From Kineosporia corallincola (lineage in GTDB: Bacteria; Actinomycetota; Actinomycetes; Actinomycetales; Kineosporiaceae): DNA of 64,000 nucleotides. The stretch is from the NCBI RefSeq assembly GCF_018499875.1, contig NZ_JAHBAY010000009.1:186001-250000 (forward strand). The letters run 5' to 3'. The notes below the pieces were generated by a model. That model was not told where the DNA came from, searched no databases, and saw nothing but the letters and a program-made list of their open reading frames with translations. The position numbers and the translations under genes are program-made. Below, piece after piece: positions 1 to 64,000 of this stretch (positions are counted from its first letter, which is position 1; each line of letters opens with the position of its first letter).

Positions 1-1613
1 GTCAGGTTCTCCGCGCCCCGGCCCGGTTTCACCGCGGGCGGCTCCGGCAGCGCGGCCCGGTCGAGCTTGCCCCGGTCGGTGCGCGGCAGCGCCTCCAGGA
101 AGACGATGCTCTCGGGCACCATCCAGGCCGGCAGGACGCCGGACAGGTACTGCCGGGCCACCGCGGCGCTGGGCCGGTCGGCCGTGGACACGATGTACGA
201 GACCAGGCGCTTGCCGCCGTTCCCGTCGCCCTTGTCGGCCCCGATCGTGATCGTCTCGCGCACCTCGGGCAGGGCGGACAGGGCCGCGTCCACGTCGCCC
301 GGCTCGACCAGGTAGCCGCGGATCTTCACGCTGTGGTCGCGCCGCCCGAGCAGGCGCAGCGCCCCGTCCGGGCCGAGCGTGCCCACGTCGTTGCTGCGGA
401 ACGTGCGCGCGCCGTCGGTGCGCCCGGCGGCGGGAGTGAAGGCCTGCGAGGCCTTTTCGTCGCCGAGGTACTCCATGGCCAGGTTGCGCCCGGTCAGCGT
501 GACGGTCCCGGTGCCGCCGGCCGGGACCGGAAGGCCCGCGTCGTCCACAATTTCGATCTCGATGTCGGGCATCGGCATGCCCACGGGGAGCGCCCCGGTC
601 AGCGGTGGATGGGTGTGGTCGACCACGTAGTCGGTGCAGTAACCGGTCTCCGACGAGCCGAACCGGTTGCGCAGGGCGCAGGTCGGCGGCAGCAGCGCGC
701 GCAGTGCCTCCAGGTCGTGACCGTAGGCGGCCTCGCCGGCGAACGTGACCTGCCGTAACCGGCTGAGCAGTGCCGGGTTCGGGGCGCCGTTCACCAGATT
801 GCGCAGGATGGCCGGGCTGGCCTGCATGATGGTGACCCGGTTGCGGTCGATCCACTCCGGCAGCTCGCGGATGCCGCGCCCGCGGATGTCGTACATCGCC
901 GTGGTGGTGCCCACCAGAATGCCCGCCACGGCGGCCATCAGGCCCGCGTAGAACGCCATCGGCAGGGCGTTGGCCACCACGTCGTCGGCGTCGTAACAGT
1001 GGGTGGCGTGGGCCACGGCCCAGGCCTCGCGCACCAGCATGCGGTCTTCGTGCACGACCACCTTGGGACGCCCGGTGGAACCGGACGTGAGGGCGTAGGC
1101 GACGATGTCGGAGGGGGAGGGGGCGGCGGCCCACAGCGCGTCCAGATCGTCTTGCGTACCGGGCTTCTCGTCGGAGGTGTCGACGACGACCTGCTCCACC
1201 AGGCCGGCCGCGGTGTCGGCGTTGGCCCGGTCGCTCAGGCACAGCCGGGCGTCGACGCGCTCCACGAAGGCGCGCAGCCGGGCGGGGGGAGTGCGGGGGT
1301 CGAGCACCAGGATCGGCCGGCCCGAGGTGAGCACGGCCCACAGCCCGGCGACGGCGGGCGCACCGTGCGAGTACAGCAGTGCCACAGGCCGTTCGGTGGG
1401 GGTGCCGGCCACGGCGGCGGCCACCTGGCGGCGCAGGACGGCCGTGCGCAGCGCGAACTCGCGGTAGGTCAGCGTGGTGACCTCGTCGTGCACGGCCACC
1501 TCGTCGGGAAGGGCGGTGACCACCTGCCGCAGCCGGGCCGCACTGCCGGCCTCGATGTGCCGGTGTTCCAGCGGCTCGATCGGCCGCCCGGTCTGCTCGG
1601 TCCCCGCGGTCAT
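1..1613 (-). CDS. NRPS-like adenylation domain / AMP-dependent ligase, 3' end cut by the window edge
   Basis: The minus strand reads open from an ATG at 1613 to the left edge, giving about 537 residues of an AMP-forming adenylation enzyme. Visible core motifs, in order, are TSGSTGRPK (ATP/phosphate loop), RFGSSETG (A5), GRRDHSVKIRG (A8) and LPRTDRGKLDR with the catalytic Lys (A10), so the whole adenylation domain is present. The family activates a carboxylate (amino acid or aryl/acyl acid) as its adenylate and passes it to a thiol. The reading frame continues beyond A10 off the window, where a carrier protein or further domain may follow. The substrate cannot be told from the sequence alone. 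It is transcribed away from the decayed NmrA-like gene. Membership of an off-window biosynthetic cluster is inference. Confidence 0.85.
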   Translation of the reverse strand, partial: MTAGTEQTGRPIEPLEHRHIEAGSAARLRQVVTALPDEVAVHDEVTTLTYREFALRTAVLRRQVAAAVAGTPTERPVALLYSHGAPAVAGLWAVLTSGRPILVLDPRTPPARLRAFVERVDARLCLSDRANADTAAGLVEQVVVDTSDEKPGTQDDLDALWAAAPSPSDIVAYALTSGSTGRPKVVVHEDRMLVREAWAVAHATHCYDADDVVANALPMAFYAGLMAAVAGILVGTTTAMYDIRGRGIRELPEWIDRNRVTIMQASPAILRNLVNGAPNPALLSRLRQVTFAGEAAYGHDLEALRALLPPTCALRNRFGSSETGYCTDYVVDHTHPPLTGALPVGMPMPDIEIEIVDDAGLPVPAGGTGTVTLTGRNLAMEYLGDEKASQAFTPAAGRTDGARTFRSNDVGTLGPDGALRLLGRRDHSVKIRGYLVEPGDVDAALSALPEVRETITIGADKGDGNGGKRLVSYIVSTADRPSAAVARQYLSGVLPAWMVPESIVFLEALPRTDRGKLDRAALPEPPAVKPGRGAENL

Positions 1614-1903
1614 CTCAGCCCCTCCATAGGCCCTGCCCGGCGCGAGAGCAAGGTTCCGCGCCCGGTGCAAGTTTTCCTCCGACGGAGGCCAAGAATAGGC
1701 CAGGGACACCGGTCAAGATCCCGGTTCGGGCGAAACCACCTGCTGGGCAGCGGGTCGGATTGCGTCTAACATCCGTTTACGGGTGCAAAAGCGGCGCCGT
1801 CCCGGGGGTGAATGCCCAGCGAAATCACAGGCCGGGCACATCGTTCGGGACGGGCTGTCACCCGTACGGCGCAGCACGACCGTGAAAAGTTCTGCACCGC
1901 GCG
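1614..1903. other. Non-coding gap upstream of the adenylation gene
   Basis: About 290 bases between the adenylation start and the NmrA-like remnant. I see no convincing gene. It should contain the promoter of the minus-strand adenylation gene, but no clear -10/-35 pair stands out. Part of it probably held the lost 5' end of the NmrA-like gene. Confidence 0.4.
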
Positions 1904-2488
1904 GTGATCGAGGCGGCCGTGACCACCGGGGCCGGGCGCATCCTGTACGCCAGCCACCAGGGGCCGCCGCCACGCCGTTCGGTCCCGGCCGCGACCACTT
2001 CGCCACGGAGCGGCTGCTGGAGGCATCCGGGCTGCCCTGGACCTCGCTGCGCAACGGTTTCTCCGCGCACAGCATCGGCTGGCTGACCGGGCCGTGGCAG
2101 CGGACCGGGCGGATCGGCGTCCCGGCCGACGGGCCGGTCTCCTGGACCGCGCGGGAGGACGCCGCCGAGGCCACGGCGGCGATCCTCACCTCCGGCGGTG
2201 CGGGGAACGACGGGCCGGTCACGCTCACCGCCCCGGACGCGCCCACCCTCGAGCAGGTCGCGGCGATCGCGTCGGAGCTGAGCGGGCGCGAGATCGCCTA
2301 GCAGGTGGTCGATCCCGGGGAATGGCTCGCAGCCCGTGTCGCCGCCGGGCAGCCGGAGCCCATGGCCCGCTTCACCCTGGGCATGTTCGAGGCCGCGCGG
2401 CAGGGGTTCTTCGCCGGCACCGGCCCTGCGGCTCGCGACCCTGCTGGGCCGCGAGCCGCAGTCCGTGCGCGATGTGCTGGCGGGGTAG
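1904..2488 (+). pseudogene. Decayed NmrA-like NAD(P)-binding protein remnant
   Basis: Three reading frames join to give one recognisable NmrA/NAD(P)H-binding protein without its N-terminal Rossmann motif. It starts with VIEAAVTTGAGRILYASHQG, changes frame near 1975, continues as FATERLLEASGLPWTSLRNG and ITS-type central sequence to an in-frame TAG at 2299-2301, resumes in the same frame with GEWLAARVAAGQPEP, and changes frame again near 2425 to finish LGREPQSVRDVLAG. The intact NmrA-like gene at 33067-33948 has the same order of segments (AIASELSGREI here corresponds to EIASEVLGRPV there). The two frame changes, the stop and the missing 5' part show it is not functional. Confidence 0.75.
2426..2461. 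terminator. Inverted repeat, possible hal terminator
   Basis: Two perfect 12-bp arms (CTGCGGCTCGCG at 2426-2437 and its complement at 2450-2461) separated by 12 nt. It lies in the 3' end of the NmrA-like remnant, just beyond the stop codon of the convergent hal gene, and could end hal transcription. There is no T-tract, which is common in actinomycetes. Confidence 0.5.
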
Positions 2489-2489
2489 C

Positions 2490-4061
2490 TCAGCCGAGCC
2501 GGGTCACCGAGCGCCCGGCCTCCACCACCGCCCCGGAAAGCACGGCCCGGGTGATGGTCTCGATGTCCGGGGCGAGGAAGCGGTCCGGTCCCGGGCCGGC
2601 CACCCGCTCGCGCACCAGGCCGAGCACGGCGCCGGTGGCCGGGCCCGGCAGGAGCGGTGCGCGCAGGTCCAGACCCCTTGCCCCGGTGATGATCTCGATG
2701 GCCAGCACGCGGGCCAGGCCGTCCACGGCGCGGCGCAGCTTGCGGGCGGCGGCCCAGCCCATCGACACGTGGTCCTCCTGCATGGCCGAGCTCGGGATCG
2801 AGTCGACCGAGGCGGGCACGGCCAGGCGCTTGAGCTCGCTGACGATCCCGGCCGCGGTGTACTGGGCGATCATCAGCCCGGAGTCCACCCCGGCGTCGTG
2901 CGCGAGGAAGGCGGGCAGACCCTGGCTGCGGGCCGGGTCGAGCAGCCGGTCGGTGCGGCGCTCGGACATGCCGGCCAGGTCGGCCACGGCGATCGCCAGG
3001 AAGTCGAGCACGTAGGCCACCGGGGCACCGTGGAAGTTGCCGTTCGACTCGATCCGGCCGTCCGGCGTCACCACCGGGTTGTCGATGGCGGCGGCCAGTT
3101 CGTGGCCCGCCACCGTGGCGGCGTGGGCCAGGGTGTCGCGGGCCGCGCCGTGCACCTGCGGGGCGCAGCGCAGCGAGTAGGCGTCCTGCACCCGCGTGCA
3201 GCCCGGTCCCCGGTGGCTGGCGACCACCGGGGAGCCGGCCAGCATGCGGCGGATGTTCCCGGCCGACACGGCCTGCCCCGGCTGCGGCCGCAACTGCTGG
3301 AGGTCGTCGGCGAACACCGCGTCGGTGCCCAGCAGAGCCTCCACGCTCATCGCGGCGGCGATGTCGGCGGTGGTGAACAGCGTGGTCAGGTCGTGCAGGG
3401 CCAGCACCAGCTGGCCGAGCATGCCGTCGGTGCCGTTGATCAGCGCCAGCCCCTCCTTCTCGGCCAGCACCACCGGCTCCAGCCCGGCCTGCTCCAGGGC
3501 CTGCGCGGCATCCACCACGCGGCCGTCGGCCGTGCGCACGCTGCCCTCGCCGGTCAGGGCGAGCGCGCAGTGGCTCAGCGGGGCCAGGTCGCCCGAGCAG
3601 CCCAGAGAACCGAATTCGTGGACGACGGGAGTCAGGCCGGCATCGAGCAGCGCCGCGTAGGCGCGCACCGTGGAGGAGCGCACACCGGTACGGCCCGTCA
3701 TCAGCGTGGACAGGCGCAGGAACATCAGGGCCCGCACCACCTCGGTCTCCACCGGCTCGCCGCTGCCGGCGGCGTGCGAGCGGATCAGGCTGCGCTGGAG
3801 CTGGGTGCGGGAGTCCGGGGCGATGAAGGTGTTGGCCAGGGCGCCGAATCCGGTCGAGATGCCGTAGTGCGGCTCGGTGTCCTGGGCCAGGGCCTCGATC
3901 CGGGCGCGGGAGGCGTCGACGGCCTCCAGGGCGGCCGGGTCCAGGTGCACGCGGGCGCCGTACCGGGCGACGGCCACCACGTCGGCGAACGTCGCCGGGC
4001 CTGCCCCGAGGGTGACGTGGTCCACACCGGCGGCGGCGTAAGTAGCTGTCATGGCGCTCAT
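2490..4061 (-). CDS. hutH: Histidine ammonia-lyase
   Basis: The 523-residue product fits the aromatic amino acid ammonia-lyase family: it would deaminate L-histidine to urocanate, the first step of histidine use, in the cytoplasm. Landmarks are YGISTGFGALAN near residue 67, the cofactor loop GSLGCSGDLAPLSH at 151-164, NGTDGM, and SIPSSAMQEDHVSMG toward the end. The electrophilic MIO cofactor normally forms from Ala-Ser-Gly; here the triad is Cys155-Ser156-Gly157, a replacement that still leaves the Ser-Gly pair. The ATG at 4061 is preferred because a GGTGCGGTGAG stretch precedes it; an in-frame ATG at 4052 is the alternative. No hutU, hutI or hutG is in the window. The divergent IclR gene 54 bp away is the likely regulator. 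Another aromatic substrate is possible but less likely. Confidence 0.9.
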   Translation of the reverse strand: MSAMTATYAAAGVDHVTLGAGPATFADVVAVARYGARVHLDPAALEAVDASRARIEALAQDTEPHYGISTGFGALANTFIAPDSRTQLQRSLIRSHAAGSGEPVETEVVRALMFLRLSTLMTGRTGVRSSTVRAYAALLDAGLTPVVHEFGSLGCSGDLAPLSHCALALTGEGSVRTADGRVVDAAQALEQAGLEPVVLAEKEGLALINGTDGMLGQLVLALHDLTTLFTTADIAAAMSVEALLGTDAVFADDLQQLRPQPGQAVSAGNIRRMLAGSPVVASHRGPGCTRVQDAYSLRCAPQVHGAARDTLAHAATVAGHELAAAIDNPVVTPDGRIESNGNFHGAPVAYVLDFLAIAVADLAGMSERRTDRLLDPARSQGLPAFLAHDAGVDSGLMIAQYTAAGIVSELKRLAVPASVDSIPSSAMQEDHVSMGWAAARKLRRAVDGLARVLAIEIITGARGLDLRAPLLPGPATGAVLGLVRERVAGPGPDRFLAPDIETITRAVLSGAVVEAGRSVTRLG

Positions 4062-4115
4062 CTCACCGCACCGGCCGCGGTGCCCGGCAGTAGCCGACCG
4101 GATGAGGTGTCTAGG

Positions 4116-4883
4116 ATGCTGGACATGGCCGCAACGGCGTCCGCGCCCACCGTCGATGCCGCGCTGCGCATCCTGTCGTTCCTCGGCACCCAGCGCGGCC
4201 CGGTGGCGGCCGTCACCCTGGCCCGCGCCCTCGGCCTGCCGCGCTCCAGCGTGTACCGGCTGCTGAGCGTGCTCCAGGAGCGCGGGTTCGTGCTGCACTA
4301 CCCGGATTCGCGTCGCTACGGCCTCGGGATCGCCTCGTTCGAGCTGGGTTCCGGCTACACCCGGCAGGAGCCGATCACCCGGGCCGGCCACCCGGTGCTC
4401 GCGGCCCTGGTCGACCGGGTGGGCGAGAGCGGCCAGCTGGCCGCTCTCTACGGGCGGGACGTGGTGTATCTGGCCGACGAGCGGGCGCCCGGCCGGCCGG
4501 TGCTGGTGACCGACGTCGGCGTGCGCCTGCCCAGCTGGCTCACCGCCAGCGGCCGGGCCCTGCTGGCCGCCCTGCCGCGCGAGCAGGTGCGGGCCCTGTT
4601 CCCGCACGCCTCGGCGTTCGGCGCGTCCGGTCCGCCGTACTCCTACTCCCGCCTGCGGGCGGAGCTGGTGACCACCCGGGCCCGGGGACACGCGGTGGAG
4701 AACGGCGAGATCACCGAGGGCCTGGCCTCGGTGGCGGTCGCGGTCCGCGACCGCACCGGCTGGCCGGTGGCCGGGCTGGCCGTCACCTTCCCGGCCGGGC
4801 AGGCCGACGCGTCCCAGCGTGGTGACCTGGTGGCCGAGGTGCAGCGGCACGCCGAGCTGCTGCGGCAGCGGCTGTACGGCTGA
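4116..4883 (+). CDS. IclR-family transcriptional regulator
   Basis: A 255-residue IclR regulator: N-terminal winged helix-turn-helix (LARALGLPRSSVYRLLSVLQERGF, about residues 28-52) followed by the C-terminal effector-binding domain with WLTASGRALLAALP and ENGEITEGLASVAVAVRD. It is divergent from hutH with 54 bp between starts, so control of histidine breakdown in response to a pathway metabolite such as urocanate is a reasonable inference. An in-frame ATG at 4125 is a serious alternative start because TAGGAT lies 7 nt before it, the spacing of a leaderless promoter. Confidence 0.85.
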   Translation: MLDMAATASAPTVDAALRILSFLGTQRGPVAAVTLARALGLPRSSVYRLLSVLQERGFVLHYPDSRRYGLGIASFELGSGYTRQEPITRAGHPVLAALVDRVGESGQLAALYGRDVVYLADERAPGRPVLVTDVGVRLPSWLTASGRALLAALPREQVRALFPHASAFGASGPPYSYSRLRAELVTTRARGHAVENGEITEGLASVAVAVRDRTGWPVAGLAVTFPAGQADASQRGDLVAEVQRHAELLRQRLYG

Positions 4884-4922
4884 AGCACGGGGCCGCTACG
4901 AGGTGGAGGCACGCGCTACCGG

Positions 4923-5099
4923 GTGTGCCGCCGGCACGACCCCTCGGCGAACGGTGAGGACGACGACCCGACGGCCGAGGAGATCGCGGCCGGCTACCAC
5001 CACGCCCGGGTGCACCTGCACCGCCCGTACCTGCCCAGCCGGCACCGGAACGGCGACCCGGACAGCGACTCGGACAGCGACTCGGACAGGGCAGAATGA
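4923..5099 (+). CDS. Small acidic-tailed hypothetical protein coupled to trpF
   Basis: The frame downstream of the IclR stop stays open and looks coding: RYRVCRRHDPSANGEDDDP, then TAEEIAAGYHHARVHLHRPYLP, then a tail DPDSDSDSDSDRAE made by a repeated GACTCGGACAGC unit. Its TGA (5097-5099) overlaps the ATG of trpF as ATGA, which implies translational coupling. The start is uncertain; GTG at 4923 gives 58 residues, and no good ribosome-binding site is visible. The frame is the same as that of the preceding IclR gene and separated only by its TGA, so a lost C-terminal extension of IclR cannot be excluded. Function unknown. Confidence 0.4.
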   Translation: MCRRHDPSANGEDDDPTAEEIAAGYHHARVHLHRPYLPSRHRNGDPDSDSDSDSDRAE

Positions 5100-5704
5100 C
5101 CGCTGTGTTCGTGAAGATCTGTGGAGTGCGTGATCTGGAGACGGCCCGGGTGGCGGCCGGGGCCGGGGCCGACGCGATCGGCTTCGTGCACCATCCGGCC
5201 AGCCCCCGGCACATCGAGCCGGCCGACGCCCGCCCGATCGTCGAGGCGCTCGGCGGCGTGGAGACCGTGCTGGTGGTGCGGCGCCTGCCCCTCGACCGGG
5301 TGCTGGCCGTCGCGCACGCCAGTGGGGTCAGCACCGTGCAGTTCCACGGCGGTGAGCCCGACGACGACCTCCGGCGTGCCCTGGACGAGGGGTTCCGGGT
5401 GATCCGGGCCCTGTCGCTCGCGGAGTATCTCGCGGCCCCACCGTCGTCCACCATGGACGCCCGCCTGCTGCTCGACGCGCCCGACCCGGGGCAGGGGCGG
5501 CTGATCGACGCCGGTCAGTTCACCCGCCGCCCGGAGCGGCCCTGGATCCTGGCCGGGGGACTGACCCCCGACAACGTCCGGGCCCAGATCGAGCACCTGC
5601 ACCCGGACGGCGTCGACGTCTCCAGCGGTGTGGAGTCGGCGCGCGGTGTGAAGGACCACGCGAAGATCGTGCGGTTCATCGAGAACGCCCGCGCCGCAGT
5701 CTGA
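5096..5704 (+). CDS. trpF: Phosphoribosylanthranilate isomerase-like protein
   Basis: A 202-residue TIM-barrel protein with the N-terminal VKICGVRD motif (catalytic Cys), the QFHGGE strand, an ILAGGLTPDNV phosphate-binding strand and the DVSSGVESARGVKDHAKI end characteristic of TrpF. The family isomerises N-(5-phosphoribosyl)anthranilate to CdRP in tryptophan synthesis. It is isolated from other trp genes; the window holds none. The ATG at 5096 overlaps the stop of the small upstream frame. In actinomycetes the reaction is often done by PriA, so this copy may have a special role, for example in a secondary pathway. Confidence 0.85.
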   Translation: MTAVFVKICGVRDLETARVAAGAGADAIGFVHHPASPRHIEPADARPIVEALGGVETVLVVRRLPLDRVLAVAHASGVSTVQFHGGEPDDDLRRALDEGFRVIRALSLAEYLAAPPSSTMDARLLLDAPDPGQGRLIDAGQFTRRPERPWILAGGLTPDNVRAQIEHLHPDGVDVSSGVESARGVKDHAKIVRFIENARAAV

Positions 5705-5714
5705 CCGAAGCGGG

Positions 5715-6482
5715 TCAGCCCTGGTGGCCGAGGGTAGCGAGGGCACCGGTGAACTGCTGGAGGATCTCGTCGTAGTCCCCGGTCACCACGGCGTTGCGCT
5801 GCCGCAGCACCCGGCCGACGGTGATCTCGCGCGGTGTCGGCTGCCGCGCCATCAGCTCCACCGACTCCTCGACGAAGTCCCGCACCGGCATCGCGGAGGG
5901 GTTGTCCTGCGAGCCCATCAGCGTGGTCGCCACCAGCGGCGGCACCAGCTCGGCCACCTCCACGCCGGTGCCGGCCAGCTGCGCGCGCAGCGACTCGGTG
6001 TACGAGTGGATGCCCGCCTTCGTCGCCCCGTAGGCCGGGGTGAGCGGGAAGGGCACGAACGCGATGCCCGACGACACCGTGACGATCGTGCCGGCCCCAC
6101 GTGCCAGCAGATGCGGCGTGAACGCGTCCACCACCCGGATGGTGCCCAGCAGGTTGGTCTCCACCGTGGCCCGGGCGATGTCGAAATGCGTTGCGTCGCG
6201 TAGGTCCTCGGCGTGCATGATGCCCGACATGGTGACCACCGCGGACAGGCCCGGGTACTGCTCCAGCACCGCGTCCCGCGCCCGGGCCACCGAATCCCCG
6301 TCCGTGACGTCGATCTCGGCGGTACCGATGCCCGGGTTCTCGTCGGCGATGCTCTTCAGCAGGTCGGCCCGGCGGCCCCCGACGATCACCGTGCTGCCGG
6401 CCCCGGCCAGGCGCTGCGCGATGCCGAGGCCCAGCCCGGAGGTGCCGCCGACCATGAAAACTGTGCTGTTCGTGATGTCCAT
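5715..6482 (-). CDS. Short-chain dehydrogenase/reductase (DltE-like)
   Basis: A 255-residue classical SDR. The cofactor loop is GGTSGLGLGI (residues about 12-21), the structural NxxG-type motif is MSGIMH, and the catalytic Ser and YxxxK are VSSG and PAYGATKAG. The protein would be a cytoplasmic NAD(P)-dependent oxidoreductase; its substrate is not evident. It is convergent with trpF, with only 10 bp between stops. The perfect inverted repeat at 6573-6612 lies upstream of its start. Confidence 0.85.
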   Translation of the reverse strand: MDITNSTVFMVGGTSGLGLGIAQRLAGAGSTVIVGGRRADLLKSIADENPGIGTAEIDVTDGDSVARARDAVLEQYPGLSAVVTMSGIMHAEDLRDATHFDIARATVETNLLGTIRVVDAFTPHLLARGAGTIVTVSSGIAFVPFPLTPAYGATKAGIHSYTESLRAQLAGTGVEVAELVPPLVATTLMGSQDNPSAMPVRDFVEESVELMARQPTPREITVGRVLRQRNAVVTGDYDEILQQFTGALATLGHQG

Positions 6483-6572
6483 GGTCTGAGCATCGTCGCG
6501 TTCGGGGAAGACCGGCAGAGTTCACCTGTCCACGGATCGGCGGTCCCCCCCCGTGCGGAACGGCGAAAAATG

Positions 6573-6612
6573 ATGGACGACGCCGGGTGAGTGCGCGCCC
6601 GGCGTCGTCCAT
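6573..6612. terminator. Perfect 15-bp-arm palindrome of the GGACGACG family
   Basis: Arms ATGGACGACGCCGGG (6573-6587) and its exact complement (6598-6612) flank a 10-nt loop. It lies just past the end of the broken secreted-peptide gene at 6625-6890 and would terminate that minus-strand transcript. The same GGACGACG/CGTCGTCC arms recur at many gene boundaries in this window. Confidence 0.7.
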
Positions 6613-6624
6613 GATGGTTGGCGG

Positions 6625-6890
6625 TCAGGCGTTGTTCAGCGTGGCGTAGCCCGTGCAGTAGCCCGCGTAGTTGTCGCACAGCCGCCACGACGACACGTGA
6701 TAGGTGAACTAGTAGTGCCCGTTGTACGAGGCCAGGTCGCTGACCCGGTACGACCGGGTGCTCCCGTCGGTGACCACGAAAGGGCCGGCACCGTGACGTC
6801 GGAGGCGCTCGCGCTCGCGCTGGTGACCCCCGCCACCGCGAAGAAGCAGGCCAGCAGCGCCGTCAGCACCATGCGGATCCGGAACTTCAT
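6625..6890 (-). pseudogene. Broken gene for a small secreted protein
   Basis: A good ribosome-binding site (GGGAGGGTGAG) precedes ATG 6890, and the product begins with a clear Sec signal peptide, MKFRIRMVLTALLACFFAVAG, followed by TSASASASDVTVPA. The frame then shifts near 6790; the next frame reads FVVTDGSTRSYRVSDLASYNGHY, meets a TAG stop near 6711, and continues FTYHVSSWRLCDNYAGYCTG to a TGA at 6625. The joined product of about 88 residues would have a Cys-bearing C-terminal part. One frameshift and one stop make it inactive unless there are sequence errors. The family is not recognised. Confidence 0.65.
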
Positions 6891-7045
6891 CTCACCCTCC
6901 CAGGTGGTCGCGGCCGCCCCTCGGGTGGAACGGCCCGACCGCCACGCTGGCAACGGCCGCCCGGCGGCGGCAAGGCTTCGGCGGCGGTGCGGGACTGTCC
7001 GGGACGTCACCGGGACGTGCTCGGGAGCCGGCCCGGACATGACGA

Positions 7046-7074
7046 CGCGCCGGGCAGGAGACCTGCCCGGCGCG
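7046..7074 (-). terminator. Hairpin terminator of the rhamnose-type ABC operon
   Basis: Perfect 13-bp arms CGCGCCGGGCAGG (7046-7058) and complement (7062-7074) around a 3-nt loop lie 11 bp beyond the stop codon of the minus-strand substrate-binding gene, the last gene of the operon. The stem is very stable and there is no clear T-tract. Confidence 0.75.
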
Positions 7075-7084
7075 CCCGCGCGAC

Positions 7085-8122
7085 TCAGAAGTCGAAGTCG
7101 TCGATGTTGTCCTTGTTGAAGCCGGTCGGGTCGCCCAGCAGCACGGTCTGGTCGGCGCCGACGGTGTAGCTGCCCAGGTCGCCGGCGGTGAACTGGTCAC
7201 CCTCCTTGCCGGTGATCTCGCCGTTGGCCAGGGCCGCGGCCGCGTAGGCGGCCAGGGTGCCGAGGTCGGTCGGGTTCCACAGGTAGAACTCGGTGACGGT
7301 GCCGTCCTCGACGTACTTGCGCATCTGGTTCGGGGTGCCCAGCCCGGTCAGCGCGACCTTGCCCTTGCTCTTGGAGGTGGACAGGTAACGGGCCGCCGCG
7401 GCGATGCCGACCGTGGTCGGGCTGATGATGCCCTTGAGGTCGGGGTGGGTCTGGAGCAGGGCCGCGGTCTTGTCGAAGGACGTCTGGTCGTCGTCGTTGC
7501 CGTAGACGGTGTCGACCAGCTTGATGTCCGGGTGGTTCTCCTTCAGCTCCGTCTTCATCAGCTCGATCCAGGCGTTCTGGTTCGTGGCGTTCGCGGCGGC
7601 GGAGAGGATCGCGATCTCGCCGGAGTCACCGATCTGCTCGGCGAGGCCGTCGACCTGGGCCTTGGCGATGCCCTCGGGGGAGGCCTGGTTGATGAACAGG
7701 TCGCGGTACTGCGCCTCGGTGTCGGAGTCGAACGTGACCACCTTGGTGCCGCCGGACTTGGCCTGGGTCAGCGCGGAACCGACGGCCTTGGGGTCGTTGG
7801 CGGAGATGACGATGGCCGAGGCGTGCTGCTGCGCGGCGGTGTTGATGTACTGCACCTGCGCGTCCGGGCTGGCCTCCTGCGGGCCGACCTCGGAGAAGGT
7901 GCCGCCCAGGGCCTCGACGGCGGTCTTGCCGCCCTTGTCGCTGGCGTCGAAGTACGGGTTGCCGAGGTTCTTCGGGATGAAGACGACGTTGAGCGCCTTC
8001 GAGTCCGAGCCGGAATCGCCGGAGTCGGAGCCGGTTTCGGCCTTGCCGCAGCCGGTCATCGCGAGGGCGACCGAGAGGCCGACAGCTCCGAGCAGGGTGC
8101 TGCGCCGGGTGAGGGTCCGCAT
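7085..8122 (-). CDS. rhaS: Rhamnose-type ABC transporter substrate-binding lipoprotein
   Basis: The 345-residue product has a lipoprotein signal ending VALAMTGCGK, with lipobox Cys near residue 25, and then a periplasmic-binding-protein type I fold. Sequence features such as VPKNLGNPYFD-type start (here IPKNLGNPYFDASDKGG), EVGPQEASPDAQVQYINT, VISANDP and NATNQNAWIELMK are those of RhaS-like rhamnose binders. It would capture the sugar at the outer membrane face for the two permeases and ATPase upstream in the same operon. ATG 8122 is chosen because AAAGGA lies 9 nt before it; a GTG 18 nt upstream is in frame. It is the last gene of the operon and ends at a hairpin. Another sugar of similar shape is possible. 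Confidence 0.85.
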   Translation of the reverse strand: MRTLTRRSTLLGAVGLSVALAMTGCGKAETGSDSGDSGSDSKALNVVFIPKNLGNPYFDASDKGGKTAVEALGGTFSEVGPQEASPDAQVQYINTAAQQHASAIVISANDPKAVGSALTQAKSGGTKVVTFDSDTEAQYRDLFINQASPEGIAKAQVDGLAEQIGDSGEIAILSAAANATNQNAWIELMKTELKENHPDIKLVDTVYGNDDDQTSFDKTAALLQTHPDLKGIISPTTVGIAAAARYLSTSKSKGKVALTGLGTPNQMRKYVEDGTVTEFYLWNPTDLGTLAAYAAAALANGEITGKEGDQFTAGDLGSYTVGADQTVLLGDPTGFNKDNIDDFDF

Positions 8123-8141
8123 GACAGATTGTCCTTTCACT

Positions 8142-9203
8142 TCACTGTGAACCGACGCTCGCGGGCGTCTGAGTGGGGCGCTTGGCCCGGTTACGCCTGG
8201 CAGCGATGTCGGAGACCCATGCCAGGAGGGTGGTGGAGAGCACGGACAGCACGAGCAGCAGCCCGATGATGATGTTGATGACGTTCACGGTGACGCCCTC
8301 CAGCCGCAGGGCGCTGGAGAGGGCACCGATGAGGAGCACACCGGCGATCACGCCGGGCAGCTTGCCCCGGCCACCGAAGATCGACACACCGCCGAGCAGG
8401 ACGGCCGCGATCACCTGGAGCTCGAGGCCCTCGGCGTTGTCGCCGCGGGCACTGCCGAACCGCAGGGTGTAGAAGATGCCGGCCAGGGCCGAGACCGTGC
8501 CGGTCAGGACGAACAGGATCAGCTTGGTGCGCTGCACGTTGACGCCGCTGAACTCGGCCGCCTCGGTGCTCAGGCCGATGTCGTAGATGCCCCGGCCGAA
8601 TGGGGAGAAGTGCAGCAGCGCGACGAACCCGGCGGCCAGCAGGACGAACACGATCATGAACGTCGGGATGCCGGTCGAGCCGATCACCCGGGCGGTCTGG
8701 TCGGTCCAGGAGGTGGGGAAGTCGGTGACCGCGGTGGTGCCCAGCAGCCCGACGGCGATGCCCCGGTAGAGGGCCAGCGTGCCGATGGTCACGGCCAGCG
8801 AGGGTAGCCCGACGTGGGCCACGAGGAACCCGTTGACGAGCCCGCAGACCACACCGACCGCCAGTGCGGCCAGCGCCGCGACCGGCATCCCCACCCCGTG
8901 CTGCACCAGGAGCCCCAGCACGGCGCTGGACAGGCCGACGACCGACGCGACGGACAGGTCGATGTCGCCGGTCACGATGACCAGGGTCATCGGGAGCGCG
9001 ATCAGCAGCACCGTGGTCATGTCGACGAGGATGTAGGTGAGGGTCAGGGTGTCGCCGAAGTACGGGATGTTGCTGTAGCCGTACATCCAGACGATCAGCA
9101 GGAGGGCGATGACGCTCGCCTCCCGGCTCAGCAGCAGCCGGCGCCAGAGCGGCCGGGAGTACGCGGGGTAGGTCCTCTCGGCCCGGGTGTCGACGGCGGT
9201 CAT
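8142..9203 (-). CDS. rhaQ: Rhamnose-type ABC transporter permease (second)
   Basis: A 353-residue RbsC-like permease with about nine or ten hydrophobic segments. It contains the characteristic IVTGDIDLSVASVVGLSS loop and AAVLLGGVSIFGGRGKLPG near the end. It forms the transmembrane channel with the adjacent permease. Its ATG (9203) overlaps the stop of the upstream permease by 4 bp, so translation is coupled. The P and Q labels follow the usual rhaSTPQ order and are not decided by sequence. Confidence 0.85.
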   Translation of the reverse strand: MTAVDTRAERTYPAYSRPLWRRLLLSREASVIALLLIVWMYGYSNIPYFGDTLTLTYILVDMTTVLLIALPMTLVIVTGDIDLSVASVVGLSSAVLGLLVQHGVGMPVAALAALAVGVVCGLVNGFLVAHVGLPSLAVTIGTLALYRGIAVGLLGTTAVTDFPTSWTDQTARVIGSTGIPTFMIVFVLLAAGFVALLHFSPFGRGIYDIGLSTEAAEFSGVNVQRTKLILFVLTGTVSALAGIFYTLRFGSARGDNAEGLELQVIAAVLLGGVSIFGGRGKLPGVIAGVLLIGALSSALRLEGVTVNVINIIIGLLLVLSVLSTTLLAWVSDIAARRNRAKRPTQTPASVGSQ

Positions 9204-10264
9204 GCTTCGTCCCTCGCTTCGATGAGTTGGCGCGCCTGGCGGGCCGCGAGCACCCGGTCGAGCACGATGGCGGCGATGATCAGGGCGCCGACCAGGGCCT
9301 GCTGCCAGAACTCGGAGATGCCGACCATGGGCAGGGCGCTGTTGATGGTCATCAGCAGCCCGGCGCCGATCGCGGCGCCCCACACGGTGCCGGCGCCGCC
9401 GGAGATCGCCACACCGCCGACCACGGCGGCGGCCACGGCCTGGAACTCGATGCCGCTGCCGGCGCCGGAGTTGACCGTGCCGTAGCGGGCGGCGAACACC
9501 ACCCCGGCCAGGCCGGCCAGGGCGCCGCTGAGCACGAACGCGGTGACGACGCGCCGGCTCACCGGGAGGCCGTAGAGCACGGCGGCCTCCGGGTCGGAAC
9601 CGACGGCGTAGAGCTCACGGCCCGAGCGGGCGGTGGTCAGGTAGTAGCCGACGGCGGCCACGATCACGATCGACACGATGAACAGCACCGGGATCGAGAG
9701 GATCTGCCGGGTGCCGAGATCGAGGAAGGCGTCGGGCATCTGCGAGGCGCTGATCAGGCTGGAACCGGCCCAGGTGACCACGATCCCGCGGAAGATGTAC
9801 TGGGTGCCCAGGGTGATGACCATCGCGGGGACCCGGCCGTAGGCGACGACCACCCCGTTCACCAGGCCGAGGCCGGCCCCGGCCGCGATGCCGATGGCGA
9901 AGGCCAGCAACGGCGGCATACCCGGGTGGGAGGTGAACACCTCGCCGGTCAGCCAGGCACTGATGCCGAGGATCGCGCCGACCGACAGGTCGACGTTGCG
10001 GGTGATGATGACGACCGTCTGCCCGGCCGCCAGCAGCAGCAGGATCGACGGGGTGAGCAGCAGGTCGCGCCAGCCGTCGGAGCTGAACACGAAGTCCGAG
10101 CTCTTCAGGGCCGCCGCGGCGATGACGAGCAGCAGCACGATCGCGACGGACAGCTCGCGCGAGCGCAGCAGCGACCTGATCAGCCGGGTGCGGGCCGGCA
10201 GGGCGCTGGGCTCGACGAGCAGCGTGGTGCCCTCGTCGGCGTGGGTGTCGGTGGTGGGGGTCAT
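9200..10264 (-). CDS. rhaP: Rhamnose-type ABC transporter permease (first)
   Basis: A 354-residue inner-membrane permease of the RbsC/BPD-2 family, with the conserved VVIITRNVDLSVGAILGISA stretch and AAVVGGVAISGGAGTVWG. It should pair with the following permease as a heterodimer. The start at 10264 lies in a 4-bp overlap with the ATPase stop, and its own stop overlaps the next start, so the ATPase and both permeases are tightly coupled in one transcript. Confidence 0.85.
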   Translation of the reverse strand: MTPTTDTHADEGTTLLVEPSALPARTRLIRSLLRSRELSVAIVLLLVIAAAALKSSDFVFSSDGWRDLLLTPSILLLLAAGQTVVIITRNVDLSVGAILGISAWLTGEVFTSHPGMPPLLAFAIGIAAGAGLGLVNGVVVAYGRVPAMVITLGTQYIFRGIVVTWAGSSLISASQMPDAFLDLGTRQILSIPVLFIVSIVIVAAVGYYLTTARSGRELYAVGSDPEAAVLYGLPVSRRVVTAFVLSGALAGLAGVVFAARYGTVNSGAGSGIEFQAVAAAVVGGVAISGGAGTVWGAAIGAGLLMTINSALPMVGISEFWQQALVGALIIAAIVLDRVLAARQARQLIEARDEA

Positions 10265-11772
10265 CGGGCCATCTCCTGGCTGGCGGTGGCGGCGTGCATC
10301 ACGTTCTCCGGGGTGGCCTCGGCGCGGGGCAGCTCGGCGGTCAGGCGGCCCTCGCTGATCACCAGCACGCGGTCGGCCATGCCGAGCACCTCGGGCAGCT
10401 CCGACGAGATCATCAGGATCGCCATGCCCTGCCCGGCGAGTTCCGAGAGCAGGCGGTGCACCTCGGATTTCGTGCCGATGTCGATGCCGCGGGTGGGCTC
10501 GTCGATGATCAGCAGGTCGGGCTGGGTGGCCAGCCACTTGGCGATGACCACCTTCTGCTGGTTGCCGCCGCTCATGGTCTTGGCGGGAGCGTCGAGGGCG
10601 CTGGTCTTGACCTCCAGCCGGGAGGCCCAGGGGCTGACCGCCCGGTTCTCCCGGCCACGGGTGAGCAGTCCGCCCACGGCCAGGTTGCGGCGGATCACGC
10701 CGGCGATGTTCTCGGCCACCGAGGCCTCGGTGACCAGGCCCTGCTTGCGCCGGTCCTCGGGGATGAAGGCCATGCCGGAGGCGATGGCGGCGCGCGGGCT
10801 GCGTGGTGGCACCGCGTTGCCCTTCATCGTCACCGACCCGGAGTCGAAGCGGTCGACACCGAAGACGGCGCGGGCGATCTCGCTGCGTCCCGCCCCGACC
10901 AGGCCCGCCAGGCCGACGATCTCACCGCGGCGCACGGTGAACGAGATGTCGTGGAAGACGCCGGCCGAGTTCAGGCCGTCGACCTGGAGCACGACCTCGC
11001 CGATCTCGGTGTCCTGCTTGGGGAACAGCTCGGCGACCTCACGGCCGACCATCAGGTTGACGATCTCGGAGACGGTGGTCTCCTTGATCGGCCGGGTGCC
11101 GATGTAGGCGCCGTCGCGCATCACGGTGACGGTGTCGCACAGCGCGAACACCTCGTCGAAGCGGTGCGAGATGAAGACCAGCGCCCGGCCCTCGTCGCGT
11201 AGCCGGCGGGCGACGGTGAACAGCCGCTCCACCTCGACCCCGGACAGCGCCGCGGTCGGCTCGTCCATGATCAGGACCTTGGCGTCGAGCGAGATGGCCT
11301 TGGCGATCTCGATGATCTGCTGGTCGGCGATCGACAGGCCGAGGGCCGGGCGGCGCGGGTCGATGTGCACCCCGAGCCCGGTGAACAGCCGCTCCGCCTC
11401 CGCGTACATCGCGGCCCTGTCGATACGCCGCATGCGGCCCAGGATCTGGCGGCCCATGAAGATGTTCTCGGTGACCGACAGATCGGGGAAGAGCGTGGGT
11501 TCCTGGTAGATGACGGCGACGCCGGCCGCCTTGGACTCCGCGGTGGATCCGAAGTCGACGGGCTCGCCGTCGAGCAGGAACTCGCCGCTGTCCCGGCGGT
11601 GGACACCCGCCACCATCTTGACCAGCGTGGACTTTCCGGCGCCGTTCTCGCCCACCAGCGCGTGGACGGAGCCGGGGTGGACCTCCAGGCTGCCGGACCT
11701 GAGAGCGACGACCGGGCCGAAGGACTTCGACACGTCGGTCAACTTCAGGGCAGCGTGTGACGGGCTGACCAT
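10261..11772 (-). CDS. rhaT: Rhamnose-type ABC transporter ATP-binding protein (duplicated ATPase)
   Basis: A 503-residue double-ATPase of the sugar ABC (RbsA/MglA/RhaT) type. The N-terminal half has Walker A GENGAGKST, a LSIADQQ signature-region variant and Walker B VLIMDEPTAAL; the C-terminal half has GLVGAGRSE (degenerate Walker A), the MSGGNQQKV signature and LLIIDEPTRGID. It powers uptake through the two permeases. ATG 11772 is preceded by GAGGCAAGGTG. A promoter and a palindromic operator lie immediately upstream. It is the first recognisable gene of the operon. RhaT here means the ATPase of the rhaSTPQ nomenclature. Confidence 0.88.
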   Translation of the reverse strand: MVSPSHAALKLTDVSKSFGPVVALRSGSLEVHPGSVHALVGENGAGKSTLVKMVAGVHRRDSGEFLLDGEPVDFGSTAESKAAGVAVIYQEPTLFPDLSVTENIFMGRQILGRMRRIDRAAMYAEAERLFTGLGVHIDPRRPALGLSIADQQIIEIAKAISLDAKVLIMDEPTAALSGVEVERLFTVARRLRDEGRALVFISHRFDEVFALCDTVTVMRDGAYIGTRPIKETTVSEIVNLMVGREVAELFPKQDTEIGEVVLQVDGLNSAGVFHDISFTVRRGEIVGLAGLVGAGRSEIARAVFGVDRFDSGSVTMKGNAVPPRSPRAAIASGMAFIPEDRRKQGLVTEASVAENIAGVIRRNLAVGGLLTRGRENRAVSPWASRLEVKTSALDAPAKTMSGGNQQKVVIAKWLATQPDLLIIDEPTRGIDIGTKSEVHRLLSELAGQGMAILMISSELPEVLGMADRVLVISEGRLTAELPRAEATPENVMHAATASQEMAR

Positions 11773-11787
11773 GAGCACCTTGCCTCG

Positions 11788-11801
11788 TTGAAAGGATTCA
11801 A
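11788..11801. promoter_or_regulatory. Candidate operator of the rhamnose-type operon
   Basis: TTGAAAGGATTCAA is a 5-4-5 inverted repeat located just downstream of the inferred transcription start of the promoter at 11811-11840 and 16 bp before the rhaT ATG. A bound repressor here would block transcription. Inference only. Confidence 0.5.
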
Positions 11802-11810
11802 GCGAAAGAG

Positions 11811-11840
11811 AAAGTAGAGTCGGGGTTTTACCGGTGTCAA
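11811..11840 (-). promoter_or_regulatory. Sigma-70-like promoter of the rhamnose-type operon
   Basis: On the minus strand TTGACA (11840-11835) and TACTTT (11816-11811) are separated by 18 bp, close to the housekeeping consensus. The start would fall near 11804, giving a short leader that contains the palindrome at 11788-11801. Confidence 0.6.
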
Positions 11841-11849
11841 GCAACGATC

Positions 11850-12655
11850 TGCATCATTCGGCGGGCGGGTGACCGCGCGGGTCGGTGCTGCGGCGCATGG
11901 CCCGTCCCCTTCGTCGTCGGATCGGCCGTCGGAGCGGAAGGCGTTGCTGAAAGGACTGTTTCAGCACCCTGATGCTGAGATCGGTCAGCTTAGGCCACGT
12001 CTGGCATTCTGGTGGGGCGAAAACGAATCTTGTGACGGGAATGCCGACGTGACCCGGCGCGACCCGACGCGGCTCGCGTGCCGTGGACAGGGTGCGTGCG
12101 GGGCGGCGTCTGATCCGTCCGCAGCCCGTTTCGGGCCTGCTGGCGGACGGATCAGAGGCGGGGGTGACGGGCCGTCGTGCTGGCAGGGGGCGGTGCTGCC
12201 GTGTGACCTCGGAGGCGGGACGGCGCTCGCGAGGTGGAGGGTGCGGGCGCGTGAGGGCATGGGCGCGCAGGCACTTGAGTGGGCGCTTGAGCAGGCGCTT
12301 GAGAACGCGAGGTCGTGGGGTGCGGCGCGGCTGCGGAAGCTGGGGGGCGCGAGCGCGCGGGCGCTTGGCGGCGCGAGGCCGTGGGGTGCGGCGGGAGTGC
12401 GGGCGCTGGGGGGTGTGACACCGCGTGTGCGGAGTGGGGCGAAGCCGCATGCGTGGCCTGGCCCGAGAGGACGGGCGCGGGGTGGGGCCAGGCTGTGGGT
12501 GCAGGGCGACGCCAGGCCGTGGGTGCAGGGCGACGCGGGGTCGCGAGCGCGGGGCGGCGGGAGGCCGTCGGGCCGGCCCGTCTGGAGCCCGTGGGTGGGC
12601 CGCTGCGTGTGTGCATGAGACTCTCCCTTGAGTCCAGTGCCTGTCCAATGCCTGA
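11850..12655. other. G-rich intergenic gap with inverted repeat 11945-11966
   Basis: No convincing gene lies here. At 11945-11966 TGCTGAAA and its complement TTTCAGCA flank 6 nt, a possible regulator site or small hairpin about 170 bp upstream of rhaT. From about 12240 to 12600 the plus strand is strongly G-biased and built from degenerate repeats of GTGGGTGCAGGGCGACGC and GCGCGGGCGCT types. One questionable minus-strand frame runs through it (12152-12616). Confidence 0.5.
12152..12616 (-). CDS. Questionable Pro/Ala/His/Arg-rich frame behind a LacI-type operator
   Basis: An open frame of 154 codons begins at ATG 12616 after a good ribosome-binding site (AAGGGAGAG) and downstream of a promoter with a LacI-type operator, which is what argues for it. 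Its content is low complexity, with repeated RRPAPTAW-like units and no recognisable domain, and may only reflect the G/C-skewed DNA. It could be a real proline-rich peptide, a remnant left after replacement of a sugar-regulated gene, or non-coding leader. Low confidence. Confidence 0.28.
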   Translation of the reverse strand: MHTRSGPPTGSRRAGPTASRRPALATPRRPAPTAWRRPAPTAWPHPAPVLSGQATHAASPHSAHAVSHPPAPALPPHPTASRRQAPARSRPPASAAAPHPTTSRSQAPAQAPTQVPARPCPHAPAPSTSRAPSRLRGHTAAPPPASTTARHPRL

Positions 12656-12667
12656 TGAAACGTTTCA
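12656..12667. promoter_or_regulatory. Perfect LacI-family-type operator
   Basis: TGAAACGTTTCA is a perfect 12-bp palindrome with the central CG typical of LacI-family operators. It lies about 14 bp downstream of the -10 box of a minus-strand promoter at 12681-12710, covering the expected transcription start. The regulator is not in the window. Confidence 0.65.
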
Positions 12668-12680
12668 GGCAACTTTCGCC

Positions 12681-12710
12681 AGCCTATCGGGGGCCGAAGG
12701 TCCCTGGCAA
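12681..12710 (-). promoter_or_regulatory. Promoter reading toward the rhamnose-type operon
   Basis: On the minus strand TTGCCA (12710-12705) and TAGGCT (12686-12681) are 18 bp apart, with the LacI-type palindrome at the start site. It would transcribe 12616 downward and possibly reach rhaT as a second, distal promoter. Confidence 0.4.
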
Positions 12711-13365
12711 TGGCTGCGTTGCAGGTAGCCGCCGGTCGGTACGCCGTTCGTGGATCGTGACCGATTGTCACCAGGTTCGGGGGGCTGTAACCAGGGGCGA
12801 CACGGGTGAACCACGCATGGACGCCCGTGGCTGGCCTGGGGGCGCGGGTCGCCGAGGAGTCGGTCGGCGACGGCGGCTCCCCGGCGCGCAGGGGGAAGTG
12901 CCTGATCAATGTGACTGCGGGACGGGGGAGGTCGCCGGGGCGGCGACGGGCGCGGCTCCCGGGTGCCCTCCGGGCGTGGCCACCGGAGCCGGCTCGCGGC
13001 GGCGACCGGATGGGATGCCTCCGGGCGGTGGGCGCGGACCGTGTTGCGCACTGCGGCACAGTCGTGGCGGAGAGCGGAATCACAGTCGTACGGTGAGCCC
13101 TGCGGCGGCGAGAAGAGCGGGCACGCGGCGTCATGGTGAATCGTTTTTGCATCACGCTGTGTCGGGGCTTCTCGGGGCTTCTTGGGGCTTCTTGGGGCTT
13201 CTCGGGCTTCTCGGGGTGTCGCGCGGTTCCGCGTGCTCCGGGTTCCGTGTGCCGGGTCTCGCGTGCCTGACCCAGCGTCACGAGACCACCGTTCCCACCG
13301 GCGTCCACCACGGGTTCGGCGGCTGTGGTTCGCCCGCTGCGGCGGCACCCCTCCGATCGGCCAGT
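12711..13365. other. Intergenic gap, no gene seen
   Basis: About 650 bases without convincing codon pattern or ribosome-binding sites on either strand. It includes the GGGGCTTCT tandem repeat listed separately at 13164-13217. Confidence 0.45.
13164..13217 (+). repeat. Short tandem repeat GGGGCTTCT(C/T)
   Basis: Five consecutive units of about 10 bp based on GGGGCTTCTC/GGGGCTTCTT, the fourth and fifth slightly shortened. It lies in the non-coding gap upstream of the arabinofuranosidase gene. No role is evident. Confidence 0.7.
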
Positions 13366-13535
13366 TGTGACCGTTAACATCGCTGTGCCTCACGCTGCCG
13401 GGCGCTGCTGACCGGCCGAGGGCGTCCATGAATTGGGCTCTGCAAGAACGGTGGTCGTGTTCCAGCGACCGGGGCCGACCACTGATCGCACATCGGTAGA
13501 AGGGGCCTTAAGGCCTCCCGATGTGAGCGTTACTA
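13366..13535. promoter_or_regulatory. Candidate operator pair upstream of the arabinofuranosidase gene
   Basis: TGTGACCGTTAACA (13366-13379) and TGTGAGCGTTACTA (13522-13535) each resemble the LacI-family pattern TGTTAGCGCTAACA (about 11 and 10 of 14 positions). A perfect palindrome GGCCTTAAGGCC (13504-13515) lies between them. They are 118-287 bp before the start of the secreted arabinofuranosidase, so sugar-responsive control is plausible but unproven. Confidence 0.35.
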
Positions 13536-13652
13536 TCGAGCGGCCGTCGCCCCTGCGGGCCGCGGCCCCGCACCGCCTCCGGCCGGGTGGTGCCCGTGCG
13601 CGCACATTCCGTCATTCCGTCGCAACGCCGCACAGGAATGGAGAGAGAACCC

Positions 13653-15233
13653 ATGCGATCACCCGAACGTCCCCGGTCCGCCCGCGGGGCACGCCTTCCG
13701 CGCAGAACCGGGCTCCTGATGGCCGCGGCCCTGCTCGCCGCCGCCGGCCTGACCCTGCCGACGACCGGAGCCCAGGCGGCCACCACCCAGCCCTGCGACC
13801 TCTACGCCACCGGCGGCACCCCCTGCGTGGCCGCCCACAGCACCACGCGGGCCCTCTACGGCGCGTTCACCGGCTCCCTGTACCAGGTGAGACGCGCCTC
13901 CGACGGCACCACCCTCGACGTGAAGCCGCTCGCGGCCGGGGGCGTGGCCAACGCCGCCTCCCAAGACACCTTCTGCTCCGGCACCACCTGCCTGATCACC
14001 AAGATCTACGACCAGTCGGGCCGCGGCAACGTGCTCACCCAGGCGCCGCCCGGCGGGTTCCAGGGGCCGGACGTGAACGGGTACGACAACCTGGCCGGCG
14101 CCGACGCGGCCCCGGTGACCGTCGGCGGGCAGAAGGCCTACGGGGTGTTCGTCTCGCCCGGCACCGGCTACCGCAACAACAACACCAGCGGCATCGCCAC
14201 CGGGGACCAGGCGGAGGGCATGTACGCGGTGCTCGACGGCACCCACTACAACGGCGGCTGCTGCTTCGACTACGGCAACGCCGAGACCAGCAGCCTGGAC
14301 ACCGGCAACGGCCACATGGAGGCCATCTACTTCGGCAACAGCACCGCCTGGGGCTCGGGTTCCGGCAGCGGCCCGTGGATCATGGCCGACCTCGAGAACG
14401 GCCTGTTCTCCGGGGTCTCGGCGGGCAACAACGCGAACGACCCCACCGTCACCCACCGGTTCCTGACCGCCGTCGTCAAGGGCAGGGCCAACCAGTGGGC
14501 CCTGCGCGGCGGCAACGCGCAGTCCGGTGCGCTGTCCACCTACTACGAGGGCGTGCGGCCCAGCGTGTCCGGCTACAACCCGATGAGCAAGGAGGGCGCG
14601 ATCATCCTCGGCATCGGCGGCGACAACAGCGTCTCCGCGCAGGGCACCTTCTACGAGGGCGTCATGACCTCCGGCTACCCGACCGCCGCCACCGAGAACG
14701 CGGTGCAGGCCAACATCACCGCCGCCGGGTACCAGACCCGGGCCATCACCAGCGGCACGAAACCCACGGTCGGATCGGCTGTCTCGCTGCGTGCCACCAC
14801 CTCGGGCAGCACCGACCGGTACATCTCGCACTCGGGCACGACGGTCACGGCGGCCCAGGTCGGCTCGTCCAGTTCGAGCGCGGCCCGCGGGCAGGCCACC
14901 TGGACCGTGCGGGCCGGCCTGGCGAACAGCGAGTGCGTCTCGTTCGAGTCGAAAGACACCGCCGGAAGCTATCTCCGGCATTCCGACTTCCAGCTCTCGC
15001 TGGGCGTGAACAACGGCAGCACGCTGTTCGCCCAGGACGCCACCTTCTGCCAGCAGAGTGGAAAGAACGGTCAGGGAACCACTTTCCGCTCGTTCAACTA
15101 CCCGACCCGCGACATCCGCCACTACGAGTACAACCTCTACATCGCCGCCAACGGCGGGGTGCACACCTTCGACGCCGCGTCGCTGTGGCCCGACGACGTC
15201 AGCTGGGTGGTGGCCGCCGGGCTGGCCTCGTGA
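13653..15233 (+). CDS. abfB: Secreted alpha-L-arabinofuranosidase B (GH54 with CBM42)
   Basis: The 526-residue product begins with a positively charged, twin-arginine-containing N-region (LPRRTGLLMAAALLAAAG) and a cleavage-like GAQA|ATT, so it is exported. The following domain, CDLYATGGTPCVAAHSTTRALY, YDQSGRGN and CCFDYGNAE, is the GH54 catalytic domain, which removes arabinofuranosyl side chains from arabinoxylan or arabinan. The last 150 residues (VSLRATTSGSTDRYISHSG through FNYPTRDIRHYEYNLYI) are the arabinose-binding CBM42 beta-trefoil. ATG 13653 is used because GGAGAG lies 7 nt before it; an ATG at 13638 is in frame but overlaps that site. Its 3' end overlaps the convergent LuxR-LAL gene by 35 bp. 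Released sugars may feed ABC uptake systems like the one upstream. Confidence 0.9.
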   Translation: MRSPERPRSARGARLPRRTGLLMAAALLAAAGLTLPTTGAQAATTQPCDLYATGGTPCVAAHSTTRALYGAFTGSLYQVRRASDGTTLDVKPLAAGGVANAASQDTFCSGTTCLITKIYDQSGRGNVLTQAPPGGFQGPDVNGYDNLAGADAAPVTVGGQKAYGVFVSPGTGYRNNNTSGIATGDQAEGMYAVLDGTHYNGGCCFDYGNAETSSLDTGNGHMEAIYFGNSTAWGSGSGSGPWIMADLENGLFSGVSAGNNANDPTVTHRFLTAVVKGRANQWALRGGNAQSGALSTYYEGVRPSVSGYNPMSKEGAIILGIGGDNSVSAQGTFYEGVMTSGYPTAATENAVQANITAAGYQTRAITSGTKPTVGSAVSLRATTSGSTDRYISHSGTTVTAAQVGSSSSSAARGQATWTVRAGLANSECVSFESKDTAGSYLRHSDFQLSLGVNNGSTLFAQDATFCQQSGKNGQGTTFRSFNYPTRDIRHYEYNLYIAANGGVHTFDAASLWPDDVSWVVAAGLAS

Positions 15234-18200
15234 GCGCCTGACCGGTCGTTCTCTCCGGAGCCGGGCCGAGACTCGCTGTCCAGGCGGCGATCTCGGCCCG
15301 GCGTGCCGCCCCGAGCTTGGTCAGGATGTGCTCCACGTGGGCCGAGACCGTCTTCGGGGCCAGCACCAGGCGCTCGGCGATCTGCCGGTTCGTCAGGCCG
15401 TCGGCCACCAGCCGGGCCACCTCGAACTCGCGGGCCGTCAGCGGGTGCCAGGGCCGCGCGGTGGGGGAGCCGGCGGCGGCGATCCGGCCGGCCGCCTCCG
15501 TCAGCACCACGGCGCCCGCCGTCCCGGCCCGATGATGGACGTCGTCCACGAGGCGCCCGGCCTCGGCCCGGCGGCGCATCCGCAGCGATACGCCGGCGAG
15601 ATCGAGCATGCCCCAGGCATTTTCCCAGAACCGGCGGTGTTCCCGCCACGCCGTCACGGCTCGTTCGAGCACGGCCCGGGCGCCGGCCGGATCGCCCGCG
15701 GCGGCCCGCAGCAGACCGTCGGCGTGGTCGAGAGCCGGGAGCGTGCCGGGGATCGACCGCGACCGCAGCACCTCACCCACCCGGCCGGCGAAGTCCGTCG
15801 CCGCGGACAGGCCGGCGGCGCCACCCCTGGCCAGGTGGGCCCGGGTTCCGGTGAGCAGGAACGGGAAGAGGTAGGCGGCGTCGGACACCTCGGCCGAGGC
15901 CCGGTAGCCCTCCTCGCTCAGCTCGGCGGCCCGGGCGTGATCGCCGCGGCAGCGCGCCATCTCGGCCAGGCCCCACAGCGGCGGCGAGAACCGTTGCAGC
16001 TCGGCCATCTCGCGTCCGGCCGAGAATGCCTCGTGCAGAAGCGTTCCCGCCTCGTCCCAGTCGCCGCGGCCGAGGGCCAGGTAGCCGAGCACGTACTGCG
16101 CGGTGATCCGGGTGGTGATGCCGCCCCGGCCGTCGGCCAGGGTCTGCCGGGCGGTGAGCGCGGCGGCGTCCCAGTCGCCGGTGGCCCAGCGCACGTGCGC
16201 GAGGTGAGATGCCAGGTAGTGCCGGTGGTTCCAGAGCTCCACGCTCTCCGCGTACTCGATGCCCTCCGCCAGCGACCGGTCGGCCCGGTCGTACTCCACG
16301 ACCACCGAGGCCGTCGTGGCCAGCATCCGGTAGGCGCGGGCGGTCTCGGCCTCCCGGCGGGCGGCGCGCCCCTGGGCGACGGCGTCGTCGAGCGTGTCCC
16401 AGCCCTCGCCGGAACGACCGGCGAAGACCAGCACCGAACCCAGCGTGGCGGCCGTGTTCAGGGCGTCGTCGGTGTTCAGGCGGCTGCCCGGCGGGGTGCC
16501 GGAACGGCTGCACCCGCCCTCCTCGATCGCCTCGTCGAGGCGCCGGTCGAGCATGTAGGCGGCGGCGGTGGCCGAGCACAGCGCCGCCCGCTCGCCCTCG
16601 GCGGCCAGCCCCGCGTCGTCCAGCATGCGGACCGCGGCCCGGAGGCGGGCGATCCGCTCGCGCAGCGGGGCACCCAGCAGATGCCCCACGGCCACCGCCC
16701 GCGGCACCAGCCCGGCCGCGGTGCGCAGGTCACCGGTTTCCACCGCGAGCCGGTGCGCCGTGGCGTAAGCGTCTGCGGCGTCGCGGTTCTCGTCCACGGC
16801 GGCGGCCGCGTCGCCGAGCGAGCCCAGCAGGGCGATCCGGGTGGGGACGGCGAGGTCGGCAGGAGCGTTGCGCAGGGCCCTGCGGTACAGCTCCAGCGCC
16901 TCCCGGTGCGACGACAGGGCCGTCGCGTCACGGGCCGCCGTCAGGGCGTGACGGTGTGCCGGGCCGGTGCGCCCGGCCTGCTCGAAGTGGGCGGACACCA
17001 CCGCGTCGCTCAGGCCCCGGCCCCCGGCCGTGACCGCGACCCGCTCGTGCAGGCGGCGGCGGGCGGGCAGGTCGGTGTCGGCGTACAGCGCGTCCCGGAT
17101 CAGGGCGTGCCGGAAGTCGAAGCTGGCGGCGTCCGCCCCCGGCAGCACCAGGTAGGCGTCGCGCAGTTCGCGCAGCGCGGCGGCCACCTCGTCGGCGGTG
17201 TGCCCGCCGACCAGGGTGAGCAGGTCGAACCCGAACGACCGGCCGATCACCGCCGCGGCGCGCGCCACGTCGAGGGTGGCCGGGGCCAGCCCGCGCGCCC
17301 GGCTGAGCACCGCGTCGCCCAGCGTCTCCGGCACCGCCCGCCAGGAGTCCTGGGCCGGCTCGCTGTGCGCGGCGAGCAGTTCCTCCACGTGCAGCGGGAT
17401 CCCGTCGCTGCGCTCGTACAGCTCGCGCACCGTACGCTGCGGTGCGGGGGCGCCGAGCACGGCGCTGATCAGGGTGGAGATCTGCGGCAGGGCCAGGCGG
17501 GGCAGCCGGATCTCCTCGGCCAGGCGCTGCCCCAGCAGCCGGCCGCGCAGCTCGCGCATCGGCCGGGCCGGGTACAGCTCGTCGCTGCGGTAGGCACCGG
17601 CGATCAGCAGCCCGCCGGAGGCCAGCCGCGGGGCCAGGCGCCCGAGCACGTCGAGGCTGACCTCGTCGGCCCAGTGCAGATCCTCGAGCACGACCAGCTG
17701 CGGGCCGGCGGAGCGCAGCTCCAGCAGCATCCCGGTCAGGTCCTGCACCAGCATGCGGCGCCGGTGGTGGGCGTCGCCCCCGGCCTGCCGGCGGGCCCTG
17801 TCACCCACCTGGTCACCCACCTGGTCACCCACCTGGTCACCCACCTGGTCACCCACCTGGTCACCCACCTGGTCACCCACCTGGTCACCCACCTGGCCGC
17901 CCACCTGGCCGCCCACCTGGCCGCCCACCTGGCCGCCCACCTGGCCGCCCACCCGGTCACCCACCTGGTTGCCCGTCCGGCCGGCGGCCGGGTCGCCCGC
18001 GGGGTCATCGCCCCGGTGACGCGTCCGGTCACCGTCATGGGCCGCGCCGGGCAGGTCGTCCCCGGTCAGCTCCCGCACCCGCGCGGCCAGCCGCCGACCG
18101 AGATCGGCGCGGTCGCGGGCGGCAACCTGGGCGGGAGGCTGAACGTCGGTGGCGGCCCAGAGGTCGCGGCCCGGGGCGAGGTGGCCACCGGGTGCTGCGT

Positions 18201-18510
18201 GAAGGCCGCCGGGCGAGGCGTGAGCGCCGCCGGGGGATGCCTGCAACTCGCCGGCCAGGTCGAGCAGCAACCCGGCGGAGGACTCGGTGTCTCCGGGGAA
18301 GGCGGCCCCGGTGGTCACCGTGAACCCGAGGGCTCGGGCCTGCCGGGCCACCGCCCCGAGCAGGCGGGTCTTGCCGATCCCGGCCTCGCCCGCGACCAGG
18401 AGCAGCCCGCCGTTCCCGGCCGCCGCGGCGGCGAGCCGCTGCCGGGCCAGCACCAGGAACTCGTCGCGCCCGACCAGCACCGGCGACGTCACCACCCCGG
18501 ATCCGGTCAT
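15199..18510 (-). CDS. Large LuxR-family (LAL) ATPase regulator with an internal tandem repeat
   Basis: The 1103-residue product is a MalT-like LAL regulator. It has an AAA/STAND ATPase domain with Walker A GEAGIGKT (41-48) and Walker B LVVLEDLHWAD (about 262-272), a long helical repeat middle, and a C-terminal LuxR helix-turn-helix with LTAREFEVARLVADGLTNRQIAERL style sequence near residue 1030. Between Walker A and Walker B, residues about 180-237 are a G-[DG]-Q-V tetrapeptide repeat coded by 12-bp tandem units (17801-17972), which is unusual for the family. Such proteins are large ATP-dependent activators, often of sugar use or secondary metabolism. It is convergent with abfB and overlaps its end; regulation of abfB is possible but only positional inference. 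Confidence 0.85.
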   Translation of the reverse strand: MTGSGVVTSPVLVGRDEFLVLARQRLAAAAAGNGGLLLVAGEAGIGKTRLLGAVARQARALGFTVTTGAAFPGDTESSAGLLLDLAGELQASPGGAHASPGGLHAAPGGHLAPGRDLWAATDVQPPAQVAARDRADLGRRLAARVRELTGDDLPGAAHDGDRTRHRGDDPAGDPAAGRTGNQVGDRVGGQVGGQVGGQVGGQVGGQVGDQVGDQVGDQVGDQVGDQVGDQVGDQVGDRARRQAGGDAHHRRRMLVQDLTGMLLELRSAGPQLVVLEDLHWADEVSLDVLGRLAPRLASGGLLIAGAYRSDELYPARPMRELRGRLLGQRLAEEIRLPRLALPQISTLISAVLGAPAPQRTVRELYERSDGIPLHVEELLAAHSEPAQDSWRAVPETLGDAVLSRARGLAPATLDVARAAAVIGRSFGFDLLTLVGGHTADEVAAALRELRDAYLVLPGADAASFDFRHALIRDALYADTDLPARRRLHERVAVTAGGRGLSDAVVSAHFEQAGRTGPAHRHALTAARDATALSSHREALELYRRALRNAPADLAVPTRIALLGSLGDAAAAVDENRDAADAYATAHRLAVETGDLRTAAGLVPRAVAVGHLLGAPLRERIARLRAAVRMLDDAGLAAEGERAALCSATAAAYMLDRRLDEAIEEGGCSRSGTPPGSRLNTDDALNTAATLGSVLVFAGRSGEGWDTLDDAVAQGRAARREAETARAYRMLATTASVVVEYDRADRSLAEGIEYAESVELWNHRHYLASHLAHVRWATGDWDAAALTARQTLADGRGGITTRITAQYVLGYLALGRGDWDEAGTLLHEAFSAGREMAELQRFSPPLWGLAEMARCRGDHARAAELSEEGYRASAEVSDAAYLFPFLLTGTRAHLARGGAAGLSAATDFAGRVGEVLRSRSIPGTLPALDHADGLLRAAAGDPAGARAVLERAVTAWREHRRFWENAWGMLDLAGVSLRMRRRAEAGRLVDDVHHRAGTAGAVVLTEAAGRIAAAGSPTARPWHPLTAREFEVARLVADGLTNRQIAERLVLAPKTVSAHVEHILTKLGAARRAEIAAWTASLGPAPERTTGQALTRPARRPPPS
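17801..17972. repeat. 12-bp coding tandem repeat inside the LAL regulator
   Basis: About fourteen in-frame 12-bp units: a run of GGTCACCCACCT copies followed by GGCCGCCCACCT copies and two degenerate ones. On the coding (minus) strand they give repeated Gly-Asp-Gln-Val, then Gly-Gly-Gln-Val. All units keep the frame, so copy-number change by slippage would alter linker length without breaking the gene. Confidence 0.9.
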
Positions 18511-18536
18511 CTGGCCCCCGCGTCCATCGGCTCCCC

Positions 18537-18580
18537 GCGTCGTCCCCGCGTCGTCCCCGCGTCGTCCCCGCGTCGTCCAC
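18537..18580. repeat. 11-bp tandem repeat upstream of the LAL gene
   Basis: Four head-to-tail copies of GCGTCGTCCCC (the last ending CCAC) lie 27 bp upstream of the LAL start codon. The core CGTCGTCC is the same as the right arm of the palindromes found at many gene boundaries. It may be part of the 5' leader or promoter of the LAL gene. Confidence 0.75.
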
Positions 18581-18731
18581 CGGCGTCGTCCCCCGGCCCT
18601 GTCCGATTATCCGTACCGGGCCGTCACGCACCACGGGTTTTCCCGCGGATAGGTCACCTGACCGATGAACCACGACCGGTCTCGGACCCACGCTGGGGGC
18701 ACAAGGAATCCAGGCTCAGGAGGGAAGAACG

Positions 18732-18983
18732 ATGGCGAAGTTCATGGACGTGCACGACGGGTTCGTCGGCGTCACCCGGGAACAGCTCGAGGAGGCGCAC
18801 CGCCGCGACCTGGAGAACGAGGGTGCCGAGGGGGTGCACTTCGAGCGGGCGTGGCTGGATCCGGAGTCGGGCCGGGTGTTCTGCCTGTCCACCGGGCCCT
18901 CGCGGGAGGCTGTGGCCCGCGTGCACGACAAGTCCGGTCACCCGACCACGCAGATCTACGAACTGCCGGTCGAGATCGGCTGA
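18732..18983 (+). CDS. SCO4226-like small nickel-binding family protein (DUF4242)
   Basis: An 83-residue protein beginning MAKFMDVHDGF and containing LSTGPSREAVARVHDKSGHP, the pattern of the DUF4242/SCO4226 family, ferredoxin-like small dimeric proteins of which the Streptomyces member binds nickel. His9, Glu and the later His are candidate ligands. A strong AGGAGGGAAG ribosome-binding site precedes ATG 18732. It stands alone, divergent from the LAL gene. The exact role of the family is not settled. Confidence 0.8.
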   Translation: MAKFMDVHDGFVGVTREQLEEAHRRDLENEGAEGVHFERAWLDPESGRVFCLSTGPSREAVARVHDKSGHPTTQIYELPVEIG

Positions 18984-19357
18984 CCGGACGGACGGTCCGG
19001 CCCGTTCTCCCGTCGTCCACCAACCCGACGGAACCGGGCCGGACCACCACGGGCGCGAACAGGGGCATCCTTATGGAACTTCGTGCCCTGCTGAATCATC
19101 ACGCTCTGGAGCCGCTGTGGCGCGAAAGTGTTGCCGCCGCACCGAAAGTGGTGAGATCGGCAGATCCGGGGACCGGGCCGGGCAGATCCGGGCGGTGCTG
19201 CGCACCCGGCCCTCGGCCGGCGATCCGGCGCTCGCCGACGCGCCGGCACATCGTCGCGCCGCCGTCGCCCGGCTCGAAAGTGAGCACTCGGCAGCTGGTC
19301 TGGAGCCGGGGGAGCCGGTGGGCCCGGCCGCCCTGCGCCGGCTGTCGAGCGCGCTGA
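18984..19357. other. Gap with coding-like debris
   Basis: No intact gene is seen. A frame around 19150-19380 (reading QIRAVLRTRPSAGDPALADAP) has codon use like real genes but no start, and is followed by the PAP2-like remnant in another frame. The GTCGTCC motif occurs at 19014. Most likely the remains of one or two decayed genes. Confidence 0.35.
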
Positions 19358-19552
19358 CCCGGCGACGGGCCGCACCGCGGTCGCCTGGACCGGTTGGCAC
19401 GCCTCATCACCGACGCGCTGGCCCCGGCGCACCTGGTGCTCGTCACCGTGCTGGTGGTGGCCTGCGCGCAGGCCGGGCCGGTGGCCGGGACCGGCTGGGC
19501 CGCGCTGGACCTGCTGTTCGTGCCGGCCTGCCTCGGCGCCCTGGGCGGATGA
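19358..19552 (+). pseudogene. Remnant of a membrane protein, possibly PAP2 phosphatase N-terminus
   Basis: The frame reads PGDGPHRGRLDRLARLITD, then ALAPAHLVLVTVLVVACAQA and a second hydrophobic stretch TGWAALDLLFVPACLGALGG before TGA 19550-19552. This looks like the N-terminal two membrane spans of an actinobacterial PAP2-type membrane phosphatase, but the catalytic domain is missing and the 5' side begins right after an in-frame TGA. Assignment from memory of the family; low certainty. Confidence 0.35.
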
Positions 19553-19554
19553 CC

Positions 19555-20487
19555 TCAGAGGCCGGCCGCACGCACCGCGGCGTGGAACTGCGCGGCCCGG
19601 TCGACCAGCTCGCCCACGCTGCGGCAGGCCGCGGTGCAGGCCAGGAACACGTGATCGACCCCGGCCTCGGCCAGTGCCGCCACGTCGTCGGCCAGTTGCT
19701 CGGGACTGCCCTGGTAGGGCCGGCGTCCCTGGGCCGCGACCGGCTCGAAACTGTTCACGGTCACCTGCACGGTGCAGCTCAGCAGGTCGCCCCGGCGGCC
19801 GTACCCGGTGGCCCGGTCGCGCAGCTGCTTCAGCGTGCCACCCAGGTCGGGCACCAGGTGGGCCACCGGCAGCCAGCCGTCCGCGCGCCGGGCGATCCGG
19901 TCGAACGCCCGGCCCTGGCCACCGGCCAGCAGCACCGGGATGCGCCGCGCCGGCTTGGGTCCCACGTTGCCCGGCGCGATCCGGTAGCGCTCGTTGCCGA
20001 ACTCCACCGGGTCGGGCCCCCACACCGCCCGCGCCACGTCGAGGAACTCGTCGAGGGCGGCGCCGCGCTCGGCGAACGGCCGCGGTGCCGCCGCCTGGTA
20101 CTCGTCGATCGACCAGCCCGTGCCCAGGCCCGCGATCACCCGGCCGCCGGAGATCCGGTCCACGCTGGCCACGGTCTTGGCCAGGCGGGCGGGCACGTGC
20201 AGCGGGGCGACCAGCACGTTGGTGCCGAGTTCCAGGCGGCTGGTGACGGCGCCGGCGGTGGCCAGCACGGTCAGCGCGTCGGGGCAGTCGCGGTAGTAGT
20301 CCGGCCAGGGCACGTCCGGCGCCTGGTACAGGCCGTGCGGGCCGCTCTGGTCGTCGGGCACCAGGAACCGCTCGAACGCCCAGGCGCTGTCCAGCCCGAT
20401 CTGCTCGAAACCCTGTGCCGCCGTTACGATGTCGGAGTTCAGGTGGTACCAGGGAAGTTGCGGGAGACTGACGCCGAGCTTGATCAC
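19555..20487 (-). CDS. LLM-class F420-type oxidoreductase
   Basis: A 310-residue luciferase-like monooxygenase-fold protein, starting MIKLGVSLPQLPW and containing WAFERFLVPDD, LELGTNVLVAPLHVPARLAKTVASVD-type strands, and GGRVIAGLGTGWSIDEYQA, which is typical of F420-dependent oxidoreductases of actinomycetes (TIGR03619-like). It would use reduced F420 or flavin on an unknown substrate in the cytoplasm. It is followed downstream by no coupled gene; its own stop is next to the PAP2-like remnant. Confidence 0.85.
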   Translation of the reverse strand: MIKLGVSLPQLPWYHLNSDIVTAAQGFEQIGLDSAWAFERFLVPDDQSGPHGLYQAPDVPWPDYYRDCPDALTVLATAGAVTSRLELGTNVLVAPLHVPARLAKTVASVDRISGGRVIAGLGTGWSIDEYQAAAPRPFAERGAALDEFLDVARAVWGPDPVEFGNERYRIAPGNVGPKPARRIPVLLAGGQGRAFDRIARRADGWLPVAHLVPDLGGTLKQLRDRATGYGRRGDLLSCTVQVTVNSFEPVAAQGRRPYQGSPEQLADDVAALAEAGVDHVFLACTAACRSVGELVDRAAQFHAAVRAAGL

Positions 20488-20575
20488 CGTGATGACTCCT
20501 CGGGGAAATGTCCGTTCCGGGCCGGGTCAGGCTATCCGCACCGGAACCCGGTCACCAGCGGACCGCCCGGTCATT

Positions 20576-21484
20576 TCAGGTGCTCGCCAGGTGTTCGCCC
20601 AGGAACGCCAGCTGCCCCGGAACCCGGCTGCGCCAGTAGTCCATCGTGTGCGCCCCGTCCGAGATTCCGCCGTCCGGTGCCGGGTCGCAGTGCGCCCGGT
20701 AGCGTTTCGTCTGCGCGCAGAACGGGTCGTCCACCCCGCACGACACCGACAACGGCAGGCCCTTGGTGCCGGGCTGCCCCGCCAGAGCTCCGTAGGTGGC
20801 GAAATCCTCTGCGTCGTCGAAGGATCCGGCCGAGGTGGCGCCCGCGCTCGCGAACAGGGCCGGGCTGGAGGCGGCCGCGGCCACCAGCTGCCCGGCGGCG
20901 CCGAACCGGCCGTGCGCGGCCTCCCGGGCCAGCAGCAGCGAACCGAAACCGCCCATCGAATAACCCGTCACCGCGATCTTGCGGGTGCTGAACCCGAGAT
21001 CGGCCACCCGGGGCAGCAGTTCGCCGGCGATCATGGCGATCGGGTCGTCGCCGTCGGCGCGGGGATGCCAGTAGGTCTCGTCGCCGTCCACCGACACCAC
21101 GCCCATCGCGGTGCCCCCGTCGCTCACGTGGGCCGCCAGGTACTGGTGCATGCCGAGGTGCTCGAACGACGAGTGCGCGTCGTCCCCGCGCCCGTGCAGC
21201 ACCAGAACCACCGGCAGGCCGTCCGGGTCGTGGCCCGGCGGGACGGCCCAGCCCCAGGTGACCGGCCGGCCGCGGGCGGTGGAGGCGAACGTGGCGTAGT
21301 GCGGGTCGTCGCCACCGGCGTCGGGCACCCCGGCCTCCACCTGCCCGATGCCCAGACGGCGGCGCAGGGCGCTGCGGCCCGGCAGCACCCCGGAGAGTGA
21401 GCCGGCCAGCGCGGTGCCGGTGACGGCGGTCCCCGCGGCACCGGTCAGCAGAACGCGGCGGGTGATCTTCCGGGCAGAGGGCAT
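20576..21484 (-). CDS. Tat-exported alpha/beta-hydrolase (esterase)
   Basis: The 302-residue product has a Tat-type signal (RKITRRVLLTGAAGTAVTG) and an alpha/beta-hydrolase body: oxyanion strand VVLVLHGRGDD, nucleophile elbow GYSMGG, an Asp in CGVDDPFC and a C-terminal His in SDGAHTMDYW. The family (esterase D / antigen 85-like) hydrolyses or transfers acyl esters outside the membrane. ATG 21484 is chosen so that the twin-arginine region is near the N-terminus. It is divergent from the two-component operon, with a GGACGACG palindrome in the shared upstream region. Confidence 0.8.
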   Translation of the reverse strand: MPSARKITRRVLLTGAAGTAVTGTALAGSLSGVLPGRSALRRRLGIGQVEAGVPDAGGDDPHYATFASTARGRPVTWGWAVPPGHDPDGLPVVLVLHGRGDDAHSSFEHLGMHQYLAAHVSDGGTAMGVVSVDGDETYWHPRADGDDPIAMIAGELLPRVADLGFSTRKIAVTGYSMGGFGSLLLAREAAHGRFGAAGQLVAAAASSPALFASAGATSAGSFDDAEDFATYGALAGQPGTKGLPLSVSCGVDDPFCAQTKRYRAHCDPAPDGGISDGAHTMDYWRSRVPGQLAFLGEHLAST

Positions 21485-21542
21485 GGCGGCGATTATCGGC
21501 TCTCCGGGCGGCACCGGTGCGGGTTGTGATGTTCCGGACAGT

Positions 21543-21578
21543 GGACGACGAGGAGCCCGGCCGGTTCCGGCGTCGTCC
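21543..21578. promoter_or_regulatory. GGACGACG palindrome in a divergent promoter region
   Basis: GGACGACG (21543-21550) and CGTCGTCC (21571-21578) are perfect 8-bp arms around a GC-rich 20-nt centre. Unlike the other copies of this family it lies upstream of both flanking genes, so it cannot be a simple terminator for either. Confidence 0.5.
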
Positions 21579-21612
21579 GAACATCGACGGCCGGATGCCG
21601 TAGTTTCGCACC

Positions 21613-22308
21613 GTGCAGCGGGTTCTCGTGGTGGAAGACGATCTGGTGATCGCCGACGCGATCGCGCGCCGGCTGGAGAAGGAGGGGTTCGCCGTCGACG
21701 TGGTGCACGACGGGCGCACCGCCGTGGACACCTTCGGTGACGCCACCGACGCGCTGGTGCTCGACGTCATGCTGCCCGGCATCGACGGGCTGGAGGTCTG
21801 CCGTCGGGTGCAGGCGGTCCGCCCGGTTCCGGTGCTCATGCTGACCGCCCGGGCGGACGAGACCGACCGGCTGATCGGTCTCGGCGTGGGCGCCGACGAC
21901 TACCTGACCAAGCCGTTCAGCCCGCGCGAGATGGTGGCCCGGGTGCGGGCCCTGCTGCGCCGGGTGGAGCGCGCCGAGGAGCTGGCCCGGCTGCGGGCCG
22001 AGCGCGCGCACCGTCTCGACCTGGGCGACGGCCTGCTGATGGACGTCGGTGGCCGCCGGGTGGAGCTGGCCGGGCAGGAGGTGCACCTGACCCGCACCGA
22101 GTTCGATCTGCTGCACGCGCTGGCGCGCCGTCCCGGTGACGTGGTGGGCCGCGAGCGCCTGCTCACCGAGGTGTGGGACTGGGCGGAACCGCCGGGCGGC
22201 AACGCGTCCCGCACCATCGACACGCACGTCAAGGTGTTGCGCCGCAAGCTCGGCACCGAGCGGATCCGCACCGTGCACGGCGTCGGTTACGCCCTGGACG
22301 TGCCGTGA
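21613..22308 (+). CDS. OmpR-family response regulator
   Basis: A 231-residue response regulator: receiver domain with acidic pair Glu8-Asp9-Asp10, phospho-acceptor Asp51 in LVLDVMLPG, and Lys in YLTKPFSP; then an OmpR-type winged helix (LTRTEFDLLHALARRPGDVV ... RTVHGVGYAL). It starts at GTG 21613, which is 6 nt after TAGTTT (21601-21606), consistent with a leaderless transcript. Its stop overlaps the GTG of the histidine kinase. Confidence 0.92.
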   Translation: MQRVLVVEDDLVIADAIARRLEKEGFAVDVVHDGRTAVDTFGDATDALVLDVMLPGIDGLEVCRRVQAVRPVPVLMLTARADETDRLIGLGVGADDYLTKPFSPREMVARVRALLRRVERAEELARLRAERAHRLDLGDGLLMDVGGRRVELAGQEVHLTRTEFDLLHALARRPGDVVGRERLLTEVWDWAEPPGGNASRTIDTHVKVLRRKLGTERIRTVHGVGYALDVP

Positions 22309-23396
22309 CCGGACGCCGCCGGGCCGTGCTGCGGCTGTGGGACGGCCTGCGCCCGTTCGACCCGATCCGCTCGATCAAGATGAAGTTCGCCCTGCTGGTG
22401 GTGATGAACCTGGTGCTCACCGCGGGCGTCACCTGGTTCGCCGTGGTGGTGCTGGAGTGGCGGGTGCGCTACGGCATGATCGGCGCCAGCCTGATCGCGC
22501 TGATCGCCAGTCAGGTGCTGGCCCACGGCATGACCCTGCCGTTGCGGCAGATGACCTCGGCGGTGCGGGAGATGGCCGCCGGACGGCCCGCCCCACCGAT
22601 CCGCACCGGCAGCCGCGACGAGGTGGGCGACCTGGCCCGGGCCTTCACCGCGATGGCCGCCGAGCTGGCCGCCGCCGACCGGCAGCGCCGTCAGCTGCTC
22701 GCCGACGTCGGCCACGAGCTGCGCACCCCGGTCGCGGCGCTGCGTGCGCAGGTCGAGAACCTGGTGGACGGCGTGAGACCGGCCGACCCCGCCGCCCTGG
22801 ACGAGGTGCTCGCCCAGGTCGAGAGACTCGGCGACCTGCTCACCCAGTTCCTGCGCCTGGCCAGCACCGACGGCGGGGCCGAGACGCTGGAACGGCGGGC
22901 GGTGCGGGTGCGGGAGCTGGTGGAGCCGCTGGCGGCCGAGGTGGGCGCGGCCCGGCCGGGTGCCTCGATCACCGTGGACGTGGACCCGGGACTGGTGGCC
23001 GACGTGGACCCGCGGCGCCTGGCCCAGGTGGTGACCAACCTGCTCGACAACGCGGCACGCCATGCCGGCGACGGGGGCGTCGTGACAGTGCGGGCGGCCG
23101 GGCTCACGTCGTCCCCGGGTTTCGCCCTGGAGGTCACCGACGACGGGCCGGGCATCCCGCCGGACCGCTGGCAGAGCGTGTTCGAGCGCTTCCGGTCGGG
23201 GGAGCACGAGGGGGCCGCGGGACGGGACGGGGAGGCCTCCCGGCTGGGCGGCGGGACCGGGCTCGGGCTGGCGATCGCCCGCTGGGCCGTGGTGCTGCAC
23301 GGCGGGCGGATCGCCGTGGTGCCCGCCGAGGGCGAGGGCTGCCGGATCCGCGCCGAGTTCCCGGCCGACGATCTTCACACGATCCCCACAACCTGA
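22305..23396 (+). CDS. Sensor histidine kinase
   Basis: A 363-residue membrane kinase with two N-terminal membrane segments (about 27-50 and 57-75) and almost no extracellular loop, a HAMP-like region (76-125), dimerisation/phosphoacceptor His137 in DVGHELRTPV, and an HATPase domain with N box NLLDNAARHA, DDGPGIP and GGTGLGLAIA. The lack of a sensor loop suggests that it reads a membrane-internal or partner signal. GTG 22305 overlaps the response-regulator stop (GTGA), so the pair is translated together. The DUF4173 membrane protein 38 bp downstream may be its partner or target. Confidence 0.9.
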   Translation: MTGRRRAVLRLWDGLRPFDPIRSIKMKFALLVVMNLVLTAGVTWFAVVVLEWRVRYGMIGASLIALIASQVLAHGMTLPLRQMTSAVREMAAGRPAPPIRTGSRDEVGDLARAFTAMAAELAAADRQRRQLLADVGHELRTPVAALRAQVENLVDGVRPADPAALDEVLAQVERLGDLLTQFLRLASTDGGAETLERRAVRVRELVEPLAAEVGAARPGASITVDVDPGLVADVDPRRLAQVVTNLLDNAARHAGDGGVVTVRAAGLTSSPGFALEVTDDGPGIPPDRWQSVFERFRSGEHEGAAGRDGEASRLGGGTGLGLAIARWAVVLHGGRIAVVPAEGEGCRIRAEFPADDLHTIPTT

Positions 23397-23434
23397 CCAC
23401 GGCGTGCCCCCGCGCTCCTTCTACCGTCGCTCGC

Positions 23435-25003
23435 ATGAGCGAAGTGCCCGACGGGACAACGGTTCCCGTGACAGGGATGACAGTAACGACAGGGGCGACA
23501 GCAACGACGGGGACGACGGGGACCGCGGTGCCGCCGGTGACCCGCACCTGGCCGGACCCGGCGCCGCCGCGACTGCGGCTGCCGCTCGGGGCGCTGGCCA
23601 CCGGGGTGGTGGCCGCGCTGCTGCTGCCGGACGCCGCGCCGGGTCTCAACGTCGTGCTGGTCGCCGTGGCCGCCGCGGCGACCGTGCTGCTGTCCGTGCG
23701 GTCGCGAGCCGGTCATGACGGGCGGAGGGGACGGCTCGCGACCGCCCTGACGGTGATCTCGTCGCTGCTCGCCGGGGTGGCGGTGGTGCGGGCGAGCGAA
23801 TGGCTGGTCGCCGGTTGCGTTCTCGCTGCCGCGGCGCTGGGCGCGGCGGTGGCCGTGGGTGCCCGGCGCTGGCCGGCGGTGCTGGCCACCGGCTGGCTGT
23901 TCGGCGAGTCGGTGATCCGGTCGGTGCCGTGGGTGGGGGAGACCCTGCGGCGGCGCCGTCCTCGGGGTGTGCCGGTGCGGGCGCCGCGGGCGGTGCTCAC
24001 CGGCCTGGCGGTCGGCCTGGTCTGCACCGTGGTGATCGGTGCGCTGCTGGCCAGTGCGGACGCCGGATTCGCCGATCTGCTGGGCGGTTTCGGTGATCTT
24101 CTGGTGATCGACGTGCCGGGTGTGGACGTGCTGGTGGCCCGGGTGCTGGTGGGTGCCGTGGTGGCGCTCGGCGTGCTCGGTACCGGGTTCGCGGCCTCCA
24201 CCCGGCTGCGTCAGGAGCCGGCCGCGCCTCGCGACCGGCACCCGGCCGAATGGCTCACGCCGCTGGTGCTGGTGGCGGTCACGATCGCGGCGTTCCTGGC
24301 GGTGGAGGCCGGCCGGTTGTCCGGGGTCGCGGGCACGGTGAACCACGCGGAGCGGGCCCGGCAGGGCTTCGGCCAGCTGGTGGTCGTGACCGTGCTGGTG
24401 CTGCTGCTGGTGGCCTGGGCCGGGCGGTCGGCGGGTGCGGGGCACCGGGGGCTGCTGGCCGCGGGCGGTGGCACGCTGCTGGCCCTCACCCTGCTGCTCG
24501 CCGTGTCGGCGCTGCGCCGGCTGTGGCTCTATCAGGGCGAGTTCGGCTGGACGGTGGCCCGTTTCAACGGCGGGGCCTTCGAGCTGTGGGTGGTCGTGGT
24601 GCTGCTGACCGTGGCGGTGGCGTGGACGGTGCGGCGTGCCGACCTGCTGCCCCGGCTGGTGGCGGGCTCGGCCGGGCTGGGGCTGCTCGTGGTGGCGCTG
24701 GCCGGCCCGGACGCCGTGGTGGCGGCGGCCAACGTGCGGCGTTACCAGTCGACGGGCGACATCGACACGCTGTACCTGTCGCGGTTGTCGGCCGACGCGG
24801 TGCCCGCCCTGACCCGGCTGCCGGAGCCGGTGCGGGCCTGTGCTCTTCCCGATCCGGACGCCGAAGAGCCCTGGTACTCCTGGAACTTCAGCCGGTTCCG
24901 CGCCCAGGGTCTGCTGGAGCAGGAGGGACTGACCGCCGGTGACGTCGCGGACCGGTCCGGGTGCGCGGGAGCGCCCGTCGTCGTGGTCGTCCCGGCGGGC
25001 TGA
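23435..25003 (+). CDS. DUF4173-like multi-span membrane protein
   Basis: A 522-residue protein with a low-complexity N-terminus of T-G-A-T repeats, about eleven to thirteen hydrophobic segments, and a C-terminal extracellular-type part containing NVRRYQSTGDIDTLYLSRLSA and EEPWYSWNFSRFRAQGLL. The latter is characteristic of DUF4173 (DUF4153-related) proteins, often found beside two-component genes. It follows the sensor kinase by 38 bp in the same direction and may belong to the operon. No biochemical function is established for the family. Confidence 0.75.
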   Translation: MSEVPDGTTVPVTGMTVTTGATATTGTTGTAVPPVTRTWPDPAPPRLRLPLGALATGVVAALLLPDAAPGLNVVLVAVAAAATVLLSVRSRAGHDGRRGRLATALTVISSLLAGVAVVRASEWLVAGCVLAAAALGAAVAVGARRWPAVLATGWLFGESVIRSVPWVGETLRRRRPRGVPVRAPRAVLTGLAVGLVCTVVIGALLASADAGFADLLGGFGDLLVIDVPGVDVLVARVLVGAVVALGVLGTGFAASTRLRQEPAAPRDRHPAEWLTPLVLVAVTIAAFLAVEAGRLSGVAGTVNHAERARQGFGQLVVVTVLVLLLVAWAGRSAGAGHRGLLAAGGGTLLALTLLLAVSALRRLWLYQGEFGWTVARFNGGAFELWVVVVLLTVAVAWTVRRADLLPRLVAGSAGLGLLVVALAGPDAVVAAANVRRYQSTGDIDTLYLSRLSADAVPALTRLPEPVRACALPDPDAEEPWYSWNFSRFRAQGLLEQEGLTAGDVADRSGCAGAPVVVVVPAG

Positions 25004-25066
25004 GCGCTTCCCGACGGTGGCGGCCCCGACGGGAGCAACCGGGCGAAATGGCATACGGTCGTGGCC

Positions 25067-25369
25067 GTGGACCCGATGGAAGAGAATGACGACTCGACCC
25101 TGACCGTCGACCACCACGTCCGGTTCCGGATCGTCGACGAGCCCGGGCTGATCGCCGCCGGTCGCGCGGCCTACCTCACCGTTCGCCCGCACGGCACGCC
25201 GGCCGAGGCGCGGGCCGAGGTGAGCAGCCCCAGTGACGCCGTGGCCGAGCTGATCCACGCCCACGGCTGGCACACCCTCGAAGACGGCACCGAGCACCTG
25301 AGCCCGCTGAGCTACGAGATCTCCATCGAGCAGGGCGGTCCGGCCGATGACGACGACCGGCAGGGGTAG
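25067..25369 (+). CDS. Small hypothetical protein
   Basis: A 100-residue acidic protein of unknown family: VDHHVRFRIVDEPGLIAAG, then PAEARAEVSSPSDAVAELIHAHGWHTLEDG, ending in a DDDDRQG tail. GTG 25067 is chosen because TACGGT (25054-25059) lies 7 nt upstream, a leaderless pattern; GTG 25061 and ATG 25076 are in-frame alternatives. It lies between the DUF4173 gene and the convergent MFS gene. Confidence 0.6.
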   Translation: MDPMEENDDSTLTVDHHVRFRIVDEPGLIAAGRAAYLTVRPHGTPAEARAEVSSPSDAVAELIHAHGWHTLEDGTEHLSPLSYEISIEQGGPADDDDRQG

Positions 25370-25410
25370 CGCGGCCCGGCCGGGTGCCGCGTGGATCGGG
25401 CCAGGGGCCT

Positions 25411-26850
25411 TCAGACCGGGGACGCCGCCGGGCTGGACTCGCCCACCGGCTGGGGCCGGGGACCGCGGATGGCGGCGCCTGCCTCGTCGTCCCTGATCGT
25501 CTGCGCGAAAAGCAGCGCGAGGACGGCGAACCCGGCGGCCACGGCGAAGGCCAGGTGGTACGAGGCCATCGGGTGGCCCCCCGCGGTGCCGGTGCCGTCG
25601 TCGGCCGTCACCATCGCCGTGGTGAGCAGGGCGACGCCCGCCGCGCCACCCACCTGGCGCAGCGCGTTGAACAGGGTGGAGGCCTGGCCGGTGCGGCGGG
25701 CGGGCACGGTGGCGAAGGCCACGGCCTGGCTGGTGACGAACACGTGGGCCATGCAGAAGCCGAGCAGGAACATCTCGGCGCGGGCGATCCACAGGCTGGT
25801 GTCGTGACCGAGCAGGGCCAGCATCGCCATCCAGAACGCGGCGCCGGTCAGGCCCAGGCTGATGGTGCGCCGCGCGCCCAGTCGCGGGAACACGAACCGG
25901 CTGGCCAGCTGCGAGCCGCACATCACGCCGATGGCCTCGGGGAACACCGCCAGCCCGGCGGCCAGCGGGGTCAGGCCCCGGCCGTCCTGGAAGTACAGCG
26001 AGATGGCGTACAGCGTGCCCATGAACCCGGCGGTGAAGCAGACCGTGACCAGGGTGGCCGAGCGCAGCAGCCGGTCGCCGAGCAGCCGCACCGCCACCAG
26101 CGGGTGCGACGAGCGCAGCTCCGCGGACACCGCGACGGCGAGCAGGAGCGCGCCGCCGATCAGGGTGACCAGGATGACGGGCGAGCCCCAGCCCCGGTCG
26201 GGGCCCTCGGACAGGCCGAACATGAAGGTGGACAGCCCGGCGCCGCACAGCAGGAAGCCGGGCAGGTCGAAGCGGCCGGCGTTCTCGCGCGGCTCGTCGG
26301 CCAGGAACACCACGCCGAAGACGAACGCGGCCAGGCCGATCGGCAGGTTCACCCAGAAGACCCAGCGCCACGACAGGTCGGTCACCAGCAGGCCGCCGAG
26401 CACCGGGCCGAGCGCGGGGGCCAGGGCGGTGGGGAGGGTCAGGATCGACGACGCCCGCACCCGCTCGTGCGGCGGGAAGGCCCGGAACAGCATGGCCATG
26501 CCGACCGGCGTGAGCATGCCGCCACCGGCACCCTGGAGCACCCGGAACGCCACCAGCTGCGGCAGGTTCGCGGCCAGGCCGCACAGCACCGAGGCCACGG
26601 TGAACAGGGCGACCGCGGCCAGCAGCACGCGCCTGGCGCCGAACCGGTCGCCCAGCCAGCCCGAGGCCGGGATGAACACGGCGAGGCTGACCAGGAACGC
26701 GATCGAGACGCTGTCGATCGAGGTGGCGGTGGTGCCGAAGTCACGGCCGATCCCGGGCAGGGCGACGTTCACGATGGTCGCGTCGAGGATGCTCATGAAC
26801 ATCGACGACACGAACACGACGCTGACCGCGACTTTCTGGCTGACGCGCAT
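25411..26850 (-). CDS. MFS drug-efflux transporter (DHA2, EmrB/QacA type)
   Basis: A 479-residue transporter with about fourteen membrane spans. Diagnostic segments are SSMFMSILDATIVNVALPGI (DHA2 motif in TM1), GWLGDRFGARRVLL (loop 2-3) and ALAPALGPVLGGLL (antiporter motif C). It would export hydrophobic drugs or metabolites with proton exchange. It is divergent from a MarR gene, with a palindrome between them, so drug-induced derepression is the probable control. Confidence 0.9.
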   Translation of the reverse strand: MRVSQKVAVSVVFVSSMFMSILDATIVNVALPGIGRDFGTTATSIDSVSIAFLVSLAVFIPASGWLGDRFGARRVLLAAVALFTVASVLCGLAANLPQLVAFRVLQGAGGGMLTPVGMAMLFRAFPPHERVRASSILTLPTALAPALGPVLGGLLVTDLSWRWVFWVNLPIGLAAFVFGVVFLADEPRENAGRFDLPGFLLCGAGLSTFMFGLSEGPDRGWGSPVILVTLIGGALLLAVAVSAELRSSHPLVAVRLLGDRLLRSATLVTVCFTAGFMGTLYAISLYFQDGRGLTPLAAGLAVFPEAIGVMCGSQLASRFVFPRLGARRTISLGLTGAAFWMAMLALLGHDTSLWIARAEMFLLGFCMAHVFVTSQAVAFATVPARRTGQASTLFNALRQVGGAAGVALLTTAMVTADDGTGTAGGHPMASYHLAFAVAAGFAVLALLFAQTIRDDEAGAAIRGPRPQPVGESSPAASPV

Positions 26851-26883
26851 GGGATCCGTTCTTCCGTGGTTTGCAGAGGCTCC

Positions 26884-26907
26884 AGATAGTGAGGATACTC
26901 AGCATCT
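26884..26907. promoter_or_regulatory. Candidate MarR operator
   Basis: An imperfect 24-bp palindrome with outer arms AGAT/ATCT and inner arms TGAG/CTCA around GATA. It is centred in the 86-bp gap between the divergent MFS and MarR starts, the expected place and size for a MarR dimer site. Confidence 0.6.
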
Positions 26908-26936
26908 GCACCGGTGCCTAGACGAGGGAGACCACC

Positions 26937-27356
26937 GTGGGCAGGCCGCAGACGGGTAACGAGGTCGTCGACGCGGTGCTCGGCGCCGCGCACCGGGTAC
27001 GCCGCTCGATGGACACCGGCCTGCGGGCCAGTGGGCTCTCCCTGCCCACCTACAAGCTGCTGCGCGAGCTCTCGCGCGGCGAGCGCTCGATGCGCGAGCT
27101 GAGCGACGTGCTGCGGGTCACCCCGCGCACGGTCACCGACATGGTGGACGGGCTGGAGAGCCGGGGGCAGGTGGAGCGCCGCCCGCACCCGACCGACCGC
27201 CGGGTCACCCGGGTGCACCTGACCGAGGTGGGCGCCAAGGACCTGGAGGGGATCGGGGAGCAGGCCGAGGCCGTCCGGGACCGGGCCATCGCCGGGCTGA
27301 GCGCCGCCGAGAAGGCCACCCTGGTGAGTCTGCTCGACCGGATCGCCGCTTCCTGA
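26937..27356 (+). CDS. MarR-family transcriptional regulator
   Basis: A 139-residue MarR regulator with the winged helix MRELSDVLRVTPRTVTDMVDGL and wing RRPHPTDRRVTRVHLTEVG. GTG 26937 is preceded by GAGGGAGACCACC. It lies divergently from the DHA2 efflux gene and most likely represses it and itself through the palindrome at 26884-26907. Confidence 0.88.
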   Translation: MGRPQTGNEVVDAVLGAAHRVRRSMDTGLRASGLSLPTYKLLRELSRGERSMRELSDVLRVTPRTVTDMVDGLESRGQVERRPHPTDRRVTRVHLTEVGAKDLEGIGEQAEAVRDRAIAGLSAAEKATLVSLLDRIAAS

Positions 27357-27464
27357 TCCCGACACGTCACGGAGATCGTCGTCGCCGGGTCGAGTTGTCG
27401 CCGGGTCGAGGAGAGCGTGGGGTAAGGGCTACAGGTCCCCGGGGATCGGCCGAGGCAATTCCGT

Positions 27465-28631
27465 ATGGGGTTCCTCCGCTGGATGCCGAAGGGTTCGCCG
27501 GTCTCGGCCGAATCGTGGCAGGCCCGGCACCGGATCGTCCGGCTCGCGCTGTGGCTGTGCCTGCCGACGCTGCTCCTGGTCGGCCTGCTCGGGCCGATGC
27601 CGCCGGCCGAGACCCTGGTGCTGACCGGCGGCATCGCCGCGTTCGCCGTGGCGGTGCCGCTGGTGCGCCCGCGGGACGTGAAGGCCGACGTGGCCGGGTT
27701 CGGCGTCATCCTGGCCTCGTTCGCCGGGGTCGAGCTGTCCGGCGGGCAGATCCACGCGCACCTGTTCATCCTGTCGGCCGTGGCTCTGGTCGCGCTCTAC
27801 CAGCGGTGGGGGCCGCTGCTGTTCGCCATCGCGGCCGTCGCCGTCCACCATTTCGTCTTCGGCCTGATCGCCCCGGGACGCGTGTTCAACATGTCGATGG
27901 ACGGCATGACGATGGACGGCGACCACATCCCGATGAACGAGCTGGTCGCCATGGTGGTGGCGCACGTGGCCGCGATCGGGATCGAGGTGTTCGCGATCCT
28001 GGTGTTCTGGCGGTTCTCCGAGGAGCTCAGCGACCGGCTCCAGCAGAGCGTGGACGCGTTGCGCCGGCGCGAGGAGCAGATGCGGCACCAGGCCACCCAC
28101 GACTCGCTGACCGGACTGCCCAACCGGTCCCGGTTCGGCGACGAGGTGATGAACCAGCTGCGGTCCGGCCATCCCTTCGCCGTCCTCATGCTCGATCTCG
28201 ACGACTTCAAGCCGGTCAACGACACCTACGGGCACCACGCCGGTGACCAGCTGCTGATCAGCGTGGCCGAGCGGCTCAGCCGGTGCCTGGGCGGGCGCGA
28301 CGTGGCCGCCCGGCTGGGCGGTGACGAGTTCGCGGTGCTGGTGCGGGAGAAGACCGACCAGCACGGCGTGCAGCACGTGGCCGACCTGATCATCGCGGCG
28401 ATCAGCGAGCCGTTCCTGCTGGAGGAGGCCAGCGTGAACGTCAGCGTGAGCATGAGCATCGGGATCGCCCGCACCGAGGAGACGATGAGCCTGGACGACC
28501 TGATGCGCCGCGCCGACTCGGCCATGTACACGGCCAAGCGGGCGGGCAAGGGGCAGTGGTTCCTGCACGGGGACGAGGGGCCCGCCGCGGACGAGGCGGT
28601 GGCGGTGACCCACCGGCGTCCCCACGAGTAG
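27465..28631 (+). CDS. Membrane-bound diguanylate cyclase
   Basis: A 388-residue protein with an N-terminal five- or six-span membrane sensor (about 25-190) rich in His and Met (HAHLF, AVAVHHF, MSMDGMTMDGDH, VAHVAA), a short coiled linker with RRREEQMRHQATHD, and a GGDEF domain with the intact active site RLGGDEF (GGDEF at 285-289). The domain would make cyclic di-GMP from two GTP. The residues before the active site read GGRD rather than RxxD, so the standard inhibitory site is missing. The His/Met pattern suggests sensing of a metal or heme ligand in the membrane, which is inference. There is no EAL domain. Confidence 0.85.
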   Translation: MGFLRWMPKGSPVSAESWQARHRIVRLALWLCLPTLLLVGLLGPMPPAETLVLTGGIAAFAVAVPLVRPRDVKADVAGFGVILASFAGVELSGGQIHAHLFILSAVALVALYQRWGPLLFAIAAVAVHHFVFGLIAPGRVFNMSMDGMTMDGDHIPMNELVAMVVAHVAAIGIEVFAILVFWRFSEELSDRLQQSVDALRRREEQMRHQATHDSLTGLPNRSRFGDEVMNQLRSGHPFAVLMLDLDDFKPVNDTYGHHAGDQLLISVAERLSRCLGGRDVAARLGGDEFAVLVREKTDQHGVQHVADLIIAAISEPFLLEEASVNVSVSMSIGIARTEETMSLDDLMRRADSAMYTAKRAGKGQWFLHGDEGPAADEAVAVTHRRPHE

Positions 28632-28891
28632 TCCCCTCCGCCCCTTTCGGTACGTGGGGGTGCCCGGATCGGGAGCGCCCACCGATGCGATGCGCCCGGC
28701 TGTCCGGCCGGGCTGAGCCGTTCGGCTTTTGACACCACCTCGGGCGCCTTGGTGGTGTCAATTTTCGCAAAGGCCTCCCCCTGCCCGGACCGGCCGGATC
28801 GGGAACCTGCCTTCGCGATCCAGCTCCGGAGTTGTTGTGCCGCGGCCCGCACCCGAGGATGGGAGCGGGCCGAACCGCAGGAGGAACCACC
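28632..28891. other. Intergenic region with terminator and CBS-gene leader
   Basis: It contains the hairpin 28729-28761 and ends with the GAGGA ribosome-binding site of the CBS-domain gene. Nothing else is seen. Confidence 0.5.
28729..28761 (+). terminator. Hairpin with T-tract
   Basis: TTGACACCACC (28729-28739) and its perfect complement GGTGGTGTCAA (28751-28761) are followed by TTTT, a classical intrinsic terminator about 100 bp after the diguanylate cyclase stop. Confidence 0.8.
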
Positions 28892-29344
28892 ATGGCCAGT
28901 ACACAGGACGGGATGCTCGACCGGCTGACGGTCGCGGACGTGATGCTGCGCCGGCCGAAGACCCTGCCGGCCGGGGCCACCGTGGCGCAGGCCCGGGCGG
29001 CGTTCCTCGACGACCACGTGCACCTGCTGCTGCTCGTCGACGGGCAGGACCGGCTGACCGGCACCCTCCAGCGCGACGACATCCCGGACTCGGCCGCGGG
29101 CACCGAGCGCACCATCGGCTACCTGTCCACGGCCGCCGACCGCACCGTCGGCCCGGCGCTGTGTGCCGAGGACGCGCGGCAGTTGCTGCTCGCGGCCGGT
29201 CAGCGACGTCGCGCGGTGGTGGACCCCGGGGGCCGGCTGATCGGCCTGCTCGCCCTGAAACGCCGCCTCACCGGCTTCTGCTCGGCCGCGGACGTGGCCT
29301 CGCGGGCCGCTGAGCGCGAAGGACTGCTAGCCTCCGGCAGGTGA
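28892..29344 (+). CDS. CBS-domain pair protein
   Basis: A 150-residue protein made of two CBS-like motifs: LTVADVMLRRPKTLPAGATVAQARAAF and VDGQDRLTGTLQRDDIP, then a second with QRRRAVVDPGGRLIGLLAL. CBS pairs bind adenine nucleotides and act as energy sensors. ATG 28892 is preceded by CAGGAGGAACC. It is single-gene, flanked by hairpins on both sides. Confidence 0.8.
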   Translation: MASTQDGMLDRLTVADVMLRRPKTLPAGATVAQARAAFLDDHVHLLLLVDGQDRLTGTLQRDDIPDSAAGTERTIGYLSTAADRTVGPALCAEDARQLLLAAGQRRRAVVDPGGRLIGLLALKRRLTGFCSAADVASRAAEREGLLASGR

Positions 29345-29740
29345 CGCTCCTCACGCGGGCCGGGCGGCTCGTGTCACGACGGCGCCGGTGAACGCGCTCG
29401 GCGTCGTCCCAAATTAACTGTTGTGCAACGGATCACGGATGTGTCACCGGGGCGTCGCCCGGTGAGTGGCCTGCCGCAACGCTTTCGGACCGGGCCGGTC
29501 CCAGCTGTCGCCGCCACAGATCATTTCGGGTAATGTCCCCGGGCAGGGGGAAATTCGGTACCAGGCCGGCCGCGTCACCCGCGACACCGCTGCCGTGGAC
29601 GCCCATGTCTGTGCACCGGATCCGCAACCTTCGGGCTCTTCGCCCATCTCGTGACGCCATTGCGCGCGTCGCACTCACATTCTCGAACATCGGTGCATCA
29701 CAGCGCCTTTCCTGTCCCACGCATACCTGGAGACCTGCCC
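29345..29740. other. Intergenic gap
   Basis: About 396 bases with the imperfect GGACGACG-type hairpin at 29376-29408 and, beyond it, a relatively A/T-rich patch near 29408-29440 (AAATTAACTGTTGTGCAACG, itself containing GTTG/CAAC arms) that may be a promoter for the DUF2180 gene. No gene seen. Confidence 0.45.
29376..29408 (+). terminator. Imperfect GGACGACG-family hairpin
   Basis: ACGACGGCG and CGGCGTCGT pair with one mismatch across a 14-nt spacer just after the CBS-domain gene. Probable terminator. Confidence 0.5.
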
Positions 29741-30013
29741 ATGCACTGCCTCGACTGCACCCTGCGGTTCGACATGAAGATCGCCGCCGTCGCCAGCTGC
29801 CACCACTGCGGTGCCGGCATCTGCCTCGACCACACCACGGTGCTCAACCCCGCACCGGCCGTGATCGGCATGCTGCCCTCCGAGCCGGCCCGCCGCGTCA
29901 TCAGCTGCCTCGCCTGCACACCGCTGCCGCAGAGCCCGAACCGGGTGCTGGAGCGGATGCGCCAGAGGATGCGCCGCTCGGCCGGCGCGACGGTGGGTTC
30001 CCGGGACGCCTGA
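29741..30013 (+). CDS. DUF2180-family cysteine-rich protein
   Basis: A 90-residue protein starting MHCLDCTLRFDMKIAAVASC and holding CxxC pairs (CLDC, CHHCGAGIC, CLAC) with a CLDH motif, so it probably binds one or two zinc ions. The pattern matches the DUF2180 family of actinomycetes. CTGGAGA lies before ATG 29741. It is followed by an MFS gene. Function of the family is unknown. Confidence 0.75.
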   Translation: MHCLDCTLRFDMKIAAVASCHHCGAGICLDHTTVLNPAPAVIGMLPSEPARRVISCLACTPLPQSPNRVLERMRQRMRRSAGATVGSRDA

Positions 30014-30110
30014 TCCCGCGTCCTGTTCCGGATCCCGCCTCGATGACCTGCCGGTGAGCGAGTTCTTCGTGGACGAGTTCCCTGCGCACCGGGACCTGTA
30101 GAACTGTGGC

Positions 30111-31355
30111 GTGCAGACACCGCTGACGCGCTACCTGGCCGCCGCCACCCTCGCGCGGGTCTCGGACGCCGGGTCGGGCGTCGGGTTCGTGCTGCTGGCC
30201 CGTGCCACGACCGGGCTGTCCCGCCCGTCGCTGACCGGGGCGCTGCTGGTCACCTGCCTCACCGCGCCGCACCTGCTGGGCCCGGTGCTGGCCCGCCGGC
30301 TCGACCGGGCCCGCGACGGCCGGGTGCTGATCGCCGTGGTGTGCGCCGTGTACGGGGTCTGCCTGATCGCGTCGACCCTTGCGCTGGGCCGGGTTTCGCT
30401 GTGGCTGGTGGCCGTTCCGGCGGTGCTGGCGGGAATCTGTGGGCCGCTGCTGACCGGCGGCCTGAGCAGCCGCCTGTCCGGCATGGTGCCGCCCGGCGAG
30501 CGCTCACAGCGCCGGGCTCTCGGATTCGACTCGCTCAGTTACGGTTTGAGCGGCACGGCGGGCCCGGCGCTGGTGGCGGCCCTGGCCTCGGTGACCGACG
30601 CCCGGGTCTCGATGCTGGTGCTGGGGGCCTGCGCGGTGCTGGCCGGGGTGCTGGTGCGCACGCTGCCTGGCGGTGGTGGGGCGGTGCCCGCCGGCGAGGT
30701 GCCGTCGGTGTGGCACACCCTGCGGCTGATCGTGACCACCGGCCCGCTGCGGCGGGTGACCTACGCGACCATGGCGACGGCGCTGCCCGGCGGGGCGATC
30801 GCGGTGATCGCCGTGGCCTACGGCGACGACCTGCGGGTGCCGCCCGACACCGCGGCGCTCCTGACCGCCGCCTTCGGGCTGGGCTACCTGCTGGGTTCGC
30901 TGGTTGTGACCGCCCGTCCGCTGCTGGGGGAACCCGAACGCCTGGTGACGGCGATGGCCGCGCTGGTCGGCGCCGGGTACGTGGTGTCGGCGCTGGCGCC
31001 GGGCTTCGCCGTCGCGTTGGTGGCGTTCACTCTGCTGGGCGCGCTGAACGCGCCGTTGTTCACCGCGACCCTGGCCGCGCGGCAACGGTATTCGCCCGCC
31101 GGGGCACGGGCTCAGGTGTTCGTGTCGATGGCCGCGCTGAAGGTGGGGGCGGCCTCGGCCGGGACCGCCGCCGCGGGGGCCGCGACCGGCTGGGGCGCGC
31201 GGCCGCTGTTGCTGACCGGTGCGGCGCTGATCGTCGCGACGGCGGGGGTGATGGTGCTCGACCGTCGCGGCCGGCCCACCGGCGGGCCGGTTCTGATGAT
31301 GGACGACGAAGCCCGGCACGCCGGCTCGCCGTCGTGCGAGGGCCAGGGCCGGTGA
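30111..31355 (+). CDS. MFS transporter
   Basis: A 414-residue protein with about twelve hydrophobic spans and MFS features such as ARVSDAGSGVGFVLLAR, APHLLGPVLARRLDRARDGR and SSRLSGMVPPGERSQRRALG, which contains a loop similar to the interdomain motif. Substrate unknown; exporter-type is likely. GTG 30111 follows TAGAAC by 6 nt, a leaderless arrangement. It is ended by a strong hairpin. Confidence 0.8.
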   Translation: MQTPLTRYLAAATLARVSDAGSGVGFVLLARATTGLSRPSLTGALLVTCLTAPHLLGPVLARRLDRARDGRVLIAVVCAVYGVCLIASTLALGRVSLWLVAVPAVLAGICGPLLTGGLSSRLSGMVPPGERSQRRALGFDSLSYGLSGTAGPALVAALASVTDARVSMLVLGACAVLAGVLVRTLPGGGGAVPAGEVPSVWHTLRLIVTTGPLRRVTYATMATALPGGAIAVIAVAYGDDLRVPPDTAALLTAAFGLGYLLGSLVVTARPLLGEPERLVTAMAALVGAGYVVSALAPGFAVALVAFTLLGALNAPLFTATLAARQRYSPAGARAQVFVSMAALKVGAASAGTAAAGAATGWGARPLLLTGAALIVATAGVMVLDRRGRPTGGPVLMMDDEARHAGSPSCEGQGR

Positions 31356-31425
31356 ACAGGCCCGCCCGGCGGTGCGCGGTGACCCGGGCCGGGAGCTCAG
31401 GCCGGGCCGGGAGCTCAGGCCGGGC

Positions 31426-31470
31426 CGATGGACGACGACGAGCGCCGTGAGGGCTCCTCGTCGTCCATCG
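31426..31470. terminator. GGACGACG-family hairpin between convergent genes
   Basis: CGATGGACGACGA at the left pairs with TCGTCGTCCATCG at the right; the stem extends to GAGC/GCTC with one mismatch around a short loop. It separates the MFS gene from the convergent small gene and can serve both strands. Just before it an 18-bp unit GCCGGGCCGGGAGCTCAG is duplicated (about 31388-31423). Confidence 0.75.
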
Positions 31471-31473
31471 TGG

Positions 31474-31689
31474 TCAGGCCGGGTCGGGCGCCGACAGGTG
31501 GTCGCGGATGGCCTGGAGGCGGCTCACCCGGGCGCTCAGGTCGTCGACCACCGGAATGCCGCCGGTGTGGGCGAGTACCACGGAGCTCTGCTCCCACTGC
31601 ACCGCGGAGGTGTCGGTCTCCCGGTCACGCAGACGTCGGGCAAGGTGCCGCCCGCGTCGGCGGGGTCCCTTGCTGTCGTGCTCAGACAA
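31474..31689 (-). CDS. Small hypothetical protein
   Basis: A 71-residue frame with coding-like composition: SEHDSKGPRRRGRHLARRLRD, then TSAVQWEQSSVVLAHTGG, ending DHLSAPDPA. The start is uncertain; TTG 31689 follows a GAGGGGTACAGG stretch. No family recognised. It ends next to the bidirectional hairpin at 31426-31470. Confidence 0.45.
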   Translation of the reverse strand: MSEHDSKGPRRRGRHLARRLRDRETDTSAVQWEQSSVVLAHTGGIPVVDDLSARVSRLQAIRDHLSAPDPA

Positions 31690-31956
31690 AAGCCTGTACC
31701 CCTCACCTGGTTCGGCGCCGATCGTGTTCCGGTAACGATAGTGCTTCAAAAGTCCGTGGACTCGACTCTTCAGAAAGGTTTGATCTTTCCTTAGCCGCTG
31801 ATCAGCGCTCCGCTGCGGACGGTGATCGAGCGCGTCCGGGTTGTCGCGTGCCGGTCGGGCGCAAGGCCGGCGATCGGTGACCCGAAACCGTTTCGGTGCA
31901 GCTGTACTCGGACCTCGGCAGGCCCTCACCGTGCACCGGGCCGTCGTCCGTCCCCC
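31690..31956. other. Intergenic region
   Basis: A locally A/T-richer stretch (31720-31790) is the likely promoter region for the small minus-strand gene. No gene is supported. Confidence 0.35.
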
Positions 31957-32472
31957 TCACGAGGGATCCGGCCGGCCCGGCCGCATGAACCAGCCCGTCA
32001 CCTCGCGCAGCCACACCTTCTGCGACTTCGCGGCGGCCTCCGGCGGGGTGTTGCCGAGCGGTTCGCCGCCCTCGCCGGTCCCGGGCACGCCGGACACCTG
32101 GATCTCGTCCGGCGACACCCGGAAGTGCTTGCCCAGCAGCGTGAGACAGAGCGCCGCGGTGTCGTCGGCATAGGCCCGCTGCCACCGGCACAGCACCGGC
32201 AGGCCGGCCTGGTGCCGCTCCAGCTTCGGCCGGAACGGCATCGTCCAGGGGAACGACCGCATCGCCGCCCGGGCCCCGGCCGCCGTCGCGAACGTCTCGT
32301 CGGTGGTGGCGACGAACGTGATCCAGTAGAACAGCCGGCCGGCCGACACGACGTCCACCCGCAGGCGCAGCCCGGGCGCCTCCAGTTCGACGTGGTCCAG
32401 CCCGGGCCGGGTGAGACGCAGCGCGATCTCGTCACGCGCGGCGGTGGAGGGGTCCGGGGTGGGTTCGGTCAC
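31957..32472 (-). CDS. Hypothetical protein
   Basis: A 171-residue cytoplasmic protein of unknown family starting from GTG 32472: DEIALRLTRPGLDHVELEAP, a hydrophobic strand GRLFYWITFVATTDETFATA, and WLREVTGWFMRPGRPDPS at the end. No signal peptide. An upstream ATG at 32574 is in frame but its extra sequence looks non-coding. It is divergent from the lipoprotein gene. Confidence 0.6.
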   Translation of the reverse strand: MTEPTPDPSTAARDEIALRLTRPGLDHVELEAPGLRLRVDVVSAGRLFYWITFVATTDETFATAAGARAAMRSFPWTMPFRPKLERHQAGLPVLCRWQRAYADDTAALCLTLLGKHFRVSPDEIQVSGVPGTGEGGEPLGNTPPEAAAKSQKVWLREVTGWFMRPGRPDPS

Positions 32473-32645
32473 CCGGGCATCATGTCGCAACGGGCAGCCT
32501 CCGGTGGATCCGGGGGCATTTTCCGGGCCCCCTCGTGACGGCCCGCGCCCGGCGTGTATTTTGTTCCCGCGCACGGCTTTCGCCGGTCCTCGGCGTGCGT
32601 CCGTCCGGGCGGTCCAGCACCCGGGTCACCGCCGGAGGAATCTCG

Positions 32646-33011
32646 GTGCTCCACGCCCGTTCCGTCACCACGCTCGTCCTGGTGTCCGTCGCCGGTGCCC
32701 TCCTCGGCGGCTGCTCGGTGACCGAGGCCGTGCCGGTCTCCGCGGCCACCGTCGCGTTCGTCGCCGTCTGCCAGGACGCCCGCACCGGGACCGTGCTCAC
32801 CGACGGCTACTGCCTGGGCGGCCACCCCGGCGCCGCGTGGCGCTACTACGACGACAGCCTGTACCGGGCGGCCGATCCCGGTGCGTTCACCGCCGGCCAG
32901 AAGCCGGACGGCGGCCTCAGCACGCTGCCCACGCCCGACGCGACCACCACCGTCGAGGTGCAGTGGGGCCGGCACGCCCTGACGATCGAACGGCACCCCG
33001 CCACCTCGTGA
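32646..33011 (+). CDS. Small lipoprotein
   Basis: A 121-residue protein with a lipoprotein signal (VTTLVLVSVAGALLGGC, lipobox LGGC) after GTG 32646, which has GGAGG 9 nt upstream. The mature part contains two more Cys (FVAVCQDARTG and TDGYCLGG) and ends in VEVQWGRHALTIERHP. It would be anchored outside the membrane. Family not recognised. Confidence 0.7.
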   Translation: MLHARSVTTLVLVSVAGALLGGCSVTEAVPVSAATVAFVAVCQDARTGTVLTDGYCLGGHPGAAWRYYDDSLYRAADPGAFTAGQKPDGGLSTLPTPDATTTVEVQWGRHALTIERHPATS

Positions 33012-33066
33012 CCCGGCCACCGGACCTCGGAATCACCAGGGGCGTCCCCGATTCCGGCGCGGAAAA

Positions 33067-33948
33067 CTAGCCGGCGACGGCCGGTTCCAGCGTCTCCTCG
33101 CACCACTGACGGAACGTGGTGGGCGAGCTCGACGCCGGGGTCCGGGTGACGCCGAGGTCGAGGCCGTCGTTCTTGGCCAGGGCCATGTCGAGCAGTCCCC
33201 GAGCCATCGCCTCGCTGTGCCCGGCCCGCACCAGGTTCGCCAGGAACGCCTCCGGCTCGATCTGCTGGTAGCGCACCGGGCGGCCCAGCACCTCGGAGGC
33301 GATCTCCGCCATCCGGTCGGGCGACAGGTCCTCCGGCCCGAGCACGGGGACCTCCTGGTGGCCCGACCAGGTGCTGTCGGTGAGCCATCCGGCGGCCGCG
33401 GCCGCGATGTCGCGGGCGGCCACCGTGGGCACGGCCAGGCCGGGCGCGGCCGGGCCGGACCAGACGCCCCGCGCGGCGATCGGCCCGGCCTGCCGGGCCA
33501 CGTTGTCCATGAACGACGGCAGGGTCAGGGCCCGGTAGGCCACCCCGGTGGCGACGATCGCGTCGTCCATCGCCAGGGTCGCGGTGACGTGACCGGCCCG
33601 GCCCGCGGCCGGTGTGCCGCGCCCCAGCGCGGACACCCCGACCACCCGCCCGGCGAACGAGGTGAAGGCCCGCAGCGCGGGGCGGGCGAAGCCGGAGTAG
33701 GCCTCGTCGGGGGAGGAGGCGTGCGGGGCGGCGGGCACGAGCCAGAACACCGCGTCGGCGTCGTGGAACGCCTCGGTCACCACGGCCGCGTCGGCGTGGG
33801 TTCCGGCGACCACCTCGACCCGCCCGGCCACGGCCGGGCCGAGCCGGGCCGGGTCGCGCGCGACCACCCGCACCTTCTCCCCGGCGGCCAGCAGGTCCCG
33901 CACCAGATGACGCCCGATCCGGCTGGTCGGGGCGGTGACGGCGATCAT
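33067..33948 (-). CDS. NmrA-family NAD(P)-binding protein
   Basis: A 293-residue atypical short-chain dehydrogenase/NmrA-like protein: MIAVTAPTSRIGRHLVRDLL as the Rossmann start (TAPTSRIG in place of GATGxxG), VRVVARDPARLGPA as cofactor 2'-phosphate strand, AVFWLVPAAPHA and later EIASEVLGRPVRY. It lacks a YxxxK catalytic pair, so it may be a redox sensor or azoreductase-like enzyme. GAGGAAAGCGAG precedes ATG 33948. A LysR gene is divergent from it and probably controls it. A decayed relative lies at 1904-2488. Confidence 0.82.
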   Translation of the reverse strand: MIAVTAPTSRIGRHLVRDLLAAGEKVRVVARDPARLGPAVAGRVEVVAGTHADAAVVTEAFHDADAVFWLVPAAPHASSPDEAYSGFARPALRAFTSFAGRVVGVSALGRGTPAAGRAGHVTATLAMDDAIVATGVAYRALTLPSFMDNVARQAGPIAARGVWSGPAAPGLAVPTVAARDIAAAAAGWLTDSTWSGHQEVPVLGPEDLSPDRMAEIASEVLGRPVRYQQIEPEAFLANLVRAGHSEAMARGLLDMALAKNDGLDLGVTRTPASSSPTTFRQWCEETLEPAVAG

Positions 33949-34018
33949 GATGTCTCGCTTTCCTCGGCTGTTCTGAGGCCTCCAGTCAAGGCCCGTCGCC
34001 CCGCCGGGTGAAGGACCG

Positions 34019-34031
34019 ATCGGCTCTCGAT
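34019..34031. promoter_or_regulatory. Candidate LysR box
   Basis: ATCGGCTCTCGAT has perfect 4-bp arms ATCG/CGAT around 5 nt and fits the T-N11-A pattern of LysR regulators. It sits in the 98-bp gap between the divergent NmrA-like and LysR genes, close to the LysR start. Confidence 0.45.
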
Positions 34032-34046
34032 TGATACCCTGCGGAT

Positions 34047-34934
34047 ATGAGTGGGCTGGAGACCCGGCAGCTGCGTTACTTCGTGGCGGTGGCCGAGGAA
34101 CGGCATTTCGGGCGTGCCGCACAACGTCTGGGCATGGCCCAGCCTCCGCTGTCGCGCGCCGTCCGCGACCTGGAGCGCCAGCTCGGCGTGCAGCTGCTGG
34201 TGCGCACCACCCGGCAGGTCACGCCCACCGCCGCCGGTGAGACGCTGCTGGAAGACGCCCGGGCGGCACTGGAGGCCGTGGCGGCGGCCGAGCACCGGGC
34301 CCGCCGGGCCGGCGCCCCGCGGCCGGTGCTCCGCCTCGCGTTCAAGGCCGACCACGACGCCGGGCTGCTGCCGCGCCTGCTCGAGGCCTACGACCGGCTG
34401 CCGGTCGAGCTGCTGATGGGTGGACGTGGCGCGCAGGCGCCCCTGCTGCGCGAGGGCCGGGCCGACGTCGCGCTGATCCCGACCCCGTTCGACGACCGGG
34501 GCATCGACTCCGAGCCGCTGCTCACCGGACCGCGCCGGGTGGCGCTCGCGGCCGGTGACCCGCTGGCCGCGAAACCGGTTCTGCGGCTGGCCGATCTGGC
34601 GGGGCGGCGGCTGCCCGACGGCGGGCCGGCCGAGGGCGGCGGAACCGGGTCGCCCCGGCACTACCGCAGCACGATGGACCTCGCGCAGATCTTCAACCTG
34701 GTCGAGGTCGGCCAGCTCGTCTGCTTCCTGCCGGAGTGGGTGGCCGACCGGCACGCCCGCCCCGGCCTCGCCTACCGGCCCGTCGAGGATCTCGCCCCGG
34801 TGACGCTGGTGGTCGCCTGGCCGGCGCAGTCCCGCTCGCCCGAGGTGGCGGCGTTCGTGCGCACCGCCCGTCAGGTCGCCAGCAGCACCGGGTCGCCCAC
34901 CTCCACCGCCCCCGGCAGCACGACGGAACCGTAG
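34047..34934 (+). CDS. LysR-family transcriptional regulator
   Basis: A 295-residue LysR regulator: N-terminal helix-turn-helix ETRQLRYFVAVAEERHFGRA and MAQPPLSRAVRDLERQLGV, then a periplasmic-binding-like effector domain. It is divergent from the NmrA-like gene and likely its activator. Its 3' end overlaps the convergent MOSC gene by 64 bp. Confidence 0.88.
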   Translation: MSGLETRQLRYFVAVAEERHFGRAAQRLGMAQPPLSRAVRDLERQLGVQLLVRTTRQVTPTAAGETLLEDARAALEAVAAAEHRARRAGAPRPVLRLAFKADHDAGLLPRLLEAYDRLPVELLMGGRGAQAPLLREGRADVALIPTPFDDRGIDSEPLLTGPRRVALAAGDPLAAKPVLRLADLAGRRLPDGGPAEGGGTGSPRHYRSTMDLAQIFNLVEVGQLVCFLPEWVADRHARPGLAYRPVEDLAPVTLVVAWPAQSRSPEVAAFVRTARQVASSTGSPTSTAPGSTTEP

Positions 34935-35557
34935 ACCCCGAGCCAATTCTCGCGGTCCCGGGCGACGGTCCGCAGCACCTCCGGCGTGCGCCGCCCGGTG
35001 GCCGGGTCGACGGTGATCACCACGCAGCGCCGGTCGCGCTGGTCCACCCGCATCACCGCCGGCCCGATCCTCAGCTCGTGCCCGACCCAGTCGTCCTCCG
35101 GGAAGTCGCCCCCGACCAGCGGCTCCACCACCAGATTCGGCCGGAAGCGCAGCACCTGCGCCGGTGTGCCGGAGAGCTCCCCGATCCGGGCGGCCGCGCG
35201 CGTGGTGATCAGCGACAGCGGCGCGTTGTCGAACGTGCCCCGGTCCAGCTTCATCACCCGCTCCGCCCCGAGCTCGGCGGCCAGCTCCGGCGAGGTGACG
35301 TCCAGCTTCGCCCCCGAGGGCGTCAGCACGCGACAGCCCGCGCCGGTCAGGTCCGGCCGGTAGTCGTTGAGGTCGTTGCGCTGGCGCAGGGTCAGCCACG
35401 GAAAACCGTTGCCCGCCGGTCCGGGTCGCACGAAGGCCCAGCGCCGGTCGCCGGCCAGGCCGTGCCACGACACCTCGGCGCGCTCCAGCGCCTCGGCCGC
35501 CATCGACTTGACCGGGTAGCGGTACAGCGCAGCCACCCGTCCCACCTGCTCGGCCAT
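34871..35557 (-). CDS. MOSC-domain protein
   Basis: A 228-residue protein with an N-terminal beta-barrel (RVAALYRYPVKSMAAEAL, HGLAGDRRWAFV) and a C-terminal MOSC domain including RFRPNLVVEP, DQRDRRCVVITVDPATGRR and LGVYGSVV. The Cys in RRCVV is the conserved MOSC cysteine. The family handles molybdenum cofactor or sulfur transfer and includes N-hydroxylated-compound reductases. Its 3' end overlaps the LysR gene. Confidence 0.85.
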   Translation of the reverse strand: MAEQVGRVAALYRYPVKSMAAEALERAEVSWHGLAGDRRWAFVRPGPAGNGFPWLTLRQRNDLNDYRPDLTGAGCRVLTPSGAKLDVTSPELAAELGAERVMKLDRGTFDNAPLSLITTRAAARIGELSGTPAQVLRFRPNLVVEPLVGGDFPEDDWVGHELRIGPAVMRVDQRDRRCVVITVDPATGRRTPEVLRTVARDRENWLGVYGSVVLPGAVEVGDPVLLAT

Positions 35558-35792
35558 CGCCCGTTCCTCCCGTCGTGGCCGGTCAGGGTCTCACAGCCAC
35601 GCGCTCCTCGCCGGTGATCCGCCGGATCCGGTGCGAGATCGCGGAGACGCCCACCATGCTGGGCACAAAGCGCCGGCGGCGGCCACCGTGAGGTGACCGC
35701 CGCCGGGTCGGGAGCCCGTGAACAGCGGGCCGCCCGGACCGGTGACCGGAGTCAGCCCGCCCCCGGTCACCGGCCTGTCCGTGGGGGATTCG

Positions 35793-37718
35793 CTATCCCA
35801 GGGCCAGCGCCGCCGCGTACCCGGCGCGCACCGCCTCGCCGACCTTGGCCGGCTGCACGCAGTCGCCGATCGGGTGCACCTTCGGCGAGTCGCCCAGCTG
35901 CTCCACCAGCGAGCGGGCCGGGAGCACCCCGAACGCGCTCACCACCGTGTCGGCCTCCAGCGTGACCTCACCGTCGGGCCCCTCGGCGACCGCGCCGCCC
36001 GCCGTGACCCGGGTGATCCGGTGCCCGGTGAGCACCCTGACACCGGCCTCGGACAGGTCGCGCAGCAGCGTCACCCGGTTGACCATCAGCATGTCGCGGG
36101 CCAGCTCCGGGGCCACCTCGACCAGCGTCACCCGGTGCCCGTCGCGGGCCAGCTCCAGCGCGGCGTCCGCGCCGGACAGCCCACCTCCGGCCACCAGCAC
36201 CCGCTTTCCCACCGCGGCGCCGCGGTGGAAGGCGAGCACGTCGACCGTGTGCTCGTCCAGCCCCTCGATCCCGCGCGGCCGCAGCGGCACCGAGCCGGTG
36301 GCCACGATGATCTCGTCGGCCGCGGCCACCTCCGGGCTGTCCGCCGCGATCGTCACCCCGGTGTGCACGGTGACGTCCAGACCGGCCAGCTGCCGCTCCC
36401 ACCAGGTGATCATCGAGCGTAGCTCACGCTTGAACGCGGGGGTGGCGGCGGGCAGCAGCACGCCGCCCAGCTGCTCGTCCTGCTCGTACAGGTCCACGGT
36501 GTGACCGCACAGGGCAGCGGTCCGCGCCGCCTCCATACCGCCCGGCCCGCCACCGATCACGACCACGTGCCGCGGGTTCGCCGACGGCACCGGGCCGGCT
36601 TCCAGCTCGTGGCTGACCGCCGGGTTGACCGCGCACTCGACCGGCTTGCCGAAGAACGCGTTGCCGGTGCAGTAGGCGTTGCAGCGGATGCACGGCCGCA
36701 CGTCCGCCGACCGCCCGGCCCGCAGTTTGTTCACCAGGTCCGGGTCGGCGATCAGGCCGCGGCCGATCGCGACGAAGTCGGCCCGGCCCTGCTCCAGCAG
36801 GCGCTCGCCGTCGACCGGGCGCAGGTTGCCGACCGCCGCCACCGGGATCGAGACGACCTCCTTGAGAGCCGTGGCCGCGCCCGCCATGCAGGCGTCCCCC
36901 AGGTAGTAGGGCGGGAACACGTAGTCCATCGCCTCGTAGGAGCCCTCGTCGGCGATGATCAGGTCGATGCCCGCGCGCTCCAGCTCGACCGCGATCTCGC
37001 GGGTGCTGGCCGGGGTGCGCCCGCCCTCGAAGCGGTGATCGACCGACAGCCGGAAGCTGACCGGCACGCCGGGGTAGCTCTCCTTGATCGCCGCCACGAT
37101 CTCGGCGGTGAACCGCACCCGGTTCTGCACCGAGCCGCCGTAGGCGTCGGTGCGCCGGTTCCAGACCGGGCTGAGGAACTGGTCGAGCACGTAGCCGGTG
37201 TGGCCGTGCAGGTCGATCATGTCCACCCCGGCCTGGCGTGCCCGCACCGCGGCCTCGCCGAAACGCCGCACGATGATCGCGATCTCGTCGGTGGTCAGGG
37301 GGCGGCAGCGGATCGAGGGGTCGCCGAACCAGGTGTTGTCCGAGGCGGAGACCGGAACCTGGCCCTCCCGCACGGTGTTGATGTTGCGGCCCAGCCCGGC
37401 GGTGAGCTGGAGGGCGAACAGCCCGCCCACGGAGTGCACGGCCTCGGCGATCGCGGCGATGCCCGCGATGTGCCCGTCGGTGTCGATGCGGGCCAGGCCT
37501 TGGGTGATCGGCTCGGTGTCGGACTGCACGGCGGTGATACCGCTCATCACCACGCCGGTGCCGCCGGCCGCGCGGGCCCGGTAGTAGGCGGCCTCGCGGG
37601 GCGTGCTCCTGCCGTCGGGCGTGCACATCTCGGTGCCCATCGGTGCGAGCAGAACCCGGTTGGGCACCTCCAGCGAACCGATGCGGCCCGGCGCGAGAAT
37701 CCTGTCGAAGGAGGGCAT
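35793..37718 (-). CDS. NADH:flavin oxidoreductase / 2,4-dienoyl-CoA reductase-like enzyme
   Basis: A 641-residue FadH/trimethylamine-dehydrogenase-type protein. Residues 1-350 are an old-yellow-enzyme TIM barrel (RVLLAPMGTEM, DLHGHTGYVLDQFLSP, YGGSVQNRVRF, GRGLIADPDLV). Then a four-cysteine iron-sulfur region follows, RPCIRCNAYCTGNAF and KPVECAVNP, and the C-terminal half holds FAD/NAD Rossmann motifs VVIGGGPGGMEAARTAA and VLVAGGGLSGADAALELA. It would transfer electrons from NAD(P)H to unsaturated acyl-CoA or similar substrates. ATG 37718 has GGAAGTG 8 nt upstream; ATG 37727 is the alternative. Confidence 0.88.
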   Translation of the reverse strand: MPSFDRILAPGRIGSLEVPNRVLLAPMGTEMCTPDGRSTPREAAYYRARAAGGTGVVMSGITAVQSDTEPITQGLARIDTDGHIAGIAAIAEAVHSVGGLFALQLTAGLGRNINTVREGQVPVSASDNTWFGDPSIRCRPLTTDEIAIIVRRFGEAAVRARQAGVDMIDLHGHTGYVLDQFLSPVWNRRTDAYGGSVQNRVRFTAEIVAAIKESYPGVPVSFRLSVDHRFEGGRTPASTREIAVELERAGIDLIIADEGSYEAMDYVFPPYYLGDACMAGAATALKEVVSIPVAAVGNLRPVDGERLLEQGRADFVAIGRGLIADPDLVNKLRAGRSADVRPCIRCNAYCTGNAFFGKPVECAVNPAVSHELEAGPVPSANPRHVVVIGGGPGGMEAARTAALCGHTVDLYEQDEQLGGVLLPAATPAFKRELRSMITWWERQLAGLDVTVHTGVTIAADSPEVAAADEIIVATGSVPLRPRGIEGLDEHTVDVLAFHRGAAVGKRVLVAGGGLSGADAALELARDGHRVTLVEVAPELARDMLMVNRVTLLRDLSEAGVRVLTGHRITRVTAGGAVAEGPDGEVTLEADTVVSAFGVLPARSLVEQLGDSPKVHPIGDCVQPAKVGEAVRAGYAAALALG

Positions 37719-38043
37719 GGTGATCATCACTTCCGTTGCGGCAGAGCCGGTCGTTCTGGTGGCTTCGTGAGTACATCCTGCTCGTGCGGGTTTTCGCCGG
37801 TCAGAGGCGATGGTCCCCGACCGTCGATGACCCAGGTGCCGCCGGCGGCCGTCGGGGGACGGTGAAATAAGGTGACCCTCACGAGTGTCCGGACAGCGGT
37901 GACTGATGTTGCCCACGTGGCGATTTCCGGAAATCGGGACGCCTGACGATGCCCGTTGGATGGGTTTGTCACGATCCGGGCCGTTGGGCGTGCTTGGGTA
38001 GGGTGGACCCTGGCGAGGCTGAGAGCGAGGAGCCCGGACGACG
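37719..38043. other. Intergenic gap with a perfect 16-bp palindrome
   Basis: Upstream region of the reductase gene and of the WXG100-like fragment. CGATTTCCGGAAATCG (37921-37936) is a perfect palindrome and overlaps the first copy of a 20-bp direct repeat. No gene is seen. Confidence 0.5.
37924..37943 (+). repeat. Direct repeat, copy 1
   Basis: TTTCCGGAAATCGGGACGCC, matched at 19 of 20 positions by 38390-38409, in the same orientation. The two copies flank the truncated WXG100-like gene. Confidence 0.8.
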
Positions 38044-38325
38044 ATGGACGGGCTGGATCCGGCGCTGGAGTGGGTATGGGACGCTCTCGTGCTCGCCACG
38101 TCCTGGCAGCAGTGGCCGGACGGCGACCCGGGCGCCTGGCGTGAATTGGGCGACGCCTGGGGGGAATTGGCTTCGACCATCGAGGAGGCGTTCCAGGGTC
38201 TCGGTGCCGACGCGACGAACGTGGCGATGACCTGGGGTGGCGACGCCGGTGAGGCGTTCGTGCGGCGGTGGGGCGAGTTCGTCGGAGCCGATGGTCTCCG
38301 CGGGTGCCCGGTCGTTCATCTTTGA
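38044..38325 (+). pseudogene. Truncated WXG100-like N-terminal domain (type VII substrate/toxin fragment)
   Basis: A 93-residue frame starting MDGLDPALEWVWDALVL and continuing WPDGDPGAWRELGDAWGELA, STIEEAFQGLG, MTWGGDAGEAFVRRW. This matches the N-terminal helical domain that precedes toxin domains in type VII secreted polymorphic toxins of actinomycetes. The frame then ends in an unrelated tail, ADGLRGCPVVHL, so the rest of the effector is absent. It lies between two direct repeats. It may be a small expressed protein, but decay of a larger gene is more likely. No T7SS genes are nearby. Confidence 0.55.
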
Positions 38326-38588
38326 CACCACCAACGGGCTCTGGCCGGTGTGAAAAAGTCGGGGGCGTGTCCCGTGGCCGGCATAGCCTTTTCCGGAAGT
38401 CGGGACGCCCGGACGTAGTGGCCGGGGGTCGGCGACCCGGGCTGATCGGCAGGTTCCGGAGGGTGATCCCGGCGGTTTCGCTGCTCCGCAGGTCAGCAAG
38501 GCGTTGGTGGGGTGCAGGGTGACGCGCACCGGGGGCGAGAGGGCCAGTAAAGTTGCTCGCGCCCACCGAGCAAAGGACCAGCCTGATC
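38326..38588. other. Intergenic region with second repeat copy and M18 promoter
   Basis: Contains a TTTGACACC/GGTGTGAAAAAG imperfect hairpin near 38327-38356, the second direct repeat, and TAAAGT (38548-38553), a possible -10 box for the aminopeptidase, followed by the AAAGGA site. Confidence 0.4.
38390..38409 (+). repeat. Direct repeat, copy 2
   Basis: TTTCCGGAAGTCGGGACGCC, one base different from 37924-37943 and 466 bp downstream of it. It lies just past the truncated WXG100-like frame. Confidence 0.8.
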
Positions 38589-39845
38589 GTGACCGATCCC
38601 GTAGCAGACCTCGCCGCCTTCATCGCCGCCTCGCCCACGCCGTACCACGCCGTCGCGGAGTGCGTCCGCCGGCTGTCCGAGGCCGGGTTCACCGAGCAGG
38701 TCGAGACCCAGGACTGGGACGACTCGCCCGGCGGCCGCTACCTGGTGCGCGACGGCACGCTGCTGGCCTGGTACGTCGGCGAGAACACCGGCCGGGCCCC
38801 GATCCGGGTCTACGCCGCCCACACCGACTCACCCACCCTGAAGATCAAGCCGCAGCCCGACACCGGCTCGCTGGGGTGGCGCCAGGCCGCGATCGAGGTC
38901 TACGGCGGCCCGCTGTGGAACTCCTGGCTCGACCGCGACCTGGGTCTGGCCGGGCGGCTCGCGCTGCTCGACGGCACCGTGGTGCCGGTGAACGTCGACC
39001 GCCCACTGCTGCGGGTGCCGCAGCTGGCCATCCACCTCGACCGCGACGTGAACCAGGGCCTCAAGCTCGACGCGCACCGGCATCTGCTGCCGGTCTGGGG
39101 CCTGGGCGACGTGACCGACGGCGACCTGATCGACTTCCTCGCCGCCGAGGCCGGGGTCGAGGCGAACCGGGTGGCCGGGCACGACCTCGTCGTCCACGAT
39201 CCCACGCCCCCGGCCCGGCTCGGGCGGGACGGCGAGCTGTTCGCGAGTCCCCGCCTGGACAACCAGGCCTCGCTGCACGCCGGCGTCAGCGCCCTGCTCG
39301 CCGCGGTCGCGGCCGGCCCGGCGACGATCCCGGTCATGGTCGGCTTCGACCACGAGGAGGTCGGCAGCAGCTCCGCCACCGGCGCCGGCGGCCCGCTGCT
39401 CGAACAGGTCCTGACCCGCCTGGCCGGCGGTGCGGACCGGCGCTGGCAGGCCTTCGCCGTCGCCCGCTGCCTCTCGGTCGACGTCACCCAGGCCGTGCAC
39501 CCCAACTACCTGGAGCGGCACGACCCGCTGCACCTGACCTTCCCGAACGGCGGCCCGGCGCTCAAGGTCAACTCCAACCAGCGCTACGCCACCGACGCCC
39601 CGGGCGCCGCGGCCTGGCGGCGGGCCTGCGCGAACGCCGGTGTGCCGAACCAGGTGTTCGTGGCCCGCAACACCGTTCCTTGCGGATCGACGGTCGGCCC
39701 GATCCTGTCCACCCGCCTGGGCATCCGCACCGTCGACGTCGGCATCGGCGTGCTCTCCATGCACTCCGCCCGTGAGCTGTGCGGCGCCGACGACCCGGGG
39801 CACATGGCCGTCGCCGCCACCGCCTTCCTCGGCGACCCGGACTGA
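38589..39845 (+). CDS. M18-family aminopeptidase
   Basis: A 418-residue zinc aminopeptidase (aspartyl aminopeptidase type) with the metal and catalytic motifs of clan MH: YAAHTDSPTLKIKP (His-x-Asp), SPRLDNQASLHAG, FDHEEVGSSSATGAG (Glu-Glu) and DVGIGVLSMHSARELCG (His). It removes N-terminal, probably acidic, residues from peptides in the cytoplasm. GTG 38589 has AAAGGA 12 nt upstream; a TTG at 38553 is in frame. It ends in a hairpin. Confidence 0.9.
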   Translation: MTDPVADLAAFIAASPTPYHAVAECVRRLSEAGFTEQVETQDWDDSPGGRYLVRDGTLLAWYVGENTGRAPIRVYAAHTDSPTLKIKPQPDTGSLGWRQAAIEVYGGPLWNSWLDRDLGLAGRLALLDGTVVPVNVDRPLLRVPQLAIHLDRDVNQGLKLDAHRHLLPVWGLGDVTDGDLIDFLAAEAGVEANRVAGHDLVVHDPTPPARLGRDGELFASPRLDNQASLHAGVSALLAAVAAGPATIPVMVGFDHEEVGSSSATGAGGPLLEQVLTRLAGGADRRWQAFAVARCLSVDVTQAVHPNYLERHDPLHLTFPNGGPALKVNSNQRYATDAPGAAAWRRACANAGVPNQVFVARNTVPCGSTVGPILSTRLGIRTVDVGIGVLSMHSARELCGADDPGHMAVAATAFLGDPD

Positions 39846-39860
39846 CACCACCTTCGATCA

Positions 39861-39898
39861 TGGACGGCGCGGGGCCCGGAAAGGCCCGGCGCCGTCCA
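39861..39898 (+). terminator. GGACGGCG-family hairpin after the aminopeptidase
   Basis: TGGACGGCGC and GCGCCGTCCA arms extended to GGGCC/GGCCC with one mismatch around a short loop, followed by ATTTTG. It starts 16 bp after the stop codon. Confidence 0.75.
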
Positions 39899-39930
39899 CC
39901 ATTTTGCGCAGCAGGCCAAGGACGAACCGT

Positions 39931-40131
39931 GAATTCGCCGGACCGGTCCGGGCGGCACGTGCCTCGACGTCGGTGCGGTGGAGCCGGAGAACGGTGGCGG
40001 CGTGCAGCTGTGGGACTGCAACGGGCCGCTGCCTCACCACGTCCGGCGACGTTCCGGCCGCGGGCGACCGGGTGTTCCTCTGGGACTGTAGCGGCGGCAA
40101 CCTCAACCAGGTCTGGCACCTCCCGGCCTGA
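39931..40131 (+). pseudogene. Remnant of a ricin-B-type lectin (CBM13) domain
   Basis: Two pieces of beta-trefoil lectin are recognisable: GPGGTCLDVGAVEPENGGGV followed by QLWDCNG, and, in another frame, TGRCLTTSGDVPAAGDRVFLWDCSGG followed by NLNQVWHLPA and a stop. Between them one lobe's core is missing and the frame changes near 40020. No start or signal peptide precedes it. It is probably the end of a secreted carbohydrate enzyme lost by deletion, next to the GH16 gene. Confidence 0.65.
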
Positions 40132-40149
40132 ATCACGACGGCCGATGAC

Positions 40150-40185
40150 GGACGGCGGAACACCGGGAAAGGTGTTCCGCCGTCC
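40150..40185. terminator. Perfect 15-bp-arm hairpin
   Basis: GGACGGCGGAACACC (40150-40164) and its exact complement (40171-40185) around GGGAAA. It lies 11 bp beyond the GH16 stop on the minus strand and can also end plus-strand transcripts from the lectin remnant. Confidence 0.8.
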
Positions 40186-40195
40186 ATGATTCGCT

Positions 40196-41563
40196 CTAGT
40201 GCCGGAAGGTGAAGCTGTCCAGGTCGACGAAGTCGTTCGGCTGGCCGGAGGCGAAGGTCAGGTACACGTCGTGGGTGCCGGTGACCCCGGACAGCGACCC
40301 GGGCACGTCCAGATAGCTCTGCCAGCCTCCGGTACCGGCCACCGAGATGGTGGAAACCGGTGCGGCGGTGGCACTGTCGAGACGCACCTCGATCAGGCCG
40401 CTGATCCCCGTCGCGGCCCCCGAGGCCACCCGGGCCACGAAGGTGTGCGCCGCCGAGGTGCCGAACTGCACGCCGTTGTACCGGGCCTGGTCGCCGTTCG
40501 CGATGGCGCCCAGCTTCTGCCCGCCGCCGTCGACGTCGAACACCTGGGTGCCGGACTGGCTGTCGAAGCTCTCGGCCTGGATGGTGCCGTAGGCGTCACG
40601 GGTTCCGGACGCCGGGGGCGGGGTGGTGCCGCCGGCCTTCTGTGACACGGTCACGTAGTCCACGACCATCGGCACCCCGGACGCGGTGGAGGCCGTCGGG
40701 CTGCCCGGCCAGCTGCCGCCGACCGCCACGTCGAGGATCAGGAAGAACCCGTGGTGGGTGGCGTTGTTCCAGGTGGTGGCGTCCATCTGGCTCGCCGACA
40801 CGCTGTGGAACTGCTGCCCGTCGATGTACCAGCGCAGCTGCTCGGGCGAGGTGCTGCGGTCGAGTTCCACCGCGTAGGTGTGGAATCCGCCCTGGAGGGT
40901 GGGGCTGAACCCGGACTTGTTGCCACTGAGCCCGTTGTACTCGTTGCACGGCCCGCCGGGCGCGACCCCGCAGTGCAGCGTGCCGTAGCCGGTGTTCTGG
41001 CCGTTGACGTTCTCCATCACGTCGATCTCGCCGACGCCCGGCCAGTTGGTGTAGTTGCCGCGGAAGGCCGCGCCCAGCGACCAGAACGCCGGCCAGATGC
41101 CCTGCGCGGCGGCTCCGGTGACGTTCGGCAGCTGGATGCGGCTCTCGAAGCGCACCACGCCGCCCGCGGGTGCGGCGAAGTCGGTGCGCTGGGTCTCGAT
41201 CCGGGCGGACGTCCAGGTGCCGGCCGCGGTGCGCAGCGGGGTGATGCGCAGGTTGCCGCTGCCGTCGAGGCTGACGTTCTGCGGGGAGTTCGTCATCTCC
41301 TCGATCTCGCCGGTGCCCCAGTTGGCCGCCCCGCCTGGGTAGCCGTGCCCCAGGTCGAACAGCCAGTTGGACGACGCCGGAAGGGTGTTCGCGGTGCCGT
41401 TGAAGTCGTCGGACCAGACCGTGGTGAAGCCGGCCGGGGGAGCGGGGACGGCGGCACCGGCGGCCCGGGCGGGCAGGGTGCCCGCGCCCAGAGAGGTGGC
41501 GACGACGGCCGAGGCGACGACGGCGAGAGCCGTGAAGGCGCCCGGAAAGCGTGACTTGCCCAT
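40196..41563 (-). CDS. Secreted GH16 endo-beta-1,3-glucanase with CBM6-like domain
   Basis: A 455-residue exported enzyme. A Sec signal (FTALAVVASAVVATSLGAGT) is followed by a GH16 jelly-roll with catalytic GEIDVMEN (Glu179, Asp181, Glu184) and RIETQRTDF and WPAFWSLG strands. After a short TTPPPASGT linker comes a CBM6-type module (YGTIQAESFDSQSGTQVFD ... YLTFASGQPNDFVDLDSFTF). It should cut beta-1,3-glucan such as fungal wall laminarin. It lies downstream of the chitinase gene on the same strand, with a hairpin between, suggesting a fungal-wall-degrading pair. Confidence 0.9.
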   Translation of the reverse strand: MGKSRFPGAFTALAVVASAVVATSLGAGTLPARAAGAAVPAPPAGFTTVWSDDFNGTANTLPASSNWLFDLGHGYPGGAANWGTGEIEEMTNSPQNVSLDGSGNLRITPLRTAAGTWTSARIETQRTDFAAPAGGVVRFESRIQLPNVTGAAAQGIWPAFWSLGAAFRGNYTNWPGVGEIDVMENVNGQNTGYGTLHCGVAPGGPCNEYNGLSGNKSGFSPTLQGGFHTYAVELDRSTSPEQLRWYIDGQQFHSVSASQMDATTWNNATHHGFFLILDVAVGGSWPGSPTASTASGVPMVVDYVTVSQKAGGTTPPPASGTRDAYGTIQAESFDSQSGTQVFDVDGGGQKLGAIANGDQARYNGVQFGTSAAHTFVARVASGAATGISGLIEVRLDSATAAPVSTISVAGTGGWQSYLDVPGSLSGVTGTHDVYLTFASGQPNDFVDLDSFTFRH

Positions 41564-41606
41564 GACGGTGATCCTCTTCGTCGAAGTTCACGTGACGGTG
41601 CGAGGA

Positions 41607-41643
41607 CGCCCGGTTCCGTGACCCACCCCCACGGAACCGGGCG
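41607..41643 (-). terminator. Hairpin after the chitinase gene
   Basis: Perfect 13-bp arms CGCCCGGTTCCGT and its complement around 11 nt lie 14 bp downstream of the GH18 stop on the minus strand, between it and the GH16 start. Confidence 0.75.
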
Positions 41644-41657
41644 CCGGACAGGGTGAC

Positions 41658-43127
<1,470 letters not shown>

Positions 43128-43412
43128 GGCGTTCCCCTTCAGGGCGGGAGTCATGATTAGTGAGGAGCCTTAAGTAATTGCTTCGATAAAGATATCAATG
43201 GAATCGGGTCAAAGGGAAGCGGTCGTGTATCCGCGCCCGCCAGGCGGTCTTCCGGCGCTGAACGGTTCTCGCGCGCGCTTTCTAAGTCATGGTTGTTAAC
43301 CCGGTTTTTCGGCCGCGAGTCAATTCCGCGGCCCGCCGTCCGAAAAGGATCATGCCGTTGCCGTGGCCGCCCGGCATTCCGGGTGAGAGGCTCGGGGAAG
43401 AGAGGGGGCGCC
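43128..43412. promoter_or_regulatory. A/T-rich upstream region of the chitinase gene
   Basis: The stretch 43160-43215 (including TTAAGTAATTGCTTCGATAAAG) is far richer in A/T than the neighbourhood. On the minus strand TTGATA around 43195 could be a -35 box. No exact operator is identified. The right part leads into the DUF4334 gene. Confidence 0.35.
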
Positions 43413-43976
43413 ATGACGGACGAGGCGAGCAGCACCCTGGAGCGCTGGCTCCGCGACGGCACCACCGCCCGGGAGGGGCTGGCGCTGTTCGACGCCCTGC
43501 CCCCGGTGTCGCTCGCGCAGATGATCGGCGACTGGCGTGGTTGCGAACTGCGCACCGGCCATCCGCTCGACGGCATCCTGGAGGCGGCGGGCTGGCAGGG
43601 CAAGCACTTTCACGATCCGGAGACCGTGGACCCGCTGGTGTTCGCGCACCGGGCCGGGCAGTTCCGGGTCAATCCCGCACTGCTGCCGCTGGGACTGGCG
43701 GCCCGGCATCCCGGGCTGATGAGAAACCCGCTGCTGCGCCGTCTCTCGTTCGCCGCGCTGCCGCTGATGCGCACCGGCCGGCCGCGGGCGCGGCTGCGGA
43801 TGATCGAGTACCGCGGGGTGCTGAGCGGCGCCATGCAGTACGACGCGCTGCCGGTGAACGACCACTTCCGCCGGGTCGGTCCCGACACCCTGCTCGGCGT
43901 GATGGACCTGCGCGGCGTCGACCCGCCCTACCTCTTCGCCCTTCACCGCCGGGTCGCGGGCGGCCGAAACGATTGA
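43413..43976 (+). CDS. GXWXG/DUF4334-domain protein
   Basis: A 187-residue protein with the N-terminal GXWXG-type motif (MIGDWRGCELRTGHPLDGIL) and a C-terminal DUF4334 part (ARLRMIEYRGVLSGAMQYD ... LPVNDHFRRVGPDTLLGVMD). The family is lipid/ligand-binding-like and of unknown function. It lies 131 bp upstream of an acyl-CoA ligase gene in the same direction, with an operator between them, so a shared lipid theme is possible. Confidence 0.75.
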   Translation: MTDEASSTLERWLRDGTTAREGLALFDALPPVSLAQMIGDWRGCELRTGHPLDGILEAAGWQGKHFHDPETVDPLVFAHRAGQFRVNPALLPLGLAARHPGLMRNPLLRRLSFAALPLMRTGRPRARLRMIEYRGVLSGAMQYDALPVNDHFRRVGPDTLLGVMDLRGVDPPYLFALHRRVAGGRND

Positions 43977-44063
43977 GAGCCGCGCCGGGTTCCGCATGGC
44001 CCTCACGTCGTCCCCGCACCGAAAAGGGCACTGCTGCGCGCGAAGCACCGCCCTCGTCGCGGT

Positions 44064-44083
44064 AACCTACGTTTCCGTAGGTT
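44064..44083. promoter_or_regulatory. Perfect 8-4-8 operator upstream of the acyl-CoA ligase
   Basis: AACCTACG, four bases, then CGTAGGTT form a perfect inverted repeat ending 24 bp before the GTG of the acyl-CoA ligase. Size and position suit a TetR-family lipid regulator. No such regulator gene is in the window. Confidence 0.6.
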
Positions 44084-44107
44084 GTTGACGTCGCGAAGGA
44101 GTCCGCA

Positions 44108-45808
44108 GTGCCCGACGAAGCGATCTGGGCCGGCTCGTACGGTCCGGGCGTTCGGCTCCACCTGGAGTACGGCGAGGAGACCCTGGTCGACCAGCTCGAC
44201 CGCACCGTCGAACAGCACGGGGACCGGCCCGCGCTGGAGTTCCTCGGCCGCCGCACCAGCTACGCGGCCTTCGGCGAGCAGGTCGCCCGGGTCGCGGAGG
44301 GACTGCGCGGTCTGGGGGTGAAGGCCGGCGACCACGTGGCCCTGCTGCTGCCCACCTGCCCCCAGCACCTGGTGGCGCTGCACGCCGTGATCCGCCTGGG
44401 CGCCACCGCGGTCGAGCACAACCCGCTGTACACCACGGGTGAGCTCAGGGCCCCGTTCGCCGACCACGGCGCCGAGGTGGCCATCGTGTGGGACAAGGCG
44501 GTGAAGACCGTCGAGCCGATCCGGGCCGACCCGAACACGAAGCTGCGCACGCTGGTGGCCGTCGACATGACTCTCGACCTGCCCCTGGCCAAGCGACTGG
44601 CGCTGAGGCTGCCGATCGCCAGAGCCCGGCAGACCCGCGAGGAGATGACGGCGCCGGTGCCGGCCGGCCTGCCGCGGTTCGCCGGCATCGCCTCCGCCGC
44701 GCCGCTGGCCGCTGACCACCCGCGTCCCGGCCCCGACGACGTCGCGGTGCTGCTGTACACCTCCGGCACCAGTGGCACCCCCAAGGGTGTACCGCTACGG
44801 CACCGCAACATCGTGGCCAACTGCGCGCAGGGCGTCGACTGGATCCCCGAGCTGACACCGGGCCGGGAGATATTCCTGTCGTCGCTGCCTCTGTTCCACG
44901 CCTACGGCCTCACCATCGGTGTGCTGGCCGGCGTGCGGATCGGCGCCGAGCTGGTGCTGCTGCCCAAGCCCGACACCGCGCTGATGGTCGACGCGCTGGG
45001 GCGCCGCAGCCCCACCTTCGTGCCCGGGGTACCGCCGATCTACCGGCGCATCCTGGAGGAGGCCACCCGCCGCGGCGTGCCGATGACCAGCATGAAGTAC
45101 TCGCTGTCGGGCGCCATGTCGCTGCCCGCCGACCTGGTCGACACCTGGGAGAAGCGCACCGGCGGCCACCTGGTCGAGGGTTACGGGCTGACCGAGACCG
45201 GCCCGGTGGTGGTCGGCAACCCGATGAGCCCGGCCCGGCGTCCCGGCTCGATCGGGATCCCGTTCCCCGACACCCAGGTCCGCATCGTCGACCCGGACAA
45301 GCCCGGCGAGGAGGTGCCGCTCGGCGAGCGCGGTGAGCTCGTGGTCAGGGGGCCGCAGGTGTTCGGCGGCTACCGCGACCGGCCGGAGGAGAGCGCGGCC
45401 GTGCTCGACGACGAGGGCTGGTTCCGCACCGGTGACATCGTGACGATGGCCGAGGACGGCTTTCTCACGGTCGTCGACCGGATCAAGGAGGTCGTCATCG
45501 TCGGCGGCTTCAACGTGTACCCGTCCGAGGTGGAGGCGGTGCTGCGCGAGCACCCCTCGGTGCAGGACACGGCCGTGGTCGGGGTGCCGCACGAGCACAA
45601 CGGCGACGAGGTGGTGGCGGCCGTCGTGCCCGCCGAGGGGCAGCAGGTCGACCGGGAGGCGCTGGCCGCCTACCTGCGTGAGTCGCTGACCCGCTACAAG
45701 GTGCCGCGCCGGTTCGTCGTGGTCGAGAAGCTGCCGGTCAACCAGATGGGCAAGGTGCTGCGCCGCGAGGTGGTCGACCTGGTCCGCGAGATCGACCAGC
45801 AGCCGTAG
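44108..45808 (+). CDS. Long-chain acyl-CoA synthetase (AMP-binding)
   Basis: A 566-residue AMP-forming fatty-acid-CoA ligase with the phosphate loop LLYTSGTSGTPKGVPL (about 217), the VEGYGLTETGP motif (about 357), the hinge FRTGDIVTMAEDG and GFNVYPSEVEAVL, and the catalytic Lys near the end in NQMGKVLRRE. It activates fatty acids for beta-oxidation or lipid synthesis. GTG 44108 follows GAAGGAG. The palindrome upstream suggests acyl-CoA-responsive repression. It ends before a double hairpin region. Confidence 0.9.
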   Translation: MPDEAIWAGSYGPGVRLHLEYGEETLVDQLDRTVEQHGDRPALEFLGRRTSYAAFGEQVARVAEGLRGLGVKAGDHVALLLPTCPQHLVALHAVIRLGATAVEHNPLYTTGELRAPFADHGAEVAIVWDKAVKTVEPIRADPNTKLRTLVAVDMTLDLPLAKRLALRLPIARARQTREEMTAPVPAGLPRFAGIASAAPLAADHPRPGPDDVAVLLYTSGTSGTPKGVPLRHRNIVANCAQGVDWIPELTPGREIFLSSLPLFHAYGLTIGVLAGVRIGAELVLLPKPDTALMVDALGRRSPTFVPGVPPIYRRILEEATRRGVPMTSMKYSLSGAMSLPADLVDTWEKRTGGHLVEGYGLTETGPVVVGNPMSPARRPGSIGIPFPDTQVRIVDPDKPGEEVPLGERGELVVRGPQVFGGYRDRPEESAAVLDDEGWFRTGDIVTMAEDGFLTVVDRIKEVVIVGGFNVYPSEVEAVLREHPSVQDTAVVGVPHEHNGDEVVAAVVPAEGQQVDREALAAYLRESLTRYKVPRRFVVVEKLPVNQMGKVLRREVVDLVREIDQQP

Positions 45809-45827
45809 AGTCCAAAATGGTGGACGG

Positions 45828-45921
45828 CGCCGGGCTTTCGGGTCCGACGCCGTTCGTCGTCCGGGCGCCGGCGGGTGAAAATGAGGGACGACGCTGAGGC
45901 CGCGCGGGCCTTGCGTCGTCC
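45828..45921. terminator. Double GGACGRCG-type hairpin region
   Basis: The right element is clear: GGACGACGC (45886-45894) pairs with GCGTCGTCC (45913-45921), with inner AGGCC/GGCCT, followed by ATGATTTTC. To its left at 45828-45862 a related but imperfect copy (GGTGGACGGCGCCGGG ... CGTCGTCC) lies in tandem. They follow the acyl-CoA ligase by 20-80 bp. Confidence 0.65.
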
Positions 45922-46067
45922 ATGATTTTCTGTGTGATGAAGGGTGCCGCGGAACCTGCGGGAGGTTCTTCGGAACTGCTGCATTCGCAGGTGGGTTCGG
46001 GCGGGTCCGATCGAGCGGATCGAGGTTGGCCGGGGTCAGGCGGTTTCGGCGGTGATCGGGCGGATTC

Positions 46068-46433
46068 TCAGCGGAGACTGGGCGGCCCGAGGTCGGGAGG
46101 CAGGTCCAGGGGGCGGCGGGCCGACTCGCGCAGGGCGGCCGCGGCCATCGCCCGCTGGTACTGCCCGGCGGTGATCACCCCGGTGAGCACCTGGTGGGCC
46201 AGAACGCCCTCCAGCGTGGAGGGGCCCGGCGGAGCGGGGCGGTCCGCGGCGACGTAACGCCGCTGGTGCTGGTGCTGGTGCTGGTGCTGGTGCTGGTGCT
46301 GGTGCTGGTGCTGGTGCTGGTGCTGGTGCTGGTGCTGGCGACGGCGCTGACGTGTCAGCTGCACCACGTCCCAGACGGTCGCCGTGGCGCCGATCGCGAT
46401 CAGGATCGCGATGAAGGTCAGATCCGAGTCCAT
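46068..46433 (-). CDS. Small membrane protein with a Gln-His repeat and SHOCT-like C-terminus
   Basis: A 121-residue protein. Residues 6-26 form one membrane span (TFIAILIAIGATATVWDVVQ); after an Arg cluster comes an uninterrupted alternation of 13 Gln and 12 His, then a short acidic-free region and a C-terminal segment STLEGVLAHQVLTGVITAGQYQRAM resembling SHOCT domains. GGGAGTGACGTC precedes ATG 46433. The His-rich tract should face the cytoplasm or outside next to the membrane and could bind Zn, Ni or Cu. The repeat DNA is a pure hexamer array and may vary in length. Confidence 0.6.
   Translation of the reverse strand: MDSDLTFIAILIAIGATATVWDVVQLTRQRRRQHQHQHQHQHQHQHQHQHQHQHQHQRRYVAADRPAPPGPSTLEGVLAHQVLTGVITAGQYQRAMAAAALRESARRPLDLPPDLGPPSLR
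46263..46337. repeat. Pure CTGGTG hexamer array coding Gln-His
   Basis: Twelve and a half perfect CTGGTG units on the plus strand, read as CAG-CAC (Gln-His) on the coding minus strand. No base differs between units, which points to recent expansion. Confidence 0.95.
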
Positions 46434-46713
46434 GACGTCACTCCCATGGCTCCACCCTCCGCCTCGCCGTCCGGCCGGTCACAGGGCCGAAAGTCAGTCG
46501 TGTGGCCGGTCGGGTGGCCGGTCGGGTGGCCGGTCGGGTGGCCGGTCGGGTGGCCGGTCGGGTAACCGGTCGGGTGGCCGGTCAGGTGGGCGGTCAGGTG
46601 GGCGGTTGTCGGGTCGGTCCTCGGAAGGGCCGGGTCCGGGAAAACCGGTTGCCGTCGGCGTGCGGCGGTTGGTTGGCTGGCGGTCCGGGTTCCGCGTTCG
46701 ACGGGAGATCCTG
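46434..46713. other. Intergenic region dominated by a 12-bp repeat
   Basis: Upstream region shared by the Gln-His repeat gene and the VOC gene. Apart from the GGCCGGTCGGGT array (46504-46599) and the ACGGGAG ribosome-binding site before 46714 nothing is recognised. Frames through the array are low complexity and not supported as genes. Confidence 0.5.
46504..46599. repeat. 12-bp non-coding tandem repeat GGCCGGTCGGGT
   Basis: Five identical copies followed by three degenerate copies, eight in all. It lies about 115 bp before the VOC gene. Its period equals that of the coding repeat in the LAL gene, and the unit is similar in composition. Confidence 0.9.
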
Positions 46714-47469
46714 ATGAGCGTTCGGCTCGCCGCCCTGTGCATCGACGCCCACGATCCTGTTCAGCTGGCCGCGTTCTGGGCCGGGCTGCTGGGCTGGCGT
46801 CCCGCTGCCGACCCAGCTGCTGGTGCCGATCACGGTGCCCGGCGGGGCATCGTCACGCTGGTGCCGCGAGAGGCGTCCGCCGATCCGGGGTTCCGTCTGC
46901 GTTTCCTGCCGACCACGGCGCCACGCACCGGCCCGAACCAGATGCACTTCGACCTGACCAGCGAAACCCCCGATCACCAGCGGCGTACCGTGAACCGGGC
47001 GCTGGGTCTGGGGGCCCGGCACCTCGACGTGGGCCAGGGGCCCGACGCCACGCAGGTGGTGCTGGCCGACCCCGAGGGCAACGAGATGTGCGTGATCGAG
47101 GCCGGTAACAGGTTCCTGGCCGGCTGCGGGTTCATCGGCGCGCTCTCGGGCGACGGATCACCGGAGACGGGCCGCTTCTGGAGTCAAGCGCTGGGCTGGC
47201 CGCTGGTCTGGGACCAGGACGAGGAGACGGCGATCCGCTCACCGCACGGCGGGCCGAAGATCACCTGGGGCGGTCCGCCCTACCGCCCGCGGGCCGGCAA
47301 GGAACGCGTGCACCTGGACCTCGTCACGGCACCCGGCGACGACCTGCGCACCGAGGTGGAACGGCTGACCGGCCTCGGGGCCGCGCTCGCCGACATCGGC
47401 CAGGGCGACGTTCCGTGGGTGGTCATGGCCGATCCGGACGGGCACGAATTCTGTCTGCTGCCCGGCTGA
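46714..47469 (+). CDS. VOC (glyoxalase-like) two-domain protein
   Basis: A 251-residue protein of two vicinal-oxygen-chelate modules: CIDAHDPVQLAAFWAGLLGW ... NQMHFDLTSETPD ... DPEGNEMCVIE, and a second with FWSQALGWPLVWDQDEETA ... ERVHLDLVTAPGD ... DPDGHEFCLLPG. Such proteins bind metal for isomerisation or dioxygenation, or sequester drugs. Substrate unknown. It is convergent with the response regulator with 11 bp between stops. Confidence 0.85.
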   Translation: MSVRLAALCIDAHDPVQLAAFWAGLLGWRPAADPAAGADHGARRGIVTLVPREASADPGFRLRFLPTTAPRTGPNQMHFDLTSETPDHQRRTVNRALGLGARHLDVGQGPDATQVVLADPEGNEMCVIEAGNRFLAGCGFIGALSGDGSPETGRFWSQALGWPLVWDQDEETAIRSPHGGPKITWGGPPYRPRAGKERVHLDLVTAPGDDLRTEVERLTGLGAALADIGQGDVPWVVMADPDGHEFCLLPG

Positions 47470-47480
47470 ATTCTGGTCGC

Positions 47481-48182
47481 TCATGCGCCGTTCCAGCGGT
47501 AGAGGTGGCGAGGGCGGCCGGAGGATCCGTGGCTGCGGGTCTGCGCGGCCAGGCGGCGGGAAGCCAGTTCCTCCAGGTAGTGACGGGCCGTGACCCGGGA
47601 GATACCGAGCGCCGCGGCCACCTCGTTGGCGGACACCGGCGCCCGGGTCAGCCGCAGGTGGGCAGCCACCTGGTCGATCATTCGGGGAGACGAGAGGGGT
47701 TGCGGGCTGGCCACTTCCGGCCCGGTCTCGGGGCGCAGCAGGGCCAGGGCGGAGTCCACGTCGCGCTGGGTGACCGGCTCGGAGGCATCCGCCGTGCGCT
47801 GCCGGAAGCCCGCGTACCAGCGCAGATAGCCCCGGAACGTCCTCGGGTGCAACGGTTTGAGCAGGCAGTGCACGATGCCGAGCGAGACCGCGGCGCGCAG
47901 CTGCCCGAGATCGGTGGCCGAGGTGACTGCCATGACGTCGACGGAGCGGTCGCCGGCCCGCAGGGTGCGGCACAGGTCGAGGCCGCGCACGTCCGGCAGG
48001 TCGAGGTCGAGCAGGATCAGGTCGTGCGCGGCGTGATCCAGGTGGCCGAGCACCTCGGCGCCGGTGCGGGCGAGCCCGCTGACGGTGAACCCTGCGGTGC
48101 TGCCGACGTAGCCCACGTGGGTGTCCGCGAGGAGCGGGTCGGCCTCGGCGATCAGGGTGCGGATCGGGAGTTCGCCGGTCAT
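47481..48182 (-). CDS. Orphan CitB/DcuR-type response regulator
   Basis: A 233-residue regulator: receiver domain with AEADPLLADTHVGYV, phospho-acceptor Asp in LILLDLDLPDVRGL and Lys in LLKPLHPRTF; C-terminal helix-turn-helix VSANEVAAALGISRVTARHYLEEL and YRWNGA. This is the layout of regulators of C4-dicarboxylate/citrate use. No sensor kinase is adjacent. ATG 48182 has GGACGG 8 nt upstream; ATG 48200 is in frame. It is divergent from the globin/NOS operon, 769 bp away. Confidence 0.82.
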   Translation of the reverse strand: MTGELPIRTLIAEADPLLADTHVGYVGSTAGFTVSGLARTGAEVLGHLDHAAHDLILLDLDLPDVRGLDLCRTLRAGDRSVDVMAVTSATDLGQLRAAVSLGIVHCLLKPLHPRTFRGYLRWYAGFRQRTADASEPVTQRDVDSALALLRPETGPEVASPQPLSSPRMIDQVAAHLRLTRAPVSANEVAAALGISRVTARHYLEELASRRLAAQTRSHGSSGRPRHLYRWNGA

Positions 48183-48951
48183 GGTTGCGCCGTCCGGCAT
48201 TTCGTCACCGAGCGGAGCTGTCTGATCACTGACCGCATGTGGGGCGGGGATCGCAGGAGACGATTCCCGGATGCCGGCGGCGTCGTGATGCGCGACCGGC
48301 GCGGTCCATCGTCCTCCTTCGCGGTTTCTTGCCGTCGTGTCGGCGGATCCGGGCGATCGAGAAGCGTAGTGGCGCGGGCACCCTCGCGCCAGAGTCAATT
48401 CCTACGCCCTGATATCCGACCCGCGTCGATTCCGACAGGGTTCTCCGGGTGACATCTCTCACGTGGCCGGGGTGCTGCGGAAATCTTCCGCCGCGGCAGG
48501 GCTGAACTGTTCTCCCGAGGCACTTTTCGCCGTACTACCGGGCAGAGCTGCCGAGTTTTACGCCTTAAGGGTTTCTTTGAGGAAACATTGTTGACGAGAC
48601 CGTGAATCCGGCTGGCGTCGACAGTTGTTGGAGTGATGCCCGGACAGGCTTTGTGTCGGCTGTGCCCGGCGGAATTGGTGATCCCGAACAACCCTGTGGG
48701 TCAAGGAAAATGGGGTTGCCGCGGAGTTCCCGAACGAGGGTGTGCCGAGGCTCACGGGCATAGGTGCCGAAGACCGGGCGATCGGGGCGGTCGAATGCCA
48801 TGTTAAGTAAGTTTTGTCGGGTTTGCATGTTACCGATGTTTGTTTGTAGAACGGTCCTCGACTTGTTTGCAGAACGGCCTGCGACAGCAGAACGTCTCTT
48901 CGACGCATCCGTCCGGTGGCCCTGCCCCGTTGAATCTGTAGGGAGAACTGG
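48183..48951. other. Long upstream region of the globin/NOS operon
   Basis: About 770 bases without a supported gene, one of the longest gaps in the window and less G+C-rich than average, especially 48560-48880. It holds a direct repeat at 48841-48877, an additional GTTTGCA at 48821-48827, and ends with AGGGAGA (48940-48946) before ATG 48952. The size and A/T content suggest elaborate regulation or an unrecognised short RNA. Confidence 0.55.
48841..48877 (+). promoter_or_regulatory. Tandem direct repeat upstream of the globin/NOS operon
   Basis: TGTTTGTAGAACGG (48841-48854) and TGTTTGCAGAACGG (48864-48877) differ in one base and are spaced 23 bp start to start, about two helical turns. This is the pattern of an activator or dimer half-sites, 75 bp before the globin start. 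Confidence 0.6.
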
Positions 48952-51831
48952 ATGTTTCGCGAGCCGCGCCGTTTGGAGGAGCTTCCTCCCTTCGACCCGC
49001 GGACCATCGACGTGGTGCGGCGAAGCCTCCAGACCCTGCCTCCCGACCACGTCGAGCTGACCCGTGAGTTCTACCGGCAGCTGTTCGCCATGGTCCCCGC
49101 GGCCCGGGGGATGTTCCCGGAGGACATGAACCCGCAGAGCGAGCGGCTGCTGCACGCCATCCTGATGACGGTCGAGCACCTGGACCGGCCGGAGATGGTC
49201 GAGGTGCAGCTGCGTCGCTGGGGGGCGATCCACCGGGACAAGTACAAGATCACCGACGATCTCTACCCGTACGTGGCCCACGCCCTGGTGCGGGCGCTGC
49301 GGCATCTCAACGGCGGCGATCTGGAGACGACGGTCGCCTCGTGCTGGATGGCCGTGTACGAGTGGATGGCCGCGGTGATGATCGACGGCGCCGACGCGGC
49401 GGATGCCGCGGACGCCGTGGACGCGGCCGGTGGCGCGGCTGCTGCCGTGGAGCCCGGCGCGGGTTCCGGGCACGGTGGCCCGGACCGCGCGAACGAGACA
49501 CACGGTGCCCAGGGTGCCGGAGCCCGGCCGGACGCGCGACCGGCCTCCGGAGCGCGCGCGGCGTACGCCGCCGCCCAGGCCCGTGACGAGCAGGCGGCCG
49601 CCGGTCGCGCTGGTGCCGGTTCGTCGGGGGCCGGGCCGAGTGGGCTCGCCGTCCGGAACGACGGTGCCGCCCGGTCGTCCGGTGCCGAGTCGGGGCGTCT
49701 CCTGGCCGGGCACTCCGGCGGTGGGCCGAGCTCCGCCCAGCCGGCCGCGGTCGCGGCCCGTGCCGTCGACCCCGCCCCGCCCACCCGCCCGACCCGGACC
49801 GCCGACGTGTTCGCCCCGCGGCCGGTCTACCGGCCCGAGGCCGAGGAGCCCGGCCGCGGTCAGGGCCATGCCGATCAGGGTGGTTACGGGCAGAGCGGTG
49901 ACCCGGACGACGGCTACGGCCAGGACCCCGCCGACCAGACCGTCGACGCGCGTGAGGGCTACGGCCTCGCCGTCTACGGGCAGGACGCCGACGACACCGC
50001 CCACGGGCAGCAGGATTACGCGCAGCCGGACTATGCGCAGCCGGGATACGGCCAGCCGGGTCACGGGCAGTCCGGGCGCGGTCAGGCGGGTCACGGGCCT
50101 TCCGGGCGCGAGAAGCTGGGATACGGGCGGCCCGGATACGAGCGTTCCGGCCACCCGCAGCCCGGTTACCCGCAGCCCGGCGCCGAGCAGCAGGGGTACG
50201 CGGGCCAGGACCGTGCTGGGCAGGGTCACGCGGGGCAGGGCTACGCGGGCCAGGAGCACGCCGGGCAAGCTCGGCCGGGCCAGGAGCACGCCGGGCAAGC
50301 TCACCCGGGCCAGGGGTATGCCGCGCAGGGTTACGCGGACCGGGACCACGCCGGGCAGGGACCCGCGAATCAGGGCCGCGCAGGCCAGGACTGGGCGGCC
50401 CAGGACCACACCGATCGGCGTGACCCGGGCCGGAACTGGGCCGGTCAGGACTACGCCGGGCACGGCAGTACCGGTCAGGGTGACGCGGCCCCGACCTGGG
50501 CCGACCAGGACTACGCCGCCCAGGGCGACCCGGGCCGGAACTGGGCCGACCAGGACCACGCCGGGCACGGCAACACCGGGCAGGACGACCCGGGCCGGAG
50601 CTGGGCCGATCAGAACTACGCCGGCCGGGGCCAGACCGGCCAGGATGACGTGGCTCAGGGCTGGGCGGATCAGGACCACGCCGGGCAAGGCCACGCCGAC
50701 CAGGGCTGGGCGGATCAGGACCACGCCGGGCAAGGCCACGCCGACCAGGGCTGGGCCGATCAGAACCACGCCGACCAGAACCACACTGACCAGGGTTACG
50801 CCGAGCAGGGTTACGCCGAGCAGGGTTACGCCGAGCAGGGTTACGCCGGGCAGAGCCATGCCAACCAGGGCTGGGCTAACCAGAACCATGCCGAGCAGGG
50901 CTGGGCTAACCAGAACCATGCCGAGCAGGGCTGGGCCGACCAGGGTTACGCCGGGCAGGGGCCCGCGGATCAGCGCTATTCGGAGCAGGCCTACGGGGAC
51001 ACCGCTCCGGTGCAACGGGTCCAGGAAGAGATCGCCCACTGGCAGACCGGCCTCCAGACGGACGGCTGGGCGCAGCCCGGCGCCGGGGCGGGCCGTGAAC
51101 CGGGCGGCCCGGCGAACTCCGGCGCGATGCGGCAGCTGCCCGCGACGCCGGACGGTCAGCGGGGCGGCCCGGGAACCGGATCGATGCGGCAGGTGCCGGG
51201 TCGGCCCGGCGGGTCCGGCCGGACCGGCTCCCTGCGGCAGGTGGCGGGTCAGACGGGTTCCGTGCCGCAGGTGGGACGTCCGCAGCCCGGCATCGGCCAG
51301 ACCGGCTCCATGCGTCAGCTGGGTGCCCCCGACGCCGGAGGCCCGGTGCGCCGGCTCCCGTCACGGCCGGCGGGACAGCCGGGCGGGCCCGGGCAGACGG
51401 GGTCGATGCGCCAGGTGACCGGGCGTCCCGGGCCGGCGCAGGGTGGCACGGGCTCGATGCCGCAGATCCCCGCCCGCCAGCAGGACCACTCCGGAAACAG
51501 CCGTGGCGAAACGGTTTACCGGTACGCCGATGACGCCCAGGCCTACGACGAGCAGCAGTACGACGAGCAGCAGGGCCGCGGCTGGACGGGCCAGGACCAG
51601 TACGCCGACGACCAGTGGTCCGACCCGCAGCCCGCCGCCGACCAGTACGCCCAGCAGGGATATGCCCAGCAGGGATACGGCGGCGCCCGGTACGCCCGGC
51701 AGCCGTACGGCGAGCAGTACATCGACGAGCCGCACCGCTCGCAGCAGCAGTATCCGGCCGCGGACGACGATCGGGACACCCAACCGCAGCCGGGGTACCC
51801 GGCGGCCGACTCCTGGCAGGGCAAGCGATGA
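48952..51831 (+). CDS. Flavohemoglobin-type globin with a 53-unit pentad-repeat low-complexity tail
   Basis: The 959-residue product starts with a single globin domain (about 15-145). REFYRQLFAMVPAARGMF carries Tyr41 at the B10 position, PQSERLLHAIL carries Gln62 at E7, and RRWGAIHRDKYKITDDLYP carries the probable proximal His94 eleven residues before Tyr105; this trio is the heme pocket of flavohemoglobin NO dioxygenases. No FAD/NAD reductase domain follows. Instead come an Ala/Gly/Pro-rich segment (145-300), GYGQ-type repeats (300-416), 53 exact pentads A-[DGE]-Q-[GDN]-[YWH] (417-681), about eight TGSMRQ-like motifs (723-839) and a Gln/Tyr/Asp-rich end. AGGGAGA precedes ATG 48952. Its TGA overlaps the ATG of the NOS gene (ATGA). 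Oxidation or buffering of NO made by the partner is the likely role; scaffolding by the tail is inference. Confidence 0.88.
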   Translation: MFREPRRLEELPPFDPRTIDVVRRSLQTLPPDHVELTREFYRQLFAMVPAARGMFPEDMNPQSERLLHAILMTVEHLDRPEMVEVQLRRWGAIHRDKYKITDDLYPYVAHALVRALRHLNGGDLETTVASCWMAVYEWMAAVMIDGADAADAADAVDAAGGAAAAVEPGAGSGHGGPDRANETHGAQGAGARPDARPASGARAAYAAAQARDEQAAAGRAGAGSSGAGPSGLAVRNDGAARSSGAESGRLLAGHSGGGPSSAQPAAVAARAVDPAPPTRPTRTADVFAPRPVYRPEAEEPGRGQGHADQGGYGQSGDPDDGYGQDPADQTVDAREGYGLAVYGQDADDTAHGQQDYAQPDYAQPGYGQPGHGQSGRGQAGHGPSGREKLGYGRPGYERSGHPQPGYPQPGAEQQGYAGQDRAGQGHAGQGYAGQEHAGQARPGQEHAGQAHPGQGYAAQGYADRDHAGQGPANQGRAGQDWAAQDHTDRRDPGRNWAGQDYAGHGSTGQGDAAPTWADQDYAAQGDPGRNWADQDHAGHGNTGQDDPGRSWADQNYAGRGQTGQDDVAQGWADQDHAGQGHADQGWADQDHAGQGHADQGWADQNHADQNHTDQGYAEQGYAEQGYAEQGYAGQSHANQGWANQNHAEQGWANQNHAEQGWADQGYAGQGPADQRYSEQAYGDTAPVQRVQEEIAHWQTGLQTDGWAQPGAGAGREPGGPANSGAMRQLPATPDGQRGGPGTGSMRQVPGRPGGSGRTGSLRQVAGQTGSVPQVGRPQPGIGQTGSMRQLGAPDAGGPVRRLPSRPAGQPGGPGQTGSMRQVTGRPGPAQGGTGSMPQIPARQQDHSGNSRGETVYRYADDAQAYDEQQYDEQQGRGWTGQDQYADDQWSDPQPAADQYAQQGYAQQGYGGARYARQPYGEQYIDEPHRSQQQYPAADDDRDTQPQPGYPAADSWQGKR
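50200..50994 (+). repeat. 53 uninterrupted 15-bp units coding Ala-x-Gln-x-aromatic pentads
   Basis: The 795 bases divide exactly into 53 pentapeptides without any insertion. Position 1 is nearly always Ala, position 3 Gln, position 5 Tyr, Trp or His; position 2 is Gly, Asp, Glu or Asn. Near-identical DNA blocks, such as the 45-bp duplication at 50671-50760, three TACGCCGAGCAGGGT units near 50805-50850, and a 30-bp duplication near 50880-50940, show recent internal expansion. The consensus is not the A-(D/N)-L-x-x pentapeptide-repeat fold. Confidence 0.9.
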
Positions 51832-53468
51832 GCCAGCAGAACCTGCACGTCGGCCAGGGCATGGGTGCGGTCCCGGGGATGGACGTCCCGGCGTTCGAGG
51901 CGGGCGCCCCCACGGTGGCGGTCCGCACCACCGCACCGGTGGCGGGAGCGTCCCCGAAATCGTCCGGGCACCCGCTGTTCCGCCCGACCACGGCGTTCAC
52001 CCACGACACCGAGCGGCCGGGCATCGACCCGGACCGGGTGGCCGCGGACTGGGCCCTGATGTACGAGTGGCTCGAGCGTGACCAGGAGATGGCGGCGGTC
52101 TGCGGTTTCGCGCCCGGCGACCTGAATCTCTCGGCCCGCCAGGCCCGCATCAACGAGCTGCGGGCCGAGGTCGGCCCCGGCCGCACCTTCGAGGTGCGCC
52201 CGGCCGAGATGCAGTTCTGGGTGCGCTATTCCTGGATCAACTCCGACCGCTGCTCCGGTCGCCAGCACGCGCTCCAGCACGCCGTGATCCAGTACCGGCC
52301 GGAGGTGCGCAGCGCCGTCGACATGCTGCGCGCCGTGGTCGAGCACGCGGACGTCGCGATGTCCGCGCCGGTGCCGCCGCAGACGGTCATCACCGTGCTC
52401 GGCGCCCCGACCCCGCCGGGGCGGCTCGGCCCGCTGTTCGTGTCCGAGCAGATGCTCCGCCCCGCGGGTTACCGCCTGCCCGGCGGCCGGTGGACCGGTG
52501 ACGGCGGCTACCTCGACCTCACCGACTGGGTGCGCGCGCACGGCGGCGCCGGGCTGATCGAGCCGGTGCCCGGCTACCGCCCCGGCACGTTCGACCTGCT
52601 GCCGATGGTCGCGATGGGCGCGGACGGCGAGCTGGTGATGGCCACGGTGCCGAAGAGCGAGCGCTTCCTCATCGACATCCCCTGGCCCCGGCACCCGGAG
52701 AGCGAGCCGGACGGCGGCGACGACTCCGGTTACGGCGAGGCGTTCGCGACCTGGCCGGCCATCCCGCTCCAGACCAACTTCGACCTGGACATCGCCGGCC
52801 AGCGCTACTGCCTGATCTTCAACGGCTGGTACGTCGACGAGGAGCTGGCCACCAACTTCCTCGACGTGAACCGTTACGACTGGGCCGGCCGGGTCAGCGA
52901 GGCCATCCACGGTCCGGTCGATCAGCAGATGCTCTCGCGCACGGACCGTTTCGACGAGTACCGGACGGCGCAGATCGAGATCGCCACGCTGCGGGCGATC
53001 CGGGCCGGGTTCAAGAAGGCCCGGATGAAGATGAACAACCTGTCGGCCAGCCAGAGCGGCTTCGGCAAGTTCTGCGAGCGGCACCTCACCACCCACGGCG
53101 AGATGCCGCCCAACGACACCGGATGGACGGCGAACCGGGTCGGCTCCCGCTTCCGCTACGCCAGCCACCCGATGCCGCACCTGCCGCAGGAACGTGGCGC
53201 GGCCCTGGTCAAGCACTGGCTCACGGTGAAGTCGCTGCGCCCTGACGTGCCGGTGCACGTCGCCGACCTGGAGACCGGCCAGCTGACCGGGCCGCCGGCG
53301 AACCCGAACGTGAACCCGAACCCGGCCGAGGTGGCGGGCCGCCCCGGCCGTCACGCGATGCCGGTCTCCTACGCACGTGAACCCGGGCGCGAACCAGGCC
53401 GCGATCCCGGCCGGGATCTGCCGGACGAGGGCGCCCCCGCCCGCGGCGGCTGCCCGGTCGCCCACTGA
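51828..53468 (+). CDS. Divergent bacterial nitric-oxide-synthase oxygenase
   Basis: A 546-residue protein whose residues about 105-455 follow the NOS oxygenase domain in order: SWINSDRCSGR with heme-ligand Cys142 (WRNxxRCIGR in other NOS), SEQMLRPAGY with Gln208, RPGTFDLLPMV, LIDIPWPRHPE, FATWPAIPLQ, and the substrate-site IFNGWYVDEEL with Glu339, then NRYDW. The family makes NO and citrulline from L-arginine with an external reductase. Differences: the Arg of TEIGxR is missing, VDHH is replaced by MNNLS, and the pterin-site WxWxIPP is GWTANRVG, so cofactor use may differ. It has a 50-residue N-terminal extension and a Pro/Arg tail ending GGCPVAH. ATG 51828 overlaps the globin stop, so the two are translated together. 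Catalytic activity is inferred. Confidence 0.88.
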   Translation: MSQQNLHVGQGMGAVPGMDVPAFEAGAPTVAVRTTAPVAGASPKSSGHPLFRPTTAFTHDTERPGIDPDRVAADWALMYEWLERDQEMAAVCGFAPGDLNLSARQARINELRAEVGPGRTFEVRPAEMQFWVRYSWINSDRCSGRQHALQHAVIQYRPEVRSAVDMLRAVVEHADVAMSAPVPPQTVITVLGAPTPPGRLGPLFVSEQMLRPAGYRLPGGRWTGDGGYLDLTDWVRAHGGAGLIEPVPGYRPGTFDLLPMVAMGADGELVMATVPKSERFLIDIPWPRHPESEPDGGDDSGYGEAFATWPAIPLQTNFDLDIAGQRYCLIFNGWYVDEELATNFLDVNRYDWAGRVSEAIHGPVDQQMLSRTDRFDEYRTAQIEIATLRAIRAGFKKARMKMNNLSASQSGFGKFCERHLTTHGEMPPNDTGWTANRVGSRFRYASHPMPHLPQERGAALVKHWLTVKSLRPDVPVHVADLETGQLTGPPANPNVNPNPAEVAGRPGRHAMPVSYAREPGREPGRDPGRDLPDEGAPARGGCPVAH

Positions 53469-53537
53469 GAAAGCCTCACCCGCACCGGGAGATCATGGTT
53501 GGCTGGGACCGTGACTGTGACGAGAGGACCGGCTGAC

Positions 53538-54407
53538 ATGAGCTCCCCGGTGATCCGGCGGTACGCGGCCTTCCCCGACACCAGCGGTGCGGGCGAGCGT
53601 GGCCAGGTGGGCAACCCGGCCGGCGTGGTGCTCGCGGCCGGTGCCCTGGACGAGGCGCAGATGCTCGCCGTGGCCGCCGGGATCGGTTACTCCGAGACCG
53701 CTTTCGTGCTGCACCAGGAGAGCGGCCGGGCCACGCTGCGGTACTTCTCGCCGCTGGCCGAGGTGCCCTTCTGCGGTCACGCCACGATCGCGACCGCGGT
53801 GGCCCTGGCCCAGGAGCAGGGTCCGGGCGACATCGTGTTCGACACCCCGGTCGGCCCGATCGCGCTGCGCACACGCATGGACGGCGAACAGATCACCGCC
53901 TCGTTCACCAGCACCACCCCGCAGGTCCGGGCGCTGGCCGACGAGGTGCTCGGGCGTCTGCTCGGCCTGCTCGGTCTCACCGCCGCCGACCTCGACCCGG
54001 CCCTGCCACCCCGCGAGTCGTTCGCCGGGAACTGGCACCCGGTCGTGGTGCTGGCCGACGCCGCCCGGTTCGACGCGTTCACCTTCGCCCCCGGCGCCGT
54101 GCGGGCCCTGATGGACGAGCGGAACTGGACCGGCACCGTCACCGTGCTGCACCGGCGCGGCCCGGACGAGTTCGAGGCCCGCAACCTGTTCCCGGTGGGC
54201 GCCATCACCGAGGACCCGGCCACCGGCTCGGCCGCCGCCTCCACCGGTGCCTACCTGCGCGACCTCGGTCTGCTCACCCCGCCGGCCCGGATCGTCATCC
54301 ACCAGGGCCGTCACGTCGGGCGCCCGAGCCTGCTGCTGGTCGACGTGCCCACCGACGGCGGCATCGTGGTCAGCGGCACCGCCGTGCAGATCGCCGACGG
54401 CGCCTGA
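53538..54407 (+). CDS. PhzF-family isomerase-like protein
   Basis: A 289-residue PhzF/YddE-type protein with GNPAGVVL, GYSETAFVL (active-site Glu), the LRYFSPLAEVPFCGHATIA stretch and ITEDPATGSAAASTGAYL (anion-binding loop) in proper order. The two-lobed fold belongs to isomerases related to diaminopimelate epimerase; in phenazine makers it isomerises DHHA, elsewhere the role is unknown. GAGAGGA precedes ATG 53538. It follows the NOS gene by 69 bp in the same direction and could be co-transcribed. No other phenazine genes are present. Confidence 0.85.
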   Translation: MSSPVIRRYAAFPDTSGAGERGQVGNPAGVVLAAGALDEAQMLAVAAGIGYSETAFVLHQESGRATLRYFSPLAEVPFCGHATIATAVALAQEQGPGDIVFDTPVGPIALRTRMDGEQITASFTSTTPQVRALADEVLGRLLGLLGLTAADLDPALPPRESFAGNWHPVVVLADAARFDAFTFAPGAVRALMDERNWTGTVTVLHRRGPDEFEARNLFPVGAITEDPATGSAAASTGAYLRDLGLLTPPARIVIHQGRHVGRPSLLLVDVPTDGGIVVSGTAVQIADGA

Positions 54408-54481
54408 CCTCCCGGCCCGGCGCCCCGGCCCCTCGACCACCCGGCCGCCCAAGGAACCGGCGATTCGGCGTCCACCGTTGT

Positions 54482-54925
54482 TCAACTCACCGCCGAATCC
54501 GCCGGCGGCGCGAGCCGTCGCAGCCGCCGCCGGTCGGCGGGCCGCACCGTGGCCCGGCGGATCTCCGGGTAGATCCCGATCCAGGGCCCGCCGGCGTCCC
54601 GGCCGAGCGACAGCGGGCCGCTCCGGCTGATCTCGCCGTCCCCCTCGTCGAGCCAGGCCAGCAGTTCCGGCGCCGAGATCCGCCCGTGCTCGATCGCGCA
54701 GTAGGTGATCCCGACGTCCCCCTGGTCGTCGCGCCCGAACGTCACCTCCACCAGGTCACCGTTCCGGGTGCGCACCCGTACCACCACCGCGTCGTCCACC
54801 GGTTCGTCCTCCACGTCCACCCCTCGTCGCGACGGCAACGGCGTCACCCGGACGGAGGCACGCAGGGCCAGGAGGCGGGACGCGGGAGCGACGCTCCCCC
54901 ATACCGCGATCGCGCCTTCCACCAT
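54482..54925 (-). CDS. Hypothetical protein
   Basis: A 147-residue soluble protein of unknown family: VDVEDEPVDDAVVVRVRTRNG, LVEVTFGRDDQGDVGITYCA, ISAPELLAWLDEGDGE, then GPWIGIYPEIRRATV and an Arg-rich end. Codon use is typical. It is convergent with phzF-like and divergent from the XRE regulator. Confidence 0.6.
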   Translation of the reverse strand: MVEGAIAVWGSVAPASRLLALRASVRVTPLPSRRGVDVEDEPVDDAVVVRVRTRNGDLVEVTFGRDDQGDVGITYCAIEHGRISAPELLAWLDEGDGEISRSGPLSLGRDAGGPWIGIYPEIRRATVRPADRRRLRRLAPPADSAVS

Positions 54926-55067
54926 GCTTGTGCCCTTCTCGTTACTCCGTCCGGGTGACGCCGTGAACGTACGTCGGCACCGCGCGTCACCCGCAAGTGG
55001 TCAAAGTGGTGCTGTCATTTTGACCGGGTTGAAGTGACCGGATATGCCACCGTTTAGCATCGTCACC

Positions 55068-55955
55068 GTGAGCACTCTCGTGGACGCGGACCGGTGGGAC
55101 CCCGATCAGCCCGATGAGCCGGGTCAGCCGGCGGAACTGCCGATCGGTGCCCTGCGCAGGTCGCTCGCCCGCAAGCTCCGGGAGGCCCGGGAGGCCGCCC
55201 GGATGTCGCGGGCCGCGGTCGAGAGGCGCGGCGGCGGCTCGCAGAGCAAGCTGACCCGGATCGAGAACGGCACCAGCATCCCGCGCCGCGCCGACGTCGA
55301 GTTCCTGGCCCGGCTGTACAAGCTGCCCGAGGAGACCGTGAACGCGCTGTCCGAGATGGCCGTCAAGGCCCGCCAGCAGACCTGGTGGGAGGTGCTCGGC
55401 AAGGGCCTGCCCTCGGAGGAGAACTTCGAGATCTACCTGTCGTTCGAGTCGTTCGCCCGCAGTCTCCAGGTGGTCGGCGGGCTGGTGGTGCCGGGCATCG
55501 CGCAGTCCGAGGAGTACATGCGCCACCGGCTGGCGGAGGTGCCCGAGCCGCTCGGCCAGGACGTCATCGACCGCACCGTGCAGATCCGGATGCGGCGTCA
55601 GGAAGAGATTCTCGGCCGGATCCCGGTCACCGTCGTGATCCCCGAGGAGGCCCTGCACCGCGAGCACGGCGGCAGCGGCGGCGTGCAGCGGCAGATCGCC
55701 TACCTGTGCGAGCTGAACTCCCGCCACGCCACCGACATCCGCTGCCTGCCCTACAGTGCGGGGCCCTACCAGGGCGGTTTCGGGGAGTTCACCATCCTGG
55801 AGTTCCCCGGCCACACCGGGGAACGGCCCGTGGTCTACACAGAGACGTACTTCGGCGGTCAGTACAGCGCGTCCGACGAAGTGCTCGGCGGTATCAAGCA
55901 GCGTTTCGCCGCCATCGCGTCCCGATCCGTCCCCATCGAGGAGTTTGCCGCATGA
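55068..55955 (+). CDS. XRE-family regulator with DUF5753 domain
   Basis: A 295-residue protein: N-terminal XRE helix-turn-helix (LRRSLARKLREAREAARMSR ... SKLTRIENGTSIPRRADVEFL) and a C-terminal DUF5753 domain (LVVPGIAQSEEYMRHRLAE, VTVVIPEEALHREHGGSG, YVETYFGGQ-type end). It is the regulator half of the common actinomycete XRE/DUF397 (WhiJ-like) pairs linked to development and antibiotic control. GTG 55068 follows TAGCAT by 7 nt, so a leaderless start is preferred over ATG 55044. Its stop overlaps the DUF397 start. Confidence 0.88.
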   Translation: MSTLVDADRWDPDQPDEPGQPAELPIGALRRSLARKLREAREAARMSRAAVERRGGGSQSKLTRIENGTSIPRRADVEFLARLYKLPEETVNALSEMAVKARQQTWWEVLGKGLPSEENFEIYLSFESFARSLQVVGGLVVPGIAQSEEYMRHRLAEVPEPLGQDVIDRTVQIRMRRQEEILGRIPVTVVIPEEALHREHGGSGGVQRQIAYLCELNSRHATDIRCLPYSAGPYQGGFGEFTILEFPGHTGERPVVYTETYFGGQYSASDEVLGGIKQRFAAIASRSVPIEEFAA

Positions 55956-56155
55956 GCACCAAGGATCCACACACCTGGGTCAAGGCCGCCGCCAGCGCCG
56001 AGACCGGTAACTGCGTCGAGCAGCGGGTCGCCCGCCCGGACGGCCGGATCGAGGTGCGGGACACCAAGCAGCACGGCCGGGGGCCGACGCTGCGCCTGGC
56101 CCCCGCCGTGTTCCGGGCCTGGGTCGACGCCGCGAAACAGGGCGAGCTCGGCTGA
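55952..56155 (+). CDS. DUF397-domain small protein
   Basis: A 67-residue DUF397 protein (TWVKAAASAETGNCVEQRVA, VRDTKQHGRGPTLRLAP, FRAWVDAAKQGELG) coupled to the XRE gene by an ATGA overlap. These small partners bind or neutralise the adjacent XRE regulator. A hairpin follows 5 bp after the stop. Confidence 0.88.
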   Translation: MSTKDPHTWVKAAASAETGNCVEQRVARPDGRIEVRDTKQHGRGPTLRLAPAVFRAWVDAAKQGELG

Positions 56156-56160
56156 TTCCC

Positions 56161-56210
56161 GCCGTGATCATGCACGCCCTCGGGCCGGGAGGGTGCTGCA
56201 TGGTCACGGC
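56161..56210. terminator. Long inverted repeat between convergent genes
   Basis: GCCGTGATCATGCA and TGCATGGTCACGGC pair with one mismatch, and the stem continues as CCCTC/GAGGG with small bulges. It covers the stop codon of the HAD gene and follows the DUF397 stop, so it may terminate both. Confidence 0.7.
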
Positions 56211-56845
56211 AGGAGATACATCCGGTTCGGCAGCCGGAAGGCCCGGCGGGCGTACCCGCCGTCGAGGTCGGACTGCTGGTCGCCGACGTTCGCCAGCAGG
56301 TCGTGCCCGAGCGAGGCCAGCCGTGCGCGCACCGAGCTCTTGAACTGCGTGGTCGACAGGTGCGGCTGGTCGGCCGGTTTCGTGAACAGCCCGGCGGGAT
56401 CCGGGTAGCCCTGCTCGCGCAGGTTCTCCAGCGTCACGGCCCGCGCCTGGTCCGGCCGGTTGGTCAGGTAGAACAGCGAAAGGCCGCGCGCGGCAGCCGC
56501 TCGCGTGAACTCCGGCATCCCGCTCACCGCCGTCGGCTGCTTGCCCAGCACGAACCCGGCCAGCGCGCGCAGGTCGTCGTACCCGGCGAAATCGCTCGCG
56601 GCGCCGTAGGCGTAGGTGCTCAGCAGGGTGTCGTCGATGTCGAGCACCAGTGCGCCCCGCGCGAATCCGGCCACGAAATGGTGGACGTCGTCCATCACGC
56701 GCTCCACGTCGCGCAGGTACTCCGAGGTGGGGGAGACGCGGCCGGTCCCGGTGTCGCCGTAGTAGCGGCGGATCTCGGTCGCGGGGTGACCGGACGGCAG
56801 AAACCGGGGGAGGGCGGCCGCGGCGCCCGGGCTCGGGGTGCTCAT
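56204..56845 (-). CDS. HAD-family acid phosphatase
   Basis: A 213-residue class B acid-phosphatase-like HAD protein with motif I LVLDIDDTLL (Asp69, Asp71), motif II FYLTNRPDQ, a Lys in TQFKSSVRARL and motif III LLANVGDQQSDLDGG. There is no signal peptide, unlike many secreted relatives, so a cytoplasmic nucleotide or sugar phosphatase is likely. Confidence 0.82.
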   Translation of the reverse strand: MSTPSPGAAAALPRFLPSGHPATEIRRYYGDTGTGRVSPTSEYLRDVERVMDDVHHFVAGFARGALVLDIDDTLLSTYAYGAASDFAGYDDLRALAGFVLGKQPTAVSGMPEFTRAAAARGLSLFYLTNRPDQARAVTLENLREQGYPDPAGLFTKPADQPHLSTTQFKSSVRARLASLGHDLLANVGDQQSDLDGGYARRAFRLPNRMYLLP

Positions 56846-56893
56846 GCCCCGACCCTTTCATACCGGTTCGTGGCGGGACCGGGTGAGGGAACG

Positions 56894-56936
56894 GCACCGG
56901 CCCGGCACCTCCCCGAAGGAGATGCCGGGCCGGTGC
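56894..56936 (-). terminator. katG terminator hairpin
   Basis: Perfect 14-bp arms GCACCGGCCCGGCA and complement around 15 nt, just past the katG stop (56951-56953) on the minus strand. Confidence 0.8.
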
Positions 56937-56950
56937 ACCGATCGGATGGA

Positions 56951-59194
56951 TCAGATCAGGTTCGGGCCCCGCAGATCGAACCGGTCGAGGTCGCTGACCT
57001 TGACCCAGGCCGCCACGAAGTCGTTGACGAACTTCGTCTTGGCGTCCTCGCTGGCGTAGACCTCGGCGAGGGCGCGCAGCTGGGAGTTGGAGCCGAAGAT
57101 CAGGTCCACCGCGGTGGCGGTGTACTTGACCTCGTCGGTGGCCAGGTCACGGATCTCGTAGACGTGCTCGCCCTCGGCGGCCTTCCACTTCGTGCCGGGG
57201 GAGAGCAGGTTGACGAAGAAGTCGTTCGTCAGCACACCCGGCTTGTCGGTGAACACACCGTGGGCGCTGCCGCCGACGTTGTTGCCGAGCACCCGCAGGC
57301 CACCGATCAGCACCGTGGTCTCGGGGGCGGTCAGGTTGAGCATGTAGGCCCGGTCGACCAGCAGCACCTCGGGCTGGGTCTTCTCGCCCTCGCGCAGGTA
57401 CTGGCGGAAGCCGTCGGCCCGCGGCTCGAGCACCGCGAACGAGTCGACGTCCGTCTCCTCCTGGGTGGCGTCGGTGCGACCGGCGTGGAACGGCACGGTC
57501 ACCTCGACCCCGGCGTCCCGGGCGGCCTTCTCCACGGCGGCCGCACCGGCCAGCACGATCAGGTCTGCCAGGGAGATCTGGGCACCGCCGGCGGCGTCGA
57601 ACTCGGACTTGATGCCGCCGAGCACACCGAGCACCTTGGACAGCTGCTCCGGCTGGTTGACCTCCCAGCTCCGCTGCGGCTCCAGGGCGATGCGGGCGCC
57701 GTTCGCGCCACCGCGCTTGTCGGTGGAACGGAAGGTGGCGGCGCTGGCCCAGGCGGTCTGCACCAGCTCGGCCACGGTCAGGCCGGAGGCCAGCACCTTG
57801 GCCTTGAGGGCGCTCACGTCGGCGTCCGACACCAGGGTGCCCGTGGCGGCCGGCACCGGGTCCTGCCACAGCTGCGGCTCGGCGACCCAGGGGCCGAGGA
57901 AGCGGCTGACCGGGCCCATGTCACGGTGCAGCAGCTTGTACCAGGCCTTGGCGAAGGCCAGGCGGAACTCCTCCGGGTTCTCCAGGAACCGCTTCGAGAT
58001 CTCGCCGTAGACCGGGTCGAAGCGCAGCGACAGGTCGGTCGTGAGCATCGTCGGACGGTACTTCTTGGACGCGTCGTAGGCGTCCGGGATGATCTTGTCG
58101 TCGGTCTTGGCCACGTAGTGCTTGCCGCCACCGGGGCCGGTGGTGAGCTCCCACTCGTACCCGAAGAGGATCTCGAAGAAGCGGTTGCTCCACTCGGTCG
58201 GGCGGTCGGTCCAGGTCACCTCGATGCCGGAGGTGATGGTGTCTTTGCCCTTACCGCTGCCGTGCGAGCTGAGCCAGCCCAGGCCCTGCGCCTCGATGCC
58301 CTCGCCCTCCGGCTCCGGGCCCACGTCGCCGGTGTGCGCGCCGTGCGTCTTGCCGAAGGTGTGACCACCGGCGATCAGCGCGACGGTCTCCTCGTCGTTC
58401 ATCGCCATCCGGGCGAAGGTCTCCCGGATGAACGCGGCCGCCTGGAGGAAGTCGGCGTTGCCCTTGGGGCCCTCGGGGTTGACGTAGATGAGGCCCATCT
58501 CGGTGGCCCCGACACCGGGCAGCATGTCCTTCTCGGACACGTAGCGGGAGTCGGCCAGCCAGGTGTCCTCCGGACCCCAGAAGATCTCCTCGGGCTCCCA
58601 CACGTCGGGGCGGCCGAAGCCGAAACCGAAGGTCTGGAAGCCCATCGACTCCAGGGCCACGTTGCCGGCGAGCACCAGCAGGTCGGCCCACGACACCTTC
58701 TGGCCGTACTTCTGCTTGACCGGCCACAGCAGGCGGCGGGCCTTGTCCAGGTTGGCGTTGTCGGGCCAGCTGTTCAGCGGGGCGAAGCGCTGCCCGCCGT
58801 CACCGGCGCCACCCCGGCCGTCCTCGATCCGGTAGGTGCCGGCGGCGTGCCAGCTCATCCGGATCATCAGGCCGCCGTAGTGCCCGAAGTCGGCCGGCCA
58901 CCAGTCCTGCGAGCTGGTGAGCACCTCGGCGATGTCGGCCTTGAGGGCCTCCACGTCGAGCTTCGCGAACTCCTCGGCGTAGTCGAAGTCCTCGCCCAGC
59001 GGGTTGCCCTTGGACGAGTGGGCGTGCAGGACCGACAGGTCGAGCTGGTTGGGCCACCAGTCCCGGTTGGTGCGCGGTGCGCCACCGGTCTTCGGCTCCG
59101 GCGGCTTGATCGCCGGGTTCTCGCTCTCGCTGCCCTGGGCCGTGACCGAGTCGTGCGCGACCGGGCAACCGCCCGCGTTCTGGGTGTCGCTCAT
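56951..59194 (-). CDS. katG: Catalase-peroxidase
   Basis: A 747-residue bifunctional heme catalase-peroxidase. The distal site is [10 protein letters not shown] (Arg112, Trp115, His116), the Trp-Tyr-Met adduct residues are Trp115, Tyr237 and Met263, and the proximal site is [12 protein letters not shown] (His278). The second, heme-free peroxidase-like repeat follows. It removes hydrogen peroxide in the cytoplasm. The N-terminus has GGCPVAH at residues 8-14. GGAAGGAA precedes ATG 59194. It lies 23 bp downstream of a fur-family gene in the same transcript. Confidence 0.96.
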
Positions 59195-59217
59195 CTGATT
59201 CCTTCCGGACTGGCCAT

Positions 59218-59646
59218 TCATGGACGTGTGCTCGCGGTCGCGCAGTCGGGGCAGGTGCCCCAGTAGACGACCTCCGCCTCGTCGACCACGAAGCCGTGGT
59301 TGTTCGAGGCGGTAAGACAGGGGGCGTGGCCGACCGCGCACTCCACGTCGGCGATCGCGCCGCAGGAGCGGCACACGACGTGGTGGTGGTTGTCGCCCAC
59401 GCGGGACTCGTACCGGGCCGTGGCACCCATGGGCTGGATGCGCCGGACCAGGCCGGAGTCGGTGAGGGCCCGCAGCACGTCGTACACCGCCTGGTGGGAC
59501 ACCGCGGGCAGTTCCGCCCGGACCAGCCCGATCACCGTGTCGGTGTCGATGTGCGGGTGGTCGTGCAGGGCGGTGAGCACGGCGAGCCGGGGCCGCGTCA
59601 CGCGCAACGAGACCGAGCGCAGCTGGGCCTCGAAGTCGGACGTCAT
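59218..59646 (-). CDS. furA: Fur-family regulator (FurA type)
   Basis: A 142-residue Fur protein: winged helix ([40 protein letters not shown]), metal site [10 protein letters not shown] and a second CxxC in GTCPDCA. The arrangement furA-katG, with FurA repressing both genes until oxidation, is well known in mycobacteria and streptomycetes. ATG 59646 is the first gene of the operon; palindromic sites lie 20-50 bp upstream. Confidence 0.92.
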
Positions 59647-59668
59647 GCGAAGAACATAGGCCCTACTT

Positions 59669-59698
59669 TTGAGCAGTTCAAGTTTACGCAAGGGTAAA
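59669..59698. promoter_or_regulatory. Candidate FurA operators
   Basis: Two palindromes lie side by side: TTGAGCAGTTCAA (59669-59681) and TTTACGCAAGGGTAAA (59683-59698), in an A/T-rich patch immediately upstream of furA. Autoregulation by FurA is expected there. The TTGAAC core on the minus strand could also be part of the -35 box. Confidence 0.55.
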
Positions 59699-60166
59699 TC
59701 CGATGACCCATGGTGCATGCTCCGGTGCGCCGGGTGCTCGCGACGAAACCCGATCGGCCCCTTGGGGTGACCACCCGATCTGCGTCGGGCCCCGTCCGGT
59801 CTCCGTCGAACTTCCGCCGGGTCCCTGCCGGCCTTTCCGGGGCCCTCATCGAGCCCCTGCCGGGTCTCTGCGGGAGGGCGCCCGTGGATGCTGGCCCGCG
59901 GGCACTCACCGTGTCCGGAGCCGTCGTCCGGGTGACCGCCAGGTGCCCTCGGCCGGCGAAAGTGCCCCAGTGATGCGGCATTAGCGCACGGGTGTATCTT
60001 GATCACAGCGGTTCGAGGGGCGGTGCCGGCACGGTCGCAGACCGGTCTACCGTGGCACGTCCCGTCGCGGCGTTCTCCCGGGCTGAGGCAGCTGGTCTGT
60101 GAACGTCGTTGTGCCGCAAGACAGTTCGCATTCCATTGCGGTTCTGCTCGGGGAGGGCAAGTCGAC
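59699..60166. other. Intergenic gap
   Basis: About 470 bases between furA and the first lipoprotein gene. I see no supported gene. The end holds GGGAGGGCAAG, the ribosome-binding site of the lipoprotein. Confidence 0.45.
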
Positions 60167-60646
60167 GTGCGCGCGCGTGTGATCTCGGCGCTGGCAATTC
60201 CACTGGCTGCTGTGGCGGTCCTGGCCGGCTGCGGTTCGGTGCCGCAGAACGGGACTCAGACCATGGCCTATGTCCGCACCGCCTATGCCGAGGCGGACGG
60301 CGGGGTCCGGGTGTCGCTACCGGTCTCGCTGCCGTCCGGCTACCGCCTCGACCGGATCTGGTCGGTGGCCAACGTCTACGACGAACGGGGGAAGGCGTCG
60401 TCCATCGCCCGCAGCGCCGAGTTCGCCGGACCGGACGGCACGGTGCGGGTGTGCACCGAGGTCGTCGAGGTGCCCGGTGACCTGTGCCCGCAGGACGACA
60501 CCGCGGTCACGCACGACGACGACGGGCTGCGCCGCACGGTGACGGTCGAGCCGTCCACGAAGAAGACCCGGGCCACCGCCGCGTCGGTCTGGGGCGGCGA
60601 CGTCACCTGGTCGGCCACCCCGGACGACTGGACCTGGCTCTCGTAA
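60167..60646 (+). CDS. Lipoprotein, paralog A
   Basis: A 159-residue lipoprotein with signal ISALAIPLAAVAVLAGC (lipobox LAGC) after GTG 60167, which has GGGAGGG upstream. The mature part has SGYRLDRIWSVANVYDERGK, SIARSAEF and VRVCTEVVEVPGDLCP, two conserved Cys likely forming a disulfide. It shares these blocks with the next gene, so the two arose by tandem duplication. Function unknown; anchored on the outer face of the membrane. Confidence 0.75.
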   Translation: MRARVISALAIPLAAVAVLAGCGSVPQNGTQTMAYVRTAYAEADGGVRVSLPVSLPSGYRLDRIWSVANVYDERGKASSIARSAEFAGPDGTVRVCTEVVEVPGDLCPQDDTAVTHDDDGLRRTVTVEPSTKKTRATAASVWGGDVTWSATPDDWTWLS

Positions 60647-60903
60647 TCCCTTTTCCGGCAGGCGTGTGCCGAATCACCCCGGGCCCGTGACCATCCGGTC
60701 ACGGGCCCGTCGCCGTTGTGGCTGAGCGTGAATACTCCGGTCGGTAGTCGGCCGCGTCCTGCCGGTAACTGGGTATCGGCTAAGAGGTTTCGGAACAGGG
60801 GGAATCCCGCTAGGTCAAAGCGGTGACGATGTGGGAGTGTTCGCCTGGGGACGCCGCGGAGAGGATCGCCGCGCGTCAGAAAGTTTCGGGAGGGGAACCC
60901 AAC
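60647..60903. other. Intergenic region between lipoprotein paralogs
   Basis: Contains the terminator hairpin 60680-60709 and then a stretch that should carry the promoter of the second lipoprotein, with GGGAGGGGAACCCAAC just before GTG 60904. Confidence 0.5.
60680..60709. terminator. Perfect 13-bp-arm hairpin
   Basis: CGGGCCCGTGACC and its exact complement around ATCC, 34 bp after the first lipoprotein stop. Confidence 0.8.
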
Positions 60904-61383
60904 GTGCGTGCTCGCGCGCTCAGAGCGCTCGCGATCGTAGCCGCCGTCGTCGCAACCACTGTCGGGTGCGGATCGTTCGACCAGAGTGAGTCGGCGAGAC
61001 AACAGGCGCTCGTCGACGACGGATACGCCCAGGCCCGTGGCGGCGTGAAACTCGCGCTGCCGGTGGCCGTGCCGGAGGGCTACCGGCTCACCCGGTTCTG
61101 GTCCGTCGCGAACGTGTATACCGAGCGCGGCAAACCGGAGTCCATCGCCCGCAGCGCCGAGTTCAGCGGCCCCGGCGGGCCGGTGCGGGTCTGCGAGGAA
61201 GTCGCGAAGATCCCGGGCGACCTGTGCCCGAGGTCGAACATCGGGATCACCGAGAAGAAGGACGGCCTGGTGCGTACCGTCTCGATGGAGACCACGCCGC
61301 AGGACGACCCGCGCGCGGTGTGGGGCGAGGTCGGTTACTCGTCCGCCCTGGCCGACTGGTCGTGGCTGTCGCCGCCCGCGTGA
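60904..61383 (+). CDS. Lipoprotein, paralog B
   Basis: A 159-residue lipoprotein of the same length as paralog A, with signal ALAIVAAVVATTVGC and mature blocks EGYRLTRFWSVANVYTERGK, SIARSAEF, VRVCEEVAKIPGDLCP and a WSWLS end that is also present in A. GTG 60904 has GGGAGGGG upstream. Its stop overlaps the start of the next gene (GTGA), so it is coupled to it. Function unknown. Confidence 0.75.
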   Translation: MRARALRALAIVAAVVATTVGCGSFDQSESARQQALVDDGYAQARGGVKLALPVAVPEGYRLTRFWSVANVYTERGKPESIARSAEFSGPGGPVRVCEEVAKIPGDLCPRSNIGITEKKDGLVRTVSMETTPQDDPRAVWGEVGYSSALADWSWLSPPA

Positions 61384-62390
61384 GCGGCACGTTCGATCTC
61401 ACCGTCCGCCTCACCCCGCCGGACGCGGAGCCGGCCGGCGCGGTGGTGCGCGCCGGCGCGGCCACCCTGGCCGGGATGCACGTCATGCAACTGCCGCTGT
61501 CGATCAGCTCGTACGTCGTCGACGCCAACGAACTGCTCGTGCGGCTCACGCTCTTCGACCCGCACCGCTCCGCCACCGAGTTACGGCTGCTCGCCGAGAG
61601 CACCGGCGCCGGCCTGGTCGAGCACGCCCCGGAGCTGTCGGGGTGGGGTTTCGAGGTCGAGGTCACCGACGGCGCGGCGTCAACGGTGGACGACGAGGAG
61701 CCCGGGACGGGCCCTTTCGCCGTCCATGACGCGTGGCCCCTGGACGGGATCGGCGAACGCCGCACCGAGGTGCTGGCCTCGGCGGGCCTGCTGCGCGGGC
61801 TCGCCCGGGAGGAACTCGGCGGCGGCACCGGTGACGACGGGGCCGAGGCGCTCGCCGGATGCCTGGTCAGTGCCGCCGGCCTGATGCTCGACCACCTGTT
61901 CGACGACCTGCACCGGCTGGAGAGCGCCCAGGCCGAGGACTCCCCGGACGGTTCCACGGACGGCTCCCCGGCCCTCCGGCCCGACCTCGGCTCCGTGCCG
62001 CAGCTGGCCGCCCTGCCCCGGCGCTACCGGCAGCGGTTCACACCCGCCTTCGTGCGGGCCTTCATCGTGGCGTTCACCGGCGTCACCGCCCGGCTGGCCG
62101 GCACCTGGACCCCGCTCGACTGCCTGGCCCAGGAACTGGCCGTTTACCGGCTGTTCGACGAGGTCGAGGACCTCGCCGACGACCTGCTGCTGGAGTTGCC
62201 CGGTCAGTGGCGCGACCGGCTGTCGGCCCGGCTGATCGCCGAGGACGACCTGGCCCTGCTCTACGACCCGGCGAAGGACCACGCCGCCGAACGTGCCTTC
62301 CCCCTGCCCCGCGGCACCGCACCGCTGGCCTTCGACGCCTGGTTCACCCCGTTCACCACCGGGTCGCCGTCGTACGTGGTGCCCCCGTGA
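61380..62390 (+). CDS. Hypothetical protein coupled to lipoprotein B
   Basis: A 336-residue soluble protein of unknown family. An N-terminal beta-rich part (GTFDLTVRLTPPDAEPAGA ... ELLVRLTLFDPHRSATELRL) is joined through an acidic linker (STVDDEEPGTGPFAVHDAW) to a helical part with RRYRQRFTPAFVRAFIVAFTG and LFDEVEDLADDLLLELPG. No signal peptide. GTG 61380 overlaps the lipoprotein stop. The linker DNA (61688-61728) contains GGACGACG ... CGTCC arms like the intergenic palindromes, so the palindrome sequence has become coding or was inserted there. Confidence 0.65.
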   Translation: MSGTFDLTVRLTPPDAEPAGAVVRAGAATLAGMHVMQLPLSISSYVVDANELLVRLTLFDPHRSATELRLLAESTGAGLVEHAPELSGWGFEVEVTDGAASTVDDEEPGTGPFAVHDAWPLDGIGERRTEVLASAGLLRGLAREELGGGTGDDGAEALAGCLVSAAGLMLDHLFDDLHRLESAQAEDSPDGSTDGSPALRPDLGSVPQLAALPRRYRQRFTPAFVRAFIVAFTGVTARLAGTWTPLDCLAQELAVYRLFDEVEDLADDLLLELPGQWRDRLSARLIAEDDLALLYDPAKDHAAERAFPLPRGTAPLAFDAWFTPFTTGSPSYVVPP

Positions 62391-62472
62391 CCGGGCCGGG
62401 CGCGCGTCGTCCACCAGTTGACCGTCGGACCGGATATCGGTGGGCGGCGGCGCGGTGCAGGAGGATCGGGGC

Positions 62473-62745
62473 ATGGGTGCGCACGTCTGGATCTCCGGGT
62501 GGCAGCAGCAGCGCTGCGGTGACGACTTCCGGGTCGGCTCGCAGGTGACCTGAGAGGTGGCGACCGGCGCCGCCCGCACCCGCACCGTGCCGGAGTGCGA
62601 CGCGTGGGAACCCGAGCGCCGCGCCGAGAGCGAGGGACGCCGGTTCGAGGGCTGGGTGGTCGAGCTGGAGCAGGCCGGATACCTGGCCGGCGGCCGGAAG
62701 CCGGCCGCTCCCCGGCCGCGGGGGAATAAGCGGCGTCGCTCCTGA
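62473..62745 (+). pseudogene. DUF6578-like gene interrupted by an opal codon
   Basis: A strong ribosome-binding site (GCAGGAGGATCGG) precedes ATG 62473. The frame reads MGAHVWISGWQQQRCGDDFR, GSQVT, then TGA at 62551-62553, and continues in the same frame EVATGAARTRTVPE ... RFEGWVVELEQAGYL to a stop at 62745. The N-terminus resembles DUF6578 proteins, which have an aromatic residue at this point, so TGG to TGA is the simplest change. About 90 residues if read through. Confidence 0.6.
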
Positions 62746-62854
62746 CCGGCCGGTGGAATCGCCGGGTTCGGGGAGTTGTGGTTGCGTTCCGCGAGAACAC
62801 CCACGGGACGATCTTTCCCGGCCACCTCGGACAGCGGCAGGACACCGGTAGCAG

Positions 62855-63640
62855 ATGCAATTCGACAGCGAGTCCGCGGAAGCGGAGTTCATGTACCAGT
62901 ACGCCCTGGCCGCCCCGGAGACGCTCGGCGTGAGCGCCCGGCGGCTCGCCGGCGGCGTGGTGATGCACATGCGGAACGACCCGATGTCGTACTGGAGCAA
63001 GGCCCTGGGGTTCGACCAGGACGTCACCCCCGGTCTGCTCGACGAGATCCTCGGCTTCTACGCCGGGTGCGGCGCCACCTCGGCCGTGCTCCAGTTCACC
63101 CCCGGGCTGCTGCCGGGCGGGTTCGCCGCCGAGGCCGCCGCCCGCGGCATCACCGCCGGAACGACCTGGGCCAAACTGGGCTGTGAGGTGAGCGAGGTGC
63201 TGCCCGCCGGCAGCACCGGCCTGCGGGTCGGCCGGGTCGCGCCGGAGCAGGCCGGTGAGTGGGGCGAGACGGTGCTGCGGGCCTTCGGGGTGCCCGGCAC
63301 CCCGCTGTCGCAGATGGTGGCGGGTGCCGTGTCGGCCCCCGGCTTCCAGGCCTTCGCCGCCTGGGACGGTGACGTGATGGTCGCCGGTGGTGGGCTGCTC
63401 GTGCACGGCGAGGTCGGGTCGCTGCACACCGGCGCCACCCTGCCGGAGCACCGCGGGCGCGGCGCGCAGTCGGCGCTGATCGCCGCCCGGGCCGAGGCCG
63501 CGCGCCGGGCCGGGTGCCGCTGGCTCACCTCCGAGACCGGCGTGCCCGAGCCCGGCCGCGGCAACAGCTCGCTGAACAACCTGCGCCGGGCCGGGCTGCG
63601 GGTGCTGTACGAACGGCCGAACTGGCGCTGGAACGCCTGA
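62855..63640 (+). CDS. GNAT-family N-acetyltransferase
   Basis: A 261-residue protein with an N-terminal GNAT-like half and a C-terminal acetyl-CoA-binding half: VGSLHTGATLPEHRGRGAQSALIAARAEAAR is motif A (R-G-R-G-A), followed by LNNLRRAGLRVLYERPNW. Substrate unknown. The ATG at 62855 lacks an obvious ribosome-binding site. Confidence 0.8.
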   Translation: MQFDSESAEAEFMYQYALAAPETLGVSARRLAGGVVMHMRNDPMSYWSKALGFDQDVTPGLLDEILGFYAGCGATSAVLQFTPGLLPGGFAAEAAARGITAGTTWAKLGCEVSEVLPAGSTGLRVGRVAPEQAGEWGETVLRAFGVPGTPLSQMVAGAVSAPGFQAFAAWDGDVMVAGGGLLVHGEVGSLHTGATLPEHRGRGAQSALIAARAEAARRAGCRWLTSETGVPEPGRGNSSLNNLRRAGLRVLYERPNWRWNA

Positions 63641-63762
63641 GACCGTCTCGGCCCGCGGGGCCACGCGCTGCCGGCCGGCCACGGGGACGATGACGGGGAC
63701 GGCACGACCCGATCGGGCGCCGCGGGATCCGCCGCCGTGCCGTGATCGTGGCGATACGCTCG

Positions 63763-64000
63763 GTGCATGCGGTTTCGGGGGAACGTCCGGGAGACACGCA
63801 CACAGGCCCTGGTCAGGGGGTCGGTCGGGACACCGCTGCCGCGCACCAGCGGCTCGCCCGGGAACTGTGCAGGCTCCGGGCGGCGTCGAGCAAGAGCCTG
63901 AAGGAGCTCGAACCCGAGCTGCACGTCAGTGACTCGTCGCTGTCCCGCTACCTGTCCGGCCGGGCGGTGCCGCCCTGGACGGTGGTGGCCCGGCTGGCCC
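63763..64000 (+). CDS. XRE-type helix-turn-helix regulator, cut by the window edge
   Basis: The frame runs from GTG 63763 to the right edge and contains a Xre-like helix-turn-helix: QRLARELCRLRAASSKSLKE and LHVSDSSLSRYLSGRAVPPW. The start is uncertain: GATACGCT lies too close to this GTG, and the ATG at 63767, at leaderless distance, is in another frame. The C-terminal part is off the window, so no further assignment is possible. Confidence 0.65.
   Translation, partial: MHAVSGERPGDTHTGPGQGVGRDTAAAHQRLARELCRLRAASSKSLKELEPELHVSDSSLSRYLSGRAVPPWTVVARLA

Follow-up and report, generated by a model that had tools for sequence, protein, structure and literature searches.

The window analysed here, a 64,000-nucleotide stretch of the 8.2-Mb genome of Kineosporia corallincola, contains a globin gene followed on the same strand by a divergent gene of the nitric oxide synthase (NOS) family, with a response-regulator gene reading away from them upstream. 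The two open reading frames, 48952-51831 (959 aa) and 51828-53468 (546 aa), share the four bases ATGA at 51828-51831, as the preliminary description of this DNA had stated. The features are as follows, where 'ordinary NOS rows' are the 32 aligned NOS proteins from other actinobacterial loci.

47481-48200, minus strand: response regulator gene, receiver plus DpiA-like HTH (PF00072, E = 4.7e-16; PF20714), divergent from the globin gene
48815-48862, plus strand: conserved upstream block, two 17-bp halves flanking 14 variable bases (alignment of five upstream regions)
48952-51831, plus strand: globin gene, 959 aa, globin domain within residues 1-150 (PF00042, E = 9.7e-8; PDB matches 3wfw and 3s1i)
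49402-51828, plus strand: low-complexity repeat tail of the globin, 809 aa past residue 150, rich in Gly, Ala, Gln and Asp (Tandem Repeats Finder)
51778-51822, plus strand: conserved C-terminal globin motif, TQP[QR]PGxPA, 2-3 residues, W, then QG (codon comparison of five species)
51828-51831, plus strand: ATGA overlap of the globin and NOS-like genes, retained in the window, L009, L010, L012 and L106, not in L011
51828-53468, plus strand: divergent gene for a putative NOS-like heme-thiolate oxygenase, 546 aa (PF02898, 95.1 bits)
52251-52253, plus strand: codon of Cys142, proximal heme thiolate (Cys in 32/32 ordinary NOS rows)
52770-52772, plus strand: codon of Gln315, distal-heme position (ordinary NOS rows: 30 Ile, 2 Val)
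52842-52844, plus strand: codon of Glu339, guanidinium-binding Glu (Glu in 32/32 ordinary NOS rows)
53448-53465, plus strand: C-terminal GCPVAH tag (GCPVxH in 6/6 Kineosporia rows)

The response-regulator gene lies divergently upstream of the pair in all six Kineosporia genomes (the window, L009-L012 and L101), with position and orientation unchanged in L009, L010, L011, L012 and L101, and Pfam confirmed both of its domains in the copies of L009, L015, L016 and L101. Its listed open reading frame extends to 48398, and the lengths in relatives point to a start near 48200. The preliminary description was silent on this neighbour, adjacent in 6/6 genomes, and on the divergence of the NOS-like protein. 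The conserved block lies 90-137 bases ahead of the globin start in the window. Its pattern, derived from the five-species alignment with five two-way positions, also recovered the sixth genome; 14 of 107 loci contain it, all of them globin loci of the six genomes with the block ahead of the globin, and the remaining 93 lack it. The block is probably a promoter or regulator site. A search for known RNA elements upstream returned a single match, whose 20.3 bits fall short of the gathering score of 67.9, and scans for sigma-70-type promoters and terminators gave no result.

Two candidates for a wider operon were rejected: a search of the relatives' neighbourhoods gave nothing above 45 bits for PhzF, and the lone match to an HTH gene was distant (28%) and about 3 kb off, in K. 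mesophila. A KatG gene lies 3.5 kb downstream of the pair, with a match among the fetched stretches only in L009 (genome G003), about 6 kb from the NOS-like gene.

Globin domain and repeat tail

The first gene had been read as a globin with a flavohemoglobin-type pocket and no reductase domain, and this description holds. PF00042 matches residues 39-143 (E = 9.7e-8), and the Pfam scan found no other domain at E ≤ 0.001 in the 959 residues, no FAD or NAD reductase domain among them; the identical scan recovers both reductase domains in true flavohemoglobins. The NCBIfam flavohemoprotein model aligns with residues 15-152 only, with 49.8 bits where the cut-off is 432, and the reductase half is therefore missing. 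Tyr41, Gln62 and His94 line up with the Tyr, Gln and His of the M. infernorum globins 3s1i and 3wfw in the PDB and are invariant across five aligned Kineosporia globin rows; in helix nomenclature we take them to be the B10 Tyr, the E7 Gln and the proximal His. A globin domain carrying these three residues is what characterizes a single-domain F-type globin, rather than a flavohemoglobin with globin and FAD/NAD reductase in a single chain.

The window globin is the sole PF00042 globin at E ≤ 0.001 in four of the six Kineosporia genomes, its own included, in a count that covers PF00042 alone and leaves out truncated globins (PF01152); two of the six also carry a separate flavohemoglobin with both reductase domains. 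Across the class, a globin profile search that scored at most nine candidates per genome, and so gives lower bounds, found matches at E ≤ 1e-12 in at least 116 of 394 genomes. The nearest class relatives belong to globin family f35 (E = 1e-28 to 1e-40), and 12 of 14 fetched members have most of the N-terminal extension in common with the window globin, as they begin at profile positions 4-9. No NOS match was present in the approximately 1.5-kb flanks of 14 close globin relatives (L019-L032, from genera of another family), and a PNPOx-type flavoprotein gene adjoins the globin in seven of the 11 loci inspected from this set. Outside Kineosporia, this type of globin thus has no fixed association with NOS, and its PNPOx-type neighbours there indicate that NO removal is not the sole role possible for it.

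The globin tail is built of nested repeats, chiefly of 15, 30 and 45 bp. Its length ranges from 340 to 849 residues among five species, always with low complexity, without Cys and with two Lys at most. At its very end, changes among species in TQP[QR]PGxPA...W are synonymous, as expected of a protein-level motif. The QG that follows the W is absent in L011 only, a sixth copy of the motif is found in L106, and the codons for this Gln-Gly share bases with the likely ribosome-binding site of the NOS-like gene. The proposal that the tail holds the two proteins together did not find support: with lengths so unequal, low complexity throughout and only a short C-terminal motif kept, the tether is a weak idea.

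A distant relative of nitric oxide synthases

PF02898 (NO_synthase) matches residues 102-428 of the second protein with 95.1 bits (E = 5.6e-27; curated cut-off 22.7), in agreement with the earlier assignment to a NOS-oxygenase-like protein with heme Cys142 and substrate Glu339. Its relation to other NOS was judged from an alignment of 47 rows, namely six from Kineosporia and 41 others, the latter comprising the 32 actinobacterial-locus rows, seven NOS from plasmid records (among them an archaeon, Nostoc and Deinococcus), eNOS and SyNOS. Identity between the window protein and these 41 bacterial, archaeal, cyanobacterial and mammalian sequences is 21.1-28.4%, outside the range that the 41 span among themselves (at least 37.3%, median 53.7%). 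An ordinary NOS encoded within the same genus (Kineosporia G003, L014) scores 468.4 bits against PF02898, compared with 95.1 for the window protein; the L014 protein matches eNOS at 391 bits, and the top PDB match of the window protein, SyNOS 9q05, reaches 80.8 bits. In the tree, an extremely long branch (5.76 + 3.22 changes per column on the two sides of the midpoint) leads to the Kineosporia proteins, and its point of attachment is therefore ambiguous. Judged by its sequence, the window protein stands far from the other members of the NOS family, which leaves arginine-to-NO chemistry likely rather than granted.

The heme motif W-x-N-x-x-[RK]-C-x-G-R is present (Trp136, Asn138, Arg141, Cys142, Gly144 and Arg145), Cys142 and Glu339 are invariant in the six Kineosporia rows, and all six proteins retain the arginine-site residues Glu339, Trp334, Tyr335, Gln208, Arg211 and Asn343, including the guanidinium-binding Glu and Trp of ordinary NOS. 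At the distal position, all six have Gln315, compared with Ile (30), Val (2) and Gln (0) in the 32 ordinary rows; the available part of PMC6104048 gives Ile for all bacterial NOS at this place. The pterin-binding Arg of 32/32 ordinary rows is Thr342 in all six, at a placement that adjoins a one-residue alignment gap. Pro310 replaces the arginine-pocket Tyr/His in 6/6, and in WxW the first Trp has become Thr431 in 6/6 with the second retained (Trp433). A set of 139 columns is conserved in 85% or more of the 32 ordinary rows, which include one gene twice (L068 and L079), and 52 of these columns are retained in all six Kineosporia proteins. The 52 comprise 15 of 19 positions that we take, from iNOS numbering, to belong to the active site and 37 of 120 other conserved columns (Fisher p = 9e-5, a flattering value for a list of 19 sites picked post hoc, after inspection of the alignment).

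An AlphaFold2 model built with ordinary NOS rows in the input alignment (32 of 38) reached a pLDDT of 77 and a pTM of 0.80. With those rows in the input, its residues 48-480 compare with iNOS at Z = 33.3 and an rmsd of 2.7 over 354 residues, in a comparison that realigned Foldseek's own matches only and had other folds outside its reach. The model from a Kineosporia-only alignment had a pLDDT of 33. A NOS fold is thus a prediction partly steered by the input rows. The Kineosporia proteins also carry a long variable N-terminus and the C-terminal GCPVxH, which we considered and rejected as a specific mark of heme enzymes: the motif has six DNA matches in the window's own genome, and the reversed control pattern has three. 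Four of the six lie in reading frames, at the ends of the NOS-like protein and KatG, within a P450-reductase and at the end of a 93-aa frame; the remaining two have no open reading frame that holds the motif.

Conservation and distribution of the gene pair

Co-occurrence of the two genes, which the preliminary description had put forward as a check, was found in all six Kineosporia genomes searched, and the ATGA overlap is kept in five of them. A chance overlap was rejected, given a pair kept in 6/6 genomes. None of the three results that the preliminary description had named as refuting it was obtained: the PF02898 and globin hits are both present, and within this genus the NOS-like gene does occur with the globin. 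The globin and NOS-like genes adjoin in L009, L010, L011 and L012; in L011, eight bases separate the globin stop from the NOS-like start, and the likely ribosome-binding site still has its AGGG. In G002 a contig ends within the NOS-like N-terminus; the globin gene, the overlap and the beginning of the NOS-like gene are on this contig and the remainder is on another, giving five uninterrupted copies and one divided between two contigs. Comparisons of the window with its relatives gave dN of 0.11-0.15 and dS of 0.34-0.53 for the NOS core (five relatives) and dN of 0.13-0.16 and dS of 0.38-0.70 for the globin domain (four comparisons). With dN well below dS in both genes (dN/dS 0.19-0.39), both are under purifying selection.

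Beyond the genus, the NOS-like gene was absent from the seven other family genomes (present in 6/6 of the genus). A sample of the order (396 genomes) again yielded only the six Kineosporia at E ≤ 1e-6, and in a phylum sample (396 genomes) the window's own genome alone passed E = 1e-30. Of the 394 genomes sampled from the class, 61 gave a NOS match at E ≤ 0.001. Besides the window's own genome, 52 of these passed E ≤ 1e-9 (local identity 28-38%, top score 95.3 bits), and the other eight had weak matches (E = 1.9e-5 to 9.7e-4) that were put aside as probably unrelated. The ordinary NOS motif is present in the 30 of the 52 that were examined as loci (L049-L077 and L078); the remaining 22 are represented by the match alone. 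Plasmids added 14 matches in 72,556 records, at 23-31% identity. The family, order, class and phylum draws overlap, each a sample of one group within the phylum, and among the genomes so sampled the NOS-like gene was found in no other genus.

Possible function and relation to known systems

The preliminary description saw in the pair a source and a sink of NO. The operon behind this proposal is real and conserved, and the coupling is supported by SyNOS, as far as the available parts of its publications describe it, and by two NOS-flavohemoglobin gene pairs (L078 and L079); the NO chemistry is not to be granted for a protein so far from other NOS. A source of NO, or of a related product, coupled to its own globin scavenger is the best single reading of the locus, and we put its chances at about even. 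The divergent heme-thiolate oxygenase would oxidise a guanidino substrate, most likely L-arginine, and release NO or a related nitrogen oxide, and the neighbouring reductase-less globin would bind O2 and clear NO by dioxygenation to nitrate. Free NO would thereby be kept low, and the cell would gain nitrate or a controlled pulse. With no reductase domain encoded in either gene, general cellular reductases would reduce both heme centres, and the adjacent response regulator would probably control transcription from the conserved upstream block.

The replacements at Thr342, Thr431, Pro310 and Gln315 mean that NO may not be the product. The enzyme could instead be a heme-thiolate oxygenase of changed chemistry, acting on another guanidino substrate, performing N-hydroxylation only or releasing nitroxyl or nitrite, with a globin that supplies O2 or protects the enzyme against NO. 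We regard this as possible, at somewhat under one chance in three; identities of 21.1-28.4%, as against 37.3% or more among the other 41 rows, the four replacements in 6/6 proteins and a PF02898 score of 95.1 bits, compared with 468.4 for the ordinary NOS of Kineosporia G003, all argue for it, but six arginine-site residues including Glu339 are unchanged in every copy. It deserves experimental weight equal to that of the coupled source and scavenger. A bolder proposal, offered tentatively, is that the NOS superfamily has in Kineosporia a branch of its own, so far undescribed, that lies apart from all the enzymes compared, whether bacterial, archaeal, cyanobacterial or mammalian. The distal Gln and the altered pterin site would then change the nitrogen-oxide chemistry, and the final product, nitrate or other, would be made by a dedicated partner globin within a two-protein unit.

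The constant presence of the response-regulator gene beside the globin in 6/6 genomes, together with the conserved block, would also suit a signalling module, in which the globin senses or buffers O2 or NO and the divergent regulator adjusts the NOS-like enzyme; yet a linked regulator fits any function, and no histidine-kinase gene was seen beside the pair, most neighbours being judged by eye only, and we think this unlikely. Least probable by far is a decaying or accidental pair. Its confinement to one genus and the highly variable tail might suggest one, but purifying selection, with dN well under dS for both genes, contradicts it, as do the five uninterrupted copies and the one divided between contigs.

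SyNOS is the enzyme of Synechococcus PCC 7335, termed a type II bacterial NOS in the available part of PMC9500659, and type I bacterial NOS is there the oxygenase only. As described in the parts available of PMC6104048 and PMC12922734, SyNOS is a single chain in which NOS is combined with an NO-dioxygenase globin and which takes arginine nitrogen to nitrate; the latter source adds reductase, C2 and pseudoglobin modules. The Kineosporia pair resembles it in combining a NOS oxygenase with a bacterial globin, and SyNOS is the best PDB match of the NOS-like protein. It differs, on those same descriptions, in consisting of two open reading frames without a reductase domain instead of one polypeptide with globin, oxygenase and reductase, in an identity of 28.2% over the oxygenase and in Gln for the SyNOS Ile at the distal site. 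SyNOS is absent from the phmmer list for the window globin (22 PDB chains at E ≤ 0.1), so it serves as an analogy, with no kinship implied.

With type I bacterial NOS, the window protein shares a lone oxygenase domain, the heme Cys, the arginine Glu and the bacterial Asn that replaces Asp, but it shows 21-28% identity where those show at least 37%, replaced distal and pterin residues and a long variable N-terminus. The globin has the Tyr, Gln and His pocket of a flavohemoglobin (Hmp), with a low-complexity tail in place of the FAD/NAD domain; compared with its best PDB matches, the M. infernorum globins 3s1i and 3wfw, it has extra N-terminal residues, the long tail and a NOS-like partner gene.

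At least two of the 52 class genomes with ordinary NOS have an adjacent globin by comparison of match positions, a minimum in that many assemblies are drafts and the count is limited to globins that passed E = 1e-12 against the Kineosporia profile. In G147 (L078) a flavohemoglobin gene starts two bases after the NOS gene, and in G312 (L079) the two are divergent. These actinobacterial loci resemble the Kineosporia pair in that NOS and globin genes adjoin, but they combine an ordinary NOS with a full flavohemoglobin, both reductase domains being present. Most ordinary NOS genes in the class sample have no adjacent globin, so a globin neighbour is not generally needed by NOS.

No description of such a globin/NOS-like operon, and no paper on Kineosporia and nitric oxide synthase, appeared among the literature matches listed, which were judged by title and the start of the abstract and did not include subscription papers or preprints. 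Described NOS have a highly conserved catalytic pocket, according to the available part of PMC9500659, and a relative that keeps most arginine and heme residues with altered distal and pterin sites would offer a direct test of which features define a NOS. A pair acting in the proposed way would be a split version of the arginine-to-nitrate route of SyNOS, as that route is set out in the available parts of its sources, and would suggest that NO sources have been linked to globin sinks repeatedly in evolution. Besides the Kineosporia pair there are three NOS-globin arrangements, the fused SyNOS, the tandem genes of L078 and the divergent genes of L079.

Cys-Pro motifs at protein ends

All six of the Kineosporia NOS-like proteins end in GCPVxH, and a Cys-Pro motif also occurs in KatG, encoded 3.5 kb downstream of the globin/NOS-like unit:

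53448-53465, + strand, GCPVxH at the C-terminus of the NOS-like protein
59153-59170, Cys-Pro motif close to the KatG start

Among 39 ordinary NOS ORFs, which span several phyla, 24 likewise carry a Cys-Pro dipeptide in their end regions, a count made without a chance control, in which one gene appears twice and some dipeptides lie off the very tip. Frequent forms were GCPVxx or GCPFGH (for example, NOS loci L085, L086, L068 and L075). The motif is perhaps a heme-handling one; specificity of GCPVxH for this role was not borne out by a genome-wide pattern test.

Repeats upstream of the unit

Short tandem repeats lie at positions 46068-46565, upstream of the unit. In translation, a minus-strand ORF reads them as HQHQHQ, a plus-strand ORF as VGWPVGWP.

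Gene neighborhoods of globin relatives and ordinary NOS

Relatives of the Kineosporia globin adjoin a PNPOx-type (pyridoxamine-phosphate-oxidase-like) gene at seven loci (L019, L020, L022-L025 and L030), its product being a possible electron donor. In another Kineosporia genome (G003), genes for a ThiF-type enzyme, an MFS transporter and a prolyl oligopeptidase accompany an ordinary NOS (L014:2753-8968); the group resembles a biosynthetic cluster, which may make use of NO. Plasmid-borne NOS genes of Novosphingobium and Jannaschia (L088 and L089) share a 4-base overlap with a radical SAM gene. Ordinary NOS adjoins a flavohemoglobin gene in two actinobacterial genomes (L078:8536-11132 and L079:8726-11357), in tandem in one and divergently in the other.
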